From the NCBI GenBank assembly GCA_001512965.1, contig LFRW01000041.1, positions 1 through 53,309 of the forward strand: a stretch of 53,309 nucleotides of DNA, given 5' to 3'. The translations under genes were made by a program, and so were the position numbers. Every line of letters starts with the position of its first letter. The first letter of the stretch is position 1. A model generated the notes under the pieces. It was not told the DNA's origin. It ran no database searches and saw only the letters and a program-made list of their open reading frames with translations. Of the stretch, positions 1 through 53,309 are shown one piece after another. Origin of the DNA: Methanomicrobia archaeon DTU008. Its GTDB lineage: Archaea > Thermoplasmatota > Thermoplasmata > Methanomassiliicoccales > Methanomassiliicoccaceae.

Positions 1-19
1 AGATGTGTATAAGAGACAG
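1..19 (+). other. Tn5/Nextera mosaic-end adapter remnant
   Basis: The first 19 bases read AGATGTGTATAAGAGACAG, identical to the Tn5 mosaic end used in tagmentation libraries. It sits exactly at the window edge, which is where an untrimmed adapter would be found. It is sequencing-library DNA, not part of the genome, and it cuts off the end of the gene that follows. Confidence 0.95.
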
Positions 20-1553
20 GTGTAGATGCGTCTCCCCCATCATCTACATCTGGTGGCGGGGGCGACTCGTCGCCGGAGTCATCCTCCGGAGCGGGCGTCT
101 CTGGCGATCCTGGCGGCTGCTCCGGGATCTCGGGCGATGAAGGCGTCTCGTTCGGCGCCATCGGTACTGTCGGACCAGGGGGCGTCTCATTTGGCACCCT
201 GTCCGGGGTCTCGTTCCGATCCGTGGCGTCGTCCTGCTCGGTCGTTCCGGCCGTCACCGTGATCCTCACCGGCAGCCGCTCGCTGGCATCCTCGCCGTCC
301 GGTCCGACGATGTACAGCTCTCCCTCGTACGTTCCCGGCCTTGTGAAGTATATGGCGGCCTCCATGGTGGCGTTCCATGGCTCGGGGTCGCCGCACGTGG
401 TGTTGCAGTCCCAGTACTGCTGCCCCATGCCATACGCGCTGTAGGCGTGCGCCATGGGCGCCGAGCCGAGCGCCAGCCGCACGCCGCCATCGATCGGTTC
501 GGGCGTCCTGGTTCCCGGGAAGCCCTCATTGGCAGGATCGCCGACGAAGTAGCCGCGCAGGTAGTGCGAGTAGCGAAGGTCGGATGCATCCGTGTCGAAC
601 AGGTCAAGACGCCATGAGAATGCCGCATCGCTCTCGTCGATATGGCATGATGTGCCGCCGGGCTCCTTTCTCAGGCTGTCCTTCAGAAGCTGCAGATATC
701 TCGGGGTGGCATCGGCGGTGATGTCGAAACGATACGTAGTGTTGGTGACCATCCCCATGTCCAGGCCGTTCGTGGAGACGTTCGTGAAGTACCGCTCATT
801 CCCTGCGGAGATGCCATCTGCGACCTCGAGATCGATGCTGATGTCCTCGGCCACCTTCACGCATGTCCTGACATCATATGCCGCCATGCTTATGACGTAC
901 TCCCCTGGCTCCAGGATGCTCATGTCGATGGGCAGCCACCATTCCTCGCTCTGCCTCGGGGTCCACGTGTAGCCTAGAAGGGACTCCCCGTCCCTGCTCA
1001 GGTCGAGTATGGGTCCGAAGACGTATCCGTCGCCGTCGGTCATTTCCACATCAATGTTCCTGAACGGCGGCTGCCCATACTGCAGGGGAACCCGGACGAT
1101 CACGTCCTCGCTGTCGGCAGGGGAGATGAAGATGAAGTTGAGAACATCGCCCTGATAATCCGGTGTGCTCGCCCATTCGTGGAAGACCAGCGTGAACGCC
1201 TCGCCGGCCGTCACGTTGGATGGCGGCGACACGAACTCCATGCCGATGCAGGACTCGGGGTCCACGACCGGCGGTTCAAGGATGTCATCGGCCCCTGGCT
1301 CCGGCGGTTGGAGGACCTCGTTCTCCGGAACGTCCGGACGATCTGGGGCGAGCGCCTCCTCGCTGAAGCGCGGCGACGGCGGATCGTCCCTGATGCTCTC
1401 GATGATGCTTGGAGGGACATCGGTCGGGGGCGGCTCGTTCACGGTGCCGGGGAGCTCTGGCGACGACTGCTGCAGTCCGACTACGTAGATCGCCCCGAAG
1501 AGGGCGCCGACGACGATCGCCACGCCGAAGATGATGGCCGCATCTCGATCCAA
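20..1553 (-). CDS. Membrane-anchored extracellular protein, C-terminus cut by contig edge
   Basis: The frame stays open for about 511 codons, from a TTG at 1553-1551 to the adapter, so the C-terminus is missing. The TTG start is chosen because GGGAGGGGG lies four bases upstream and a TATATAT box (1593-1599) lies about 40 bases upstream. A single hydrophobic segment at residues 5-24 is followed by a proline/acid-rich linker (about 30-90), then a long beta-rich region with many N-x-S/T sequons, and finally a Pro/Thr/Glu-rich tail with repeated NETP motifs. This is the layout of an N-terminally anchored, glycosylated archaeal surface protein. The family is not recognised; Ig-like folds are likely but not shown. 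Its neighbours are also surface proteins. Confidence 0.75.
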
Positions 1554-1592
1554 GCATCCCCCTCCCTATGAATGGGACGTCTGTTCCAGTGG

Positions 1593-1599
1593 TATATAT
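1593..1599 (-). promoter_or_regulatory. TATA box of the truncated surface-protein gene
   Basis: A TATATAT run lies about 40 bases before the TTG start at 1553. That leaves room for a short leader carrying the strong purine-rich ribosome binding site. Confidence 0.5.
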
Positions 1600-1772
1600 C
1601 GATGGCCATTGGGAAGCATCGTAACGAGGTCATGGCCCTTTATCCAGGGTGCAATGTGGCATATTCCCCTTGAGACCGGTCATGAACCCATGCCTTAGGT
1701 GGAGGCCATGCTATCGCCGTTCGCCTCACGCCGTGCTGGATGCTCCCCGCGGGAGAGCTTCGGACCGGCGGC

Positions 1773-2642
1773 CTACATCTTGCTGATCTCTATGCTCCAA
1801 TCGCCATCGGCCTTCACGTCGAGGTAATGGACACCGGGCGTGGTGGCGAAGATGCCTCCTCCCGTGCTGACGGTCGCGCTGCCGCTGTATGACCCTATCT
1901 CGTTGGCAAGCATGTCGATATAGTGACCCTCTGAATCGTAGAGGGACACGATGAAGTTGGACGAGCCCTGATGGCTAATGTCGAACCTGACCGGACCATC
2001 GGATATCTGGAACGGCTCTGGCACGTCATCGCCCCTTCCCGTCAAGGTCAAAGGGACTGGAGTTGCCGAGGACACTATTGGCTGTTCCACCAGGACCTCC
2101 CAGGGGCCGCTGGACTTGATCTCCAGATAGTGTTCTCCTTCAGAGGCGCCGATGACGCTTCCGGACACCCCGATCAGGGTACTGCCGGAGTACGAACCTA
2201 TCTCGTTCGACAGCAGGTCCACGCGCTCGCCGGCGGATGTGAGGAGCCAGACGATGAAGTTGCTATCACCTTCATACGTCATGTGGAAGATCGCCACGCT
2301 GGACTTGAGCTCGAACCGTTCGGTGACGGCATCACCGCTGCCGCTCAGAACGATATCGTCGATCCTGTCGGACGTCGCTCCCTTGGGAACGCCGCTATCG
2401 TCATCTCCGGACGGGGCGTTCGTACCGCTGTCGACGCCATTGTTCTGGAGCACCGACCCGATCGCAGCTACCGCGACGAACGCGACGATGAGCACTGCGA
2501 GCGCGGCCACCAGGACCTTTCCCCCCGATCGCTTCCTTCCAGGCGGGGACGTATGGTCCGGCGGCGGGCCCAGGGACGCGCCGCAGGAAGCGCAGAACGA
2601 GGCGCCTTCCTGTACAGGTGCATTGCATCTTGGACAGTTCAG
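1773..2642 (-). CDS. Zinc-ribbon, single-TM protein with two tandem extracellular repeats
   Basis: This is a 289-residue protein if translation begins at CTG (2642-2640). Residues 3-21 hold two CxxC pairs (CPRC and CASC), a classic N-terminal zinc ribbon. A basic stretch follows, then a hydrophobic segment at about 42-62 and an acidic linker. The rest is two homologous units of about 85 residues, each with G-x-GD, SNFIV, NEIGSYSGS and HYL motifs. No ATG, GTG or TTG lies in frame before the ribbon, but GGAGGG stands six bases before the CTG. The ATG just upstream is in another frame and would destroy the ribbon. Internal ATG starts (such as 2510) would also lose the ribbon. The ribbon probably faces the cytoplasm and the repeats lie outside. 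Function unknown. Confidence 0.75.
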   Translation of the reverse strand: MNCPRCNAPVQEGASFCASCGASLGPPPDHTSPPGRKRSGGKVLVAALAVLIVAFVAVAAIGSVLQNNGVDSGTNAPSGDDDSGVPKGATSDRIDDIVLSGSGDAVTERFELKSSVAIFHMTYEGDSNFIVWLLTSAGERVDLLSNEIGSYSGSTLIGVSGSVIGASEGEHYLEIKSSGPWEVLVEQPIVSSATPVPLTLTGRGDDVPEPFQISDGPVRFDISHQGSSNFIVSLYDSEGHYIDMLANEIGSYSGSATVSTGGGIFATTPGVHYLDVKADGDWSIEISKM

Positions 2643-2688
2643 ACATATCCCTCCGAACCCTATTGTCGGACGATACGTTTGCCTGCTC

Positions 2689-2706
2689 GTTATCCAAATG
2701 GATAAC
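2689..2706. promoter_or_regulatory. Perfect 7-4-7 inverted repeat, possible operator
   Basis: GTTATCC and GGATAAC flank a four-base AAAT spacer. The element lies 47-64 bases before the proposed start of the zinc-ribbon surface gene, in its presumed promoter. A dimeric regulator site is the simplest reading, but no regulator is identified. Confidence 0.45.
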
Positions 2707-2840
2707 TAACATGCCCATGCTCTCACATTGTCCTGCGGCAGGACCGGTCGTACGTCCGCGAACTAGCCTTGTCGCCGCTCATATCGAGCTCCGAGAAGCG
2801 GTGGCTGAAGCATACTGGATTCGCCGAGGTGCGGCACCGA

Positions 2841-3074
2841 TCAAGTATTGGGCTCGTCGGGGTCCGGATCGGGCAGAGGCTCCGGTGGCGGGGGCTCGTC
2901 CGGACCGGGCTCCGGAACAGGGTCCGGCGCGAACGTCGATGGTCGGTCCAGTCCCCTCACCGCATCTCCGCGGGCCATCAGGCACTCGTCCCAGAGCAGC
3001 CTCACGGCCCCCTCGACCCTTGAGAGCGCAATTCCCCGTCGCATCTCCATCGCCATGTCCTCATTCTTCTCCAT
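2841..3074 (-). CDS. Small acidic proline-rich protein
   Basis: A short gene of about 77 residues, assuming the ATG at 3074. The N-terminal half is charged and helical (MEKNED, then MRRG and LLWDECLMARG). The C-terminal half is an Asp/Pro/Glu tail (PEPGPDEPPPPEP). GGGGG touches the ATG and a GATAAATAC box lies about 10 bases further up, so a leaderless start at a nearby downstream ATG is also possible. An upstream ATG at 3164 is in frame but would span that promoter-like sequence. No family is recognised. The tail resembles that of the next gene, which suggests related or co-acting proteins. Confidence 0.4.
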   Translation of the reverse strand: MEKNEDMAMEMRRGIALSRVEGAVRLLWDECLMARGDAVRGLDRPSTFAPDPVPEPGPDEPPPPEPLPDPDPDEPNT

Positions 3075-3182
3075 CCCCCGGTATTTATCTTCTGGAATCT
3101 CAGCCTGCGGAGGGACCGAGGCCTTGGTAATGGCATAGATGCTGCCGAGACTGCCGATCGACACGGGGATCGAACGGCGGCC

Positions 3183-3563
3183 TCACTCCGCCACTTCATC
3201 ATCGCCCACTTCGTCCACTTCCTCCTCCGGGATGCCTCCCTGGGCGGCATCGGTGTCATTTCCGCCAGATCGATCGGGCTCGTCCGGTATTGGAGAAGGC
3301 TCCGGGGACGGCTCCGGCACCGGTTCTGGCATCGGTACAGGCTCCGGTACAGGCTCGGGAGCGGGGGCTACAGGCATGGGCGGCGGTTCAGGCGTCGGTT
3401 CCGGCTCAGGGGGCGGTTCGGCGATCGGTTCAGGCGGAGAGTCGTCTGGCGGGATGGCACCGTCGTCCTCATCTCCAACCTCGAAGCCTACCAGGTCAGC
3501 GATCACGAATCCCAGCACGATGGCGGCCGCTACACCAAGAACTATCCATGACTCCCTGTCCAT
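3183..3563 (-). CDS. Membrane-anchored PEP-repeat protein
   Basis: A 126-residue protein. Residues 6-24 form one hydrophobic helix (WIVLGVAAAIVLGFVIADL). It is followed by an acidic patch and a long proline-rich stretch dominated by PEP and PEPVPE units, ending in an acidic tail. The ATG at 3563 has AGAGGAA upstream and a GATAAATA box about 40 bases away. The open frame continues upstream without a stop, but that part has no protein-like composition. Such rods often span a cell envelope, and a TonB-like spacer role is conceivable but unproven. The family is unknown. Confidence 0.55.
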   Translation of the reverse strand: MDRESWIVLGVAAAIVLGFVIADLVGFEVGDEDDGAIPPDDSPPEPIAEPPPEPEPTPEPPPMPVAPAPEPVPEPVPMPEPVPEPSPEPSPIPDEPDRSGGNDTDAAQGGIPEEEVDEVGDDEVAE

Positions 3564-4003
3564 CCCATTCCTCTGCAATGATAGTCTGGACGCCGACCTA
3601 TTTATCGGATGCGCTGGCCGGGGATGCCAGGCTCGATACTCTAGGGCGATGAGGTATGTCGCGAATTCCGCTCCCAATATAGGCTGTCCACTTGATCCAA
3701 GTGTTTGGAAGTACGGAGCGAGGCGGGCATTTACCCGCCGCCCTGGATCAGCCTTGATGATACTCGTTCCCTTACTTGTACAGGCACAGTTCGAGCCTTT
3801 CCTGTCCGGTCCTGTGTCGAGCATCAACAGATCGGTATGGATATCCTGAGACATCCCTATGGCTCGGTCAATTTCGATCACACGTCCAGGCATATGGCAC
3901 GCCCAGATCCAAGGGGCTGCGACATAGGAATGCAGGATCGGTCCTGCCGAGGGGAACGGTCAAAAGCCTATGTCGTGATGCGATAAGGTAATTATACTAG
4001 ACG
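3564..4003. other. 440-base gene-free stretch with nested inverted repeats
   Basis: I find no convincing gene. The stretch carries the promoter of the PEP-repeat gene (GATAAATA near 3597) and several inverted repeats. CACTTG-ATC-CAAGTG lies at 3689-3703, and GGCGGG-CATTTA-CCCGCC at 3722-3739. The pair TGATCCA/TGGATCA encloses the second hairpin. A structured RNA or terminator is possible. The right end holds the promoter of the regulator gene. Confidence 0.35.
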
Positions 4004-4019
4004 TGTTACATATGTAACA
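3991..4019 (+). promoter_or_regulatory. Promoter and 16-bp palindromic operator of RHH regulator
   Basis: ATTATACT at 3991-3998 is a TATA-like box placed about 25-30 bases before the ATG at 4023, so the transcript is probably leaderless. A perfect palindrome, TGTTACATATGTAACA (4004-4019), lies between box and start, where bound protein would block initiation. Position and symmetry fit autorepression by the dimeric ribbon-helix-helix protein encoded just downstream. Confidence 0.65.
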
Positions 4020-4022
4020 TAT

Positions 4023-4283
4023 ATGAGCCACATGAAAGGGGATAATGAAAACAATCGAGTATCGATCGTTTCAGCATATCATCGGAAGAGAGGTACAAGC
4101 ATCGTAAATGTAAGGGTACCTCAGGCATTGGTGGACAATATCGACCGTTGGGTGGAGGAAAACCATTTCAAGTCCCGCTCTGAATTCATCGTGACCGCAA
4201 TAAGGCGCTACCTGGACGATCTTTCCAAGGAAGAACGAGCAGCCCAGGAGTATGAACTCTTCACAGCCGGTCGACCGAAATGA
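4023..4283 (+). CDS. Ribbon-helix-helix (CopG/Arc-type) transcriptional regulator
   Basis: An 86-residue protein. Residues 23-68 match the ribbon-helix-helix plan: a beta strand with alternating polar residues (TSIVNVRVP), helix A (LVDNIDRWVEE), a turn with SRSEF, and helix B (IVTAIRRYLDDL). Such proteins bind palindromic operators as dimers of dimers. A perfect palindrome overlaps its own promoter. Codon use and base composition are AT-richer than most of the window. The stop codon abuts the stop of the convergent methyltransferase gene with no bases between. An alternative ATG at 4035 would trim four residues. Targets other than itself are unknown, though the neighbouring methyltransferase genes are candidates. 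Confidence 0.8.
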   Translation: MSHMKGDNENNRVSIVSAYHRKRGTSIVNVRVPQALVDNIDRWVEENHFKSRSEFIVTAIRRYLDDLSKEERAAQEYELFTAGRPK

Positions 4284-5315
4284 TCAGCGGCGTATCAGGG
4301 AAAATTGCTCACTGGAGTAACGCATCATCCTGATATATTCTACCTCGCAATCCAGTGTGAGTCCACAACCTGCGGCGAGTATGTATTTTCGGTCGATCAT
4401 CTCGTTCATACACCTGACCGACTGCTTGACCACTTCTATTGGAGGCCCGCCAGTTAACGCTCCTTCAGGGGGCAGATTGCCAATGATTATGGTGTCTGGG
4501 AACAGATCGGACACGGCCGATAGGCTGACCGGAGCATCCACTGATAGCATGTCCGCCTCAACCGAGGACATTTCTCGAAAGATATCGAACGAATCCCCAC
4601 AGATATGCCACATGACATCCCTCCCCCTTGACCCGATCCGATGGGCGAGAGCGACGTTGGAGGACAGCACGAATTTTCGGAACAGATCGGCGCTAAGGAA
4701 TGAGCCTGACGTGGTGGGATCGGCCACCACTATGGCGTCAGGATCCAAGAGGTCGATCTCCTCGTGGTAACTATTCAGCACCTCATTGGCATATCGCATC
4801 ATTTCACGAACGGCCCCTGGCTCGATAATGAGGTCGAAGAAAAATCTCTCCAGACCCCTTAGTTCTCCCAAGAGGGTGAATGGTCCTGACATGGTTGCGT
4901 AGAGATAGTGGGTACGACCGATCCTCTTATCGATCTCCTCGGCCGCGGCAAGTGAGGAGACAAATCGATGGTCCTCTCGTGGATCGGGCACTCCAAGTCT
5001 GTCTATATCACTAAGCTCTTCTATGACCGGTGAGATCGTGGGCATCAAGCCATAGTCTGGAACCTGCGCCTTCGAGCCACATGCCTCGGCAGGGCATAGA
5101 AAGTCCGCGATCATCTCCATACCATCGAAACCACACAGCTGTCCCATTTCTATCTGGGCATGGGCGGCCAAGGCCGGGTTGTCTATGGCTTCTTGATTTG
5201 TAATTCCATGCAATGCGGTTGCTAAAAACCCGGAGAACGGTGGGAAGACCGGTACCCTCTCCACCCCCTCGCCCTCAAAGAGTGCCCTGACAAGCTCTTT
5301 GGAGGAAGAGACCAT
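4284..5315 (-). CDS. Uroporphyrinogen decarboxylase-family (MtaA/MtbA-like) corrinoid:CoM methyltransferase homologue
   Basis: A 343-residue TIM-barrel protein of the family that includes MtaA and MtbA, which move methyl groups from corrinoid proteins to coenzyme M, as well as true uroporphyrinogen decarboxylases. The zinc-binding pattern is visible: WHICGD at about residue 237 (His and Cys) and AAGCG near residue 314 (second Cys). The sequence ADPTTSGSFLS matches the family's ADPTAS region. The usual TPxEN after the last Cys is replaced by an unrelated stretch, so the substrate may be unusual. No corrinoid protein or substrate methyltransferase is adjacent. It diverges from a paralogue at 5453, with about 137 bases of shared promoter region. 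Confidence 0.75.
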   Translation of the reverse strand: MVSSSKELVRALFEGEGVERVPVFPPFSGFLATALHGITNQEAIDNPALAAHAQIEMGQLCGFDGMEMIADFLCPAEACGSKAQVPDYGLMPTISPVIEELSDIDRLGVPDPREDHRFVSSLAAAEEIDKRIGRTHYLYATMSGPFTLLGELRGLERFFFDLIIEPGAVREMMRYANEVLNSYHEEIDLLDPDAIVVADPTTSGSFLSADLFRKFVLSSNVALAHRIGSRGRDVMWHICGDSFDIFREMSSVEADMLSVDAPVSLSAVSDLFPDTIIIGNLPPEGALTGGPPIEVVKQSVRCMNEMIDRKYILAAGCGLTLDCEVEYIRMMRYSSEQFSLIRR

Positions 5316-5452
5316 GAAGAAACGGCAGCCAAATTAACATTATCAATCTTTTTATGTAAATATCTGAAAAATGAGTTGTGTGGTCTATTTGTAATACAAT
5401 AGTAATCATAATATCTTACAAATTCTATCCCGCTTCATCCCTGAGGGATACT

Positions 5453-6496
5453 ATGGTTACTAATCGAGAAAGGATGAGAGCGGCCTTCGCAATGGATGAG
5501 ATAGATCGACCGGCGGTGATCGGCAAGACCGTGCTGACGCCGGATACATTCCAGAGGGCCGGTGCGGACCCGGTTGGTTTGTTCGACCGTCCAAAGGATC
5601 TGGTCGCATTGGCAAAAGCGGCCGTAGAGCTTTACGGTTTCGAGAACTGGGAGATATTCCAGATATGGTCACACACCGAGTTCCTTGGCGTCGAGATCGA
5701 GTACAATGCTCCCAATCCCTATGTCAGATCCTCGCCCTATACGTTGGGTGGGGAGTTCGAAGCGCCCGATATGGATGCGTTCCTGAAGGATCCCAAGATC
5801 CAGAACGTGATCGAAAGGTATCGACTGCTCCGCAAGGCTGCTGGCAAGGACGAGGCCATCAGCGGCATCACCAGCTGGGGCCCGCTGACCATGGCCGGCC
5901 ACCTGGTGGGCACGGAGAATCTAATGTTTGGCATCGCCACCGATCCGGACGAGGTCAAGCGCGTGATCCAGTTTTGCGCCGAGTTCAACGCTGAAGCGTA
6001 CAAGATGCTGCTCAGCCCAGGGAATGTAGACATGCTCGACTACTTGGCCGTGGCCGATCCAACCGCTTCGGGAGATATGCTCTCCACAGAGATGTTCGTC
6101 GAGTATGCCCTGCCGTACAATCAGATCGAGCAAAAGGCCATCCGATCCACCGGCATGCTGACCGAACTCCACATTTGCGGGGATACCACCGATCATCTGC
6201 CGTTCATAGCTCAGACCGGGGCAAACGCCATTAGCATTGAACAGAAGGTCGATCCCTACAAGGCCTACAAGCTCGTGGGAGATAAGGTCGCATTATGCGG
6301 CAACGTCGGACCCATCATGCCCCTGCTGGAGGGCACCGTTGACGACGTAAGGCGTGAGACTCAGAAGTGCATCGATGCTGGGTTCAGAATAATCTCTCCT
6401 GGTTGTTCTATCGCCGCCGCATCGCCAGCAGAGAACCTGAGGGCAATGGCCGAGACGGTAAAGCAGTATGGCAGGCACATCCCTAGAGGTGTCTGA
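5453..6496 (+). CDS. MtaA/MtbA-like methylcobamide:CoM methyltransferase homologue
   Basis: A 347-residue protein, closer to MtbA/MtaA than its divergent neighbour. The start at 5453 is preceded by GAGGG at a spacing of six bases. A frame extending to 5378 exists, but its AT-rich upstream part is not protein-like. Key features are ADPTASGDMLS near residue 206, HICGD near 240 (zinc His and Cys), GNVGP, and SPGCS with AxxENLRAM near 325 (third ligand). The enzymes use methylated corrinoid protein and coenzyme M in methylotrophic methanogenesis. Which corrinoid partner is served cannot be told here. The ribosome binding site can pair within ATCCC-TGA-GGGAT (5437-5449). Confidence 0.8.
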   Translation: MVTNRERMRAAFAMDEIDRPAVIGKTVLTPDTFQRAGADPVGLFDRPKDLVALAKAAVELYGFENWEIFQIWSHTEFLGVEIEYNAPNPYVRSSPYTLGGEFEAPDMDAFLKDPKIQNVIERYRLLRKAAGKDEAISGITSWGPLTMAGHLVGTENLMFGIATDPDEVKRVIQFCAEFNAEAYKMLLSPGNVDMLDYLAVADPTASGDMLSTEMFVEYALPYNQIEQKAIRSTGMLTELHICGDTTDHLPFIAQTGANAISIEQKVDPYKAYKLVGDKVALCGNVGPIMPLLEGTVDDVRRETQKCIDAGFRIISPGCSIAAASPAENLRAMAETVKQYGRHIPRGV

Positions 6497-6504
6497 TCCA
6501 AACC

Positions 6505-6525
6505 CCTTAATCCATTTTATTAAGG
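6505..6525 (+). terminator. Hairpin terminator after methyltransferase gene
   Basis: CCTTAAT and ATTAAGG form a seven-pair stem around a seven-base loop, nine bases past the stop. The loop carries a short T run. Placed between a plus-strand gene and a minus-strand gene, it could serve either. Confidence 0.5.
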
Positions 6526-6594
6526 CGCACTTGATGGCGGAATGACGGGTGGGATGCCCAGGGAGCTCGATGAAGGCTCCACGCGGTAGGGCGA

Positions 6595-8193
6595 TCAATC
6601 ACATGGGTCTTGCTGGTCCACGGAGAGGGCGGGCAGCTCGACCACGAACCTCGCCCCTTGCGTATGATCTCCGGTTACCCGGTCCTCGACCCACACCACG
6701 CCGCCATACTCGTCGACCAGCCGCTTGACGAGATATAGCCCCAGACCGCGGCTGATGGGCTTGGTCAGACCCATCAGGGAGCGGTCGAAGATGGCGGCCT
6801 TCTTCTCGTCCGGCACGCCGGGCCCGTCGTCCTCCACCTCCACCCGGGCCCACTCTTGGCCACCTCTGACGACGCTGCTCAGTCTCACGACCACGTTCAC
6901 TTCATGGCCGGAATGTTTGATGGCATTGCTCATGATGTTGGAGAACACGACCCCAAGGAGGTCTGTCGCCATCACGCGGCAGCAGCATTCCTGATGCAGT
7001 GCGATCGAGACATCCTTGCCAGGCAATACGCGGTAGTCACGTATGACCTGCTGGAGGATCTTCTCCACCTCCATCGGCCTGTCCCTCTCCCTGCCCGACT
7101 CAACCCTCTGCAGGTCCCAGACGTTGGCCAGCAGCTCGGTGCTGTTCCTAAGCTCTTCCAGCGGCTTGATGATAAGCCTTCGGTCCTGTTCATTCAGCTG
7201 AAGAACGTCCTCGGCCAGTTGCAGGTATCCCATGGCGGCGGCGTTGTAGTTGCTGATGTCATGCGTCAGCAGGTCCACGTACATCTCCGACCTGGACCTG
7301 GCTTCTTCCAGGTCCCTCTCCAGTCTCTTCCGTGATGTGATGTCGATTATCGTGCTCACCGCGCCGATTATCCCTCCGCCGAGATCTCTTATCGGAACAG
7401 CGGACGCTAGCAGGGTGCCTGGAGAACCGTCGAAACGCTGGATCTCTATCTCTTGATCGATGATGCTTTCTCCCCTGAAGGCGCGGGCTATGGGCCACTC
7501 ATCCCTCTTCAAACGCTCCTTCGATCCCGCCAGGCGGCCGATGTATCTATCCAGCCTTCCCTCCTCGGAGGCACCGTCCATCATCCAGATCTGTCGCCAT
7601 CGTCTGTTCGTTCCTATGACCAGTCCGTCGGAGTCTATCAGGATGATGCCCACTGGCAGAGAGTCGAAGATGGCCTGCAAGCGGGCGCGGTCTTCCTCGA
7701 TCCGCCTCTGAGACCTCTCACGCATGGTCACGTCCACGACCAGGCCGTCGATCCACTCGATACGGCTGTCCTGGAAGCGGCTGGCGATAAGCGTGACGAG
7801 CAGACTGACGGGCCTCCCGTCCTTCCTGCTCGCCACCACTCTCATGTTCTTGATGGCGCCATCCCTCTCCAGCTGAGCCCTGATCCTATTCCTCCTCAGG
7901 AGAGGGGGGCAGAGCTCCGAGGGGTCGTGGGATAGCAGTTCCTCCACGTTGCTGTACCCCAATATCCTGGCCATGGCCGCATTGGCCTGAACGAACCTGA
8001 CGCCATCCTCCAGGGATACGCGGAATATGCCTACGTCGATGTTCTCCACGAGGGCCTTGTATCTCATCTCGCTCTCCGCCAGCGCACGGTTGGCACGTTC
8101 CAGCTCGGAGATGCGTTCTTGTAGCTGGGGGTAGTAGCTCTTCCTCTGACCGCCAGCCCCCAGGCCTATGATGCCCTCCCTCATGTCAGCCAT
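6595..8193 (-). CDS. PAS-PAS sensor histidine kinase
   Basis: A 532-residue cytosolic kinase. A short coiled coil (about 20-45) leads into PAS1 (about 45-155) and PAS2 (about 170-285). The dimerisation/phosphoacceptor helix carries LLTHDISNYN near residue 315. The ATPase domain shows the N box (NIMSNAIKHS), G1 (EDDGPGVP) and G2 (RGLGLYLVKRL). There are no membrane segments, so the signal is internal. I chose ATG 8193, which has GGCGGGA upstream and sits 13 bases after the dehydrogenase stop. ATGs at 8223 and 8238 would overlap that gene. The tight coupling to the dehydrogenase suggests it senses that protein's ligand or state. There is no response regulator beside it. Confidence 0.9.
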   Translation of the reverse strand: MADMREGIIGLGAGGQRKSYYPQLQERISELERANRALAESEMRYKALVENIDVGIFRVSLEDGVRFVQANAAMARILGYSNVEELLSHDPSELCPPLLRRNRIRAQLERDGAIKNMRVVASRKDGRPVSLLVTLIASRFQDSRIEWIDGLVVDVTMRERSQRRIEEDRARLQAIFDSLPVGIILIDSDGLVIGTNRRWRQIWMMDGASEEGRLDRYIGRLAGSKERLKRDEWPIARAFRGESIIDQEIEIQRFDGSPGTLLASAVPIRDLGGGIIGAVSTIIDITSRKRLERDLEEARSRSEMYVDLLTHDISNYNAAAMGYLQLAEDVLQLNEQDRRLIIKPLEELRNSTELLANVWDLQRVESGRERDRPMEVEKILQQVIRDYRVLPGKDVSIALHQECCCRVMATDLLGVVFSNIMSNAIKHSGHEVNVVVRLSSVVRGGQEWARVEVEDDGPGVPDEKKAAIFDRSLMGLTKPISRGLGLYLVKRLVDEYGGVVWVEDRVTGDHTQGARFVVELPALSVDQQDPCD

Positions 8194-8206
8194 GGTCTGG
8201 TCCCGC

Positions 8207-9331
8207 CTACATCGCTCGCTCATACAGCTCCTCGACATCCTTCCTACCTGCAGGCCTCGGGTTGGTGGCCAGACATGGGTCGTGGATAGCGTTCTCGCTC
8301 AGCCGGTGAATGTCGCCTCTCCTCACGCCGATGCTCTCAAGACCGCCGTCGGCCCCCAGATCCCTGCGAAGTTCGCCGAGGAGGTCGATCAGCGGTCCCT
8401 TTCCTCTCGCAGAGCCGAACATTGCCACTTCCAGTCGGAGATATCTCTCCTCGGCACAGGGATGGTTGAACTCGATCACATGCTCAAGCAGCGCACAGGC
8501 GGCCTGCTGATACATGGCATCATGGAACCCTCCGATGCTGTGGGCCATGGCATGGAGCGGTCCCAGCCCGGCGTTGGAGAATGCAAGGCCGGCATACGTG
8601 GAGGCAAGCATCATCTGCTCCCTCGCTCCCATATCCTTCGGGTCCTGCCTCGCCGACGGGAGGTTCTCGGCGATGAGCTTGACGGCCTCCAGCGCGAAGA
8701 GGTAGGTGAGCGGAGATGACGCATTGGAGATATATGATTCGAACGCATGCGCCAGCGCATCCATGCCGGTATAGGTAGTGAGGTCGGCGTCCATGGTCAC
8801 GGTGGTCGCCGGATCGATCACCGTCAGGTCCGGTACGAGGAGCCGGTTGATGATGGTCATCTTCTTCCTTCCCTCCCTGTCGGTGATGACGGCGAAGGGC
8901 GACACGTCGGCAGAGGACCCTGCCGTGGTAAGCACGCATATGAGAGGCGGGCCTGGTACGCGAACACGGTCCATCCCCTCGAACCACCTGACATCCATCC
9001 CGCTGGCTGCCATGATGCCGATGGCCTTCGCGCAATCGATGGGGCTGCCGCCACCCACTGCCACGACGAGGTCGCAAGCATCGTCCAGATAACGTCGCGC
9101 TCCCCGTACCACGTCCTCCACGCATGGGTTGGCCGACGCACGGTCGTAAGTGGACAGGTCCAAGCCGCTATTCCTCAACGACGCCTCCACAGACCCGGTC
9201 CATCCCGCTTCCCGCACCCCTGCATCGCTTACGACAAGCACCCTCCGGGGGGAGAGGTTCGACGCATGCTGCCCTACCAGTTCGATGGAGCCGCTGCCGA
9301 AGATAATCTCGGGCGAGATGAACTTCCTCAT
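8207..9331 (-). CDS. Iron-containing alcohol dehydrogenase family protein with altered metal site
   Basis: A 374-residue group III dehydrogenase. The NAD-binding GGGSPIDCAK motif is near residue 95 and the TTAGSSADVS region follows. Two metal ligands are in GMDALAHAFE (Asp and His, four apart). The third is the first His of LHAMAH. The fourth ligand should lie ten residues after the second His of that motif, as His in PHG, but here the position is Tyr (AMYQQAA). Enzyme activity is therefore doubtful. Start 9331 is chosen by family N-terminus (MRKFISPEIIFGSGS). The kinase gene follows 13 bases downstream. The pair recalls ErcA-type dehydrogenases linked to sensor kinases. Confidence 0.85.
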   Translation of the reverse strand: MRKFISPEIIFGSGSIELVGQHASNLSPRRVLVVSDAGVREAGWTGSVEASLRNSGLDLSTYDRASANPCVEDVVRGARRYLDDACDLVVAVGGGSPIDCAKAIGIMAASGMDVRWFEGMDRVRVPGPPLICVLTTAGSSADVSPFAVITDREGRKKMTIINRLLVPDLTVIDPATTVTMDADLTTYTGMDALAHAFESYISNASSPLTYLFALEAVKLIAENLPSARQDPKDMGAREQMMLASTYAGLAFSNAGLGPLHAMAHSIGGFHDAMYQQAACALLEHVIEFNHPCAEERYLRLEVAMFGSARGKGPLIDLLGELRRDLGADGGLESIGVRRGDIHRLSENAIHDPCLATNPRPAGRKDVEELYERAM

Positions 9332-9420
9332 TGGCAATCGTGCGTCATTCAGAACCCGCACCCCCAGCCTGAACGGGACATCTACGATTACACGATTGAA
9401 AAATGTTCCGGAGGGAGGCC

Positions 9421-10368
9421 TCACGCCTCATATCGAAGGCGCAGGCTCACCCCGCCGGTGCCAGTGTTCAGAGAGGTCTCGAAGTTTGACTCGCTGGCGT
9501 AGTTCTCCGACCTCAGGTCCGTGTCGGTGCCGTTGAATCCGGTCCGCTCCTGCACGGATACGCCGCCAAGCGTGGTCGTGGACGTCACATGCGCCGACGT
9601 GTCTCCGGCGATGTTCATTTCAAGCTCGATGCCTCCGGTGTTCGCCGAGGCCGTGAAGGTGAGGTTGCTTCCAAGCCCCTCCGTCTGCTCCACCTTGGCC
9701 CGCACCCCCCCCGTCGTGGTGCTGAGGGTCACCGATGCATTGTCACGAGCGACCACGTTGGTCCAGCTCAGATCGACCCCGCCCGTCGTCGCCCGCATGC
9801 TCATGGGCCCTTCCAGCGTGACGTTGTCGACCATGGTCGCCCTCACCCCTCCAGTGCTCACGGAGAGGTCCATGGATGTCAGGACGACCCCGTCCGAGGT
9901 CACGACCTCAAGCCCTCCCATGCCTGCGGACACGCTCAGTGCTGTGCGCAGCTGGCTGGATATCAGCAGCGTGCAATCGATGTCGCTGCTGAAGAATGGG
10001 ATGAGGGAGTCGCCCAGTACCACATCGGCATCTACTATGATCGCATCCCCTTCAGTGCGCTCCTCCCAGGTGATGTTCACAGGCTCCCTCGATCCTAGGA
10101 GTCCGGTGCGATGGTGGCCGCTGACCTCGAGGGCGACCGCGACGTCCTCATCCTCCACGAATCTGACGGACACCTCGCCTACATCGATATTGACGTTCAG
10201 CTCGAGCGACTCGATACCCTGCTCCAGTGCAGCCTGCCGACTCTCGTTCACTGGAATGCTTCGGAATGGGACTATGAGCAACGCTGCCAGGACGATGATG
10301 ATCACGAGGACCACGACGACCGCCAGGATCAGGCCGAAGCCTTGGCGGTCGCTGCCGAGCCGCTTCAT
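9421..10368 (-). CDS. Membrane-anchored beta-solenoid (toast-rack/DUF4097-like) surface protein
   Basis: A 315-residue protein. After a short basic N-terminus, residues 11-33 form one hydrophobic helix (LILAVVVVLVIIIVLAALLI). The outer part is beta-rich with many N-x-T/S sequons. Its second half repeats short strands ending in TGGV, TGGI or LGGV about every 20-25 residues, the pattern of right-handed beta-solenoid 'toast-rack' domains. These domains are found in surface adhesins and bactofilin-like proteins. The ATG at 10368 is supported by the basic-then-hydrophobic N-terminus. No function can be assigned beyond an external structural role. Confidence 0.7.
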   Translation of the reverse strand: MKRLGSDRQGFGLILAVVVVLVIIIVLAALLIVPFRSIPVNESRQAALEQGIESLELNVNIDVGEVSVRFVEDEDVAVALEVSGHHRTGLLGSREPVNITWEERTEGDAIIVDADVVLGDSLIPFFSSDIDCTLLISSQLRTALSVSAGMGGLEVVTSDGVVLTSMDLSVSTGGVRATMVDNVTLEGPMSMRATTGGVDLSWTNVVARDNASVTLSTTTGGVRAKVEQTEGLGSNLTFTASANTGGIELEMNIAGDTSAHVTSTTTLGGVSVQERTGFNGTDTDLRSENYASESNFETSLNTGTGGVSLRLRYEA

Positions 10369-10611
10369 GATAGGAGAACGGTCATGTCGGCATAATAAAA
10401 TATTTGGCAGGTTCGGCAGGCCGGGTCAAGTTGCGAGCAGCATGAGGTCATCCCGACGGGTTTTGCCGCAGCGGCGAGGCCAGGGCTAAAGGGTAGGGAG
10501 CCTCGACGGCGGCATGCGGCTGTAAAGGGTTTAGCCAGGCCGCCCCTTTTGCGGTCCAAGCTGCCTCAGGGAGTGTGACTGAGATGGGGCGGCCCGATGC
10601 GAGAGGCTTTC

Positions 10612-11019
10612 TTACCAGACCCTGGACTTCACAGTCTTGTTCCGGTTCAGTATCAGCATGGTGGCGCCGAAGTAGATCAGGAACGCGGCGATGAATGCGG
10701 GCAGGGCGTATGCGTCCGCGAGCCTGTCATATGCGATCCACATCCCGCCGATCACGGCGATCATGCTTCCCCAGAACAGGCTGTAGACGGAGTCGTTGCC
10801 CCAGCGACCGCTGGTCCTTGGGCCCCGGAGGTAGGAGAAGGCGCCAAGGGCCATGCCATATATGCCTATCTCTAGCATTATGACTGGAATCATTAGATAG
10901 ATGCTTTCCCTGACGACGTAGAAAGCTATCAGCAGAGCGAAGCCAAGCGCGATCGTGACGATGCCGACGGTCTGACCGTCGATATTTCTAAGATTGAATG
11001 TCTTCCCATCCTGAGACAT
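10612..11019 (-). CDS. Four-TM integral membrane protein
   Basis: A 135-residue protein with four predicted membrane helices (about 19-38, 41-62, 79-97 and 105-124), short loops and a basic C-terminus (NRNKTVKSRVW). The start lies about 26 bases after a perfect TTTATATAA box, so a leaderless transcript is likely. No family is recognised. A small transporter subunit or membrane sensor is possible, but nothing in the context decides it. Between this gene and the surface protein on its left (10369-10611) I see no gene. Confidence 0.65.
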   Translation of the reverse strand: MSQDGKTFNLRNIDGQTVGIVTIALGFALLIAFYVVRESIYLMIPVIMLEIGIYGMALGAFSYLRGPRTSGRWGNDSVYSLFWGSMIAVIGGMWIAYDRLADAYALPAFIAAFLIYFGATMLILNRNKTVKSRVW

Positions 11020-11040
11020 GTTTGACGAATCGTCATTAAA

Positions 11041-11049
11041 TTATATAAA
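11041..11049 (-). promoter_or_regulatory. TATA box of the four-TM protein gene
   Basis: TTTATATAA, the near-ideal archaeal TATA sequence, ends 22 bases before the ATG at 11019. This is the spacing expected for a leaderless mRNA. Confidence 0.7.
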
Positions 11050-11147
11050 TCTTGTCTGCTCCATGTCTGACATATTTGGTGATTACGTCGGACCGACAAC
11101 GGATCCCGAATCGATCATGCCGCTATTGATATCCACGACCAGCAACA

Positions 11148-11582
11148 ATGAACATATCGATGCTCGTTGCCCTCGTTCTTGCCTTCTCTCTTTTGACGAT
11201 CCCGGTACCTTCCACCGAGGTGGAGGAGTGGCATCTCGGCCCTGGGGATTCGATAACCTATGAGATCGACAGCGCGGCCAGGATGCACCTGGCATACACG
11301 GCGCGCTCGTCCAACGGTCCGTTCGACATCGCTCTCAGCCGGGGAGGGGAGGTGGTCGTGGAGGACCACGGCACCTTCTCGGTCAAGCGATCGATGATGC
11401 TTCCTGAAGGAAAGTACGTTCTCACGATAACCAACGGCTCCCCGACAGGAAACGAGGTGGACCTCTGGATACACATAGACCACGAGGTGTTGGGCGGACT
11501 GACCGCTAAGAACCTGCTGGTGATAGGCATCGCCGGCGCGTTAGGCATAGTCGCGGCGGTACGCCTGGCAAGGAGAAGATGA
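11148..11582 (+). CDS. Secreted, C-terminally anchored protein
   Basis: A 144-residue protein. Residues 1-22 form a signal peptide (MNISMLVALVLAFSLLTIP). A beta-rich domain of about 90 residues follows, with the motif LGPGDSITYEID and a late PEGKYVLTITNG strand. A hydrophobic helix at about 119-137 (LLVIGIAGALGIVAAV) ends in RLARRR, a stop-transfer signal. The protein would face outward and be held by its C-terminus. The next gene has the same layout, so they look like divergent duplicates. Family unknown. Confidence 0.65.
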   Translation: MNISMLVALVLAFSLLTIPVPSTEVEEWHLGPGDSITYEIDSAARMHLAYTARSSNGPFDIALSRGGEVVVEDHGTFSVKRSMMLPEGKYVLTITNGSPTGNEVDLWIHIDHEVLGGLTAKNLLVIGIAGALGIVAAVRLARRR

Positions 11583-11620
11583 CAAGCTTTATTATTAAGC
11601 TGCTCCAAAGATAGTATAGG

Positions 11621-12148
11621 GTGTACTGGACGGTTAGGAATATCCTTCCTGTAATAGCAACGGCTCTTCTCATCTCCATCGTCCTGTTCACCCCTGCCTC
11701 CGCAGACACAGGGGAAGTGATGCTTCCTTCCGGAGGATCGCATTCATGGCCTATCGCCCTGGACAGCGAGTCGCTGCTGTCCTACCGGGTCGAGGCAGAT
11801 GGAGGCAATGTCGACATCTACCTCATGATCTCCGACGATTACGAGCACTTCAAGCTGGGTGAGAAGTATACGTACATCGCCGATGGCTCGTTCGAGAACG
11901 TTCCTTCAGCATCGGCCGAACTCGCCCTCATGCCAGGCACCTATCGGCTCGTGGCCGTTGTCGAGGCTGCGTCGGAGGGTCTGGTCATGAGGGAGACCCG
12001 GCTGACCTTCGACATCGACGCGGAGGCCAGGTCGGAGACGGATGCTCTGAAGACCATCATGGTATTGGGGGTCCTGACCATATTCGCCCTGGTGGCGATA
12101 ATCGCACTGGACTTGCTGTATCTTCGAAGGAAGGACTATAGGGACTAG
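11621..12148 (+). CDS. Secreted, C-terminally anchored protein (paralogue of preceding gene)
   Basis: A 175-residue protein starting at GTG 11621. It has a signal peptide (about 1-28, ending ASA), an exposed beta domain with SGGSHSWPIALDSESLLSYRVE and MPGTYRLVAVVEA, and a C-terminal helix (about 145-168) followed by RRKDYRD. Order and length of parts match the gene 38 bases upstream, as do the hydrophilic motif near the N-terminus and the P-G-x-Y strand near the end. This suggests a duplicated pair of envelope proteins made from one operon. Role unknown. Confidence 0.6.
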   Translation: MYWTVRNILPVIATALLISIVLFTPASADTGEVMLPSGGSHSWPIALDSESLLSYRVEADGGNVDIYLMISDDYEHFKLGEKYTYIADGSFENVPSASAELALMPGTYRLVAVVEAASEGLVMRETRLTFDIDAEARSETDALKTIMVLGVLTIFALVAIIALDLLYLRRKDYRD

Positions 12149-12231
12149 GATGAAGGCCTGTGAGGCTGGCACTTTCGGGGCGCTCCCGCCTCCATTGAAA
12201 TACATGGACGCATCGTCATGCCCGAGAAGGG

Positions 12232-12987
12232 ATGAAGTGGAAGAGTCACGTTTCCATAGCCAGGGCGATCTCCGCCGAGATGTGCCTGCCGGAGGAACTT
12301 GAGAGGGGGCTGTGCAACGGTTCGGTGGAGCCGGACCGGCGTCCCGACCTCGCCTACCGGGAGAACGGCCGTCGACTTCGCATCGTTCGGGCACCTCATC
12401 ACAACCCTCCCACGGGAACCATCATGGCGTACCTGTGGAGGGCTCGCAGGGCGTACCTCATCGGAAACGATTACTGGGCCATGAAGAATCTGGGCAGGGC
12501 GTTGCATTATATCCAGGACAAGAGCGTCTCTCCCGGTCGAAGGTTCCGTCGTCACGACGCCAGGGAGGAATATGTGGCTGACCTCACGCCACCATGGGAG
12601 GCGGTGGTGGAGGGCATAGAGATCGCGGAATGCTCACCGCGGTTCGTCCGTGAGTGCATCAGAAAGGTGCGTCCGCTCAGGCGGCCAGAGGAGATCATGT
12701 ACCAGGCCACGTTGTTCTCCTCCGCGATCGCCGCCTCCGTCCTTGGGCCGCCGGATGCCGATATCGACCTCATGGAGCGGTATCGAAAGGCGGTGAGGGC
12801 GCACCGCCTCCGCCCGGCCCTGGGAGGGGCGGCTGCCGCGATCTCGCTGACCGCCGTCTATGCTGGAACGCATCCCGCGGTGGCCGTTGCAGGCATGGCC
12901 GTCGCCGCCATGATAATCCTCGACCCAGCCTACCGGCGCATCTGCACCGAGGCAGAATGGTTCGGCCTTGACGATCACAAGCTGTAA
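12232..12987 (+). CDS. Zinc-dependent phospholipase C-like protein with C-terminal membrane helices
   Basis: A 251-residue protein. The N-terminus (MKWKSHVSIARAI), EPDRRPDL, the HH pair near residue 56, GRALHYIQDKSVSP near 88 and the later HDAREEY resemble the scattered His/Asp zinc ligands of the bacterial phospholipase C/S1-P1 nuclease fold. Residues about 198-230 are hydrophobic and could form two membrane helices. There is no signal peptide, so the catalytic part may be cytosolic and membrane-bound. Phospholipid or nucleotide cleavage is only inferred. The 3' end overlaps the convergent nuclease gene by 13 bases. Confidence 0.55.
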   Translation: MKWKSHVSIARAISAEMCLPEELERGLCNGSVEPDRRPDLAYRENGRRLRIVRAPHHNPPTGTIMAYLWRARRAYLIGNDYWAMKNLGRALHYIQDKSVSPGRRFRRHDAREEYVADLTPPWEAVVEGIEIAECSPRFVRECIRKVRPLRRPEEIMYQATLFSSAIAASVLGPPDADIDLMERYRKAVRAHRLRPALGGAAAAISLTAVYAGTHPAVAVAGMAVAAMIILDPAYRRICTEAEWFGLDDHKL

Positions 12988-14533
12988 GGCCGCCCCTCTT
13001 CTGGCAATATGACATCGATGCCGTCATCGGCCAAGCATGTGAAGAACTCGGGCGACCGGGTGTGGACGGCCATCACCGCTTTCGGCCGGACCTCGCGCAC
13101 CAGTTGCAACAGCTCGGGAGCGGAGATGTGTCCCGACGCATGGTATCCTGGCACTTTCTTCGGGACCTCCCGACCCGCGACGGTCGTGATCTGATACCCC
13201 ACTGGCTTCATGTTCAGGCGGTGCAACCAGTTCGTCAGACGCCTGAAATCGATCTGCTGTTCCTCGTTGAACGCCTCTGATGAGGAGTATATGTACGTCT
13301 CCCCTTCGGTGCGTATGTCAAGCATGCGGCCCAGGTCCCAGAATGAGAAGCTGAGGATGAATGAGCCAGGGGAATCCGCGATCTCGTCGGCTCCCACCAG
13401 GCGGTGGGAATGCTCCTCCCTCACCTCCTCTTGGTAGCGTCCTTCGCGAACCAGAAGGTCGTCATATATGCGGACGCCCTCCATTCGGTCAACGCCGTCG
13501 GCCTTCCGCATCGATTCCAGCAGATGCGCGTCCTTTAGGAGGATCACAAGCTCCCTGCCGGTGGAGGAGGCGATGCGTCGGAACGTCTCCAGCCCCCGAC
13601 GTTGCGCGGACCGAAGTCAGCCACGACCAGCCCCCTCTCTTCGCTGACCGCTCGAAGGCAGTTCTCCTCGACCATCTCTTCAGACTCGTCCCGATCCTCC
13701 CTGGACGCCCTCGTCCCCTCCACGATGAGCAGCCGGGGTTCCAGTCCACGGGCTTCCTTCGCGAACCTTCTGGTCTCATCCCCGTTTCGGCCGTGCAGCC
13801 TGAGGTCTCCCGAGTAGACCACCCAGCCTTCCTCGGTGTTGACCGAGAAAGCGACCGCGCCATACACCGAATGGTCCACGGGGAAGCACTGGACCTCCAT
13901 GTCCAGGTCTTCCAGGCCTCCGATCGCTCCGGGAATGTACGTGCTTCTGCTCGACCCGCTGCGGGAGGAAGGAGTGGACGAGTACAGCTCGCGCAGGCCG
14001 CTGGAGCATTCGTCCGTCAGAAGAAGGTCCCGGCCCATGTACCTCCGCGAGGAGGATACGCACCTTGGCTCCTTCTCGACAGGCGTCCTTATCGAGGAGT
14101 AGGGGCAGTCGTACTGGACGTCGCCCTTGCTGCAGTCACGGAGCGATTTGAGGATGGCTGCCGTCATGGGCGTGCAGGCGAACGGGATGCCAGTGTCCAA
14201 GAGGGCTGCGTGTCCCACATGATCCATGTGGGCGTGCGAGATGAGCAAGGCGTCCACCGTCACCCTTCGAGCGATGGAGCGGTCCACGTCCTCAGGGATC
14301 AGGTCGTGGCGGTAGCATGCGAGCGGAGGGACGATCCCCATGGCAAGCAGGTCATGGATGCCGCGGTTGGAGCGCGGGCGGAGAAATTCCTCGTAGTAAC
14401 GCTCCATCTTGGAATAGTTCATCCCGAAGTCGAAGAAGACCCCTCTACTCTTGCCACGTTCGTCGGCGAAGGAGAGATGGACCTTGTTGCCGCCTATGCA
14501 CCCGGCACCATCGAAGACGGTCACTTCCGCCAT
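12975..14533 (-). pseudogene. RNase J-like beta-CASP metallo-beta-lactamase nuclease, frameshifted
   Basis: Two adjacent reading frames make one protein of about 519 residues. The first (14533 to about 13594) has the lactamase motif SHAHMDHVGH near residue 100 and later FPVDHS and YSGDLRL ligands. It then shifts after ADFGPRNVGG into an unrelated tail ending at 13544. The second frame continues with LETFRRIASSTGRELVILLK, then carries GYHASGHIS and AVHTRSPEFF, the C-terminal beta-CASP histidine motifs. One extra G in the G5 run (13593-13597, C5 on the plus strand) would restore a single protein. Such enzymes act as 5'-3' exoribonucleases or endonucleases in RNA decay. The break may be a sequencing error or a real inactivation. 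Confidence 0.8.
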
Positions 14534-14591
14534 GCCGTCACCGAGGGGGGAACGGCTTGGAGCTTAGATAATGATCGGTCTTGGAGCGGGA

Positions 14592-15116
14592 CTATAGTCT
14601 CCTACCCGTTCCAATGGCGTCATCGAGCGCCTTCATCATCTCGCCGATGCCGCCAATGCCGGCAAGGGGGGCCCTCACCCTCTTTCCTGGGAACACTTCC
14701 TCCATCAGAAGGATGAAGCGCATTCCTCCCAGGGCTATGATCGCATCGAAGTCGTCCAACTTCCTTCGTATGGAATGTTCACGAAGCTGATCGGCCGTCA
14801 ACGGCTGCGTCTCCGGACGGTACAGGCATCGGTCGTGGGGGCTGCGAATGACCTCGTCAGGCCACATGAAGCCGTTGCAGGGGTCAAGGATGCACCAGTG
14901 GCCTCGGTAGAATCGTTCCGCATATGACTGGCATTTGCGAGAGAATCCCCCTGTGTATGCTCGCCTGGCACGCACCGGGAACTCTGGAGAGGTGTCCCAT
15001 ATGCGCCTCTCCGACGGCGTGACCACGCAAAGGGTGCGAGGCCCTATGGGGCGCATATACTCGAACGCTGTACGCTCCCCCATCTCGGGGGCGATGGAAG
15101 ACGGTGACGATGCCAT
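14592..15116 (-). CDS. DUF6884-like protein
   Basis: A 174-residue cytosolic protein. The core resembles the DUF6884 family: an early strand ending in a short Cys/Ser-rich loop (LCVVTPSERRIWD), ARRAYTGGFSRKCQSYAERF, a second strand before GFMWPDEVI, and IIALGG later in the protein. The usual cysteine/lysine loop is replaced by TPSERR, and the usual LSAKYG by LDPCNG, so it is a divergent member. Function of the family is not established to my knowledge. ATG 15116 is taken; 15083 is possible. The gene lies upstream of, and in the same direction as, the broken nuclease gene. Confidence 0.5.
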   Translation of the reverse strand: MASSPSSIAPEMGERTAFEYMRPIGPRTLCVVTPSERRIWDTSPEFPVRARRAYTGGFSRKCQSYAERFYRGHWCILDPCNGFMWPDEVIRSPHDRCLYRPETQPLTADQLREHSIRRKLDDFDAIIALGGMRFILLMEEVFPGKRVRAPLAGIGGIGEMMKALDDAIGTGRRL

Positions 15117-15275
15117 GGGCCGCGACGTGGTCTCAACCTATTTAACTTGGTCGAGGAGGGCTCCGAACTTTGGCGGTCTTCGAAGGGCGGGGCCATCTCT
15201 TCGATTATTATAGCCCGAGGCCGATTTGACCAATTAGCTTTATCAACATTCTAACCAATATTCATCTTGAGCAAA

Positions 15276-15662
15276 ATGGTCGCACTTGTCAAGGACTACA
15301 TGATCAGGAAGCGAGAGATCGTTTCCCCCGACGATTCGGTGCAGAGTGCCGTAGAACTTATGGTCGAGAATGACCAGGGAAGCGTCATCGTGACCGATGC
15401 TGACGATAAGGTGGTAGGGATATTCACCGAGCGTGATGTGCTGCGGCGCTATCTGACCAGCCAGGACAAGTTCCTCTATCTGAAGGTCTCGGAGGTCATG
15501 AGCTCGCCGGTGACCACGGTCACTCCTGATACGACCATCGCCGACGCTCTCGCATTGATGAACAAGAAGAACGTAAGGCGACTTCCCGTGGTGGATGAGA
15601 ACGGCCGCATGATAGGATTCATATCTTGGATGGAGATGTTCAGGAACATCCCTATAGCGTGA
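15276..15662 (+). CDS. Tandem CBS-domain protein
   Basis: A 128-residue protein made of two CBS motifs. The first is about residues 10-60 (VSPDDSVQSAVELM to GIFTERDVLRRY). The second is about 72-122 (VTPDTTIADALALM to GFISWMEMFR). Such stand-alone pairs form a Bateman module that binds adenine nucleotides or S-adenosylmethionine and tunes partner enzymes. ATG 15276 is preferred because CTTTATC near 15240 would place transcription start close to it. A TTG at 15267 is in frame. It is monocistronic, with a terminator straight after it. Confidence 0.85.
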   Translation: MVALVKDYMIRKREIVSPDDSVQSAVELMVENDQGSVIVTDADDKVVGIFTERDVLRRYLTSQDKFLYLKVSEVMSSPVTTVTPDTTIADALALMNKKNVRRLPVVDENGRMIGFISWMEMFRNIPIA

Positions 15663-15669
15663 ACACCGA

Positions 15670-15690
15670 GGGGCCCAGCCCCGTCTTTTT
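15670..15690 (+). terminator. Terminator of the CBS gene
   Basis: GGGGC-CCA-GCCCC forms a five-pair stem eight bases after the stop, followed by five T residues. Confidence 0.7.
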
Positions 15691-15790
15691 CTAAAGCAGT
15701 GCGTTGAACTAACGATTTGGCAATGTCTTTTTACGTAGGTCGATACATATGCATGGTAGACCGGCCTGCGGGCCGAACGGAGATGAGACT

Positions 15791-16195
15791 ATGACCAAGA
15801 AGGGTTTTATGACCGACATCGAGAAGGACACAGTCGACAACACGAACTTCCGCAAGGTTCTCTATACCAGCCAGTTCAGCCAGTTGGTGCTCATGAGCCT
15901 GAAGCCGGGAGAGGAGATCGGGGCCGAGGTCCATGATGATGTTGACCAGTTCTTCCGCTTTGAAGCAGGCGAGGGCAAAGTCATCATCGACGATACCACA
16001 TACACGGTGAAGGATGGCAGCGCAGTGGTCGTTCCCAGGGGTTCCAACCACAACGTCATCAACACCTCCAAGACCGCCGATCTCAAGCTATACACTATCT
16101 ATTCCCCGCCTGAGCACAGGGACGGGGTCCTCCACAAGACCAAGGCGGATGCCGAGGCCGACGACGAGCACTTCGACGGCAAGACGACGGAGTGA
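15791..16195 (+). CDS. Single-domain cupin protein
   Basis: A 134-residue cupin. The first conserved motif is GEEIGAEVHDDVDQFFRFEAGEG (about 42-64) and the second is VVVPRGSNHNVIN (about 80-92). The metal-binding positions are only partly filled: one His in EVHDD, and His in SNHN. The protein could bind a small sugar, an amino acid or a metal ligand. The ATG at 15791 has GGAG eight bases upstream and is preferred over an in-frame ATG at 15749. The C-terminal tail is acidic and unstructured. It is followed by a strong hairpin and U run, so it is a single-gene unit. Confidence 0.8.
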   Translation: MTKKGFMTDIEKDTVDNTNFRKVLYTSQFSQLVLMSLKPGEEIGAEVHDDVDQFFRFEAGEGKVIIDDTTYTVKDGSAVVVPRGSNHNVINTSKTADLKLYTIYSPPEHRDGVLHKTKADAEADDEHFDGKTTE

Positions 16196-16203
16196 TCACA
16201 AAA

Positions 16204-16241
16204 GGGGGTTCAACCCCCACATTCCCCTTCGATCCTTTTTT
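16204..16241 (+). terminator. Terminator of the cupin gene
   Basis: GGGGGTT-C-AACCCCC is a perfect seven-pair hairpin eight bases after the stop. Six T residues lie at 16236-16241. Confidence 0.75.
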
Positions 16242-16269
16242 CTTCGATCCTGAGCATCGATGAACATCG

Positions 16270-16286
16270 ATAAAAAAAGAAAAAGG
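16270..16286 (-). terminator. Oligo-U terminator of the acetyl-CoA synthetase gene
   Basis: On the minus strand CCTTTTTCTTTTTTT follows the synthetase stop by about 16 bases. A pure U-rich signal is enough for archaeal RNA polymerase termination. Confidence 0.55.
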
Positions 16287-16302
16287 TTGTTGAGAAGGCG
16301 TT

Positions 16303-18021
16303 TCAGTCTTCCAGGGTGGACAGGTCACCAAGAGGCTGGCCAAGTTCCCTTGCCTTCAGCACCCTACGCATGATCTTGCCCGAGCGGGTCTTGGGCAGGG
16401 ACTCGACGAACTCGATCTCCCTGGGATATGCGTAGTAGGCCAGTCTTGTCTTGACGAACTTGGTGATGTCCTCCTTCAGCTCATCGGAGGGCTTGTATCC
16501 CGGCCGGAGGGTTATGAAGGCCTTCACGATCTCGCCCCTCAGCTCGTCCGGCTTGCCGATGACACCTGCTTCCGCCACTGCGGCGTGCTCGATGAGAGCC
16601 GACTCCACCTCGAACGGTCCAAGCCTCTCTCCGGAGGTCTTGATGACGTCGTCGGCGCGACCCAGGAACCAGAAGTATCCGTCCTCGTCGCGGTAGGCCA
16701 TGTCGCCCGCGATGTACCAGCCGGGAACCCGGAAGTACTCCTTGAAACGCGGGGTGTTGCGCCAGATGCCAAGCATCATGGATGGCCAGCCAGGGCGCAG
16801 GGCCAGATACCCCTCGGTCATGGGCGGGACCTCGTTGCCCTCCTCGTCCACGACCCCGGCGATGACTCCCGGTATGGGCTTTCCCATGGAGCCAGGGCGG
16901 ATCGGCATGCATGGGTAGTTGCAGATGAGATGGGCACCCGTCTCCGTCTGGAACCATGTGTCGTGAATGCGCTTGCCCATCGTGCGAAGTGCCCAGCGTA
17001 TCACCTCGGCGTTCAGAGGCTCTCCGACGGAGCAGATGTGGCGCACCTTGTCCAGGTTGAACTCCTTCAGCACATCGTCCCCCGCTCGCATGAGCATTCG
17101 TAGGGCGGTCGGGGCCGTGTACCATACCGTGACGCCGAAGCGCTCCAGGATGTCGTACCAGACGCGGGCGTCGAACCGACCCTCGTATGATACAAGCGAT
17201 GTGCCTAGGTACCATGGGCCGAAGATACCGTAGGACGTGCCGGTGACCCAGCCGGGATCTGCGGTGCACCAGTATGTATCCTCCTCTCTCAGGTCCAGCA
17301 CCCATTTGGAGGTGATGCATTGCTGTATCATGGCGCGGTGGCCGAGCAGGACGCCCTTGGGCTTGCCGGTCGATCCTGAAGTATAGTGTATGATATACGG
17401 ATCGGTGGGCGCCATATTGACCGCCTGGAATCCGGGATCTCCTGATTCCACTACCTCCTCGAAGCTGACGCACTTCTCTCCAAGCTCTCCCTCGGCACCC
17501 ACTATGATTATCTTGTTGAGATCTGCCAGATCATCCAGTATGGGCAGGATCCTCTCATACAGGTAGGGAGAGGTGATGATTATGTTGGTGCCTGAGTCCA
17601 GGGCCCGGTCCTTGACCGCCTCTGGCCCTAGGGCGGAGAAGAGAGGACCGGCGATACCACCCATCTTGATGATGCCCAGCATTGCCATGTACAGCTCGGA
17701 CGTCCGATCCAGGTACACGAATATGCGGTCACCCCTCTTCGCCCCCAACTTCATCAGGCCGCTGGCGAACCGGCTGGTGATGTCGGACATCTCTCCGAAC
17801 GTATACTTCTGCACCTCGCCGGAGGCCTTTACCGAGTACAGGGCGATCTTGTTCTTCCTCCAGTTCAGGGCGTGACGGTCTATCGCTTCGTAAGCGATGT
17901 TGTACACAGAACCCTTGGACCAGTCGAACTCCTTGTCCACGGACGCCCAGGTGAACTCCTTGCAGGCGACCTCATAGTCTTGGAGATTACCGGCTGACTT
18001 TGGCGGGATTTCATCCTCCAT
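16303..18021 (-). CDS. acs: Acetyl-CoA synthetase (AMP-forming)
   Basis: A 572-residue acyl-adenylate-forming enzyme that makes acetyl-CoA from acetate, ATP and CoA. The phosphate-binding loop is YTSGSTGKPKGV near residue 213. The adenine and acyl pocket region has DTWFQTETG (near 352), and the hinge follows IAGDMAYRDEDGYFWFLGR. The catalytic lysine is in PKTRSGKIMRRVLK (about 545-558), the site often controlled by acetylation. Length is shorter than the classic 650-residue form but usual for archaeal Acs homologues, so propionate or another short acid is possible. AGGAG stands eight bases before the ATG and CTTTATATC lies further upstream. An acetate-uptake gene lies far downstream at 52037. 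Confidence 0.88.
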   Translation of the reverse strand: MEDEIPPKSAGNLQDYEVACKEFTWASVDKEFDWSKGSVYNIAYEAIDRHALNWRKNKIALYSVKASGEVQKYTFGEMSDITSRFASGLMKLGAKRGDRIFVYLDRTSELYMAMLGIIKMGGIAGPLFSALGPEAVKDRALDSGTNIIITSPYLYERILPILDDLADLNKIIIVGAEGELGEKCVSFEEVVESGDPGFQAVNMAPTDPYIIHYTSGSTGKPKGVLLGHRAMIQQCITSKWVLDLREEDTYWCTADPGWVTGTSYGIFGPWYLGTSLVSYEGRFDARVWYDILERFGVTVWYTAPTALRMLMRAGDDVLKEFNLDKVRHICSVGEPLNAEVIRWALRTMGKRIHDTWFQTETGAHLICNYPCMPIRPGSMGKPIPGVIAGVVDEEGNEVPPMTEGYLALRPGWPSMMLGIWRNTPRFKEYFRVPGWYIAGDMAYRDEDGYFWFLGRADDVIKTSGERLGPFEVESALIEHAAVAEAGVIGKPDELRGEIVKAFITLRPGYKPSDELKEDITKFVKTRLAYYAYPREIEFVESLPKTRSGKIMRRVLKARELGQPLGDLSTLED

Positions 18022-18063
18022 GCCATACGCTCCTGGTTATTCGGATTGAGTGAATCAACGGTT

Positions 18064-18072
18064 GATATAAAG
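18064..18072 (-). promoter_or_regulatory. TATA box of acs
   Basis: CTTTATATC on the minus strand lies about 45 bases before the acs start. That leaves a short leader which contains the AGGAG ribosome binding site. Confidence 0.6.
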
Positions 18073-18176
18073 GTTTATCGAAGCTCAACTACGACGATTG
18101 CAGATATATTGCGCGTTATCTAGGTAGAGTTACGATTATCACCACTATTCATGCCTAATTAATTCAATATTAACGA

Positions 18177-18198
18177 CGATAAGAAGAATATCTTATCG
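18177..18198. promoter_or_regulatory. Inverted repeat in the acs-leuC intergenic region
   Basis: CGATAAGA and TCTTATCG flank a six-base AGAATA spacer, giving an eight-base perfect dyad. It lies between the divergent acs and dehydratase promoters in an AT-rich 299-base gap that holds no gene. A shared regulator site is plausible. Confidence 0.4.
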
Positions 18199-18320
18199 TG
18201 AATTTTGATCGAGAGAACAGTCCTGAACACCGGCAGCAGGGTCGCTCGAGGCTCGTCACGTTCCCGTTGCGTTCTGCGAAATGGCGACAGGGCTTTATCC
18301 ACCAAGGGACTGTCAGGGGC

Positions 18321-19577
18321 ATGACCTCCATGACCTTCGCCCAGAGGGTCCTGTCTCGAGCCAGTGGACGAAATGTCTCGACCGGGGATATCGTGCAGGC
18401 CAAGGTGGACCTGGCGATGTCGCATGAGAACTCCGCTCTGGTCCTCAGCTCGTTCCGCGAGATCGGGGCGGAGAGGATATGGGACCCATCCAAGGTGGTG
18501 ATCCTGTTCGACCACCGCATTCCCGCAAACACCATCAAGACCGCCGAGTCGCATCGAGAGGTCCGTGGATTCGCCCGCCAGTCCGAACTGCCATACTTCT
18601 ACGATCTGGGCGAGGGCATATGCCATCAGGTGCTCCCGGAGAAGGGTCATGTACGGCCGGAAATGCTGATCGTGGGGTCCGATTCCCATACCACGACCTA
18701 TGGGGCCCTTGGAGCGTTCTCCACCGGCATCGGGGCAACCGAGATGGCATCGGTGTGGGCCACCGGGGAGATATGGATGAGGGTGCCGGAGACGCTTCGG
18801 CTTCGCATACGGGGGAAGCTGAGGCCACACGTCCGCTCCAAGGATGTCATCCTGAACATAATCGGGGATCAGGGCGCCGATGGGGCGGACTACAGGTGCG
18901 TGGAGTTCACGGGCAATGCCGTGTCCGCCATGTCCATAGAGTCGCGCATGGTGCTGAGCAACATGAGCATCGAGATGGGCGCAAAGGCCGGCGTGTGCTT
19001 CCCCGACGCCGCCACCGACGGATGGCTGGCGCAGCGGGTGCCAGGGTGGAGCGGCCTGGAGGCTGATTACGGCCAGACCGCCATCCCGGACGAGGAGGTG
19101 GAGTTCGACGTATCATCGCTGGCGCCGCAGGTCGCCTGCCCGCACAGTGTGGACAATGTCTGCGACGTGACCGAGGTGGAGGGGACGAAGATCGAGCAGG
19201 CGGTTCTCGGTTCCTGCACCAACGGCAGACTGGAAGACCTCGAGGCAGCCGAAGCGTTGTTGCGCGGCCGAAAGGTCCATCGCGATGTGCGCTTCATAGT
19301 GGTGCCCGCATCCCGGGAGATATACATCGAGGCGTCCAAGCGCGGCCTGCTGGCATCCCTGGCAACGAGCGGGGCGGTCATCGTCAATCCGGGCTGCGGC
19401 CCATGCCTGGGAGGCCACCAAGGCCTTCTCGCGGCCGGGGAGAGATGCATATCCACGACCAATCGCAACTTCCGGGGGCGGATGGGCTCCCCATCGGCCG
19501 AGGTCTATCTCGCATCCCCGGACACCGTGGCGGCAAGCGCGATAAAGGGAGAGATCGCGGACCCCCGGAGGGTGTGA
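18321..19577 (+). CDS. leuC: 3-isopropylmalate dehydratase/homoaconitase large subunit
   Basis: A 418-residue aconitase-family large subunit. Iron-sulfur ligands are visible in GSCTNGR near residue 295 and NPGCGPCLGGH near 355. Substrate-side motifs include DSHTTTYGALG near 118 and EFTGNAVSAMSIESRM. It works with the small subunit that starts one base after its stop. Together they isomerise 2-isopropylmalate in leucine synthesis or homocitrate-type acids in coenzyme B synthesis. The sequence does not settle which. GCTTTATCC about 25 bases upstream suggests an almost leaderless start at 18321 or 18330. An open frame further upstream is not conserved-looking. Confidence 0.88.
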   Translation: MTSMTFAQRVLSRASGRNVSTGDIVQAKVDLAMSHENSALVLSSFREIGAERIWDPSKVVILFDHRIPANTIKTAESHREVRGFARQSELPYFYDLGEGICHQVLPEKGHVRPEMLIVGSDSHTTTYGALGAFSTGIGATEMASVWATGEIWMRVPETLRLRIRGKLRPHVRSKDVILNIIGDQGADGADYRCVEFTGNAVSAMSIESRMVLSNMSIEMGAKAGVCFPDAATDGWLAQRVPGWSGLEADYGQTAIPDEEVEFDVSSLAPQVACPHSVDNVCDVTEVEGTKIEQAVLGSCTNGRLEDLEAAEALLRGRKVHRDVRFIVVPASREIYIEASKRGLLASLATSGAVIVNPGCGPCLGGHQGLLAAGERCISTTNRNFRGRMGSPSAEVYLASPDTVAASAIKGEIADPRRV

Positions 19578-19578
19578 G

Positions 19579-20070
19579 ATGCTGACCGGTAGAGTATGGA
19601 AGTATGGCGATCATGTCAACACCGACCTGATCATCCCGGGGAGGTATCTTGACGATTACAACGTGGCCAATCTGGCAGCTCATGCCATGGAGGATATCGA
19701 CCCGGCCTTTGCCAGCTCGGTGAGGGAGGGCGATATCATCGTGGCCGGCAAGAACTTCGGTTGCGGCTCATCGAGGGAGCAGGCGCCGCTGGCCCTGAAG
19801 GCGGCAGGCGTAGGCGCTGTCGTCGCGAAGAGCGTGGCACGCATCTTCTACCGCAACTGCATCAATGTGGGGCTGCCGGTCGTGATCTGCAAGGATGCGA
19901 CGGAGATGTTCAAGACGGGAGATGTGGCGGAGATCGACCTGTCCGCGGGCATGATGCGCAATGCCTCCACTGGCAGCTGCATCCGGTTCGACCCTATGCC
20001 CGATTTTCTCCTCGAGGTCCTAGAGGGAGGCGGCCTGGTCCCGTACCTGAAGGAGCGCCTTGGTCGCTGA
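19579..20070 (+). CDS. leuD: 3-isopropylmalate dehydratase/homoaconitase small subunit
   Basis: A 163-residue swivel-domain subunit. It has [12 protein letters not shown] (about 13-24), [14 protein letters not shown] (about 56-69) and [14 protein letters not shown]. The loop after RYL, which sorts isopropylmalate from homoaconitase enzymes in methanogens, reads DDYNVANLA and matches neither of the usual types. Substrate is therefore open. The gene follows the large subunit by one base. Its last 77 bases overlap the 3' end of the convergent histidine kinase gene. Confidence 0.88.
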
Positions 20071-21751
20071 TCCCTGACCTGCGCCATCTGTCTGGCGGCA
20101 CGATCATCTTGAACCGGGCGCACTTCCCTGGCTCCCCGTTCTCATGCATGTGCATGCCGGACACCTCCAGGATCTCGCGTGCCAGGTGCAGGCCCAACCC
20201 CCCTCCCTTGCCATGCCCCACCTCGAAGATGTGTTCCTTGTCCTCCCAGGCCACTCCTACGCCGTTGTCCTGATACACTATCACCATCTCCCCTCCCTCC
20301 CCTTCTTCATTCCAGATCATCACTTCCGTGGCGCGGACCCCGTGTCGCACCGTGTTGTCCAGCAGGATGCTGAACACGCTCTCCAGCAATGGATCGGCCA
20401 GCAGTTCGATGGCGTCCAGATCGATGGTGACCTTGAGATCCCCTCCCAGGCCTAGCTCCCTGGCCCTATGGACCACCTTCTCTGCCGACTGCCATCGGGG
20501 GGACGCTTCCCCCAGGGATTGATAGTCTGCGATGAAGCGAAGCTGCCGTTCGATCGATGCCCCGGCGGATGCTATCTCCCCCCCATACCTCTCGCATGAG
20601 GCCGCTTCCGCCTTTCCGCGGGCCATCAGCTCACCGTATCCGCGGATGATGGTCAATTGGTTGAGGATGTCATGCCTGGTCACCGATGCCAGCAGTGACA
20701 GCTTAAGGTTCGCCATACGCAGCCGTTCGCTGTTCCTCTTCTCCTCGGTGATGTCCCGCAAGGTGAGAAGTTCGGAGGTAGGGGGCCCTTCACTGTCTAG
20801 GATGTGAGTGACCTTGACCATGTATATCGCATCGTCCCCTGGCAGGGCCAACGTCACCGTCTCCCCATCCCTGGCCTTCTCCACGCATTCGGTCAGTTGG
20901 GGTGAGATGGTCGATAGTGGCTTTGCATAGGCCTCCTCCCTGCTCATCCCCATCCGTCTGAGGAGGAGGTCGTTGACGAAGAGAAGCCGTCCCTTAGTGT
21001 CGGTAACGATGATGCCGTCGTCCACCGCCTCGACTATGCCCTCAAGGGCAAGCGGAACCACGTCGAAAAGCTCGTACTTGAACGATCCGATGAACAGCAA
21101 CACCGCGGCGGCCGTGAACCCGATCACGAAGAAATAGGTGAGGGAGAGGGGAAAGGCCCTTGGGAGACCGATCGCCAGGGCCACGATGGGAATGAGCGAG
21201 GCCGCCAGAACCGGCATAATCTGGCGGCGATGCATCCTCGAAGACCGCAGGTATGCGGATGCCAGGGAGAACACGCTGATGAACAGGAGCCCCAGCGAAT
21301 ATGCCGAATGTATCACGAATCCGATGCCATAGGTGAGCGTGAAGGAGGTGAACGGCTCCCCTGACAGGCCGACCTGCCGATAGAACAGATGATGAACGTC
21401 ATTGGTCCATAATAGTCCAAGGGTTATCACCGGCACCATGAGCAGGAAGGGGATGACCTTCCATCGCCAGACTATGCTCTTCCCCAGGAAGGTGTATGTG
21501 TAGAGGAGGAAGAGCACAGGCATGGTGACGTTCACGACATATTCCAGGCCGTTCCAGAACAGCTTGCCTTCCAGGGTGGGGGAGGCCAGTTCCATCCAGT
21601 AGCACGCTGATAGGAACGCCAGGGACAGGTTCATCATGAAGAATAGCTTGCGAACCTTCCTTGCGCTCTTCCACCATGCAAATCCGGCCAGCGCTAGGGA
21701 GATCACTATGGCGGCGGCCAGAGGGGCGGATAGCAGAAGAGCGTCAGCCAC
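19994..21751 (-). CDS. 7TM-sensor PAS histidine kinase
   Basis: A 585-residue membrane kinase. Seven hydrophobic helices fill residues 1-230, matching the N-terminal 7TM histidine-kinase sensor module. A PAS domain follows (about 240-345: VDDGIIVTDTKGRLLFVND). The phosphoacceptor motif is SVTRHDILNQLTIIRGYGE near residue 372. The ATPase has SILLDNTVRHG, QDNGVGV and GGGLGLHLAREI. The signal is probably an external or membrane-soluble ligand. No response regulator is nearby. The C-terminal tail beyond the ATPase is Pro/Gly/Arg-rich and overlaps the leuD 3' end, so the last 30 residues may not be important. Confidence 0.88.
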   Translation of the reverse strand: MADALLLSAPLAAAIVISLALAGFAWWKSARKVRKLFFMMNLSLAFLSACYWMELASPTLEGKLFWNGLEYVVNVTMPVLFLLYTYTFLGKSIVWRWKVIPFLLMVPVITLGLLWTNDVHHLFYRQVGLSGEPFTSFTLTYGIGFVIHSAYSLGLLFISVFSLASAYLRSSRMHRRQIMPVLAASLIPIVALAIGLPRAFPLSLTYFFVIGFTAAAVLLFIGSFKYELFDVVPLALEGIVEAVDDGIIVTDTKGRLLFVNDLLLRRMGMSREEAYAKPLSTISPQLTECVEKARDGETVTLALPGDDAIYMVKVTHILDSEGPPTSELLTLRDITEEKRNSERLRMANLKLSLLASVTRHDILNQLTIIRGYGELMARGKAEAASCERYGGEIASAGASIERQLRFIADYQSLGEASPRWQSAEKVVHRARELGLGGDLKVTIDLDAIELLADPLLESVFSILLDNTVRHGVRATEVMIWNEEGEGGEMVIVYQDNGVGVAWEDKEHIFEVGHGKGGGLGLHLAREILEVSGMHMHENGEPGKCARFKMIVPPDRWRRSGISDQGAPSGTGPGRLPLGPRGENRA

Positions 21752-21976
21752 GTTCGATATGTCGGTGCCCTAGGCATATAGAATTGTGGTGATGCAGCAC
21801 CATATGCACGGTGAGAGCGACCCGGGCATCGGCAAAGATTAAGAGCACCTTCTAACATCCAAGTAGCATCTAAAAGCCTAGTCACACCTACAAACTAGGA
21901 TATGGTGATGCCTTAGAACGAGAAGATATGCATGAGATTGAGACATCTGGCCGTCGATTCGGCGCCTTACCAAAGG

Positions 21977-21983
21977 TTTATAA
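21977..21983 (+). promoter_or_regulatory. TATA box of the rpoK-rpsB unit
   Basis: TTTATAA lies about 41 bases before the GTG start of rpoK, so transcription should start near 22005 with a short leader. I see no gene in 21752-22023, although open frames run through it. Confidence 0.6.
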
Positions 21984-22023
21984 GCAAACTGTCAATATCA
22001 GGCCATTCCCGCATGGTGATAGT

Positions 22024-22197
22024 GTGAAATATACTAGATTCGAGAAGGCGCGCATTATCGGGGCCCGTGCATTGCAGATATCCATGGGAGCGCCTGTTCT
22101 GATTGACGTATCAGAAGACATGATCGACCCAGTCGAGATCGCCATGCTTGAGTTCGATAGGGATGTGCTCCCGATCACGGTTAAGAGAGACGAGTGA
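22024..22197 (+). CDS. rpoK: DNA-directed RNA polymerase subunit K (Rpo6)
   Basis: A 57-residue archaeal homologue of RPB6 and bacterial omega, which stabilises the polymerase core. [20 protein letters not shown] and the PVLID strand followed by [20 protein letters not shown] are typical of the family. The GTG start at 22024 gives the usual length and N-terminus. A longer frame from 21928 would run across the TATA box. Translation probably couples to rpsB eight bases downstream. This neighbourhood is typical of archaea. Confidence 0.92.
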
Positions 22198-22205
22198 GGG
22201 TTTTT

Positions 22206-22817
22206 ATGAGCGATGAAATCAAGACCGAGCTTTTGGTGCCCGAGGACGTATATCTCACCTCTGGTGTCCACATCGGCACCCAGCAGAAGAGCGCCGACAT
22301 GAAAAAATTCATCTTCAAGGTAAGGTCGGACGGTCTATACGTCATGGATGTAAAGCAGACCGACGCCCGCATCCGGGCCACCGCCAAGTTCCTGGCCCGG
22401 TTCAAGCCAGAGAACATACTGGTCTCCTCGGCCAGACAGTACGGGCAGAAGCCGGCCAAGATGTTCGCCAAGACCTTGGGGGCAAAGGTATTCGCCGGGC
22501 GCTTCGTCCCAGGCACGTTGACCAATCCCGCCCTCCCCGAGTTCATAGAGCCCGAGGTTCTCCTTGTCACCGATCCTGCTGCCGATCAGCAGGCCGTCGC
22601 TGAAGCGGTCAACATAGGCATTCCGATCGTGGCCCTGTGCGACGCCAACAATGAGACGAAGAACATCGACCTCGTCATTCCCACCAACAACAAGGGCCGC
22701 CGGGCGTTGGCCTGCGTCTACTGGTTGCTCACTCGCGAGATCCTCAAGGAGCGGGGCATACTGGTCAACGACGAGGACTACAAGCTCACCATGGACGACT
22801 TCGAAGCCAGTCTGTGA
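22206..22817 (+). CDS. rpsB: 30S ribosomal protein uS2
   Basis: A 203-residue archaeal-type uS2. Motifs include [21 protein letters not shown] (about 15-35), [35 protein letters not shown] (about 99-114) and [15 protein letters not shown] with [14 protein letters not shown]. It assembles on the head of the small subunit and helps recruit S1-like factors and mRNA. ATG 22206 follows GAGGG with ordinary spacing. It shares the rpoK promoter. A T-rich stretch near 22852-22865 probably ends the transcript. Confidence 0.95.
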
Positions 22818-22948
22818 GGCTCGATCGAACGATCTCAAACCCCTTCCGATACTTTTCTTCTTCATTTCAGTGTGCCATCTGAGGGCAACCTCCGCAGGCC
22901 AGGTCAGCGGCAAACATTGAAATAAGCAGCAATTCGATTATCTGCTGC

Positions 22949-23770
22949 ATGACCGCCAGACACCCTGCCGTGGCGGGGCAGTTCTATCCCGGCAACGAGA
23001 TGCAGGTGCGCGCCGAGATCGAGGCTGCCTTCCTATCCCCTCTCGGGCCTGGAGAGGTACCGGAGGTCGTTGGTGATGGGAGGCGAAGCATTGTGGGAGC
23101 GATGGTCCCACATGCCGGGTGGATGTACTCTGGACCCGTGGCCGCTCACGTATATGCCGCACTGGCCCGCGATGGCCTTCCTGAAACGTTCATCATCATA
23201 GGGCCGAACCATCACGGTGCAGGGGCACCTGTCGCGACGACCACCCAGGACTTCATCACCCCATTGGGATTGGCGACGATCGATCAGGAGATCGTCCGCC
23301 GCTTGGGACGCTATGTGGTCGACGACCCCTCGGCTCACCTCTTCGAGCACTCCATCGAGGTCCAGGTACCCTTCCTGCAATACTTGGACGAGGATGTGAG
23401 CATCGTACCCATATCCATGGGTGCTCAGGACCCACATACCGCTGCCGAGACCGCGGCCGAGATAAGGAATGCCGTCGCGGACAGGGACGTCGTCATCCTG
23501 GCATCCACCGACATGAGCCATTATGTCCCGCCGGAAGTTGCCCGGAAGAAGGACCAGGCGGTCATAGATAAGGTGCTGGCCCTGGATGCCACCGGGGTGT
23601 ATGATGAGGTCGTGAGCCGCAACGTCACGATGTGCGGTTATGGGCCGGTCATGACCATGTTGATGGCATGTGATGGCACGAAGGCCGAGCTGCTGCAGTA
23701 TGCCAATTCAGGCGATGTCATGCCCATGCAGGAGGTAGTCGGTTACGCAGGCATCGTGGTTAGGAGGTGA
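22949..23770 (+). CDS. MEMO1-family protein (AmmeMemoRadiSam system protein B homologue)
   Basis: A 273-residue protein of the MEMO family, related to class III extradiol dioxygenases. RHPAVAGQFYPG opens the protein, VPHAGWMYSG lies near residue 54, GPNHHG near 87, and STDMSHY near 191. The metal-binding histidines (HAGW, NHHG, SHY) are present. Human MEMO1 binds copper or iron, and archaeal members are very often next to rpsB, as here. Biochemical role in archaea is unsettled. An AT-rich box near 22917 may give it its own promoter. The zinc-ribbon gene follows by two bases. Confidence 0.9.
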   Translation: MTARHPAVAGQFYPGNEMQVRAEIEAAFLSPLGPGEVPEVVGDGRRSIVGAMVPHAGWMYSGPVAAHVYAALARDGLPETFIIIGPNHHGAGAPVATTTQDFITPLGLATIDQEIVRRLGRYVVDDPSAHLFEHSIEVQVPFLQYLDEDVSIVPISMGAQDPHTAAETAAEIRNAVADRDVVILASTDMSHYVPPEVARKKDQAVIDKVLALDATGVYDEVVSRNVTMCGYGPVMTMLMACDGTKAELLQYANSGDVMPMQEVVGYAGIVVRR

Positions 23771-23772
23771 GC

Positions 23773-24618
23773 ATGCCCGACGGATCGTCCATGTGCCCGC
23801 GTTGCGGAACCGCGTCGTCGCCGGGAGAGCGTTTCTGCCGCCATTGTGGCTATGACCTGATGACGCCGACCAGGCCGCTGACATCGGGGGATGCGAGGCG
23901 GAGGGTCGCGGAGCTTTCCATAGGGCGTGGAGTATCAGATGAGATAATATCGCCGCTATGGGTGCTGGTGCCACTGCTGGCATTGGTGGTGGGATTCATG
24001 GCGGGGATCCTTCTGTTGTTCTTCGACCTCTCGACGGGCGGGTTCATCATATTCCTTGGCTTTGCTGTCGCTGCCTTCCTCTTCATCTACATGAACTACA
24101 AGCTCATCGACCGCATGAACAAGCATCTGGCGCGCGAGGCCGCCCTCCGGAGGGCGATGATCGACCTCATATTGGCCAGAGGTCAGGAGAAGGGGACGGC
24201 GGCGGCGGTGCAACCCTACATCTTCGCGCTGGAGAGCATAGATCAGGGAGCACGGATCGGTGAAAGGCCGCGCTCCACCCTTTGGTCCCTTGCCATATTG
24301 ATTCCGATAATCGGCATCGTGCTTTACTTCTACACACTATACTTCCTAAGCCAGTTCGCCTTCGATCATGATGACCGCTGGCACGCCTTCGCGTACAACG
24401 TCTATCTCGCCTTCGCGGCCAATGGCGAGAACGTTCCTCCACCGGTACCTCGGTCTCCTCAGGACCGAAGCTTTCTACTGTACCTAATCATCACGATCAT
24501 ATTCAGCCCGTTCCTGATCTACTGGTATCTCAAGCTGATCGATGACACCAACAATCATTTCAGGGAGCAATGGGCGTTCGAGGACGGCCTCCGGGCTGCC
24601 ACCGAAACATTACAATAA
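23773..24618 (+). CDS. Zinc-ribbon multi-TM membrane protein
   Basis: A 281-residue protein. Residues 8-29 contain a double CxxC zinc ribbon (CPRC and CRHC). Four to five membrane helices follow, two at about 55-110 and two at about 170-200 and 235-255. A charged cytosolic helix with MNKHLAREAALRR lies between. YKLIDRMNKH and LKLIDDTNNHF are repeated after helix pairs, so the membrane unit is an internal duplication. ATG 23773 has an ideal AGGAGG five bases upstream; a GTG at 23767 would overlap the MEMO gene. The function is unknown; a membrane scaffold or small-molecule channel is possible. It probably shares the MEMO transcript. Confidence 0.75.
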   Translation: MPDGSSMCPRCGTASSPGERFCRHCGYDLMTPTRPLTSGDARRRVAELSIGRGVSDEIISPLWVLVPLLALVVGFMAGILLLFFDLSTGGFIIFLGFAVAAFLFIYMNYKLIDRMNKHLAREAALRRAMIDLILARGQEKGTAAAVQPYIFALESIDQGARIGERPRSTLWSLAILIPIIGIVLYFYTLYFLSQFAFDHDDRWHAFAYNVYLAFAANGENVPPPVPRSPQDRSFLLYLIITIIFSPFLIYWYLKLIDDTNNHFREQWAFEDGLRAATETLQ

Positions 24619-24645
24619 AAAAGGAAAGGGGCCCCGAGGGGGCGT

Positions 24646-25545
24646 TCAGATACGCTTCATACGGCCGATGGTAGGTTCGTAGATCAGGCCCTTGTCCAGG
24701 AGCGAGTTGTTAATCTCTTCCAACTCATCCTCTTCGATGCCTAGCTTGGCCGATTCCTTGATCAACTCGGACAGGGGGGCGCCTTTCTTGTTGACATCGA
24801 GCTTCTCGATGAGCTTCAAGACGATCTCTTCCTTCTCCCCATCATCGATGTCCTCGCCATCTATGTCAGAGTCATAGATCTCCTCGGGGCTCGGCAGGTC
24901 CTGCGGCAGGGGGAGGTCGAAGGCGCGGTCCGGAAGCAGCTGTTCCAAGGCCTCCAGCACCGTCCCGCGGAAGCGATTAACGTCCGGATTCTGGTAGTGC
25001 TCCACAGCGCGCACCACGCCATCGGCGAGGCTTGCCGGGAAGCCAAGGTTGACCAGGCTCTGTACGGAAGGCGTCTCCATCTGCAATGCCTCCTCCATGG
25101 CGTCTATGCGGCGAAGGGTCGCCCTGATGGTCTCGAGCAGCCAATTGTCCTTGATCCCCTCGTCGACCGACAGCACTTTCTCCGCTCGAACGGACACGTA
25201 GAACTTCCCCTCGTCGGAGCTATAGGTACGGCTCTTTCCGATCACCGCAACGAACGAGGGGGGCTCGATCTTGGCCAGCGCAGAGCTCGCCTCTGTAGCG
25301 TATTTGCCAGCGTAGATGTAGAATCTGTCCGTGCCGTCCGAAACGGTGGCCCGCCAGTAAGGTTCCTGCTCCGTTCCCAGGTTCTGTATGTCGGTCAGTA
25401 TGCCGACGATGAACAGCCGGTTGACCATCGCACCCAACGGGGTGACGACATATGAGGGCGCCTTCTCCCCCTCCCCCTTGATCTTCAAGGTGGAGGCGTT
25501 GAACTCGGACGCGAAAACCCGCCAGGCTGGTTCCCGTGCTTTCAT
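24646..25545 (-). CDS. RPA-associated protein (COG3390-type)
   Basis: A 299-residue partner of archaeal single-strand DNA binding protein. An OB-fold is recognisable in about residues 40-135 (NRLFIVGILTDIQNLG to SVRAEKVL). A charged middle region and an acidic linker (SDIDGEDIDDGEKEE) lead to a C-terminal winged-helix-like domain (KGAPLSELIKESAKLGIEEDELEEINNSLLDKGLIYEP). Its ATG overlaps the RPA stop by one base (TGATG), so the two are translationally coupled. The pair is a hallmark of euryarchaeal RPA operons. Confidence 0.88.
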   Translation of the reverse strand: MKAREPAWRVFASEFNASTLKIKGEGEKAPSYVVTPLGAMVNRLFIVGILTDIQNLGTEQEPYWRATVSDGTDRFYIYAGKYATEASSALAKIEPPSFVAVIGKSRTYSSDEGKFYVSVRAEKVLSVDEGIKDNWLLETIRATLRRIDAMEEALQMETPSVQSLVNLGFPASLADGVVRAVEHYQNPDVNRFRGTVLEALEQLLPDRAFDLPLPQDLPSPEEIYDSDIDGEDIDDGEKEEIVLKLIEKLDVNKKGAPLSELIKESAKLGIEEDELEEINNSLLDKGLIYEPTIGRMKRI

Positions 25546-26888
25546 CAGATCACCTCGATCTTCCTAAGGAGGGCTTCAGCCTCGCTTTTCACGTCCAGTG
25601 TGACGAACCTTGCCTCGGAGGCCGTCATGGACAGCCCGTAGTCGTCCGACATCACCGTGCCCCGCACCATCACGGGCTTGGCCAGCAAGCGCTCCTCGAA
25701 GCGTTGGGAGATGGTCTCGATGTCCATCGTCTCCCTTGCCTCTTCCAGCGCCTCCTTGAGGGTGATGCCTGTGAGGTTCTCGGAAACCTCCTTCCTCATG
25801 ACGACGGTCATGGCAGCGAAGCCATCATCTAGTATGGCCCTGACCCTCAGGTCCGGGATCTGCTGGACCTTGCCATGGACTTGGCACACGCCCTTCAGGA
25901 CCACCCGGTTGCACTCTGGGCAGCGGAAGATGAGCCCGGTCCCCTTCTTGATGTCCACGATGGTCCCATGTACGCTGACGTCGAAGGCCCCTCCGGTCCG
26001 CTCGATGTCCTCGATGGTCCTTACTGCCTCCTTGGACAGTTCCTCCGCGGACGGGAAGTCGATCTTCGGCCTGGTGACCTCGGCCTTCTCACCGAAGCTC
26101 AGGCGAGGGATGCCTTTCCATCCCTTGACGTAACCGTTGGATATCGTGACGACCTCTCCCTCACGCAGGTTGAAGTCCTCCCAGGCGGTGAACTCCACCC
26201 TCCCGGTCTCATCTCCCAATATGCCGCTGAACATCATCTTCTTCCCGGACGGGGTGTCGACCTCGCGGTTCTTCAGGGAGAGGATACGGCCTGTCAGGGT
26301 GACATTGTACATGTTGTCCTGCAGTCCGCTCACCTTGACGGTCTGTGGAGCGGAGCGCCCTCCAGAGGACGGTATGCTTATGCCCTCAGGGACTACGACC
26401 TCGTCGTCGGGCCTCTCTTCCACCACCACTCTGTTTCCCAGATGGAGCTCCGGCTGCCCGTTCCATTCCCTGGTGTACGCATAGCGGATGAGATAGTTGG
26501 TGTTAGGCTGGAGATCCGCCTTGGTGAGGTCCCATACCGTGAACTTCACCGTGGTCCCTGCATCGTCCGCAAGAACTCCGCTCTGGATGGTCTTCGGCGT
26601 TCCTGATACGGTGATCTCTCTGGTGGTCGATGACATCACACGCGCCAGTATATCGACGCTACCCTCGTTCAGCCCCAGCTGCGCAAGGGTCTTCCTTTCC
26701 CCTTTCGTCAGAGCATTGGGGTCGCCGCCATACTTGCGGACGATGTGGCGTCTCGACGCTTCCAAGGACATGCGGTATACGTTGAGATAATTATCCAGGT
26801 CCCGCTCGATGTCCTCTTCCTTCACTCTTCCTTCCAGCACCCTGGCGATCTCTTTCACATGGGGTGCGAGCTCTTCCTTGTTCATCAT
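25545..26888 (-). CDS. rpa: Replication protein A (single-stranded DNA-binding protein)
   Basis: A 447-residue protein that coats single-stranded DNA in replication and repair. Three OB-fold regions can be traced, at about 75-160, 190-270 and 290-400. The last holds a zinc finger, CPECNR plus CQVHG, near residue 325. The N-terminal 60 residues are helical. ATG 26888 or the adjacent ATG 26885 can start it, with AGG upstream. TTTTAATAACA on the minus strand near 26935-26945 is a likely promoter. It is followed directly by its associated protein. Confidence 0.92.
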   Translation of the reverse strand: MMNKEELAPHVKEIARVLEGRVKEEDIERDLDNYLNVYRMSLEASRRHIVRKYGGDPNALTKGERKTLAQLGLNEGSVDILARVMSSTTREITVSGTPKTIQSGVLADDAGTTVKFTVWDLTKADLQPNTNYLIRYAYTREWNGQPELHLGNRVVVEERPDDEVVVPEGISIPSSGGRSAPQTVKVSGLQDNMYNVTLTGRILSLKNREVDTPSGKKMMFSGILGDETGRVEFTAWEDFNLREGEVVTISNGYVKGWKGIPRLSFGEKAEVTRPKIDFPSAEELSKEAVRTIEDIERTGGAFDVSVHGTIVDIKKGTGLIFRCPECNRVVLKGVCQVHGKVQQIPDLRVRAILDDGFAAMTVVMRKEVSENLTGITLKEALEEARETMDIETISQRFEERLLAKPVMVRGTVMSDDYGLSMTASEARFVTLDVKSEAEALLRKIEVI

Positions 26889-27066
26889 GTCCTAACCTCG
26901 CTTGATGAGTTCCTATGTCTCCTATCGCCTTTGTTATTAAAAGGATATTACCCGGTGGTCCGAAAGTGAAGATATCTTCCTTTCCCGCCCGCAAGGCCCG
27001 ATCACGACGACATGCGGCCGAGATGCCGGACCTCTTCTAGAGGGCGGAGGAGATGGTCCGCTTTAA

Positions 27067-27098
27067 TTGCTCAATTGAGCAAAAATTACATATATTAT
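27067..27098 (+). promoter_or_regulatory. 16-bp palindrome next to the TATA box of the DUF134 gene
   Basis: TTGCTCAATTGAGCAA (27067-27082) is a perfect palindrome. An AT-rich TATA box (about 27088-27097) follows, about 25 bases before the GTG at 27118. The palindrome covers the position where TFB would contact DNA, so it is well placed for repression or activation. The DUF134 protein has a helix-turn-helix-like domain and could be the binder. Confidence 0.6.
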
Positions 27099-27117
27099 TA
27101 CTCACGTTCGCAACATT

Positions 27118-27468
27118 GTGAGATGCAGACGAGGCCGATATCGGTGCGCCAGACGAATAGAGAACATCCCCGCCGTCACTTTTTACGAGCCAGCAGGGGG
27201 CTCTCCGCCCTCCACGGAGGTCGTCGAACTATCCTACGTCGAGCTGGAGGCGATCAGGCTGATCGACCTCGAGAAGCTCACCCAGGAGCAGGCGGCGACC
27301 CGGATGGGTATATCCCGGAGAAGTTTCTGGACCGATCTGGCCTCTGCCCGCTGGAAGATCGCTCATGCACTGGTGAACGGTCATGCCATTAGGATGGTGG
27401 GAGGACACTGCTCTGGAATCTCGCGAGGAAATGGAAACCAAGGAGGTAAAGAGAATGCCAAGATATGA
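27118..27468 (+). CDS. DUF134/UPF0251 helix-turn-helix protein
   Basis: A 116-residue member of the UPF0251 family. An Arg/Cys-rich N-terminus (RCRRGRYRCARRIE) precedes IPAVTFYEPAG, VELSYVELEAIRLIDLEKLTQEQAATRMGISRRSFW and ARWKIAHALVNGHAI. The middle is a sigma-70 region 4-like helix-turn-helix and probably binds DNA. The start is GTG at 27118 because ARRIENIP matches the family N-terminus and the TATA spacing fits a leaderless transcript. Its 3' end overlaps the next gene by 14 bases. Family members often sit beside DUF5320 and NifX/NafY-like genes in anaerobes. Confidence 0.85.
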   Translation: MRCRRGRYRCARRIENIPAVTFYEPAGGSPPSTEVVELSYVELEAIRLIDLEKLTQEQAATRMGISRRSFWTDLASARWKIAHALVNGHAIRMVGGHCSGISRGNGNQGGKENAKI

Positions 27469-27760
27469 TAGGACTGGGCCCAGGGGAGATGGTCCCAGAA
27501 CGGGCCGTGGATTGGGATGCTGCGAGGGAGCCGATGTGAACAGAGGCCCTTATCGGGGTTCGAGGCACAGAGGGACCGGCCGAGGATGCGGACGCCCTCG
27601 CCGCCTAAGAGGAAGGACCAACTGGCTGTACGGTCCGAGGACTGAACGGTCGGCGGGAGCATCGTCCGAAGCGGAAAGGTCCCGACTGGAAATGTTAGCA
27701 AGGTCCCTGGAGGCCGAGCTGGAAGAGGTCCGCACTCGATTGAACGATCTGCCGGAGTAA
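27455..27760 (+). CDS. DUF5320-like Gly/Arg-rich small protein
   Basis: A 101-residue protein. MPRYDRTGPRGDGPRTGRGLG at the start is the DUF5320 signature, followed by CCEG, GRGCGRP and RGRTNWLYGP. The C-terminal 30 residues are a coiled-coil helix (SRLEMLARSLEAELEEVRTRL), usual in the family. AGGAGG eight bases upstream fixes ATG 27455, inside the end of the DUF134 gene. The role is not known. Cys residues near the Gly-rich loops hint at metal binding. The gene ends in a hairpin that includes its stop codon. Confidence 0.8.
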   Translation: MPRYDRTGPRGDGPRTGRGLGCCEGADVNRGPYRGSRHRGTGRGCGRPRRLRGRTNWLYGPRTERSAGASSEAERSRLEMLARSLEAELEEVRTRLNDLPE

Positions 27761-27775
27761 TCCGGCGCTCTTTTT
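27751..27775 (+). terminator. Terminator overlapping the DUF5320 stop codon
   Basis: GCCGGA-GTAA-TCCGGC is a six-pair stem whose loop includes the TAA stop. Five T residues follow at 27771-27775. Confidence 0.7.
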
Positions 27776-27990
27776 CCATACTTCCCTGTCGATCAGCACG
27801 ATCATCTGACGTCCCATGCGCTGCTATCGTCCGATGACCGATGCTGTCGGTATCGTATGGTCACGGGCCAGGCCATTCGATGCCACCGCCCGCAAACGCC
27901 GAGAATGCGCTCACCGAGCAAGGCTCAAGGCCAGGAGTGGTCTCCAACTTCGCCTCGGCGATGGCGCCTGACCGAAGGTCTTTCGCTCCT

Positions 27991-28605
27991 TCACTCGGTG
28001 AAGCTCTCCCCCTTCTCGAACTTCTCTGTGAGGGCGGCGATCAGCAACTCGCGATTGCGACGAAGGTGGCTCTCATACCATGCCTTGACGACCTCTCCAA
28101 GAGCCGAGTGCAGGTCATCCATGTCCACCTCGTCGAGCGAAGAGTCGTAGATGATGAATTGGCCGAACATCCTCTTCCAACCGGCGTGCTTGTAGTAGCG
28201 TTCCCCCTCGGAATGCTCGAACACGATGCGGAGGCGCATGGTCAGCCCGTCATTGTAATACCACACCTTCAGGGAATCACCCATGCGGCCTTGTTCCTGG
28301 GTGCGGTCGACCAATTGGATGTTCTTGACGCCAGCGTAGTCGAAGTCCTCCCTCATAGCGTATCTCTCCGGCATGGAGGTCGGCTGGGAGAACACGTTCT
28401 TTGCTGGCTCCATTATGAGGTGAACGTCGATCTTCTGAAACCTGTCATTTATCTTGGCGAAGTCCTCGATCAAGGTCCGATTGATCTCGCCGCGCTGGGT
28501 GTTGAGCTTCTCGACATCCTTCACTATCTTCTGGGTCTTCTCCTCCAGCTCGGCGTCAAGTTCAGCGAACCAATCGTTCTTCCCTGCTCTTTCACTCGGC
28601 CCCAT
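27991..28605 (-). CDS. Conserved hypothetical coiled-coil protein
   Basis: A 204-residue soluble protein. Residues 12-60 form a charged coiled coil (ELDAELEEKTQKIVKDVEKLN, continuing to DRFQKID). The C-terminal part is alpha/beta with an aromatic patch (LKVWYYNDGLTMRLRIVFEHSEGERYYKH) and ends in a helix. There is no signal peptide, no membrane segment and no recognised catalytic motif. Codon composition favours this frame over the long open frame on the other strand. The gene is alone between two terminator-bounded units. In 27776-27990 I see no gene. Function unknown. Confidence 0.7.
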   Translation of the reverse strand: MGPSERAGKNDWFAELDAELEEKTQKIVKDVEKLNTQRGEINRTLIEDFAKINDRFQKIDVHLIMEPAKNVFSQPTSMPERYAMREDFDYAGVKNIQLVDRTQEQGRMGDSLKVWYYNDGLTMRLRIVFEHSEGERYYKHAGWKRMFGQFIIYDSSLDEVDMDDLHSALGEVVKAWYESHLRRNRELLIAALTEKFEKGESFTE

Positions 28606-28745
28606 ATGAATTCCTGGTGAGGTAATTGGCTACCCGACTTAAAAATATTCCTAATTTAAAAAAATTCTGGACTATCATCTTCCACCTCCTCTCTCACGTT
28701 TTATCCGAGCCTTTCACCCTGTTGAACAGGACCGCTTGTTTTATG

Positions 28746-28766
28746 ACCCCCTTACCGGATGGGGGT
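28746..28766 (+). promoter_or_regulatory. Hairpin sequestering a ribosome binding site
   Basis: ACCCCC (28746-28751) pairs with GGGGGT (28761-28766) across a nine-base loop. The 3' arm is the purine-rich ribosome binding site of the membrane-protein gene starting at 28772. The hairpin could limit translation. Confidence 0.4.
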
Positions 28767-28771
28767 GTCTC

Positions 28772-29296
28772 ATGGTGCTTTCCGGGCTGATGGATTTCTT
28801 AACAGGCATATCTCATGACCCCATCACCTACAGCATCGTCTTCTTCCTGTATACTGTCGCCGCCACGGTCGTCCTGCCAATACCTGTGGAGGCTGGCCTG
28901 TTCCTAAGCCCGTCCACGCCGATAGCCCTCAAGGCGCTCATGCTAGGGCTCGGCAAAGCTGCCGGCTCGACCTTGGTCTTCATGCTGGGCTGGAAGCTGG
29001 AAAACCCTCTTGACCGCATAACCGCCAAGTGGGGATGGTTCAAGGCGTTCGTAGACCTGATGCAGCGCTTCGTGTCAAAGACCAGCTACCTCGGCCTGTT
29101 CATAATACTCAGCATACCGCTCATGGTGGACACCGTCCCGCTATACATCTTCGCGGTGTTCAACAAGGAAGGGACCATGAAGCTGCAGTATTTCGCGTTG
29201 ACCAACCTGCTGGCAGGCATGGTGCGGGCGGCGATCGTCATTTGGGTCGCCTATCAGTTCGGAATAGAGCTCTACGATCCGATACCGACGTCTTGA
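28772..29296 (+). CDS. DedA/VTT-like small integral membrane protein
   Basis: A 174-residue protein with four to five hydrophobic helices. The segment VLPIPVEAGLFLSPS followed by LMLGLGKAAGSTLVFMLGWKLE resembles the re-entrant loop region of DedA/SNARE-associated (VTT) proteins, though several conserved residues of that family are missing. ATG 28772 is preferred because GGGGGTG precedes it by a normal distance; a TTG at 28736 is also in frame. A transporter or lipid-scramblase-like role is only inferred. The gene is followed by purP after 49 bases with its own TATA sequence. Confidence 0.55.
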   Translation: MVLSGLMDFLTGISHDPITYSIVFFLYTVAATVVLPIPVEAGLFLSPSTPIALKALMLGLGKAAGSTLVFMLGWKLENPLDRITAKWGWFKAFVDLMQRFVSKTSYLGLFIILSIPLMVDTVPLYIFAVFNKEGTMKLQYFALTNLLAGMVRAAIVIWVAYQFGIELYDPIPTS

Positions 29297-29345
29297 CCGG
29301 GCGTAATGGAGAAAGATTTATGAGCGGGTTTCAAAATCATATCCT

Positions 29346-30419
29346 ATGGTTCCAAAGAAAAGGATCGACGAGATTCTGAAGGATTACGATCCGGAGAACA
29401 TCACCATTGCGACCCTCTGTTCTCATTCCTCACTGCAGATATTCAATGGAGCCAAGAAGGAAGGTTTCAAAACCCTTGGCATTTACGTGAATCAGAAGAC
29501 CAGATTCTATGACGCCTTCCCCCTGGCCAAACCTGACGAGTTCATGCATTTCGATTCATATGACGAGTTCAATGACCGCGCTGACGAGTTGCGGGAACGG
29601 AACGTCGTCATCGTGCCTCATGGGTCCTTCGTAGAGTACATGGGCCCGGACAGGTTCGAGAACATGGAGGTCCCCACCTTTGGCAACAGGGCGGTGCTGA
29701 AGTGGGAGGAGGACCGCGATACCCAGCGCGAATGGCTGGAATCCGCCGGTATACAGATGCCTCGGCGCATACCGGACGCAAAGGACATCAAGGAACCGGT
29801 CTTGGTCAAGTACAACGGCGCAAAGGGTGGCAGAGGCTTCTTCATCGCCAAGGACTTCATGGAGTTCAAGATGGGGATCGACCTCAGCCAGGAGTCATAC
29901 ACCATCCAGGAGTACATTCTGGGGACGCGTTACTACCTTCACTATTTCTACTCCCCCATACGCACACAGGGATATCGGGTCGGAGAAGGCTCGCTGGAAC
30001 TGATGTCGATGGATCGCAGGGACGAGTCCAACATCGATGAGCTTTACAAGCTGGGCGCGACCGAGGAGCTGAAGAAACACGGCATGTTCCCGTCCATGGT
30101 GGTGACCGGCAACATACCCGTGGTGATCCGCGAGTCACTGCTCAGCAAGGTGTTGGAGATGGGCGAGAACGTCATCCTGAAGAGCTATGAACTGTTCGGC
30201 GGCCTAATCGGCCCGTTCTGCCTGGAAAGCATAGTCACCGACAAGCTGGACTTCAAGGTGTTCGAGATCTCATGCCGCATCGTTGCCGGTACCAACCCGT
30301 TCATCAGCGGCTCTCCCTATTACGATCTGGTCGAGCCGGGCATGAGCACGGGGCAGCGCATCGCCCGGGAGATAAAGGATGCGGCAAGGATGGGCAAGCT
30401 GGACAAGATCCTGTCATGA
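29346..30419 (+). CDS. purP: Formate-dependent FAICAR synthetase PurP
   Basis: A 357-residue ATP-grasp enzyme that formylates AICAR to FAICAR with formate and ATP in archaeal purine synthesis. Motifs include ATLCSHSSLQIFNGAKKEGF (about 22-41), VPHGSFVEY (about 92-100), KYNGAKGGRGFF near 159, and FEISCRIVAGTNPFISGSPYY near 314. Length matches the family. GATTTATGAGC about 30 bases upstream is a TATA candidate. The nep1 gene starts within its stop region (ATGA overlap). Confidence 0.95.
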   Translation: MVPKKRIDEILKDYDPENITIATLCSHSSLQIFNGAKKEGFKTLGIYVNQKTRFYDAFPLAKPDEFMHFDSYDEFNDRADELRERNVVIVPHGSFVEYMGPDRFENMEVPTFGNRAVLKWEEDRDTQREWLESAGIQMPRRIPDAKDIKEPVLVKYNGAKGGRGFFIAKDFMEFKMGIDLSQESYTIQEYILGTRYYLHYFYSPIRTQGYRVGEGSLELMSMDRRDESNIDELYKLGATEELKKHGMFPSMVVTGNIPVVIRESLLSKVLEMGENVILKSYELFGGLIGPFCLESIVTDKLDFKVFEISCRIVAGTNPFISGSPYYDLVEPGMSTGQRIAREIKDAARMGKLDKILS

Positions 30420-31024
30420 TGCTGAATCTAGTGCTAGCCGAGGCGGAGCTGGAGCCTGTTCCACGGACGGTCCGGACCCGGGCGCACGTCCCGATATTGG
30501 ACGCGTATTTCCACCGAGACCTGCTCCCCTCTCTACCGGATGGACCTCGCCGGGGAAGGCCTGACATAGTGCATCAATGCCTGTCCCTTTGCCAGGGATC
30601 CCGGTTGAACCGGGCGGGCATGCTTCATGCCTACGTTCATACCAGGAACGACATCGTCATCGAGATCGAACCCACGACCCGGATACCTCCCAATCAGGTG
30701 GAGTTCCTTCAGCTCATGGGCCGACTGCTCGACGGCGGTGAGGTGGATGGGTACAAGGCCCGCAACATGACCTTCCGCTCCCTGATGAACGATCTGGATG
30801 TGTCCATGGTCATCGCCATGAGCCCTGATGGCCAGGATGTGCCATTGTCAGAGGTCATGGGCGGGCATGAGGACCTGGCGGTGATAGTCGGGGCGTTCCC
30901 CTGCGGAGACTATCGTGGGCCAGTGTATGAGCTCGCCGACCTGCAGGTATCGCTCGGCCCTTGGCTTATGACAGTACCTGCGGTCGTGTCCGAGGTCCTG
31001 TGCGCGGCTGGTCGCCTAGATTAG
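30416..31024 (+). CDS. nep1: rRNA small subunit pseudouridine methyltransferase Nep1
   Basis: A 202-residue SPOUT-class enzyme that N1-methylates a pseudouridine in 16S rRNA. LVLAEAELEPVP opens the protein, ILDAYFHRDLLPSLPDGPRRGRPDI (about 27-51) holds the conserved RRGRPDI, and LHAYVHTRNDIVIEIEP follows. The SPOUT knot is near VIVGAFPCGDYRG (about 159-171). Start ATG 30416 overlaps the purP stop by four bases. ATG 30419 is also possible. The two genes share a transcript but have no known functional tie. Confidence 0.92.
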   Translation: MMLNLVLAEAELEPVPRTVRTRAHVPILDAYFHRDLLPSLPDGPRRGRPDIVHQCLSLCQGSRLNRAGMLHAYVHTRNDIVIEIEPTTRIPPNQVEFLQLMGRLLDGGEVDGYKARNMTFRSLMNDLDVSMVIAMSPDGQDVPLSEVMGGHEDLAVIVGAFPCGDYRGPVYELADLQVSLGPWLMTVPAVVSEVLCAAGRLD

Positions 31025-31048
31025 AAAAAGATCGTCGTGGAAGTGGTT

Positions 31049-31957
31049 TTACCAGCCGCGGTTCTGCAGGCGTCCCTGTGGGTCGATGGATGCGGCGTCG
31101 ATGCCCCTCATCGCGGCCCCCAGACCCTTTGACACCTCAGCGATGACCTTGGGATCGTCATAATGCGCGACCGCCTCCACGATGGCCTTGGCCCTTGGCG
31201 CGGGATCGGCCGACTTGAAGATGCCAGAGCCGACGAAGACGCCGTCGGAGCCGAGCTGCATCATGAGCGCGGCGTCGGCGGGGGTGGCGATGCCGCCGGC
31301 TGCGAAGTTGACTACCGGCAGACGTTGTAGGCGGGCAACTTCCTCTACCAGGTAGAACGGTGCCTCTATCTCCCTTGCTATCGCCATGAGCTCCGTCTCG
31401 TCCTTGCCCTTCAGCTCGCGAACCTTTGCCATTATGGTCCTCTGGTGGCGAACCGCTTCAATGACGTCTCCGGTGCCTGCCTCGCCCTTGGTGCGAATCA
31501 TCGCGGCACCCTCATCTATTCGCCTGAGGGCCTCGCCAAGGTCCCTCGCTCCGCAGACGAAGGGGACCGTGAACTCCTTCTTGGACACATGGAAGAAGGG
31601 ATCGGCCGGGGTCAGCACCTCGGACTCGTCGATCATGTCGACGCCCAGGGACTGAAGGACCTGTGCCTCCACAAAGTGGCCTATGCGGCATTTTGCCATG
31701 ACCGGGATGCTGACCGCATCGATGATCTCCTCGATCATGGCAGGGTCGGACATGCGGGCCACTCCGCCTTCCTTGCGGATGTCTGCAGGCACTCTCTCCA
31801 AGGCCATGACAGCCACCGCTCCCGCCTCTTCTGCTATCATCGCCTGCTCTGCATTGGTGACGTCCATGACGACGCCGCCTTGCTGCATCTTGGCGAAGCC
31901 TCTCTTCACGAGGTCGGTCCCGTGGCGGAGCTTGGTCATATCCAGTTCAAAGGGCAT
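31049..31957 (-). CDS. pdxS: Pyridoxal 5'-phosphate synthase subunit PdxS
   Basis: A 302-residue TIM-barrel synthase that makes pyridoxal phosphate from ribose 5-phosphate, glyceraldehyde 3-phosphate and ammonia. [13 protein letters not shown] holds the catalytic Asp (about 32), [15 protein letters not shown] the first lysine (about 88), and [13 protein letters not shown] the second (about 156). [29 protein letters not shown] is the phosphate site. Its glutaminase partner PdxT is not in the window, so ammonia must come from a gene elsewhere. It converges with nep1, the stops 24 bases apart. Confidence 0.95.
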
Positions 31958-32086
31958 TTCAACTCACTCGAGCTGGTTAACTCCATACTGTATTTTAGGC
32001 TTTTCCAACTTACTGTATAATGGTCGCGGTGGAACGACCATCCAGAGATATATGTCGACATCCATCGCTGCGTGGTCGATATCGCC

Positions 32087-32926
32087 ATGCTACTTACGGT
32101 CCTTGTCGAAAACTCACCCGGCCATGACGGCCGCCTGCTGCATGAGCATGGCCTTTCCATGTACATCGAGGCGAACGGGACGAGGGTCCTGTTCGACCTA
32201 GGTCAGTCATCCCGCTTCGCCCATAACGCCGAGGTCCTCGGCGTTGACCTCTCGACCGTGGACATGGCGATAATATCGCACGGCCACTACGATCACGGAG
32301 GCGGTCTGTCTCGATTTCTGGAGCTGAACCATGCGGCCCCGGTATACATGCGCCATGGCGCTGACGGGTCGTTCCACGCCATCGGTCCCCTGGAGACCAG
32401 ATACATCGGGCTCGATCCCTGGACGCTAAAGGCACACTCTGAGCGGATCATCTGGCTGGACGATACGACGGAGGTGGCCCCAGGCATCCATCTGCTGACC
32501 CGCATCCCGGGGAGCGAGGAACGCCCGGCCGGGAACCGCGGTCTGATGGTCAAGCGGGGCCGCGGGCTTGTCCGGGACGACTTCTGCCACGAGCTGTTCT
32601 GCGTGGTCGTGGAGGAGGACGGCATGACGGTCATCACCGGTTGTGGGCATTCAGGCATAGCCAACATGGTCCTGGCCGCCAGAGAGGGGTCCCCCGGACG
32701 TGAGCTCAAGGCTGTGGTGGGAGGATTCCATCTTTCCGGCGGAGCGCCCGGTGAACCGGCCGCGGATGTGAAGGGAGTGGATGCCCTCATCCGGTCGCTG
32801 GCCGGTCACGGGTGCCCCAAGGTGGTCACCGGTCATTGCACCGGGAAGGAAGCGATCTCCATTCTCAGGAACAGGCTGGGCGAGAGATCGGTGGCCCTGT
32901 GTACAGGTATGAGGATTGCACTGTGA
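32087..32926 (+). CDS. Metallo-beta-lactamase-fold protein, COG1237 type
   Basis: A 279-residue hydrolase-fold protein. The metal motif is ISHGHYDHGGGL near residue 70; TGCGHSGIANM (near 190), VVGGFHLSG and TGHCTGKEA supply later ligands. This set matches the archaeal group once annotated as dihydropterin-methyl-ribofuranosylaminobenzene-phosphate synthase, linked to methanopterin synthesis. That role is not proven for these proteins. ATG 32087 or GTG 32072 may start it. It runs alone, divergent from pdxS across an AT-rich promoter region. Confidence 0.75.
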   Translation: MLLTVLVENSPGHDGRLLHEHGLSMYIEANGTRVLFDLGQSSRFAHNAEVLGVDLSTVDMAIISHGHYDHGGGLSRFLELNHAAPVYMRHGADGSFHAIGPLETRYIGLDPWTLKAHSERIIWLDDTTEVAPGIHLLTRIPGSEERPAGNRGLMVKRGRGLVRDDFCHELFCVVVEEDGMTVITGCGHSGIANMVLAAREGSPGRELKAVVGGFHLSGGAPGEPAADVKGVDALIRSLAGHGCPKVVTGHCTGKEAISILRNRLGERSVALCTGMRIAL

Positions 32927-33021
32927 GAACCGAAGATGCCTCGCGGAACAGGTGCCACACTCCTTCGACGGAGACGCGGATGCACAAAGAATTATTACAT
33001 ACCCTCGTCATGCCAGTGCCG

Positions 33022-34179
33022 ATGGCCGCCAAGCGCATGAGCAGTGTGCCCGAGTCAGGGACCGTACGCATCGCGAATATAGTTAGCAAGATGAAGCAGG
33101 ACGGCGTCAATGACATAATCTCATTCTCGATGGGAGAGCCCGATTTTCCCACGCCCGAAAATGTCACCGAGGCCTGCAAGGCCTCTCTTGACCGCCACTT
33201 CACTCATTACACTCCCTCGGCAGGGATACCCGAACTGCGCAAGGCGGTGGCCGAGCGCGCCATGGCCGACAATGGCATTCCATGCACTTCGGCGAACGTC
33301 ATAATCACGCCCGCCAAGCAAGCCATCTTCATGGGCATGTGCTCCATGGTGGACGAGGGGGATGAGGTCATACTGCCTGACCCATCCTGGGGAACCTATG
33401 AGGCATGCATCCGACTGGCCGGAGGCGTGCCCCGGTATGTGGGCTCCAAGTCGGGAACGGACTTCCGGTTCACCTGCGAGGCGGTCGCAGAGGCCATAGG
33501 ACCCAAGACCCGGATGATCCTGCTGAACACGCCCTGCAACCCCACCGGGGCCGTGATGACCAAGGAGGACATCCGGGGGGTGGCCGACCTTGCGAAGGAC
33601 CATGACCTTTTGGTGATGAGCGATGAGGTGTACGAGAAGATAATCTTCGAGGGAGAACACATCTCCATCGCTTCCCTGGATGGCATGTTCGACCGTACCA
33701 TTACGGTCAATGGCGTTTCGAAATCCTACGCCATGACGGGATGGAGGCTGGGGTGGGCCATAGCACCTACCTCCATCATCAAGTACCTCAACACCCTGCA
33801 GACGCACTCCCTGACCTGCTGCGTATCCTTCGTGCAAGAGGCGACGGTGGAGGCGCTCAGGGGTCCCCAGGACTCCGTGGCCGACATGGTCAGGGAGTTC
33901 CGCGCCCGCCGCGACCTGGTTATGAGATGTCTGGATGAGATCCCCACGCTCAATTGCTCCAGGCCTCAGGGGGCGTTCTATCTGTTCCCCACGTTCGACC
34001 ACGACATGTCCTCCGTGGACATGGCAGCATATCTGCTTGAGGAGGCGCACGTGGCCGTCACCCCCGGCTCGGTGTTCGGGCCATCCGGGGAGGGCCATCT
34101 CCGCATCTCCTATGCATGCTCTCGAGAGGACATCGTGGAGGGCATGGGCCGCATAAGGGACGCGCTGGCCAAGCTGTGA
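33022..34179 (+). CDS. Class I/II aminotransferase (aspartate-type)
   Basis: A 385-residue PLP enzyme. FSMGEPDFPTPENV, THYTPSAGIPELR and ILLNTPCNPTGAVM are conserved substrate-side motifs. SDEVYEKIIF precedes NGVSKSYAMTGWRLGW, where Lys binds PLP (about residue 238). HLRISYA carries the carboxylate-binding Arg. The exact amino donor cannot be told; aspartate, aromatic or branched-chain use is possible. GAATTATTACAT (about 32989-33000) would place transcription start close to ATG 33022, so a leaderless start is favoured. ATGs at 32980, 33010 and 33040 are in frame. Confidence 0.88.
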   Translation: MAAKRMSSVPESGTVRIANIVSKMKQDGVNDIISFSMGEPDFPTPENVTEACKASLDRHFTHYTPSAGIPELRKAVAERAMADNGIPCTSANVIITPAKQAIFMGMCSMVDEGDEVILPDPSWGTYEACIRLAGGVPRYVGSKSGTDFRFTCEAVAEAIGPKTRMILLNTPCNPTGAVMTKEDIRGVADLAKDHDLLVMSDEVYEKIIFEGEHISIASLDGMFDRTITVNGVSKSYAMTGWRLGWAIAPTSIIKYLNTLQTHSLTCCVSFVQEATVEALRGPQDSVADMVREFRARRDLVMRCLDEIPTLNCSRPQGAFYLFPTFDHDMSSVDMAAYLLEEAHVAVTPGSVFGPSGEGHLRISYACSREDIVEGMGRIRDALAKL

Positions 34180-34210
34180 GGCCGGATATCGCGCCGAAGG
34201 TGAGAACGCT

Positions 34211-34393
34211 TCAACGATCCTGAGGAGGGAGCATGTCCGGTATGCTTCCAGCGATGGGATAGATGGCCCCGCAGCTGGTGCAGGTGAGCGTGCCCTCTTC
34301 AACATCGTCCCCATCCATCCTCGACGCCGTTAGCTCAAGCGGATGGTGGCGACAGTTCGGACAGGCCAAGATGTCAAGAAGATCCTTCTTCAC
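34211..34393 (-). CDS. Trm112-like zinc-ribbon protein
   Basis: A 60-residue protein. The start MKKDLLDILACPNCRHHPLEL and CTSCGAIYPIAGSIPDML match Trm112-family proteins. Two CxxC pairs (CPNC and CTSC) bind zinc. Family members partner and activate SAM-dependent methyltransferases acting on tRNA, rRNA and release factors. No methyltransferase is adjacent. It converges with the aminotransferase and is divergent from the aldolase gene. Confidence 0.88.
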   Translation of the reverse strand: MKKDLLDILACPNCRHHPLELTASRMDGDDVEEGTLTCTSCGAIYPIAGSIPDMLPPQDR

Positions 34394-34512
34394 TGGCCGA
34401 GGATGGTCCTCGAGGTATTTTTCTCTTTCACCAGCGTTCGTCCTTGGACTGAAGGAGCGTAGAAATAATTATTATCGATATATGTGGTCCAACCACCGTG
34501 GCTGGGGATCCC

Positions 34513-35571
34513 ATGAACGTCATTGATCTCAGGAGCGATGCCGTAACACTGCCCTCAAGGGAGATGCTGGAGTCGATGATGCGGGCCGAGCTGGGAGGCG
34601 ACCTGCTGGGGGAGGACCCGACCGTTCGTGAGCTTCAGGAACTCGCGGCCCGGATGTTCGGGGCCGAGGATGCCCTGCTGCTGATCAGCGGCACCCAGGC
34701 AAATCTCGTGGCCATGATGGCTCATTGTCGCAGGGGGGACAAGGTCATCGTCGATTCTAAGGCCGAGATATACCGCTGCGAGGTGGACGGCATGGTGTCC
34801 ATAGCCGGCCTGGCGCCAATGCCCATCGAGGGGAGCAAGGGAACCTTCACCGGCGACCAGGTCCGTCAGGCTGCGAAGGCGCTCGATAGCGACGCCTCAT
34901 CCTTGGGCCTGCTGGTCCTGGAGAACACGCATCATCATGCTGGCGGGACTTGCTGGACGCCGTCGCAGGTCGCCGATGCGGCCCAGGCCGCCCACGAATT
35001 GGGATTGAAGGTTCACATGGACGGCGCGAGGGTATTCAATGCCGCGGTGGCGTTGGGCGTACCCGTGTCCGATTACATGCGCCATGTCGATTCGATACAA
35101 TTCTCCCTGTCCAAGGGACTGGGCTGCCCCATGGGGTCGATATTGGTCGGCGATAGCGATTTCATCGACGTCGCCAGAAAGAGACGCGGACTCCTGGGAG
35201 GAGGCATGAGAAAGGCAGGAGCGATCGCAGCCCCTGGGATAGTGGCGCTCAACACCATGGTGGATCGGCTGTCCGAGGATCACGCAAACGCTCGCCGACT
35301 TGTCGATCACCTCGAGGTGCTCGAAGAGATCGTGATCGACCGGGATTCCGTACAGACGAACATGGTCGTGGCCGATATATCCGCCACGGGAATGACCGCT
35401 GAAGCGTTCGTGGCCAAGGCCAGGGAGAAGGGCCTCATGGTCTCCGTTCTAGGGCCGTCCACCATCTGCTTCGTCACCCATCGTGGGATAACGGAAGAGG
35501 ACGTGGAGCGGGCGGCCATGATAGTGGAATCCGTGATACCCGCCTGCAGATCTGGCGTTTGCTACATCTGA
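34513..35571 (+). CDS. L-threonine aldolase-family PLP enzyme
   Basis: A 352-residue beta-eliminating lyase. MNVIDLRSDAVTLPSREM and MMRAELGGDLLGEDPTVREL open the protein. ENTHHHAGGTCW lies near residue 141 and MDGARVFNAA near 176. QFSLSKGLGCPMGS near 202 holds the PLP lysine. Such enzymes split threonine or allo-threonine to glycine and acetaldehyde, or serve other beta-hydroxy amino acids. GGGGA stands four bases before ATG 34513. CGATATATG near 34475 is a TATA candidate. This could link glycine supply to serine synthesis further right. Confidence 0.88.
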   Translation: MNVIDLRSDAVTLPSREMLESMMRAELGGDLLGEDPTVRELQELAARMFGAEDALLLISGTQANLVAMMAHCRRGDKVIVDSKAEIYRCEVDGMVSIAGLAPMPIEGSKGTFTGDQVRQAAKALDSDASSLGLLVLENTHHHAGGTCWTPSQVADAAQAAHELGLKVHMDGARVFNAAVALGVPVSDYMRHVDSIQFSLSKGLGCPMGSILVGDSDFIDVARKRRGLLGGGMRKAGAIAAPGIVALNTMVDRLSEDHANARRLVDHLEVLEEIVIDRDSVQTNMVVADISATGMTAEAFVAKAREKGLMVSVLGPSTICFVTHRGITEEDVERAAMIVESVIPACRSGVCYI

Positions 35572-35600
35572 TCCAGATGAGCGACTGAAGAGGTTTGCGG

Positions 35601-35906
35601 TCACTTCTCGGCAGGCGTCCTGGCCTGACCTTTCTTGGCCGCGGACCCCTCCTCCCCTTCCTTGGTCTGGGGGGCTTCAGAGGGCTCAGGCTCCTCTTCT
35701 ATAGGGATGCATTCGCATTCCTCGACCTCCTCGGGCTCCAGGAAGTCGACCAGGAACGCGCTCATCTCCTCGAGTATGATCTTGACCTTCTTGGTCTCGC
35801 CCTTGTCAAGGAGCTCGATCGCCATCTCGAGGTCCTCCTGCATCGCCGAAAGGTCATCGTCTAGATCGTCAAGCATCGCATAGAGATGGTCTATCTTGTT
35901 GACCAT
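35601..35906 (-). CDS. Small acidic helical protein
   Basis: A 101-residue protein. Residues 1-58 form amphipathic helices (MVNKIDHLYAMLDDLDDDLSAMQ, then VKIILEEMSAFLVDFL). The rest is a Glu/Pro-rich disordered tail with CEC near residue 64 and a basic end. It has no recognised family. Composition and length suggest a small adaptor or chaperone-like subunit. It converges with the threonine aldolase, 29 bases from its stop. Confidence 0.55.
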   Translation of the reverse strand: MVNKIDHLYAMLDDLDDDLSAMQEDLEMAIELLDKGETKKVKIILEEMSAFLVDFLEPEEVEECECIPIEEEPEPSEAPQTKEGEEGSAAKKGQARTPAEK

Positions 35907-36085
35907 GAGGGTAGATATGCTTCGCCTTGGATTAATAGTAGCCGTCCTGCGCTCACCGTCTCAATCGCCTCTACATGTGCCAAAGCTCATATCGCTCCAT
36001 GTTATCACCTGACATACCTGCCGGGGCGGCCGCGGCCTCGATGATAAGTTCCATGCCGCCCATCGGCCTTCAAAGGAGAAGTGAG

Positions 36086-37387
36086 ATGGCATATCTGGAC
36101 GAACATATGGAAACAATTTCCCGGGAAGAGTTGGAAGAACTGCAGTACAAGCTTCTCAGGTCCCAGGTCACCAGACTCTATTCTTCCTCTCCATTCTATC
36201 ATGCCCGCATGAGGGAGGCGAAGGTACACCCTGATGACATTCGCTCCCTTCAGGACATCGTAAAGTTGCCCTTCGTGCACAAGAAGGACCTTCGAGACAA
36301 CTATCCGGAAGGAATGCTGTCCGTACCTCGGAGGGAAGTGATACGGTACCACGCGTCGTCCGGAACGACCGGCAAGCCCACCGTGGTCTGCTATACCAGG
36401 AAGGACATCGACACCTGGACGGAATCACTGGCCAGGGGCCTGACCTCCATAGGACTGGGTCCCGATGACGTCATCCAGGTCTCCAATACCTATGGGTTGT
36501 TCTCCGGCGGTCTGGGGTTTCACTACGCGGCCGAGAGGATAGGGGCGGCCGTGGTGCCTGCCTCCACAGGCAATACCGAGCGACAGATCGAGCTGATCCT
36601 GGACCTGGGGGTCACCGCGATGGCCGCCACCCCCTCATACATGCTCCACCTCGGAGAGGTGGCCGAGAAGATGGGGGTGAGCATAAAGAAGGACACCAAG
36701 CTGAAGGTGGGCCTGCTGGGAGGGGAGCCATGGTCCATCAAGATGAGGGACCGCATCGATGAATGGCTGGGTATAAAGGGGATCAACTGCTACGGCAGCT
36801 CGGAGATGTACGGCCCGATGTTCACCGAATGCTCGGAGCAGGACGGCATACACATATGGGGCGACATAGCCTACGCCGAGATCCTTGACCAGGAAACGGG
36901 AGGGCCCGTCGCTCCTGGAGAGAAGGGCGAACTGGTGCTCACCATGCTTCAGAAGGAGGCTCTCCCCATGATCCGCTACCGTGTCGGTGACGTCACCGAG
37001 ATGGTCGATGAACCATGCGCTTGCGGCAGGACCCATCCCAAGATCAGGCGCATCTTCGGCAGGGTGGACGACATGCTCATCATCCGCGGCATAAACGTAT
37101 TCCCGTCACAGGTGGAGCATGCCCTCATGGGCATCCCCGAGGTAGGAGAGCACTTCCAGATCGTCGTGGATCGCAAGGGGGCGCTGGACACCATGCTGGT
37201 CCGGGTGGAGCTCAAGAAGGAAGCTTTCACGGACAACATCGTCCAGTTGATGGACCTAAGGGAGAGGATAGCATATCGCCTTCGAGGCATCCTCAACATC
37301 AAGGCCGCGGTGGAGCTGGTGGAACCCGACAACCTCCAGCGCTTCGAGGGCAAGGCAAAGAGGGTCATCGACAGGAGGGACATCTGA
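36086..37387 (+). CDS. paaK: Phenylacetate-CoA ligase-family protein (PaaK-like)
   Basis: A 433-residue adenylate-forming ligase. YHASSGTTGKPTVVCYT (about 89-105) is the ATP loop. CYGSSEMYGPMFTECSEQDGIH (about 232-253) is a substrate region. YRVGDVTEMVDEPCACGRTHPKIRRIFGRVDDMLIIRGINVFP spans the hinge. The family makes aryl-CoA thioesters from phenylacetate, indoleacetate or similar 2-oxo acid breakdown products. AGGAG lies just upstream of ATG 36086; longer frames to 35975 lack support. The ACT gene overlaps its stop by one base. Confidence 0.9.
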   Translation: MAYLDEHMETISREELEELQYKLLRSQVTRLYSSSPFYHARMREAKVHPDDIRSLQDIVKLPFVHKKDLRDNYPEGMLSVPRREVIRYHASSGTTGKPTVVCYTRKDIDTWTESLARGLTSIGLGPDDVIQVSNTYGLFSGGLGFHYAAERIGAAVVPASTGNTERQIELILDLGVTAMAATPSYMLHLGEVAEKMGVSIKKDTKLKVGLLGGEPWSIKMRDRIDEWLGIKGINCYGSSEMYGPMFTECSEQDGIHIWGDIAYAEILDQETGGPVAPGEKGELVLTMLQKEALPMIRYRVGDVTEMVDEPCACGRTHPKIRRIFGRVDDMLIIRGINVFPSQVEHALMGIPEVGEHFQIVVDRKGALDTMLVRVELKKEAFTDNIVQLMDLRERIAYRLRGILNIKAAVELVEPDNLQRFEGKAKRVIDRRDI

Positions 37388-37818
37388 TGTACCAGAAGTA
37401 CCGGATCAAGCAGCTATCGATATTCTCGGAGAACAGGCCCGGCCGGCTGGCCGCGCTGGCCAAGGCCATGATGGAGGAGGACGTGAACATATACGCGTTC
37501 TCCATCGCGGAAGGTGCAGGCTATGGGGTCATTCGTGCGCTGGTCGATCATCCGGAGAAGGCGTTCAAGAAACTGTCCTCGATGGGGGTCACCGTTCGCT
37601 ACACGGACGTGCTAGCGGTCGAGATGGAGGACCGCCCGGGAGGATTGTACGAGGTGGTGAGGACGCTTGCCGAGGCAGGCATCAACATCGAGTATTCTTA
37701 CGCCTACTCGGGAAAGAGGTGCGCCGTTGTGATCCTGAGGGTCGAGGACATCGACAGGGCGGCGGAGACGCTGCTAGATAAGGGAGTGAGGCTCTTGGAG
37801 ATCTCTCAGTTCACCTGA
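37387..37818 (+). CDS. Tandem ACT-domain protein
   Basis: A 143-residue protein with two ACT domains. IKQLSIFSENRPGRLAALAKAMMEEDVNIYAFSIAE (about 6-41) and VLAVEMEDRPGGLYEVVRTLAEAGINIEYSYAY (about 77-108) are the ligand loops. Such proteins bind amino acids and regulate neighbours. TGATG overlap with paaK means translational coupling. In archaea this pair is often found with indolepyruvate oxidoreductase genes, which are absent here. Likely an amino-acid sensor for aryl-CoA metabolism. Confidence 0.9.
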   Translation: MYQKYRIKQLSIFSENRPGRLAALAKAMMEEDVNIYAFSIAEGAGYGVIRALVDHPEKAFKKLSSMGVTVRYTDVLAVEMEDRPGGLYEVVRTLAEAGINIEYSYAYSGKRCAVVILRVEDIDRAAETLLDKGVRLLEISQFT

Positions 37819-37942
37819 GGGATGTGACACTTGCTACCTTGTGTCTTGCTAGCACGGCACAATTAAAATATTCGTACCTCATTGCACGCCAGACGGAGCT
37901 CTCTGCCGATGCGGCGGGAGTCCGCGGACGGGAAGCATAGGT

Positions 37943-38050
37943 ATGTTGGGAATAGAAGACCCCCAGATCGTACTCGCATACGTGCTATTGATCGGCTCGG
38001 CAGCGGCATGCATCGCGTATGGCTGGATCAAGCGGAACGAGGCTGATTGA
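37943..38050 (+). CDS. 35-residue symporter small accessory protein
   Basis: A very short gene, MLGIEDPQIVLAYVLLIG followed by a hydrophobic run to YGWIKRNEAD. It has one membrane helix and a short basic-acidic tail. The stop (TGA 38048-38050) is one base before the ATG of the sodium:solute symporter gene. Peptides of this size and placement are known as symporter small accessory proteins in archaea and bacteria; the function is unproven. The tight coupling makes it likely to be real. Confidence 0.75.
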   Translation: MLGIEDPQIVLAYVLLIGSAAACIAYGWIKRNEAD

Positions 38051-38051
38051 G

Positions 38052-39674
38052 ATGGCTGGACTAATGGGAAGTGCCGTGTTCTGGGTATTCACCATCATAT
38101 ATATGGCGGGGGTGTTCTTCCTTGGCTATCTCGGCTATAAGCGGACCAAGGCCTCCGAGGACTTCATGCTGGCTGGCCGAAAGATCCACCCCTGGGTCAT
38201 AGGCATATCTTACGGCGCTACGTTCATCAGCACCTCTGCCATCATCGGCTTCGGGGGGACGGCCGCGGTCTACGGCACCGGCCTGATATGGCTGGCCTTC
38301 CTCAACATAGCGGTGGGAGTACTTCTCGCCTTCATCGTGTTCGGCAAACCGACCAGGGCGCTGGGGAAGAAGCTCCGGGCCGCCACCTTCCCGGACCTGC
38401 TGGGCAAGCGGTTCAACTCTTCATTCATGCAATATTCAGCAGCCATATTGATCCTTCTCATCATGCCGATGTATGCTGCGGCGGTCATGATCGGAGGCTC
38501 ACGCTTCATGGAGGCGGCCCTCGGTATCGATTACACGCTGGCCCTGACGGTCTTCGTCATCTTCACGTCGGCCTATGTCATCTTCGGCGGCCTCAAGGCC
38601 GTCATGTACACGGACGCCATGCAGGGAGTGATCATGGTCATGGGCATGGCGATCCTGCTGTTGCTGACATTCTCCTTGCTGGGAGGACCTACCCAAGCGT
38701 TCAACGATCTTGCCGCTTTGCCATCGGAGATGCCGTCGGAGATGATCGATGGTCTCGTAAGCAAGGGATTCACCGGATGGCTGTCCATGCCGGAGGTCGG
38801 CTCCGAGTTCTGGCTGGTCTTGATAACAACGATAATCATGGGCGTTGGGCTAGGTGTGCTGGCACAGCCTCAGCTGGTGGTAAGGTTCATGACCGCGGAT
38901 GACAACAAGGCGCTGAACCGGGCCATACCGCTGGGGGGCCTATTCATCCTCATCACCACCGGAGTCGCCTACACCGTGGGTCCGTTGACCAACCTGTATT
39001 TCTGGAATACGCAGGGCAAGACGTCCCTGGCCGCCATGCCCAATGCGAACTCTGACCTCATCATACCCACGTTCATCAACGAGGCGATGCCGGAACTGTT
39101 CGTGGTGGTATTCATGTTGGTCCTGCTGTCGGCCGCCATGAGCACCTTGAGCGCCATATTGCATACGATGGGCACCACTGCGGGCTTCGATCTGTGGAGA
39201 CACTTCCAGAGATGGAGGACCGGCTCCAAGAAGCTCAGTTCGCCCTCCTTGAGGGCGAACCGGGTCGGCACTCTGTTCATGCTGATCGTGAGCTTCGGAT
39301 TCGCCCTGCTCATGGACGAGAGCATCATCATGCGCGCCACCGCCATGTTCATGGGATTATGTGCCGCGGCGTTCATGCCAGCCTTCGTCCATGCACTGTT
39401 CAGCAAGCGTATCTCCACCAAAGCTGCCAAGGCCTCCCTGGTCGTGGGAGCATTGGCGTGGTTCGGATGGACCGCGTTCGTACATATCAAGGAGTCGAGC
39501 GTTCTGGGGATCAGCCAGTTCCTGTTCGGTCGGCCTGCCCTGCTGGGGATGCCCTGGCAAGTGGTAGATCCCTTGATAATCGCGCTGCCGCTTTCCATCC
39601 TTGCACTTGTCGTCGTATGGTACGCGGACGGGGAGAGCAGGTTGGCGAAGACGAAGGATGCCGAGCCGGCTTGA
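38052..39674 (+). CDS. Sodium:solute symporter (SSS family)
   Basis: A 540-residue transporter with about 13 membrane helices. LGYLGYKRTKASEDFMLAGRKI (about 24-45) is the typical first-loop motif; FISTSAIIGFGGTAAVYG follows helix 2. FGGLKAVMYTDAMQGVIM and LLSAAMSTLSAILHTMG match SSS sodium sites. Substrate cannot be told; acetate, amino acids or aromatic acids are all possible. ATG 38052 is one base after the accessory peptide stop. A frame extending to 38019 overlaps that peptide and is not preferred. Confidence 0.92.
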   Translation: MAGLMGSAVFWVFTIIYMAGVFFLGYLGYKRTKASEDFMLAGRKIHPWVIGISYGATFISTSAIIGFGGTAAVYGTGLIWLAFLNIAVGVLLAFIVFGKPTRALGKKLRAATFPDLLGKRFNSSFMQYSAAILILLIMPMYAAAVMIGGSRFMEAALGIDYTLALTVFVIFTSAYVIFGGLKAVMYTDAMQGVIMVMGMAILLLLTFSLLGGPTQAFNDLAALPSEMPSEMIDGLVSKGFTGWLSMPEVGSEFWLVLITTIIMGVGLGVLAQPQLVVRFMTADDNKALNRAIPLGGLFILITTGVAYTVGPLTNLYFWNTQGKTSLAAMPNANSDLIIPTFINEAMPELFVVVFMLVLLSAAMSTLSAILHTMGTTAGFDLWRHFQRWRTGSKKLSSPSLRANRVGTLFMLIVSFGFALLMDESIIMRATAMFMGLCAAAFMPAFVHALFSKRISTKAAKASLVVGALAWFGWTAFVHIKESSVLGISQFLFGRPALLGMPWQVVDPLIIALPLSILALVVVWYADGESRLAKTKDAEPA

Positions 39675-39988
39675 CCGGTCCGTCCATCATCCCCTTTCTT
39701 TTCTTTCCATATTTTATCGTATAATTCATACGATTATCGTTTTCAATATGGTCGTTTCCATTCAGTTATGGGCCCCGACCATCTGAGATTCAATAATGCT
39801 GACGCATTTAACTAAACATCTTAAATAGTAGTTCCTTAATGTGGCTTTTCATCCGGAAGGGGGCTGGTGGCATGCTCGCACTTCAATCCTCCAGATTGAC
39901 TCCATTCCCCTCCGGTCATTTTCGATCATCCTTGCAATGGGGGTCTCGGCGGTCTAAGGGGAAAAGGTAAAATGGCCGTCGCTTCCAA
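39675..39988. other. 314-base gene-free stretch: U-rich terminator and inverted repeat
   Basis: After the symporter stop, CCCTTTCTTTTCTTTCC (39692-39708) would terminate transcription. ATCGTAT-AATTC-ATACGAT lies at 39716-39734, a seven-base dyad. A CTTAAATAG box near 39821-39830 and a purine-rich GGAAGGGGG near 39853-39861 look like a promoter and a ribosome binding site without a gene after them. A small RNA is possible. No protein-coding gene is seen. Confidence 0.35.
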
Positions 39989-40351
39989 ATGAACGGTGTG
40001 TCCGAGAGATTTCTGGTCATAATCAAGCTCAGGGAGGAATCCTATGGGGGGTCCTCGGAGGAGGCCGCTTACATGCTGGTGGACCAGGTCATCCCCTCCT
40101 TGGAGATGATGGAGCGGATGGAGCGTGAGGGAAAGGTCACCGGCGGCTTCTTCATCGGACAGACTGGCGGCATGTTCATCTTCAACGTGAAGGATGACAT
40201 GGAGCTAGACCGCATCCTGGCATCCCTTCCTATGATGAACGTTTACGATATCGAGATAGCCCCGTTGCAGTCCATAAGTTCGGCCCTGGAGCGAGACCGA
40301 CGCATAGTCGACGAGGTCAGGATGGCAGCTGGCATCAACGTTCAGAAGTAG
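39989..40351 (+). CDS. Small ferredoxin-fold (muconolactone isomerase-like) protein A
   Basis: A 120-residue protein. RFLVIIKLREES, IPSLEMMERMEREGKVTGGFFIG, GGMFIFNVKDDMELDRILASLP and VYDIEIAPLQ give a beta-alpha-beta, beta-alpha-beta layout like muconolactone isomerase and other dimeric ferredoxin-fold proteins. ATG 39989 or GTG 39998 is the start. A homologue follows after 35 bases, with similar order and length. Role unknown; ring-opening isomerase activity should not be assumed. Confidence 0.65.
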   Translation: MNGVSERFLVIIKLREESYGGSSEEAAYMLVDQVIPSLEMMERMEREGKVTGGFFIGQTGGMFIFNVKDDMELDRILASLPMMNVYDIEIAPLQSISSALERDRRIVDEVRMAAGINVQK

Positions 40352-40386
40352 ATATTATCCCATCATGGCATATAGGTGACGATATC

Positions 40387-40713
40387 ATGGAATTCCTGGT
40401 GCTGATGAAGCTCACTGAAGATGGCATGGGGGAGACGGCGGATGAGAACAAGAACATCCTCGAGAAACTCATCATACCCAGCATAGAGGACCTCTTGAAG
40501 ATGGAGAAGGAAGGCATTGTCAGAGGAGGCTTCTTCGAGGGGCAGAGGGCCGCCGCGTTCATATTCTCCGTTTCGTCAGGCGAAGAGTTGGACGACATGC
40601 TCTCCTCCCTTCCCTGTTCGGCGGTGTTCGGCATCGAGTCGATGCCGCTGGAGAGCCTCGCCGACGCATTGACCCGAGATCGCAGGATATTGGAAGACCT
40701 GAAGAAGGCCTGA
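40387..40713 (+). CDS. Small ferredoxin-fold (muconolactone isomerase-like) protein B
   Basis: A 108-residue paralogue of the preceding gene. MEFLVLMKLTEDG, IPSIEDLLKMEKEGIVRGGFFEG, AAAFIFSVSSGEELDDMLSSLP and FGIESMPLESL line up with it along the whole length. Both end in a DRRI helix. GGTGA lies upstream of ATG 40387 and CATATAGG further up. Two tandem copies suggest a hetero-oligomer or subfunctionalised pair. Biochemistry unknown. Confidence 0.65.
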   Translation: MEFLVLMKLTEDGMGETADENKNILEKLIIPSIEDLLKMEKEGIVRGGFFEGQRAAAFIFSVSSGEELDDMLSSLPCSAVFGIESMPLESLADALTRDRRILEDLKKA

Positions 40714-40789
40714 GCGGACCATGGGTCGCCTGGCAATAGGACTGGATGCAATGGGGTCCAGCCCGGTGGCTTGACCCGCCATAGCAAGG

Positions 40790-40993
40790 TTTATATTGGC
40801 AACTCCATGTTACCGTGAAATACCATGCTGGAAGCAACAACGCCCGTCATACCGGTTTTTTTATTCCGTTCCGGGGCAGGCCACATGCTGGGCATGGAAC
40901 ACGTCGCTTGCGGATCAGGAAAGGTATCCGGAGGACGCCCTCAGGCGTCCCCCTCCTTCCCGGCCTGAGCGGCCCTGGAGAATGTCTCGGGGG
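40790..40993 (+). promoter_or_regulatory. Promoter and long structured leader of serC-serA
   Basis: TTTATAT at 40790-40796 is a TATA box, so transcription should begin near 40820, leaving a leader of about 170 bases, much longer than others in the window. It contains a T7 run (40856-40862), a perfect GGACGCC-CTCA-GGCGTCC hairpin (40933-40950) and CATGC-TGG-GCATG. These could form an attenuator, riboswitch or processing element. I do not recognise a known riboswitch class. Confidence 0.5.
40825..40968 (+). CDS. Possible 47-residue leader peptide in the serC leader
   Basis: An ATG-to-TGA open frame fills most of the leader. It encodes MLEATTPVIPVFLFRSGAGH and continues through a Ser/Gly/Pro-rich tail. 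There is no clear ribosome binding site before the ATG, but it starts only about 5 bases after the expected transcription start, so leaderless translation is possible. The frame may be fortuitous in GC-rich DNA. It contains five serines, none in runs, so classic attenuation by serine codons is not obvious. Confidence 0.25.
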   Translation: MLEATTPVIPVFLFRSGAGHMLGMEHVACGSGKVSGGRPQASPSFPA

Positions 40994-42061
40994 ATGTCTG
41001 TGAAACGCACATTGTTCACCGTAGGTCCGGTCGAGGTTCGCAAGGAGGTCCTCGACGCCATGACCCGGCCGATGATCACTCATCGGAGCAAGGAATACGA
41101 ACAGCTGCAGGAAGGTATCGTGGAGAAACTTCACAAGACCCTCGATACGGATATGCAGATCATCATGTCGCCCTCCTCGGCGTCTGGACTTCTTGAGGCG
41201 TGCGTTCGCAACGGCGTCAAGGAAAAGATGATCGGAATGTCCAACGGCTCCTTCGGTGACCGCTGGCAGAGCATTGGAGAGGAGAACGGGAAGCAGGTGG
41301 TCAAGGTCAACGGCAAGTGGGGCAAGGCTCTCCGGCCGGACGATCTCCTACCCCATTTGGACGCATCGGTGGAAGCCATCACCGTCGTCGCCAACGAGTC
41401 CAGCACCGGTGTCCTCAACCCTGTCAAGGACATCGCCAAAGCCGCCAAGGAGGAGCATGAACCTCTCGTCTTCGTCGATGGTGTCACAGCGGTGTACGGC
41501 ACCGACCTGAGGATCAAGGACCTTGACATCGACGCGCTCGTGTTCGGCACCCAAAAAGCCTTGGCCCTCCCTCCCGGACTGGCCATAATGTGCCTGTCCG
41601 ACCGATTGCTAGAAAAGGCGAAGGATGTGCCTTCTCGCGGATACTACTTCGACCTGTTGCAAATGAAGAAGATGGCGGATAAGCACTATTCCTTGACCAC
41701 TCCCCCGGTCTCATTGCTATACGCGCTCGATTATCAGCTGGACCGCATCCTAGAAGAGGGTGTTCAGGCTAGATATCGCAGGCACCGCGAGATGGGCGAT
41801 CTCGTCCGTTCCTGGGCCCGCGAGCACCTAGGCCTGTTCGCCGAGCCTGGCTTCTATTCCGACACAATCACCGTCATCGAACGCAAGGGCATCGACTTCT
41901 CCAAGCTCAACAAGGGGCTGAAGGAGAAGGGATACGAGATATCGAACGGCTATGGCGCCATAAAGGAGACCACCTTCCGGATCGGCCACATGGGCGATCT
42001 GACGGTGGATGAGATCAAAGGCCTCCTGGAGGCCATGGATGAAGTTATGGAGGCGATGTAA
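40994..42061 (+). CDS. serC: Class V aminotransferase (phosphoserine/alanine-glyoxylate type)
   Basis: A 355-residue PLP enzyme. KRTLFTVGPVEVRKEVLDAM opens it, SSASGLLEACV is near residue 55, and VDGVTAVYG (near 160) precedes VFGTQKALALPPG, where Lys (about 184) holds PLP. Coupling to serA (TAATG overlap) indicates phosphoserine aminotransferase in serine synthesis, though the subfamily also includes alanine-glyoxylate aminotransferases. A GGGGG run stands next to ATG 40994 and six bases before GTG 41000, which could be the true start. The assignment of SerC rests mostly on context. Confidence 0.82.
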   Translation: MSVKRTLFTVGPVEVRKEVLDAMTRPMITHRSKEYEQLQEGIVEKLHKTLDTDMQIIMSPSSASGLLEACVRNGVKEKMIGMSNGSFGDRWQSIGEENGKQVVKVNGKWGKALRPDDLLPHLDASVEAITVVANESSTGVLNPVKDIAKAAKEEHEPLVFVDGVTAVYGTDLRIKDLDIDALVFGTQKALALPPGLAIMCLSDRLLEKAKDVPSRGYYFDLLQMKKMADKHYSLTTPPVSLLYALDYQLDRILEEGVQARYRRHREMGDLVRSWAREHLGLFAEPGFYSDTITVIERKGIDFSKLNKGLKEKGYEISNGYGAIKETTFRIGHMGDLTVDEIKGLLEAMDEVMEAM

Positions 42062-43671
42062 TGTTCAAATTACTGGTGACAGACCCTCTATCCGAAGAGG
42101 GCCTGGAAATGCTTCGCAAGGGCGGGCAGGTCCAGGTAGATGTAAGGCCAAACGTTCCTCATGAAGAGCTATTGAACATCATTGGTGACTACGACGCACT
42201 GGTCATCCGCTCTGGCACCAAGGTCACCGCGGACGTGGTGGAGGCAGGCAAGAACCTCAAGGTCATAGGCAGGGCAGGCGTGGGCGTGGACAACGTCGAC
42301 GTCAAGGCGGCCACCCGCAGAGGCATACTCGTAATGAACACGCCGGCAGCGAACATCATCTCCGCCGCCGAGCACACTATGGCCATGATGCTGACCCTGG
42401 CTCGTAACATCGTATGGGCCGACGCGTCCCTGAAGAGGGGCGAGTGGAAGCGCTCCAAGTTCACGGGGATCGAGCTGAACGGCAAGACCCTGGGCATCAT
42501 CGGCCTGGGCCGGGTCGGCGGTGAGGTGGCCAAGCGCGCGAAGAGCTTTCAGATGAAGCTCATCGGCTACGATCCATACATACCGCCGGAGGCGGCGGTG
42601 AAGCTGGGCGTGCGCACGATGCCCCTCGAGCAGCTGGTGGAAGAGGCCGATATAATAACGATCCATGCCGCGCTGACCCCCGCCACCCATCACCTCATCA
42701 GCCGAGACCTCATCGCAAAGATGAAGCCCAATGCCATGATCGTGAACGTCGCCCGTGGCGAACTGATCGATGAGGAGGCGCTGTATGAGGCGCTGCAACA
42801 GAAAAGGATCGCCGGTGCGGCCTTGGACGTCTTCGAGCATGAGCCGCCGACCGGCTCCAAGCTGCTAACGCTCGACAATGCAGTCCTCACCCCTCATCTG
42901 GGCGCGTCCACCAAGGAGGCCCAGGAGAAGGTGTCGGTGGAGATGGCCGAGGCGGTCAAGATGTTCCTGCTGGACAAGAAGATCACCAATGCGGTCAACG
43001 CTCCGGTGAGGGGCATGGATCCCAAGGTGCTCCCCTTCATCTCCGTGGCGGAGCGTCTGGGTGCCTTCGCCGTACAGCTCATCGATGCCCCGGTGGCCAA
43101 GGTCCAGGTGACCTACTCTGGCGACCTGGCCGGAGTGGATACGAAGATGCTGACGGTCTCTGCCCTCATGGGAGTGCTCTCCAACCTGTCAGGTGAGCAG
43201 CCTAACATAATCAATGCAGAATCCATCGCCAGGGAGAAAGGCATCCAGATCGTGGAGGTGAAGTCGGAGGGCTCGGAGCGCTATGTGAACATGATATCCG
43301 TATCCCTGCATTCCGGCGACGCCGAGCGGGAGGTCCGCGGCACTGCTTTCCCTGGTTCGGAACCGAGGCTGCTAGGCATTGACGGCTTTGACCTGGACAT
43401 GCCACTGGATGGGGACTTCCTTCTGTCCATCCATGCGGATGTGCCCGGCATAGTCGGACGCGTCGGCAGCCTCCTGGGCAGCAGGGGGATCAACATTGCA
43501 AGAATGGGCCTGGGCAGGGAGCAGAAGGGTGGTAAGGCCTTGCTGCTGATCTCCATCGACAACCCGGTCGACAGCGATGTGGTAAAGGAGATGCGCTCCA
43601 CCAAAGAGTTCCAGGAGGTCAGGACGGTCCTGCTCTCCAAGCTGGGGGAGCGGGATTACCTGCAGATCTGA
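42061..43671 (+). CDS. serA: D-3-phosphoglycerate dehydrogenase
   Basis: A 536-residue long-form SerA, first step of serine synthesis. The NAD site is GIIGLGRVGGEVAKRA (about 145-160). VARGELIDEEAL supplies the catalytic Arg (about 233), the Glu follows, and LTPHLGAST has the catalytic His (about 280). Next come an intervening substrate-binding domain (about 320-450) and a C-terminal ACT domain (about 460-536) with HADVPGIVGRVGSLLGSRGINI, which senses serine. Start ATG 42061 overlaps the serC stop by one base. Its stop lies in a terminator hairpin. Confidence 0.95.
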   Translation: MFKLLVTDPLSEEGLEMLRKGGQVQVDVRPNVPHEELLNIIGDYDALVIRSGTKVTADVVEAGKNLKVIGRAGVGVDNVDVKAATRRGILVMNTPAANIISAAEHTMAMMLTLARNIVWADASLKRGEWKRSKFTGIELNGKTLGIIGLGRVGGEVAKRAKSFQMKLIGYDPYIPPEAAVKLGVRTMPLEQLVEEADIITIHAALTPATHHLISRDLIAKMKPNAMIVNVARGELIDEEALYEALQQKRIAGAALDVFEHEPPTGSKLLTLDNAVLTPHLGASTKEAQEKVSVEMAEAVKMFLLDKKITNAVNAPVRGMDPKVLPFISVAERLGAFAVQLIDAPVAKVQVTYSGDLAGVDTKMLTVSALMGVLSNLSGEQPNIINAESIAREKGIQIVEVKSEGSERYVNMISVSLHSGDAEREVRGTAFPGSEPRLLGIDGFDLDMPLDGDFLLSIHADVPGIVGRVGSLLGSRGINIARMGLGREQKGGKALLLISIDNPVDSDVVKEMRSTKEFQEVRTVLLSKLGERDYLQI

Positions 43672-43698
43672 GATCTGCCCCTTTCTTTTTTTCTTTAT
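43662..43698 (+). terminator. Terminator overlapping the serA stop codon
   Basis: GCAGATCT-G-AGATCTGC is an eight-pair hairpin that includes the TGA stop (43669-43671). CCCCTTTCTTTTTTTCTTT follows. A second example of a stop codon inside a terminator in this window. Confidence 0.7.
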
Positions 43699-43876
43699 TA
43701 TAGCGTAAAATGTATCGATAACCGATGATGGTTTTTTTACTTATTACGAGTTCCAACAGCATGATTGTTGGATACCGAGCGTGTAAGGTGTGGAAATGCA
43801 CTTGAACGATCACCTCCATCAGTGACCGTTCCTTGACTGTCGTCCCTTAATGTACAATGGACACGGGGGCCAACGG

Positions 43877-45193
43877 ATGAGCGGGTGCGAAGAAGGTTTC
43901 CGCAAGGACTGTAAAGGCGGGAAGGCAGAGATCGATATGACCGATGACGCGGTACTGCTGGGCAATGCGGTGGTTCGCTCAATGAACACCGCGATAGTCG
44001 CGACGGCGTTGGATGGCACCGTCTCCCTCTGGAACCGGGGTGCGCAGCTAACACTGGGCTACCCGGAGAAGGAGATGATGGGAAGGCCCATACAGTCGCT
44101 CTTTGATCCGGGCCATGGGGCCAAGGTCGCCGAGGTCTTGGAAAAGATCCAGCAGGCAGGATCCGCCCCCACGTTAGTGGCGAACATGCGCACCCGGCAT
44201 GGGGAGACTGCACGCGTCTCCATAACAGCATCTCCTCTTCTTGACGGCCACGGGAACACGACAGGCGTCTCGTTCATCATCAGGGACCTGAGCTCAGCGA
44301 TAGAGGAGAGGATCCTGTCCGAAAAATATAGGCGGTTCATCGATATCGTGAACCAGCTGCCTTATTACCTGATACTGCTGACCCCCGACTATCGCATCGT
44401 GTTCGCCAATAGGGCGTTCATCGAGCAGTTCGGGGCACCTGGCAACAAGCGCTGCTATGAACATCTGTTCGGCTCCTCCAGGCCCTGCGAGAACTGCGAA
44501 TCGTTCCAAGTGTTGAAGACCAACGAGCCGCACGTATGGGACTGGCCCGCGCCCAATGGCCGATTCTATGCCGTTTATGATTTTCCATTCATCGACGAGG
44601 ACGGGACCTCTCTCATCATGGAGTCTGGCATAGATATAACGGAGCAGAAGCTCGCCGATGAGGCGCTACGCAAGGCGGGCGCATACAACCGAAGCCTCAT
44701 AGAGGCCAGCCTGGACCCCATGGTGACGATCGGCCCGGATGGGAAGATAACAGATGCCAATACCGCCACCGCGAAGGTCACGGGTGTAAGCCAGAAGGAT
44801 CTCATAGGCACGGACTTCTCCGACTACTTCACGGATCCGGACAGGGCGAGGATAGGCTACGAAACAGTGTTCCGAGAGGGACTGGTCCGCGACTATGAGC
44901 TGGAGATACGCCGAACCGATGGGCATATAACGCCTGTGCTGTACAACGCATCGGTTTACCGCGACGATTCCGGTAATATAATCGGTGTGTTCGCGGCGGC
45001 CCGTGACATAACGGCAAGAAAGCTCTTCGAGAACGAGCTCAAGGAGCAGAGGGAAAGGGAGATGGAACGACTTCTGGAACTAGAAAAATTCCAGAGGCTT
45101 ACCGTGGGGCGTGAGCTCAAGATGGTGGAGCTCAAGAAGGAGATCGCCGCGCTCAAGAAGGAGATAGAGGCCCTCCAGGGCAAGAGGAGATGA
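43877..45193 (+). CDS. Triple-PAS sensor protein without kinase domain
   Basis: A 438-residue cytosolic protein. Three PAS domains are at about 20-145, 150-260 and 265-385. PAS2 carries RCYEHLFGSSRPCENC, a cysteine pattern (C then CxxC) seen in PAS domains that may bind metal or respond to redox. PAS3 has TIGPDGKITDANTAT. The C-terminus is a long Lys/Glu coiled coil (about 390-438). There is no histidine kinase or output domain. The next gene, one base after the stop, encodes a kinase that begins with a coiled coil and no sensor domain. ATG 43877 has GGGGG seven bases upstream; 43850 and 43937 are alternatives. Confidence 0.82.
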   Translation: MSGCEEGFRKDCKGGKAEIDMTDDAVLLGNAVVRSMNTAIVATALDGTVSLWNRGAQLTLGYPEKEMMGRPIQSLFDPGHGAKVAEVLEKIQQAGSAPTLVANMRTRHGETARVSITASPLLDGHGNTTGVSFIIRDLSSAIEERILSEKYRRFIDIVNQLPYYLILLTPDYRIVFANRAFIEQFGAPGNKRCYEHLFGSSRPCENCESFQVLKTNEPHVWDWPAPNGRFYAVYDFPFIDEDGTSLIMESGIDITEQKLADEALRKAGAYNRSLIEASLDPMVTIGPDGKITDANTATAKVTGVSQKDLIGTDFSDYFTDPDRARIGYETVFREGLVRDYELEIRRTDGHITPVLYNASVYRDDSGNIIGVFAAARDITARKLFENELKEQREREMERLLELEKFQRLTVGRELKMVELKKEIAALKKEIEALQGKRR

Positions 45194-45194
45194 A

Positions 45195-46151
45195 ATGTCC
45201 TCAGGGCTCATCCCCTATCAGGAAAAAACATTGCTCCAGGAACGTCTGGAACTGTTGAACAAGGAGCATCAGGGGACGTTACGGGCTCTGAACAGCATCA
45301 TCCATGAGAGCAGGGAGCTCCGGAAGCTCAACATCGCCGCCCTGAACATATTGGATGATCTGGACGAGGAGAAGAGACGCTCTCTCGACACCCAACGTGC
45401 GCTATTGAACATGCTGGAGGACATCGAGGCGGAGCGAGCGGAAGTGGAGAGGACACGGGCGGTGCTGGAGGCCGTGAACAAGGAACTGGAGGCATTCTCG
45501 TACTCCGTGTCTCACGATCTGCGCGCTCCCCTGCGGGCAATCAGCGGATTCTCTCGCGCCCTCTCCGAGGATTGCGCTGACTCATTGAGCGAAGAGGGGA
45601 AGCGATATCTGGAGCTGATACAGGAAAACACCAAGCGCATGGCCTCCCTCATCGACGGCCTGTTGGCGTTCTCTCGCCTGGGCCGGCAGAGGATGAGCAC
45701 CTTGGAGATCGACATGGAGGACATGTTCGACGAGGTCTTTGACGACCTGATGACTCAGGAACCGGACCGGGACATAGACTTCATCCGCAGCCCACTGCCT
45801 CCGATCCAGGGAGACCCACTGATGATCCGGCAGGTCCTGGTGAACCTGTTGTCCAACGCATTGAAGTTCACCCGAGGCCGCAAAAGGGCGGTGGTGGAGG
45901 TCGGTTACCTATCCGATGTGGAGGGCGGAACCTACTACGTCAAGGACAACGGCGCAGGCTTTGACATGCAGTATGCAGACAGGCTCTTCGGCGTGTTCGA
46001 GAGGTTGCATCCGACAGAAGAGTTCGAAGGGAACGGAGTAGGCCTGGCCTTGGTGGAGCGCATCATAGCCCGCCATGGCGGAAAGGTGTGGGCAACAAGC
46101 GTCCAGGGGGAGGGATCCACCTTCTTCTTTACGATATCTGGCTCGGGGTGA
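45195..46151 (+). CDS. Coiled-coil histidine kinase lacking a sensor domain
   Basis: A 318-residue kinase. Residues 8-95 are coiled coil. The phosphoacceptor motif is FSYSVSHDLRAPLRAISGFSRAL near residue 108. The ATPase contains QVLVNLLSNALKFT (N box), VKDNGAGFDMQYADRLFGVFERLH (G1 and F box) and GVGLALVERIIARHGG (G2). This is the bacteriophytochrome-type HisKA group. Its gene starts one base after the PAS protein, and the response regulator gene begins four bases after its stop. It probably relies on the PAS protein for signal input. Confidence 0.9.
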   Translation: MSSGLIPYQEKTLLQERLELLNKEHQGTLRALNSIIHESRELRKLNIAALNILDDLDEEKRRSLDTQRALLNMLEDIEAERAEVERTRAVLEAVNKELEAFSYSVSHDLRAPLRAISGFSRALSEDCADSLSEEGKRYLELIQENTKRMASLIDGLLAFSRLGRQRMSTLEIDMEDMFDEVFDDLMTQEPDRDIDFIRSPLPPIQGDPLMIRQVLVNLLSNALKFTRGRKRAVVEVGYLSDVEGGTYYVKDNGAGFDMQYADRLFGVFERLHPTEEFEGNGVGLALVERIIARHGGKVWATSVQGEGSTFFFTISGSG

Positions 46152-46155
46152 CTTG

Positions 46156-46614
46156 ATGGCAGGTAATGAGGACATGATATTGCTAGTAGAGGACGATCCC
46201 AATGATGCTGAACTGATCATGAGGGCATTCAGGAGAGGGAAGCTGTCTACCAACGTGGTCCACCTGAGGGACGGAGAGGAGGCGGTGAGATATGTGGCGG
46301 GTGAGCACGTCAGGCAGCATGAGAAATGGTCCCCCCCCCCGAAGGTAATCCTTCTGGACTTGAAATTGCCCAAGCTGAACGGGATCGAGGTGCTGCGGAG
46401 GCTGAAGGCCAATGAGCGCACCAAGAACGTCCCTGTCGTCATCTTGACCTCTTCGCAAGAGGATAGCGACATCGAGAAGGCATACGCTCTTGGTGTGAAC
46501 AGCTACGTCACGAAACCCATCGAATTCGACGCGTTCTCGCAGGCCATGATGAATCTTGGATCCTACTGGTTACGGTTGAACAAGACGCAGAGGACGTCAG
46601 AGGGTGGAGCATAA
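46156..46614 (+). CDS. Single-domain response regulator (Rcp1-type)
   Basis: A 152-residue REC protein. LLVEDDPNDAELIMRAFRR (about 9-27) supplies the acidic pocket. VILLDLKLPKLNGIEVLRRL has the phospho-Asp (about 65). VVILTSSQEDSDIEKAY carries the conserved Ser/Thr, and VNSYVTKPIEF the Lys (about 119). There is no output domain, so it passes phosphate on or acts by protein contact. ATG 46156 is preferred; the open frame extends back into the kinase gene to 46075. Confidence 0.92.
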   Translation: MAGNEDMILLVEDDPNDAELIMRAFRRGKLSTNVVHLRDGEEAVRYVAGEHVRQHEKWSPPPKVILLDLKLPKLNGIEVLRRLKANERTKNVPVVILTSSQEDSDIEKAYALGVNSYVTKPIEFDAFSQAMMNLGSYWLRLNKTQRTSEGGA

Positions 46615-48119
46615 TGTTGGAACGCGATCTCCGCATACTCATATTGGAGGACAACCGATCGGACTATGAGCTTATCAGACGTGAGCTCGTACGAGGCGGC
46701 CTGAGGGCGGAGATCGAATGGGCCAATGATCGGACCTCGTTCACGAGGGCACTGGACCGCATCACACCTGATATCGCCCTTCTTGATCATTCGCTGCCAG
46801 GCTTCGACGGCATCAGTGCGATGAAGGCATTGCGCGAGCGGTTCCCAGACGTACCTGCCATAATAGTGTCTGGAGCCATAGGAGAGGAGCTGGCCATAGA
46901 GGCGATGAAGGCCGGAGCGACCGACTACGTCCTCAAGAACAACCTGGAGCGCCTGGTGCCCGTCACGCGTAGGGCGTTGCAAGAGGCTGAGCAGCTCCAG
47001 GCAAGGAGGAGGGCCGAGAAGGAGCTGGAGGAGAGCAGGAAACGATATGAGCTGTTGTTCTCGTCCAGCAGCGAAGGCATCTCCATGCAGGAGATGATCC
47101 ACGATGAGAACGGCGTACCAGTGGACTACCGAATCATCAACATAAATCCTGCCTTTGAACGTATAACGGGCCTGTCGAAGGAGGACCTGATCGGCACCTG
47201 CGCATCGTCCAAGTACGGATATCCTCCCCATCTGGATCGGTTCAGGAGGGTCATGGAGTCCGGCGAATCGATATCGTTCGAGAGCACCGAGATCGCACCT
47301 GGCAAGGTCCTGCTCATATCAGCGTTCCCCTTCGAGCTGAAAAGGTTCGCAACCCTTGCCGTGGACATCACCTGTCTCAAGGAATTGGAGGCGCAGCTCA
47401 AGGAGAGGGCGGAGGAACTGGCTCGCTCCAACGCCGAGCTTCAAGAGTTCGCCTACGTGGCCTCGCACGATCTGCAAGAGCCGCTTAGGATGGTCATCGG
47501 ATATCTGTCCCTGTTGCAGAACCGGTACGGCGACAAGCTGGACGATCAGGCGAAGGAATACATCAACTTCGCAGTGGATGGAGCTGCTAGGGCGCGGGAC
47601 CTCGTAAAGGATCTGCTGGAATATAGCCGGGTGGGTTTTTCCCGGAAGCCTCTGGAGGAGGCCGACATGGAGCGGCTGTTCGATCTGGCATGCATCAACC
47701 TGAGAGGACAGATCAAGGAGGAGGGAGCCCTTATCGAACGAGGCCCCTTGCCGAGGCTCATCGTCGACGAGGTCCAGATGGTAATGCTTCTCCAAAATCT
47801 CCTCAGCAACGCGATAAAGTTCCACGGGCCCCGAACGCCAAAGGCAAGCATCAGCTGCCGCGAGCGTGGGGACGAATGGGTGTTCTGCGTGCAGGACAAT
47901 GGTATCGGCATCGAGCCTCAGGACCAGGAGAGGATCTTCCAGTTGTTCCAGAGGCTGCATAGCGTCAGCGAATATTCAGGGACCGGGATCGGTCTGGCGA
48001 TTTGCAAGAAGATCGTGGAGCGACATGGCGGCAGGATATGGGTGGAATCGCAACCAGGCGAGGGCTCGGCCTTCTTCTTCTCCTTGCCAAAGAACGGAAC
48101 CGACGTTGACCATCATTGA
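46614..48119 (+). CDS. REC-PAS hybrid histidine kinase
   Basis: A 501-residue protein. REC at about 5-125 has ILEDNRSDYELIRRELV and ALLDHSLPGFDG (phospho-Asp near 55). A PAS domain follows at about 140-260. A coiled coil leads to HisKA with FAYVASHDLQEPLRMVIGYLSLL (His near 287). The ATPase has LLQNLLSNAIKFHG, QDNGIGIEPQDQERIF and GTGIGLAICKKIVERHGG. The ATG overlaps the stop of the response regulator gene (TAATG). It can receive phosphate through its REC domain or be its own kinase, so the operon can form a multi-step relay. Confidence 0.9.
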   Translation: MLERDLRILILEDNRSDYELIRRELVRGGLRAEIEWANDRTSFTRALDRITPDIALLDHSLPGFDGISAMKALRERFPDVPAIIVSGAIGEELAIEAMKAGATDYVLKNNLERLVPVTRRALQEAEQLQARRRAEKELEESRKRYELLFSSSSEGISMQEMIHDENGVPVDYRIININPAFERITGLSKEDLIGTCASSKYGYPPHLDRFRRVMESGESISFESTEIAPGKVLLISAFPFELKRFATLAVDITCLKELEAQLKERAEELARSNAELQEFAYVASHDLQEPLRMVIGYLSLLQNRYGDKLDDQAKEYINFAVDGAARARDLVKDLLEYSRVGFSRKPLEEADMERLFDLACINLRGQIKEEGALIERGPLPRLIVDEVQMVMLLQNLLSNAIKFHGPRTPKASISCRERGDEWVFCVQDNGIGIEPQDQERIFQLFQRLHSVSEYSGTGIGLAICKKIVERHGGRIWVESQPGEGSAFFFSLPKNGTDVDHH

Positions 48120-48139
48120 GTTTATGAGGCCACTGCCGT

Positions 48140-48430
48140 TCAGCCGCTCTTCTCCTCGACGCTTCTCACCTTCCGCTCGATGGCGTTTCTCTCTCCCTCG
48201 CGATCATCGATGCGAACGCAGGTCACGACGCGTGGCGACATGGTACGGACCTTCTTATGGCACTCGCCTATGACCCTCATGACGGCATCGAAGTCCCCTT
48301 CTATGATGGTGCAGGTGGCGGTAAGCTCATGCCGAAGGCCGCTGGCCCTGACGATCTTCAGACACTCGGCCACAAAGGGGCTGAGGCTCTCCCCGACCCC
48401 GATGGGTATGATTGTGAACTCAGCGATCAT
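48140..48430 (-). CDS. MTH1187-family (UPF0045) thiamine-binding-like protein
   Basis: A 96-residue ferredoxin-fold protein. MIAEFTIIPIGVGESLSPFVAECLKIV and ATCTIIEGDFDAVMRVIGECHKKVR are family marks; members bind thiamine or related compounds as tetramers. No operon partner is present. It converges with the kinase operon, with about 20 bases between. Confidence 0.88.
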   Translation of the reverse strand: MIAEFTIIPIGVGESLSPFVAECLKIVRASGLRHELTATCTIIEGDFDAVMRVIGECHKKVRTMSPRVVTCVRIDDREGERNAIERKVRSVEEKSG

Positions 48431-48630
48431 GGGTTATTACCTCAAGTGATAATCAGCTGTCGTCCCTTCATATATTCGTCGTTCGGAACATTAATCGTTT
48501 GAGGCCTGAGATTAAGTACATGGGGGAAGAACTCTATAAATCGAAAAATATCAGTAAAGCGATTTATATTTCCTGTTCCCAAGAAAGCACTGATCTTAGG
48601 CGACATGCTAACTCGTCAGAGGGGAAAGTC

Positions 48631-49038
48631 ATGAGCAGGAAGGATAAGGAAGTGTGCGACGAGACGTTGAACTTGGACAAGCTCACGATAGCGATCCGGA
48701 ACGGGATCGACCGAAACGGGATGCCGGACGAGCAGGCCAAGGCGATGGCGCAGCATATACTGAACTTCTTCGGATATTCCGAGAGGATAATCGACAACAT
48801 TCTCGAGCCGGAGGACAGGGACGTGTTCTATATCCTTGAGGACACGGGCATCCTCACCACCGAGAGGGAGGAGACCACCCTCTATGACGGAAGGGAATGG
48901 CGCATCCATTACTGGTTGTTCAGGAAGGACCGCATCAACGAACTGGTGGAGATGGAATCCGAATATTTGGACGAGGAGAACAGCGAGTATAACCCCTACG
49001 TCGAACTCGGGGACGAAGTTTGGAAAAGATCGGCCTGA
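48631..49038 (+). CDS. DUF6015-like archaeal protein
   Basis: A 135-residue soluble protein. LNLDKLTIAIRNGIDRNGMPDEQAKAMAQHILNFFGYSERIIDNIL is a helical bundle, followed by EDRDVFYILEDTGILTTEREETTLYDGREWRIHYWLF, which looks like a winged-helix motif, and a C-terminal helix. The layout matches DUF6015 of Thermoplasmata. GAGGGG six bases upstream fixes ATG 48631. A longer frame to 48499 includes the AT-rich promoter. The likely DNA-binding wing suggests a regulator, but this is not shown. Confidence 0.7.
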   Translation: MSRKDKEVCDETLNLDKLTIAIRNGIDRNGMPDEQAKAMAQHILNFFGYSERIIDNILEPEDRDVFYILEDTGILTTEREETTLYDGREWRIHYWLFRKDRINELVEMESEYLDEENSEYNPYVELGDEVWKRSA

Positions 49039-49147
49039 TCGCCGAATCTGACATTTTTCTTCTCTTTCAAGCAAGGGCAGGCGCGCGTCCGTACTGCCGG
49101 ACGCCGTCCTCGCAACAGCTTTACGGAGCGATGCCTTTCAGGTCGTC

Positions 49148-49999
49148 ATGGGGCTTCGCACCGCCATGACCACCAGGTTGATCCGGGCCGCTTTCGGACG
49201 CCGTTTCACCATGGCCCGGCTCACCCGCCTACCCATAATCGGAACGGGAGTGGAGAAGGCGCTCTTCGATGAGGATCATATGTTCTACCTTCCCCGCGAT
49301 ACTGCCGTCCAGACATCGAGGGAAAGGGTGATCGAGATGGGGGTGGAGGTACGGCCGGAGAACGTCGTCCTGCCCTCGCAGTTCATAGACCACATATTGC
49401 GCAAGTCCCGCTACATCTTCATCATGAACTCCTGCATGTGCCGTGACGCAAATGACTGCCACGACTACCCTCATGAGATTGGATGCATCTTTCTGGGCCG
49501 CGGGACTACCAGGATATCTCCCGATATGGGACGCCAGGCCACGGTCGAGGAAGCCATCGATCACATGCGAAGGGCTCGTGAGAAAGGCCTTGTGCATCTC
49601 GTCGGCAGGAACAAGATCGACAGCGTATGGCTGAACACCGGTCCCAAGGAAGACCTGCTATCGATCTGCAACTGCTGTCCCTGCTGCTGCCTATGGAAGA
49701 TGCTTCCCGACCTGTCCGATGGGATAGCGTCCGGCGTCACCCGGATGCCGGGGGTGGACGTCCAGGTCACCGACCGATGCACCGGCTGCGGACGTTGCGA
49801 GGAAGAGGGGTGGTGCTTCGTGAACGCGATCTCCGTCCGCGATGGTCGCGCCACGATCGATAGCGGTTCTTGCAGAGGCTGTGGGAGATGCGCTGAAAGA
49901 TGTCCCTCGGGTGCCGTGGAAGTGCTCATCACGGACCCTGCCTTCATGGAGCGGGCGTTAGCTAGCATAGAGTCCCTGGTGGATCTGAACGCCCAGTAG
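49148..49999 (+). CDS. 4Fe-4S dicluster protein with extra Cys-rich motifs
   Basis: A 283-residue protein. The N-terminal 90 residues are basic and may contact a membrane or partner. SCMCRDANDCHDYPHEIGC (near 95-113) and CNCCPCCC (near 175-182) are unusual cysteine-rich motifs. The C-terminal ferredoxin part has CTGCGRCEEEGWC (near 214-226; last spacing C-x5-C) and CRGCGRCAERCPSG (near 239-252; standard spacing). This is probably an electron carrier or maturase-like iron-sulfur protein. No partner oxidoreductase is next to it. The exact family is not known to me. Confidence 0.75.
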   Translation: MGLRTAMTTRLIRAAFGRRFTMARLTRLPIIGTGVEKALFDEDHMFYLPRDTAVQTSRERVIEMGVEVRPENVVLPSQFIDHILRKSRYIFIMNSCMCRDANDCHDYPHEIGCIFLGRGTTRISPDMGRQATVEEAIDHMRRAREKGLVHLVGRNKIDSVWLNTGPKEDLLSICNCCPCCCLWKMLPDLSDGIASGVTRMPGVDVQVTDRCTGCGRCEEEGWCFVNAISVRDGRATIDSGSCRGCGRCAERCPSGAVEVLITDPAFMERALASIESLVDLNAQ

Positions 50000-50065
50000 G
50001 CGGCAGTTCGCCGATCGGATGACCGAACGAAAGGCCCAAATAGGTAATGGCTGTGGGTTTGAACG

Positions 50066-51961
50066 ATGGAGCTCTTCCCCTACCGTCCGCGCCCCTTCCA
50101 GGAGGAGCTGGTGGACACTATCGCTTCAAGTGTGAGGTCCAGGGGGCACCTTGTCCTGGAGAGCGGCACCGGGACGGGAAAGACCGTCTGCGCTCTGACC
50201 GGCGCCCTTGGCGCGACGGCCGAGCAGGGGAAGAAGGTGCTGTATCTGACACGGACCAACTCTCAACAGCGTCAGGTAATGCTGGAGCTTCGCGAGATCT
50301 CCAAGCGAAGGCCGTTCCTGGGTGTTGGCATGCAGGGAAGGCAGTCGACCTGCCCCCTCATCCAGAGGGACCCTGAACTGAGAAGCGGCACTCCGGAGGA
50401 ACTTTCCAAGCTTTGCACGGAGAGGAAGGCGAGGTCCATGCAGGGCAAGGAAGGCGGATGCCGGTTCTATGATGCCACTATATCGACCCCGTTCCAAGAG
50501 GTGGAGGACTACTGCAGGAAGCATCTGCCGACGGTGGAAGAGTTCGTCCAGTATTGTGACGCAAGGGGTCTTTGCCCCCATGAACTTGCAAAGGACCTCC
50601 TACCGGGAGCCGATGTTGTCGCCGCCCCGTATGCCTACTTCTTCATGCCTTTCATACGCAACAACCTCCTCGATTGGATGAACGTTCCGATCGAGGACCT
50701 TGTCGTCATAGTGGACGAGGCTCATAACGTTCCGGAGTATGCCCGGGAGGTTCGATCGGTGTCCCTCTCCAGCCGCCTCCTTGATCTGGTGGCCAAGGAG
50801 GTGGACGGGCATGGCGACCCTGAGATACTGGATGGCGTGAGCGCCATGGACCTGGTGAACGTGCTCAGGGATAGGCTGGATGCAGCGCTGGAAGAGTATA
50901 TCATCGAAGATGACGGACTCATCCCTCCGTCGTACCTCGATGAAGCGCTCATGTCGGCCTTCACCGCCACCTCCAGCAACTTGGTGCTGATGGCCAGGAA
51001 CCTCATGACCTTTGGAGAGACCATTCGGGATGCCAAGAGGAAGGAGGGGCGTCTGCCGCGCTCCTACTTGTATTCCCTGGGCACCCATCTGCTGTTCTGG
51101 ATCGACATGGACGAGGAGCACTACGTCAAGCTGGTGGTGGGGGGCGACAATCCAGCATTCGAGGCATATTGCCTTGACCCCTCGATCGCGGCCCGGCCCC
51201 TGCTTGACTGCTACGCCACCGTTCACATGTCCGGCACCCTGGTCCCTCTGAACGAATACCGCGACTCCCTTGGCCTGCCGACCGATGGCCGCATGTGCAT
51301 ATTCCCCTCACCCTTCCCTCCTGAGAACAGAAAGGTGCTCTACCTGGAAGATGTCACCACAAAATATGAGGAGATGATCCGGGACGAGGACATGGTCGCC
51401 CGGATGGAGGACCATGCCGTGGCGCTGTGCAACGTCATGGACCGCAATACCGTGGTGTTCTTCCCATCGTATCAGCTGATGGACCGCTTCATAGCGGACG
51501 GCGTCCTTAGACGTATCCACAGGAAGGTGTACATGGAGCGGCGTGGCATGCCGCAGAGCGACCTCATGGATGCGGTCGAGGAGTTCAAGTCGTCGGAGGA
51601 CGGCTCTGTGCTGTTCGCCGTGATGGGAGGCCGGGTCAGCGAGGGGGTGGACTTCCCCGACCGCGAGCTGGAGGTGGCAATCTTGGCGGGCATACCCTAT
51701 CCCAAGCCGACCGCTCGCCAGAGGGCCCTGCTGCACTACTACGAGATGAGGTTCGGCCGCGGATGGGAATATACCGTGAAGGCTCCGGTCACCCGAAAGT
51801 TGCTGCAGGCGGTAGGCCGCCTCATCCGCACCGAACGCGATGTGGGAGTGGCGATCGTCATGGACCGAAGGGCGGCCCAGTTCTCAGCCCAACTGCCTTC
51901 AGTGCCGTCGGAGCATCCAGTGAACGACACCCTCAACTTCTTCAAGGCCAAAGGGCGATGA
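50066..51961 (+). CDS. XPD/Rad3-type superfamily 2 DNA helicase
   Basis: A 631-residue 5'-3' DNA helicase for repair. LVLESGTGTGKTVCALTGAL is Walker A (about 29-48); VDEAHNVPEYA is the DEAH box (about 216-226). The iron-sulfur domain has four cysteines, in STCPLIQ, LCTERK, GGCRFYD and GLCPHE (about 95-170). HD2 motifs include GGRVSEGVDFPD (motif V) and KLLQAVGRLIRTERD (motif VI). Length and Fe-S pattern match archaeal XPD. The gene stands alone. Confidence 0.92.
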   Translation: MELFPYRPRPFQEELVDTIASSVRSRGHLVLESGTGTGKTVCALTGALGATAEQGKKVLYLTRTNSQQRQVMLELREISKRRPFLGVGMQGRQSTCPLIQRDPELRSGTPEELSKLCTERKARSMQGKEGGCRFYDATISTPFQEVEDYCRKHLPTVEEFVQYCDARGLCPHELAKDLLPGADVVAAPYAYFFMPFIRNNLLDWMNVPIEDLVVIVDEAHNVPEYAREVRSVSLSSRLLDLVAKEVDGHGDPEILDGVSAMDLVNVLRDRLDAALEEYIIEDDGLIPPSYLDEALMSAFTATSSNLVLMARNLMTFGETIRDAKRKEGRLPRSYLYSLGTHLLFWIDMDEEHYVKLVVGGDNPAFEAYCLDPSIAARPLLDCYATVHMSGTLVPLNEYRDSLGLPTDGRMCIFPSPFPPENRKVLYLEDVTTKYEEMIRDEDMVARMEDHAVALCNVMDRNTVVFFPSYQLMDRFIADGVLRRIHRKVYMERRGMPQSDLMDAVEEFKSSEDGSVLFAVMGGRVSEGVDFPDRELEVAILAGIPYPKPTARQRALLHYYEMRFGRGWEYTVKAPVTRKLLQAVGRLIRTERDVGVAIVMDRRAAQFSAQLPSVPSEHPVNDTLNFFKAKGR

Positions 51962-52036
51962 TGGCCGTCGACAGGGTGTACGGCGCCGCCCCTCGAGTCA
52001 TTAAATACGAAGGAATCATTTCGGTCCCCGACACCT

Positions 52037-52663
52037 ATGACCGACCACCCAGTCAATCGGACCGTGATGATCGATCGAACCGCCAATCCCGCGCCCCTCG
52101 GACTGATGGGCTTCGGGTTGACCACCATTCTGCTCAACCTGCATAACGCTGGTATCATCGCTTTGGGTGGAGCCATCTTCGCCATGGGCATATTCTACGG
52201 AGGCTTGGCACAGATCGTGGCAGGCCTAATGGAGTGGAGGAAGGGAAACACCTTCGGCGCCACCGCCTTCACTTCCTATGGCTTCTTCTGGCTCACCCTC
52301 GTTGCAATATGGTTGTTCCCCGTCCTTGGCCTGGCAGGTGTGGAGACCAAGCAGACGATGGCGTTCTACCTGGCACTATGGGGCGTCTTCACCGCCTACA
52401 TGTTCGTGGGCACCCTCCGGACCAACCGCGGCCTGCAGTTCGTGTTCCTCACCCTTGCCTTGCTCTTCTTCGGGCTGGCTGCAGGGGACGCTACCGGCCT
52501 CGCATCACTGACGGTTGCATCTGGCTACCTGGGCATCATATGCGGAGCAAGCGCGGTCTATGTCGCCATGGCAGAGGTGCTGAACGAGACCTACGGTCGC
52601 ATGGTGCTGCCCCTCTGGCCTGTGGCTGCCAAGAGCAAGACGGCGACCGCCGCGGCGGAGTGA
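52037..52663 (+). CDS. satP: Acetate/succinate uptake transporter (SatP/GPR1-FUN34-YaaH family)
   Basis: A 208-residue six-helix carrier. [23 protein letters not shown] (about 17-39) has the NPAPLGL signature. [36 protein letters not shown] is the following channel region, and the tail is Ala/Lys/Thr-rich. These proteins move acetate (and succinate) with protons. With acetyl-CoA synthetase in the same window, it fits acetate assimilation. GPR1-family channels are also found in methanogens. Confidence 0.92.
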
Positions 52664-52671
52664 TCTCAAAG

Positions 52672-53309
52672 TCACTTCGGGCCGTAGATCAGACTGCCCT
52701 TCCGGCAGACGTCAGTACATCGGCCGCACAGGTAGCACTCGCTCATGTTACCATCCGGTACGGGCTGCTTCGTAGGGCAGGCGCGGACACATCGTCCGCA
52801 ATCATTACAGCTTGGCTGCCGGCGCAGGCGCAGGAAGCTTCGTCGAGACGCCAGTTCAGAGATGGCGCCGAAAGGGCAAAGGAGCCGGCACCAGGGGCGG
52901 TATACCACGGCGGATACGATCAGCACGGCCACGAAGACGGTGGTCGCCGCCAGGGTGAACTGCAGTCCGAAGAAACGGAACGGGTTCGCCCCCAGTACGA
53001 ACGGGGTGGCCAGGGCCAAAGCGGCCACGATCGCGGTGACGACCGCCCGGACCAGCCGGGGGCGGAAGCGATCGATGTCGATCCTAAGGTCGCTGGTCCT
53101 GGACATCAGTTCCTGGGCCGCTCCCATGGGGCAGGCATGGCTGCAGAACAGCCGACCGGTGACGAGCGCCATGATCGTTAGGAGCGACAGGCCGAACAGA
53201 GGCACAATAGGGACATTCCCGAGGGAGAGGCCGCGGAAGACCTGCATATATTGTGCCACCGGGTCGGGGACACCACCGAGCAAGAGGCCTGCCACGATCA
53301 ACGTCACGA
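52672..53309 (-). CDS. NapH/CcoG-like membrane 4Fe-4S ferredoxin, N-terminus cut by window edge
   Basis: At least 211 residues, with the frame open to the right edge. It has four or five membrane helices, with RLFCSHACPMGAAQEL near residue 55 and RPWCRLLCPFGAISEL near 140, both paired-cysteine membrane motifs of the NapH group. The end has two ferredoxin clusters: CNDCGRCVRACPTK (standard) and CYLCGRCTDVCRKG. Such proteins carry electrons from a quinol or ferredoxin pool. The partner is not seen. It converges with satP. Confidence 0.85.
   Translation of the reverse strand, partial: VTLIVAGLLLGGVPDPVAQYMQVFRGLSLGNVPIVPLFGLSLLTIMALVTGRLFCSHACPMGAAQELMSRTSDLRIDIDRFRPRLVRAVVTAIVAALALATPFVLGANPFRFFGLQFTLAATTVFVAVLIVSAVVYRPWCRLLCPFGAISELASRRSFLRLRRQPSCNDCGRCVRACPTKQPVPDGNMSECYLCGRCTDVCRKGSLIYGPK

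Follow-up and report, generated by a model that had tools for sequence, protein, structure and literature searches.

A conserved N-terminal motif marks the histidine kinase encoded beside an ErcA-like dehydrogenase in a methanogenic archaeon

Can an alcohol dehydrogenase with an altered metal site act as a sensor for the histidine kinase encoded next to it? The question is raised by a locus in a contig of the archaeon DTU008, whose full stretch of 53,309 nucleotides is referred to here as the window. A sequence-only reading had proposed an ErcA-like sensor pair with a degenerate site, in which the kinase gene starts 13 bases downstream of the dehydrogenase gene. The 13-nt gap, between positions 8207 and 8193, was confirmed, and the locus carries the following features:

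8207..9331, minus strand: ErcA-like iron-type alcohol dehydrogenase, 374 aa (ATG at 9331 to stop at 8207)
6595..8193, minus strand: soluble PAS-PAS histidine kinase, 532 aa (ATG at 8193 to stop at 6595)
8089..8181, minus strand: 31-residue N-terminal kinase motif, REGIIGLGAGGQRKSYYPQLQERISELERAN, a candidate ErcA-docking element
8504..8518, minus strand: codons of dehydrogenase residues 272-276 (AMYQQ), where the family reads x-x-H-G-x
8194..8223, minus strand: putative alternative upstream kinase start, ATG at ~8223 (MSERC...)

The alternative in-frame ATG lies ~30 nt upstream of the kinase start given above; with it, the kinase gene would begin ~17 nt inside the end of the dehydrogenase gene. 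Relatives have a similar overlapping start, reading MSGRC or MSERC and then MADxR, and such an overlap suggests translational coupling. The host genome (1.76 Mb, 99% complete) groups with Methanomassiliicoccus-like MAGs, and, having McrA and MtaB, the host is a methylotrophic methanogen with a gene for methanol use.

The dehydrogenase belongs to the iron-containing alcohol dehydrogenase superfamily (PF00465, 152.6 bits for a cut-off of 31.3; PF25137, 174.5 bits for a cut-off of 27), of which it is the sole member found in the host genome. Its AlphaFold2 model (mean pLDDT 93.7) is closest among solved structures to the NAD-dependent methanol dehydrogenase of Bacillus methanolicus (TM-score 0.97), with Zymomonas ADH2 and FucO also close. 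These three share its fold (TM-score 0.95-0.97) at 32-37% identity, but they are enzymes with an intact Asp-His-His-His site, and we know of no partner kinase tag for any of them. Alignment with FucO bore out the claim that Asp, His and the HxxxH motif are kept while the fourth ligand is Tyr, within AMYQQAA: Asp191 and His195 (DALAH) and His260 and His264 (HAMAH) are present, so that the ligands Asp191, His195 and His260 are retained, and Tyr274 (codon TAT, within DAMYQQAA) aligns with FucO His277. The protein thus departs from the Asp-His-His-His metal site of the superfamily, and its NAD motif GGGSPxD is intact. Tyrosine can itself coordinate iron, so that a lost ligand is a reading of this alignment and not a fact.

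Among NCBIfam models, the best match is ErcA (NF041833) at 477 bits, the next family scoring 286. Because 477 bits falls below the curated cut-off of 550, we call the protein ErcA-like and not ErcA proper, although several bacterial and archaeal ErcA encoded beside tagged partners also miss that cut-off. In a maximum-likelihood tree that also included 14 other iron-type dehydrogenases from the order, 20 archaeal and bacterial ErcA-type proteins, including that of the window, formed one clade (support 99/99).

The kinase comprises the N-terminal motif, two PAS domains, a phosphoacceptor site (HDISN, residues 311-315) and an ATPase domain (HATPase_c, 76 bits), and so has both the phosphoacceptor histidine and the ATPase domain of a histidine kinase. 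A domain search found no receiver domain (Response_reg) in it, no response regulator lies beside the pair, and the NahK/ErcS hybrid-kinase model (NF041832) gave 56 bits against a cut-off of 400. The host genome encodes seven receiver domains, two of them within the window at 46177-46955. Proteins with PAS, kinase and receiver domains, clustered at 43850-48119 of the window, could include partners of orphan kinases like this one. On its other side, the kinase gene adjoins two divergent URO-D/MtaA-like methyltransferase genes (4284-6496); both scored under the MtaA and MtbA cut-offs and were not recognized next to the pair in relatives, and we set them aside. An acetate-CoA ligase lies within ~10 kb of the pair in two genera. 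Since the two genera have different paralogues of it there, and many genomes without ErcA also encode the ligase, its linkage was discarded as a clue to the target and is a weak lead only.

The pair is like ErcA-ErcS of Pseudomonas aeruginosa (YiaY-PP_2683 in P. putida), in which an iron-type alcohol dehydrogenase is co-cistronic with a histidine kinase and both proteins are regulators. In Pseudomonas, ErcA/YiaY and the co-cistronic kinase are both required for induction by short-chain alcohols, and AlphaFold3 predicts that the P. putida proteins make contact via their N-terminal domains (PMC12997753). Whether the kinase senses directly or is redox-coupled with the dehydrogenase is stated to be unsettled for Pseudomonas (PMC12997753; PMC10308882). 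The two systems differ in that ErcS is a hybrid kinase within a PQQ-alcohol oxidation regulon, whereas the window kinase has neither a receiver domain nor a local regulator, and in the Tyr that replaces His at the fourth ligand of the window protein, unlike in the P. aeruginosa system.

The actinobacterial MnoSR operon provides a second parallel. Its kinase gene adjoins a putative 1,3-propanediol dehydrogenase gene and it controls methanol dehydrogenase, and the corresponding two-component system of mycobacteria governs methanol dehydrogenase and growth on alcohols (PMC11303327). Here too an iron-type dehydrogenase (Fe-ADH), a kinase (MnoS, with its regulator MnoR) and alcohol regulation come together. 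In Tsukamurella the gene order is mdo-moxR-VWA-ADH-kinase-regulator, and the N-terminus of the kinase is related (LTGLRSGKSSYYPQ). Unlike the window kinase, MnoS is a GAF/NarL-type kinase with its regulator next door and a partly changed motif, and the metal site is intact in the Tsukamurella and Mycolicibacterium dehydrogenases. By analogy with the Pseudomonas and mycobacterial systems, the window pair can be read as a putative soluble alcohol or NAD(H) sensor that would control its kinase via the N-terminal tag. On a plasmid of Rhodococcus sp. ZPP (L053:6962-8610), the four ligand positions of an ErcA-like protein hold Glu, Asn, Gln and Tyr. Behind it come a kinase remnant in which no domain is recognizable and an intact response regulator; this locus looks like the decay of an MnoSR-type operon.

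We then considered how widely the pair occurs. ErcA was found in 13 of the order's 147 genomes; among 390 genomes sampled in the phylum, none of those outside the order has it. A tagged partner is present in 11 of the 13 archaeal ErcA genomes, and the same gene order recurs in the window's genus, in other Methanomassiliicoccales, in a sample of the Bacteroidota and in one clostridium. Adjacency to a sensor kinase, as expected of ErcA, is therefore both present in the window and conserved in relatives. The model score, the 99/99 clade and this gene order uphold the proposal of an ErcA-like pair and, at the level of sequence, indicate an archaeal counterpart to the ErcA-kinase sensor module known from bacteria.

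The exceptions are two genomes (G017 and G019) with an ErcA but no motif and no kinase gene at the locus, which shows that ErcA can exist independently of the kinase. In G018, ErcA has one receiver-domain gene upstream in divergent orientation (L046:8238-8591), and the tagged partner is without an ATPase domain; both this receiver gene and the kinase are missing from the syntenic loci of G017 and G019, which retain ErcA alone. Two other genomes carry two tandem ErcA genes ahead of one kinase (G008, L019:749-3259; G012, L021:8924-11434) where G010 has one, which suggests mixed oligomers or two ligands.

Conservation within the kinase is highest in its N-terminal motif, with the consensus IIGLGxxSxRKSYYPxLQ...L or, in its longer form, R..IIGLG..S.RKSYYPxLQ..I.EL. 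A search with a 31-position profile recovered a single copy of the motif (61-75 bits) from each of 11 genomes in the order, always directly behind ErcA, while nothing in the other 388 archaeal genomes searched exceeded 18.3 bits. The association with ErcA (11/13 genomes versus 0/134) gave a Fisher p value of 7e-15, which overstates the case because the genomes are related. Among 72,556 plasmid records, the only one with a detectable motif had it beside ErcA. In a blind test that covered 396 Bacteroidota genomes, the profile matched three new ones. All three encode a bona fide ErcA directly upstream (584, 604 and 590 bits), with the motif beginning 61-67 nt past the ErcA stop, compared with 61 nt in most archaeal pairs; across phyla the spacing is mostly 58-62 nt. 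Within this search, thin in its sampling of bacteria, the motif was found only beside ErcA. We found no earlier literature on it.

The output domains behind the motif differ, and the tagged proteins share little else: 9 of the 12 residues invariant among 12 partner proteins fall in the motif (residues 8-31). Tagged partners include the PAS-PAS-kinase of the window, PAS-kinases in G010 and G134, a PAS-PAS-HisKA protein without ATPase domain in G018, a PAS-kinase-receiver protein in L013 (Bacteroidota), and HisKA_2 and multi-PAS kinases in L090 and L091. In Acetoanaerobium noterae, the tagged protein behind ErcA (L050:8127-9599) is no histidine kinase but carries GGDEF and HD domains, so that ErcA may also feed cyclic-di-GMP signaling. 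In the predicted structure of the window kinase, residues 1-19 have a pLDDT of ~40 (<50) and lead into a long helix, and the motif is predicted to be disordered. A segment that is the most conserved in the protein and yet disordered on its own resembles a docking peptide. Most likely, judging from these conservation patterns, the motif is a docking tag through which ErcA controls its partner, and docking on ErcA would fit the N-terminal contact that AlphaFold3 predicts for the P. putida pair (PMC12997753).

Building on the gene pair, the tag, its occurrence only beside ErcA and the purifying selection described below, we propose how docking, signal and direction of control may fit together. 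The dehydrogenase-like protein would be a soluble receptor for NAD(H) and a short-chain alcohol, which in most relatives probably also turns the alcohol over. The disordered N-terminal tag of the kinase would dock on it, occupancy or turnover of the dehydrogenase would change kinase activity, and phosphate would pass to a response regulator encoded elsewhere. The signal in this methanogen would likely be methanol, the natural guess, or another short-chain alcohol, and Tyr274 would leave the complex intact. We give this reading, with the dehydrogenase as a docked receptor controlling the kinase in response to a likely alcohol signal, a probability of about three in four.

The main challenge to it is that the module works in relatives but decays in this lineage, Tyr274 having broken the sensor and the genes heading for loss. 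All other archaeal ErcA members keep Asp-His-His-His, and among archaea Tyr is found in the window genome alone. The proposed degenerate site is thus no feature of the module: the genus, other Methanomassiliicoccales and bacteria share the pair but not the Tyr. Orthologues with His do exist, yet it is the same kinase, not catabolic genes, that they are linked to. In the bacterial L013 protein, Asn replaces the metal-site Asp. The region around Tyr274 and its counterpart in G002 align nucleotide by nucleotide, with no indel and many differing positions, and we therefore rejected a frameshift or a single base-calling error as its source.

Further points agree with decay. The fourth-ligand loop drifts throughout the genus (HGDAGG, HGETGG, HGVAAC, HGEGAS, HGEVNA), the window's YQQAAC being the extreme, and the N of HGxxN is missing in several members. 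The family has ErcA in a patchy distribution (9 of 15 genomes), and the Rhodococcus homologue with altered ligands adjoins a broken kinase. The reading frame of the G001 ErcA (L014:2994-4148) shifts close to the C-terminus, and the lost end can be read in another frame, which is either an assembly error or early decay. Against decay, both reading frames are open, and dN/dS of the window dehydrogenase is 0.24-0.31 against the three relatives with unsaturated synonymous sites, similar to the relatives. This is near the value of the kinase against the same relatives (0.27-0.29) and ~3 times that of the neighboring acetate-CoA ligase. The open frames and dN/dS also speak against a pseudogene. The kinase motif and catalytic boxes are intact, and besides Tyr274 the dehydrogenase has only three private substitutions at otherwise invariant sites. 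By these comparisons, Tyr274 is a lineage-specific change and no family trait, in a gene still under purifying selection, and we hold ongoing decay to be rather unlikely. In the window species, Tyr274 probably lowers or abolishes alcohol oxidation and leaves the complex intact.

One result from P. putida counts against a sensor role: mutation of YiaY His281 impairs induction and signaling, as relayed by a review (PMC12997753). Matched by length and numbering, His281 is probably the residue that is Tyr274 in the window, which would predict a defective sensor there. If the two correspond, the window protein is a sensor that either works in an altered way or is failing.

An unlikely variant is that the module of this species senses the NAD+/NADH redox state with no alcohol involved. 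The intact nucleotide-binding residues beside an altered metal and alcohol site fit this idea; however, His277 of FucO is also close to NAD, and its replacement may affect the nucleotide too. Very improbable is an ordinary catabolic or fermentative alcohol dehydrogenase with the kinase as a mere neighbor: most ErcA homologues do retain the full set of metal ligands along with the NAD motif, and in two archaeal genomes the gene does stand without a kinase, but pair and tag are conserved together across phyla at near-constant spacing, the window copy is without one of the usual ligands, and its genome holds no other superfamily member.

A broader idea is tentative and somewhat doubtful: bacteria and archaea could use ErcA generally as an exchangeable soluble receptor, which differing outputs (histidine kinases, hybrid kinases, a GGDEF-HD protein) read through a short disordered docking tag, and in this methanogen it could be a pseudoenzyme whose signal is independent of the normal metal site.

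The literature on alcohol use in Pseudomonas leaves open how ErcA/YiaY passes its signal to the kinase (PMC12997753), and the new part of our result is the link between dehydrogenase and kinase via the tag. Common to the partners found, in two domains of life and with several output types, the 31-residue tag offers a short, mutable and testable contact site. The archaeal Tyr variant is a natural experiment on whether signaling needs metal-dependent catalysis. Should methanol be what the pair senses, methanogenesis from methanol would have a candidate regulator in it; since nearly every genome of the family has MtaB while the module is missing from most genomes of the order, such control would not be essential. 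Finally, base composition shifts strongly between close relatives: within one genus, third-codon-position GC of three genes of G004 (L017) is 0.32-0.43, compared with 0.76-0.93 in G000-G003 and 0.58-0.62 in G005.
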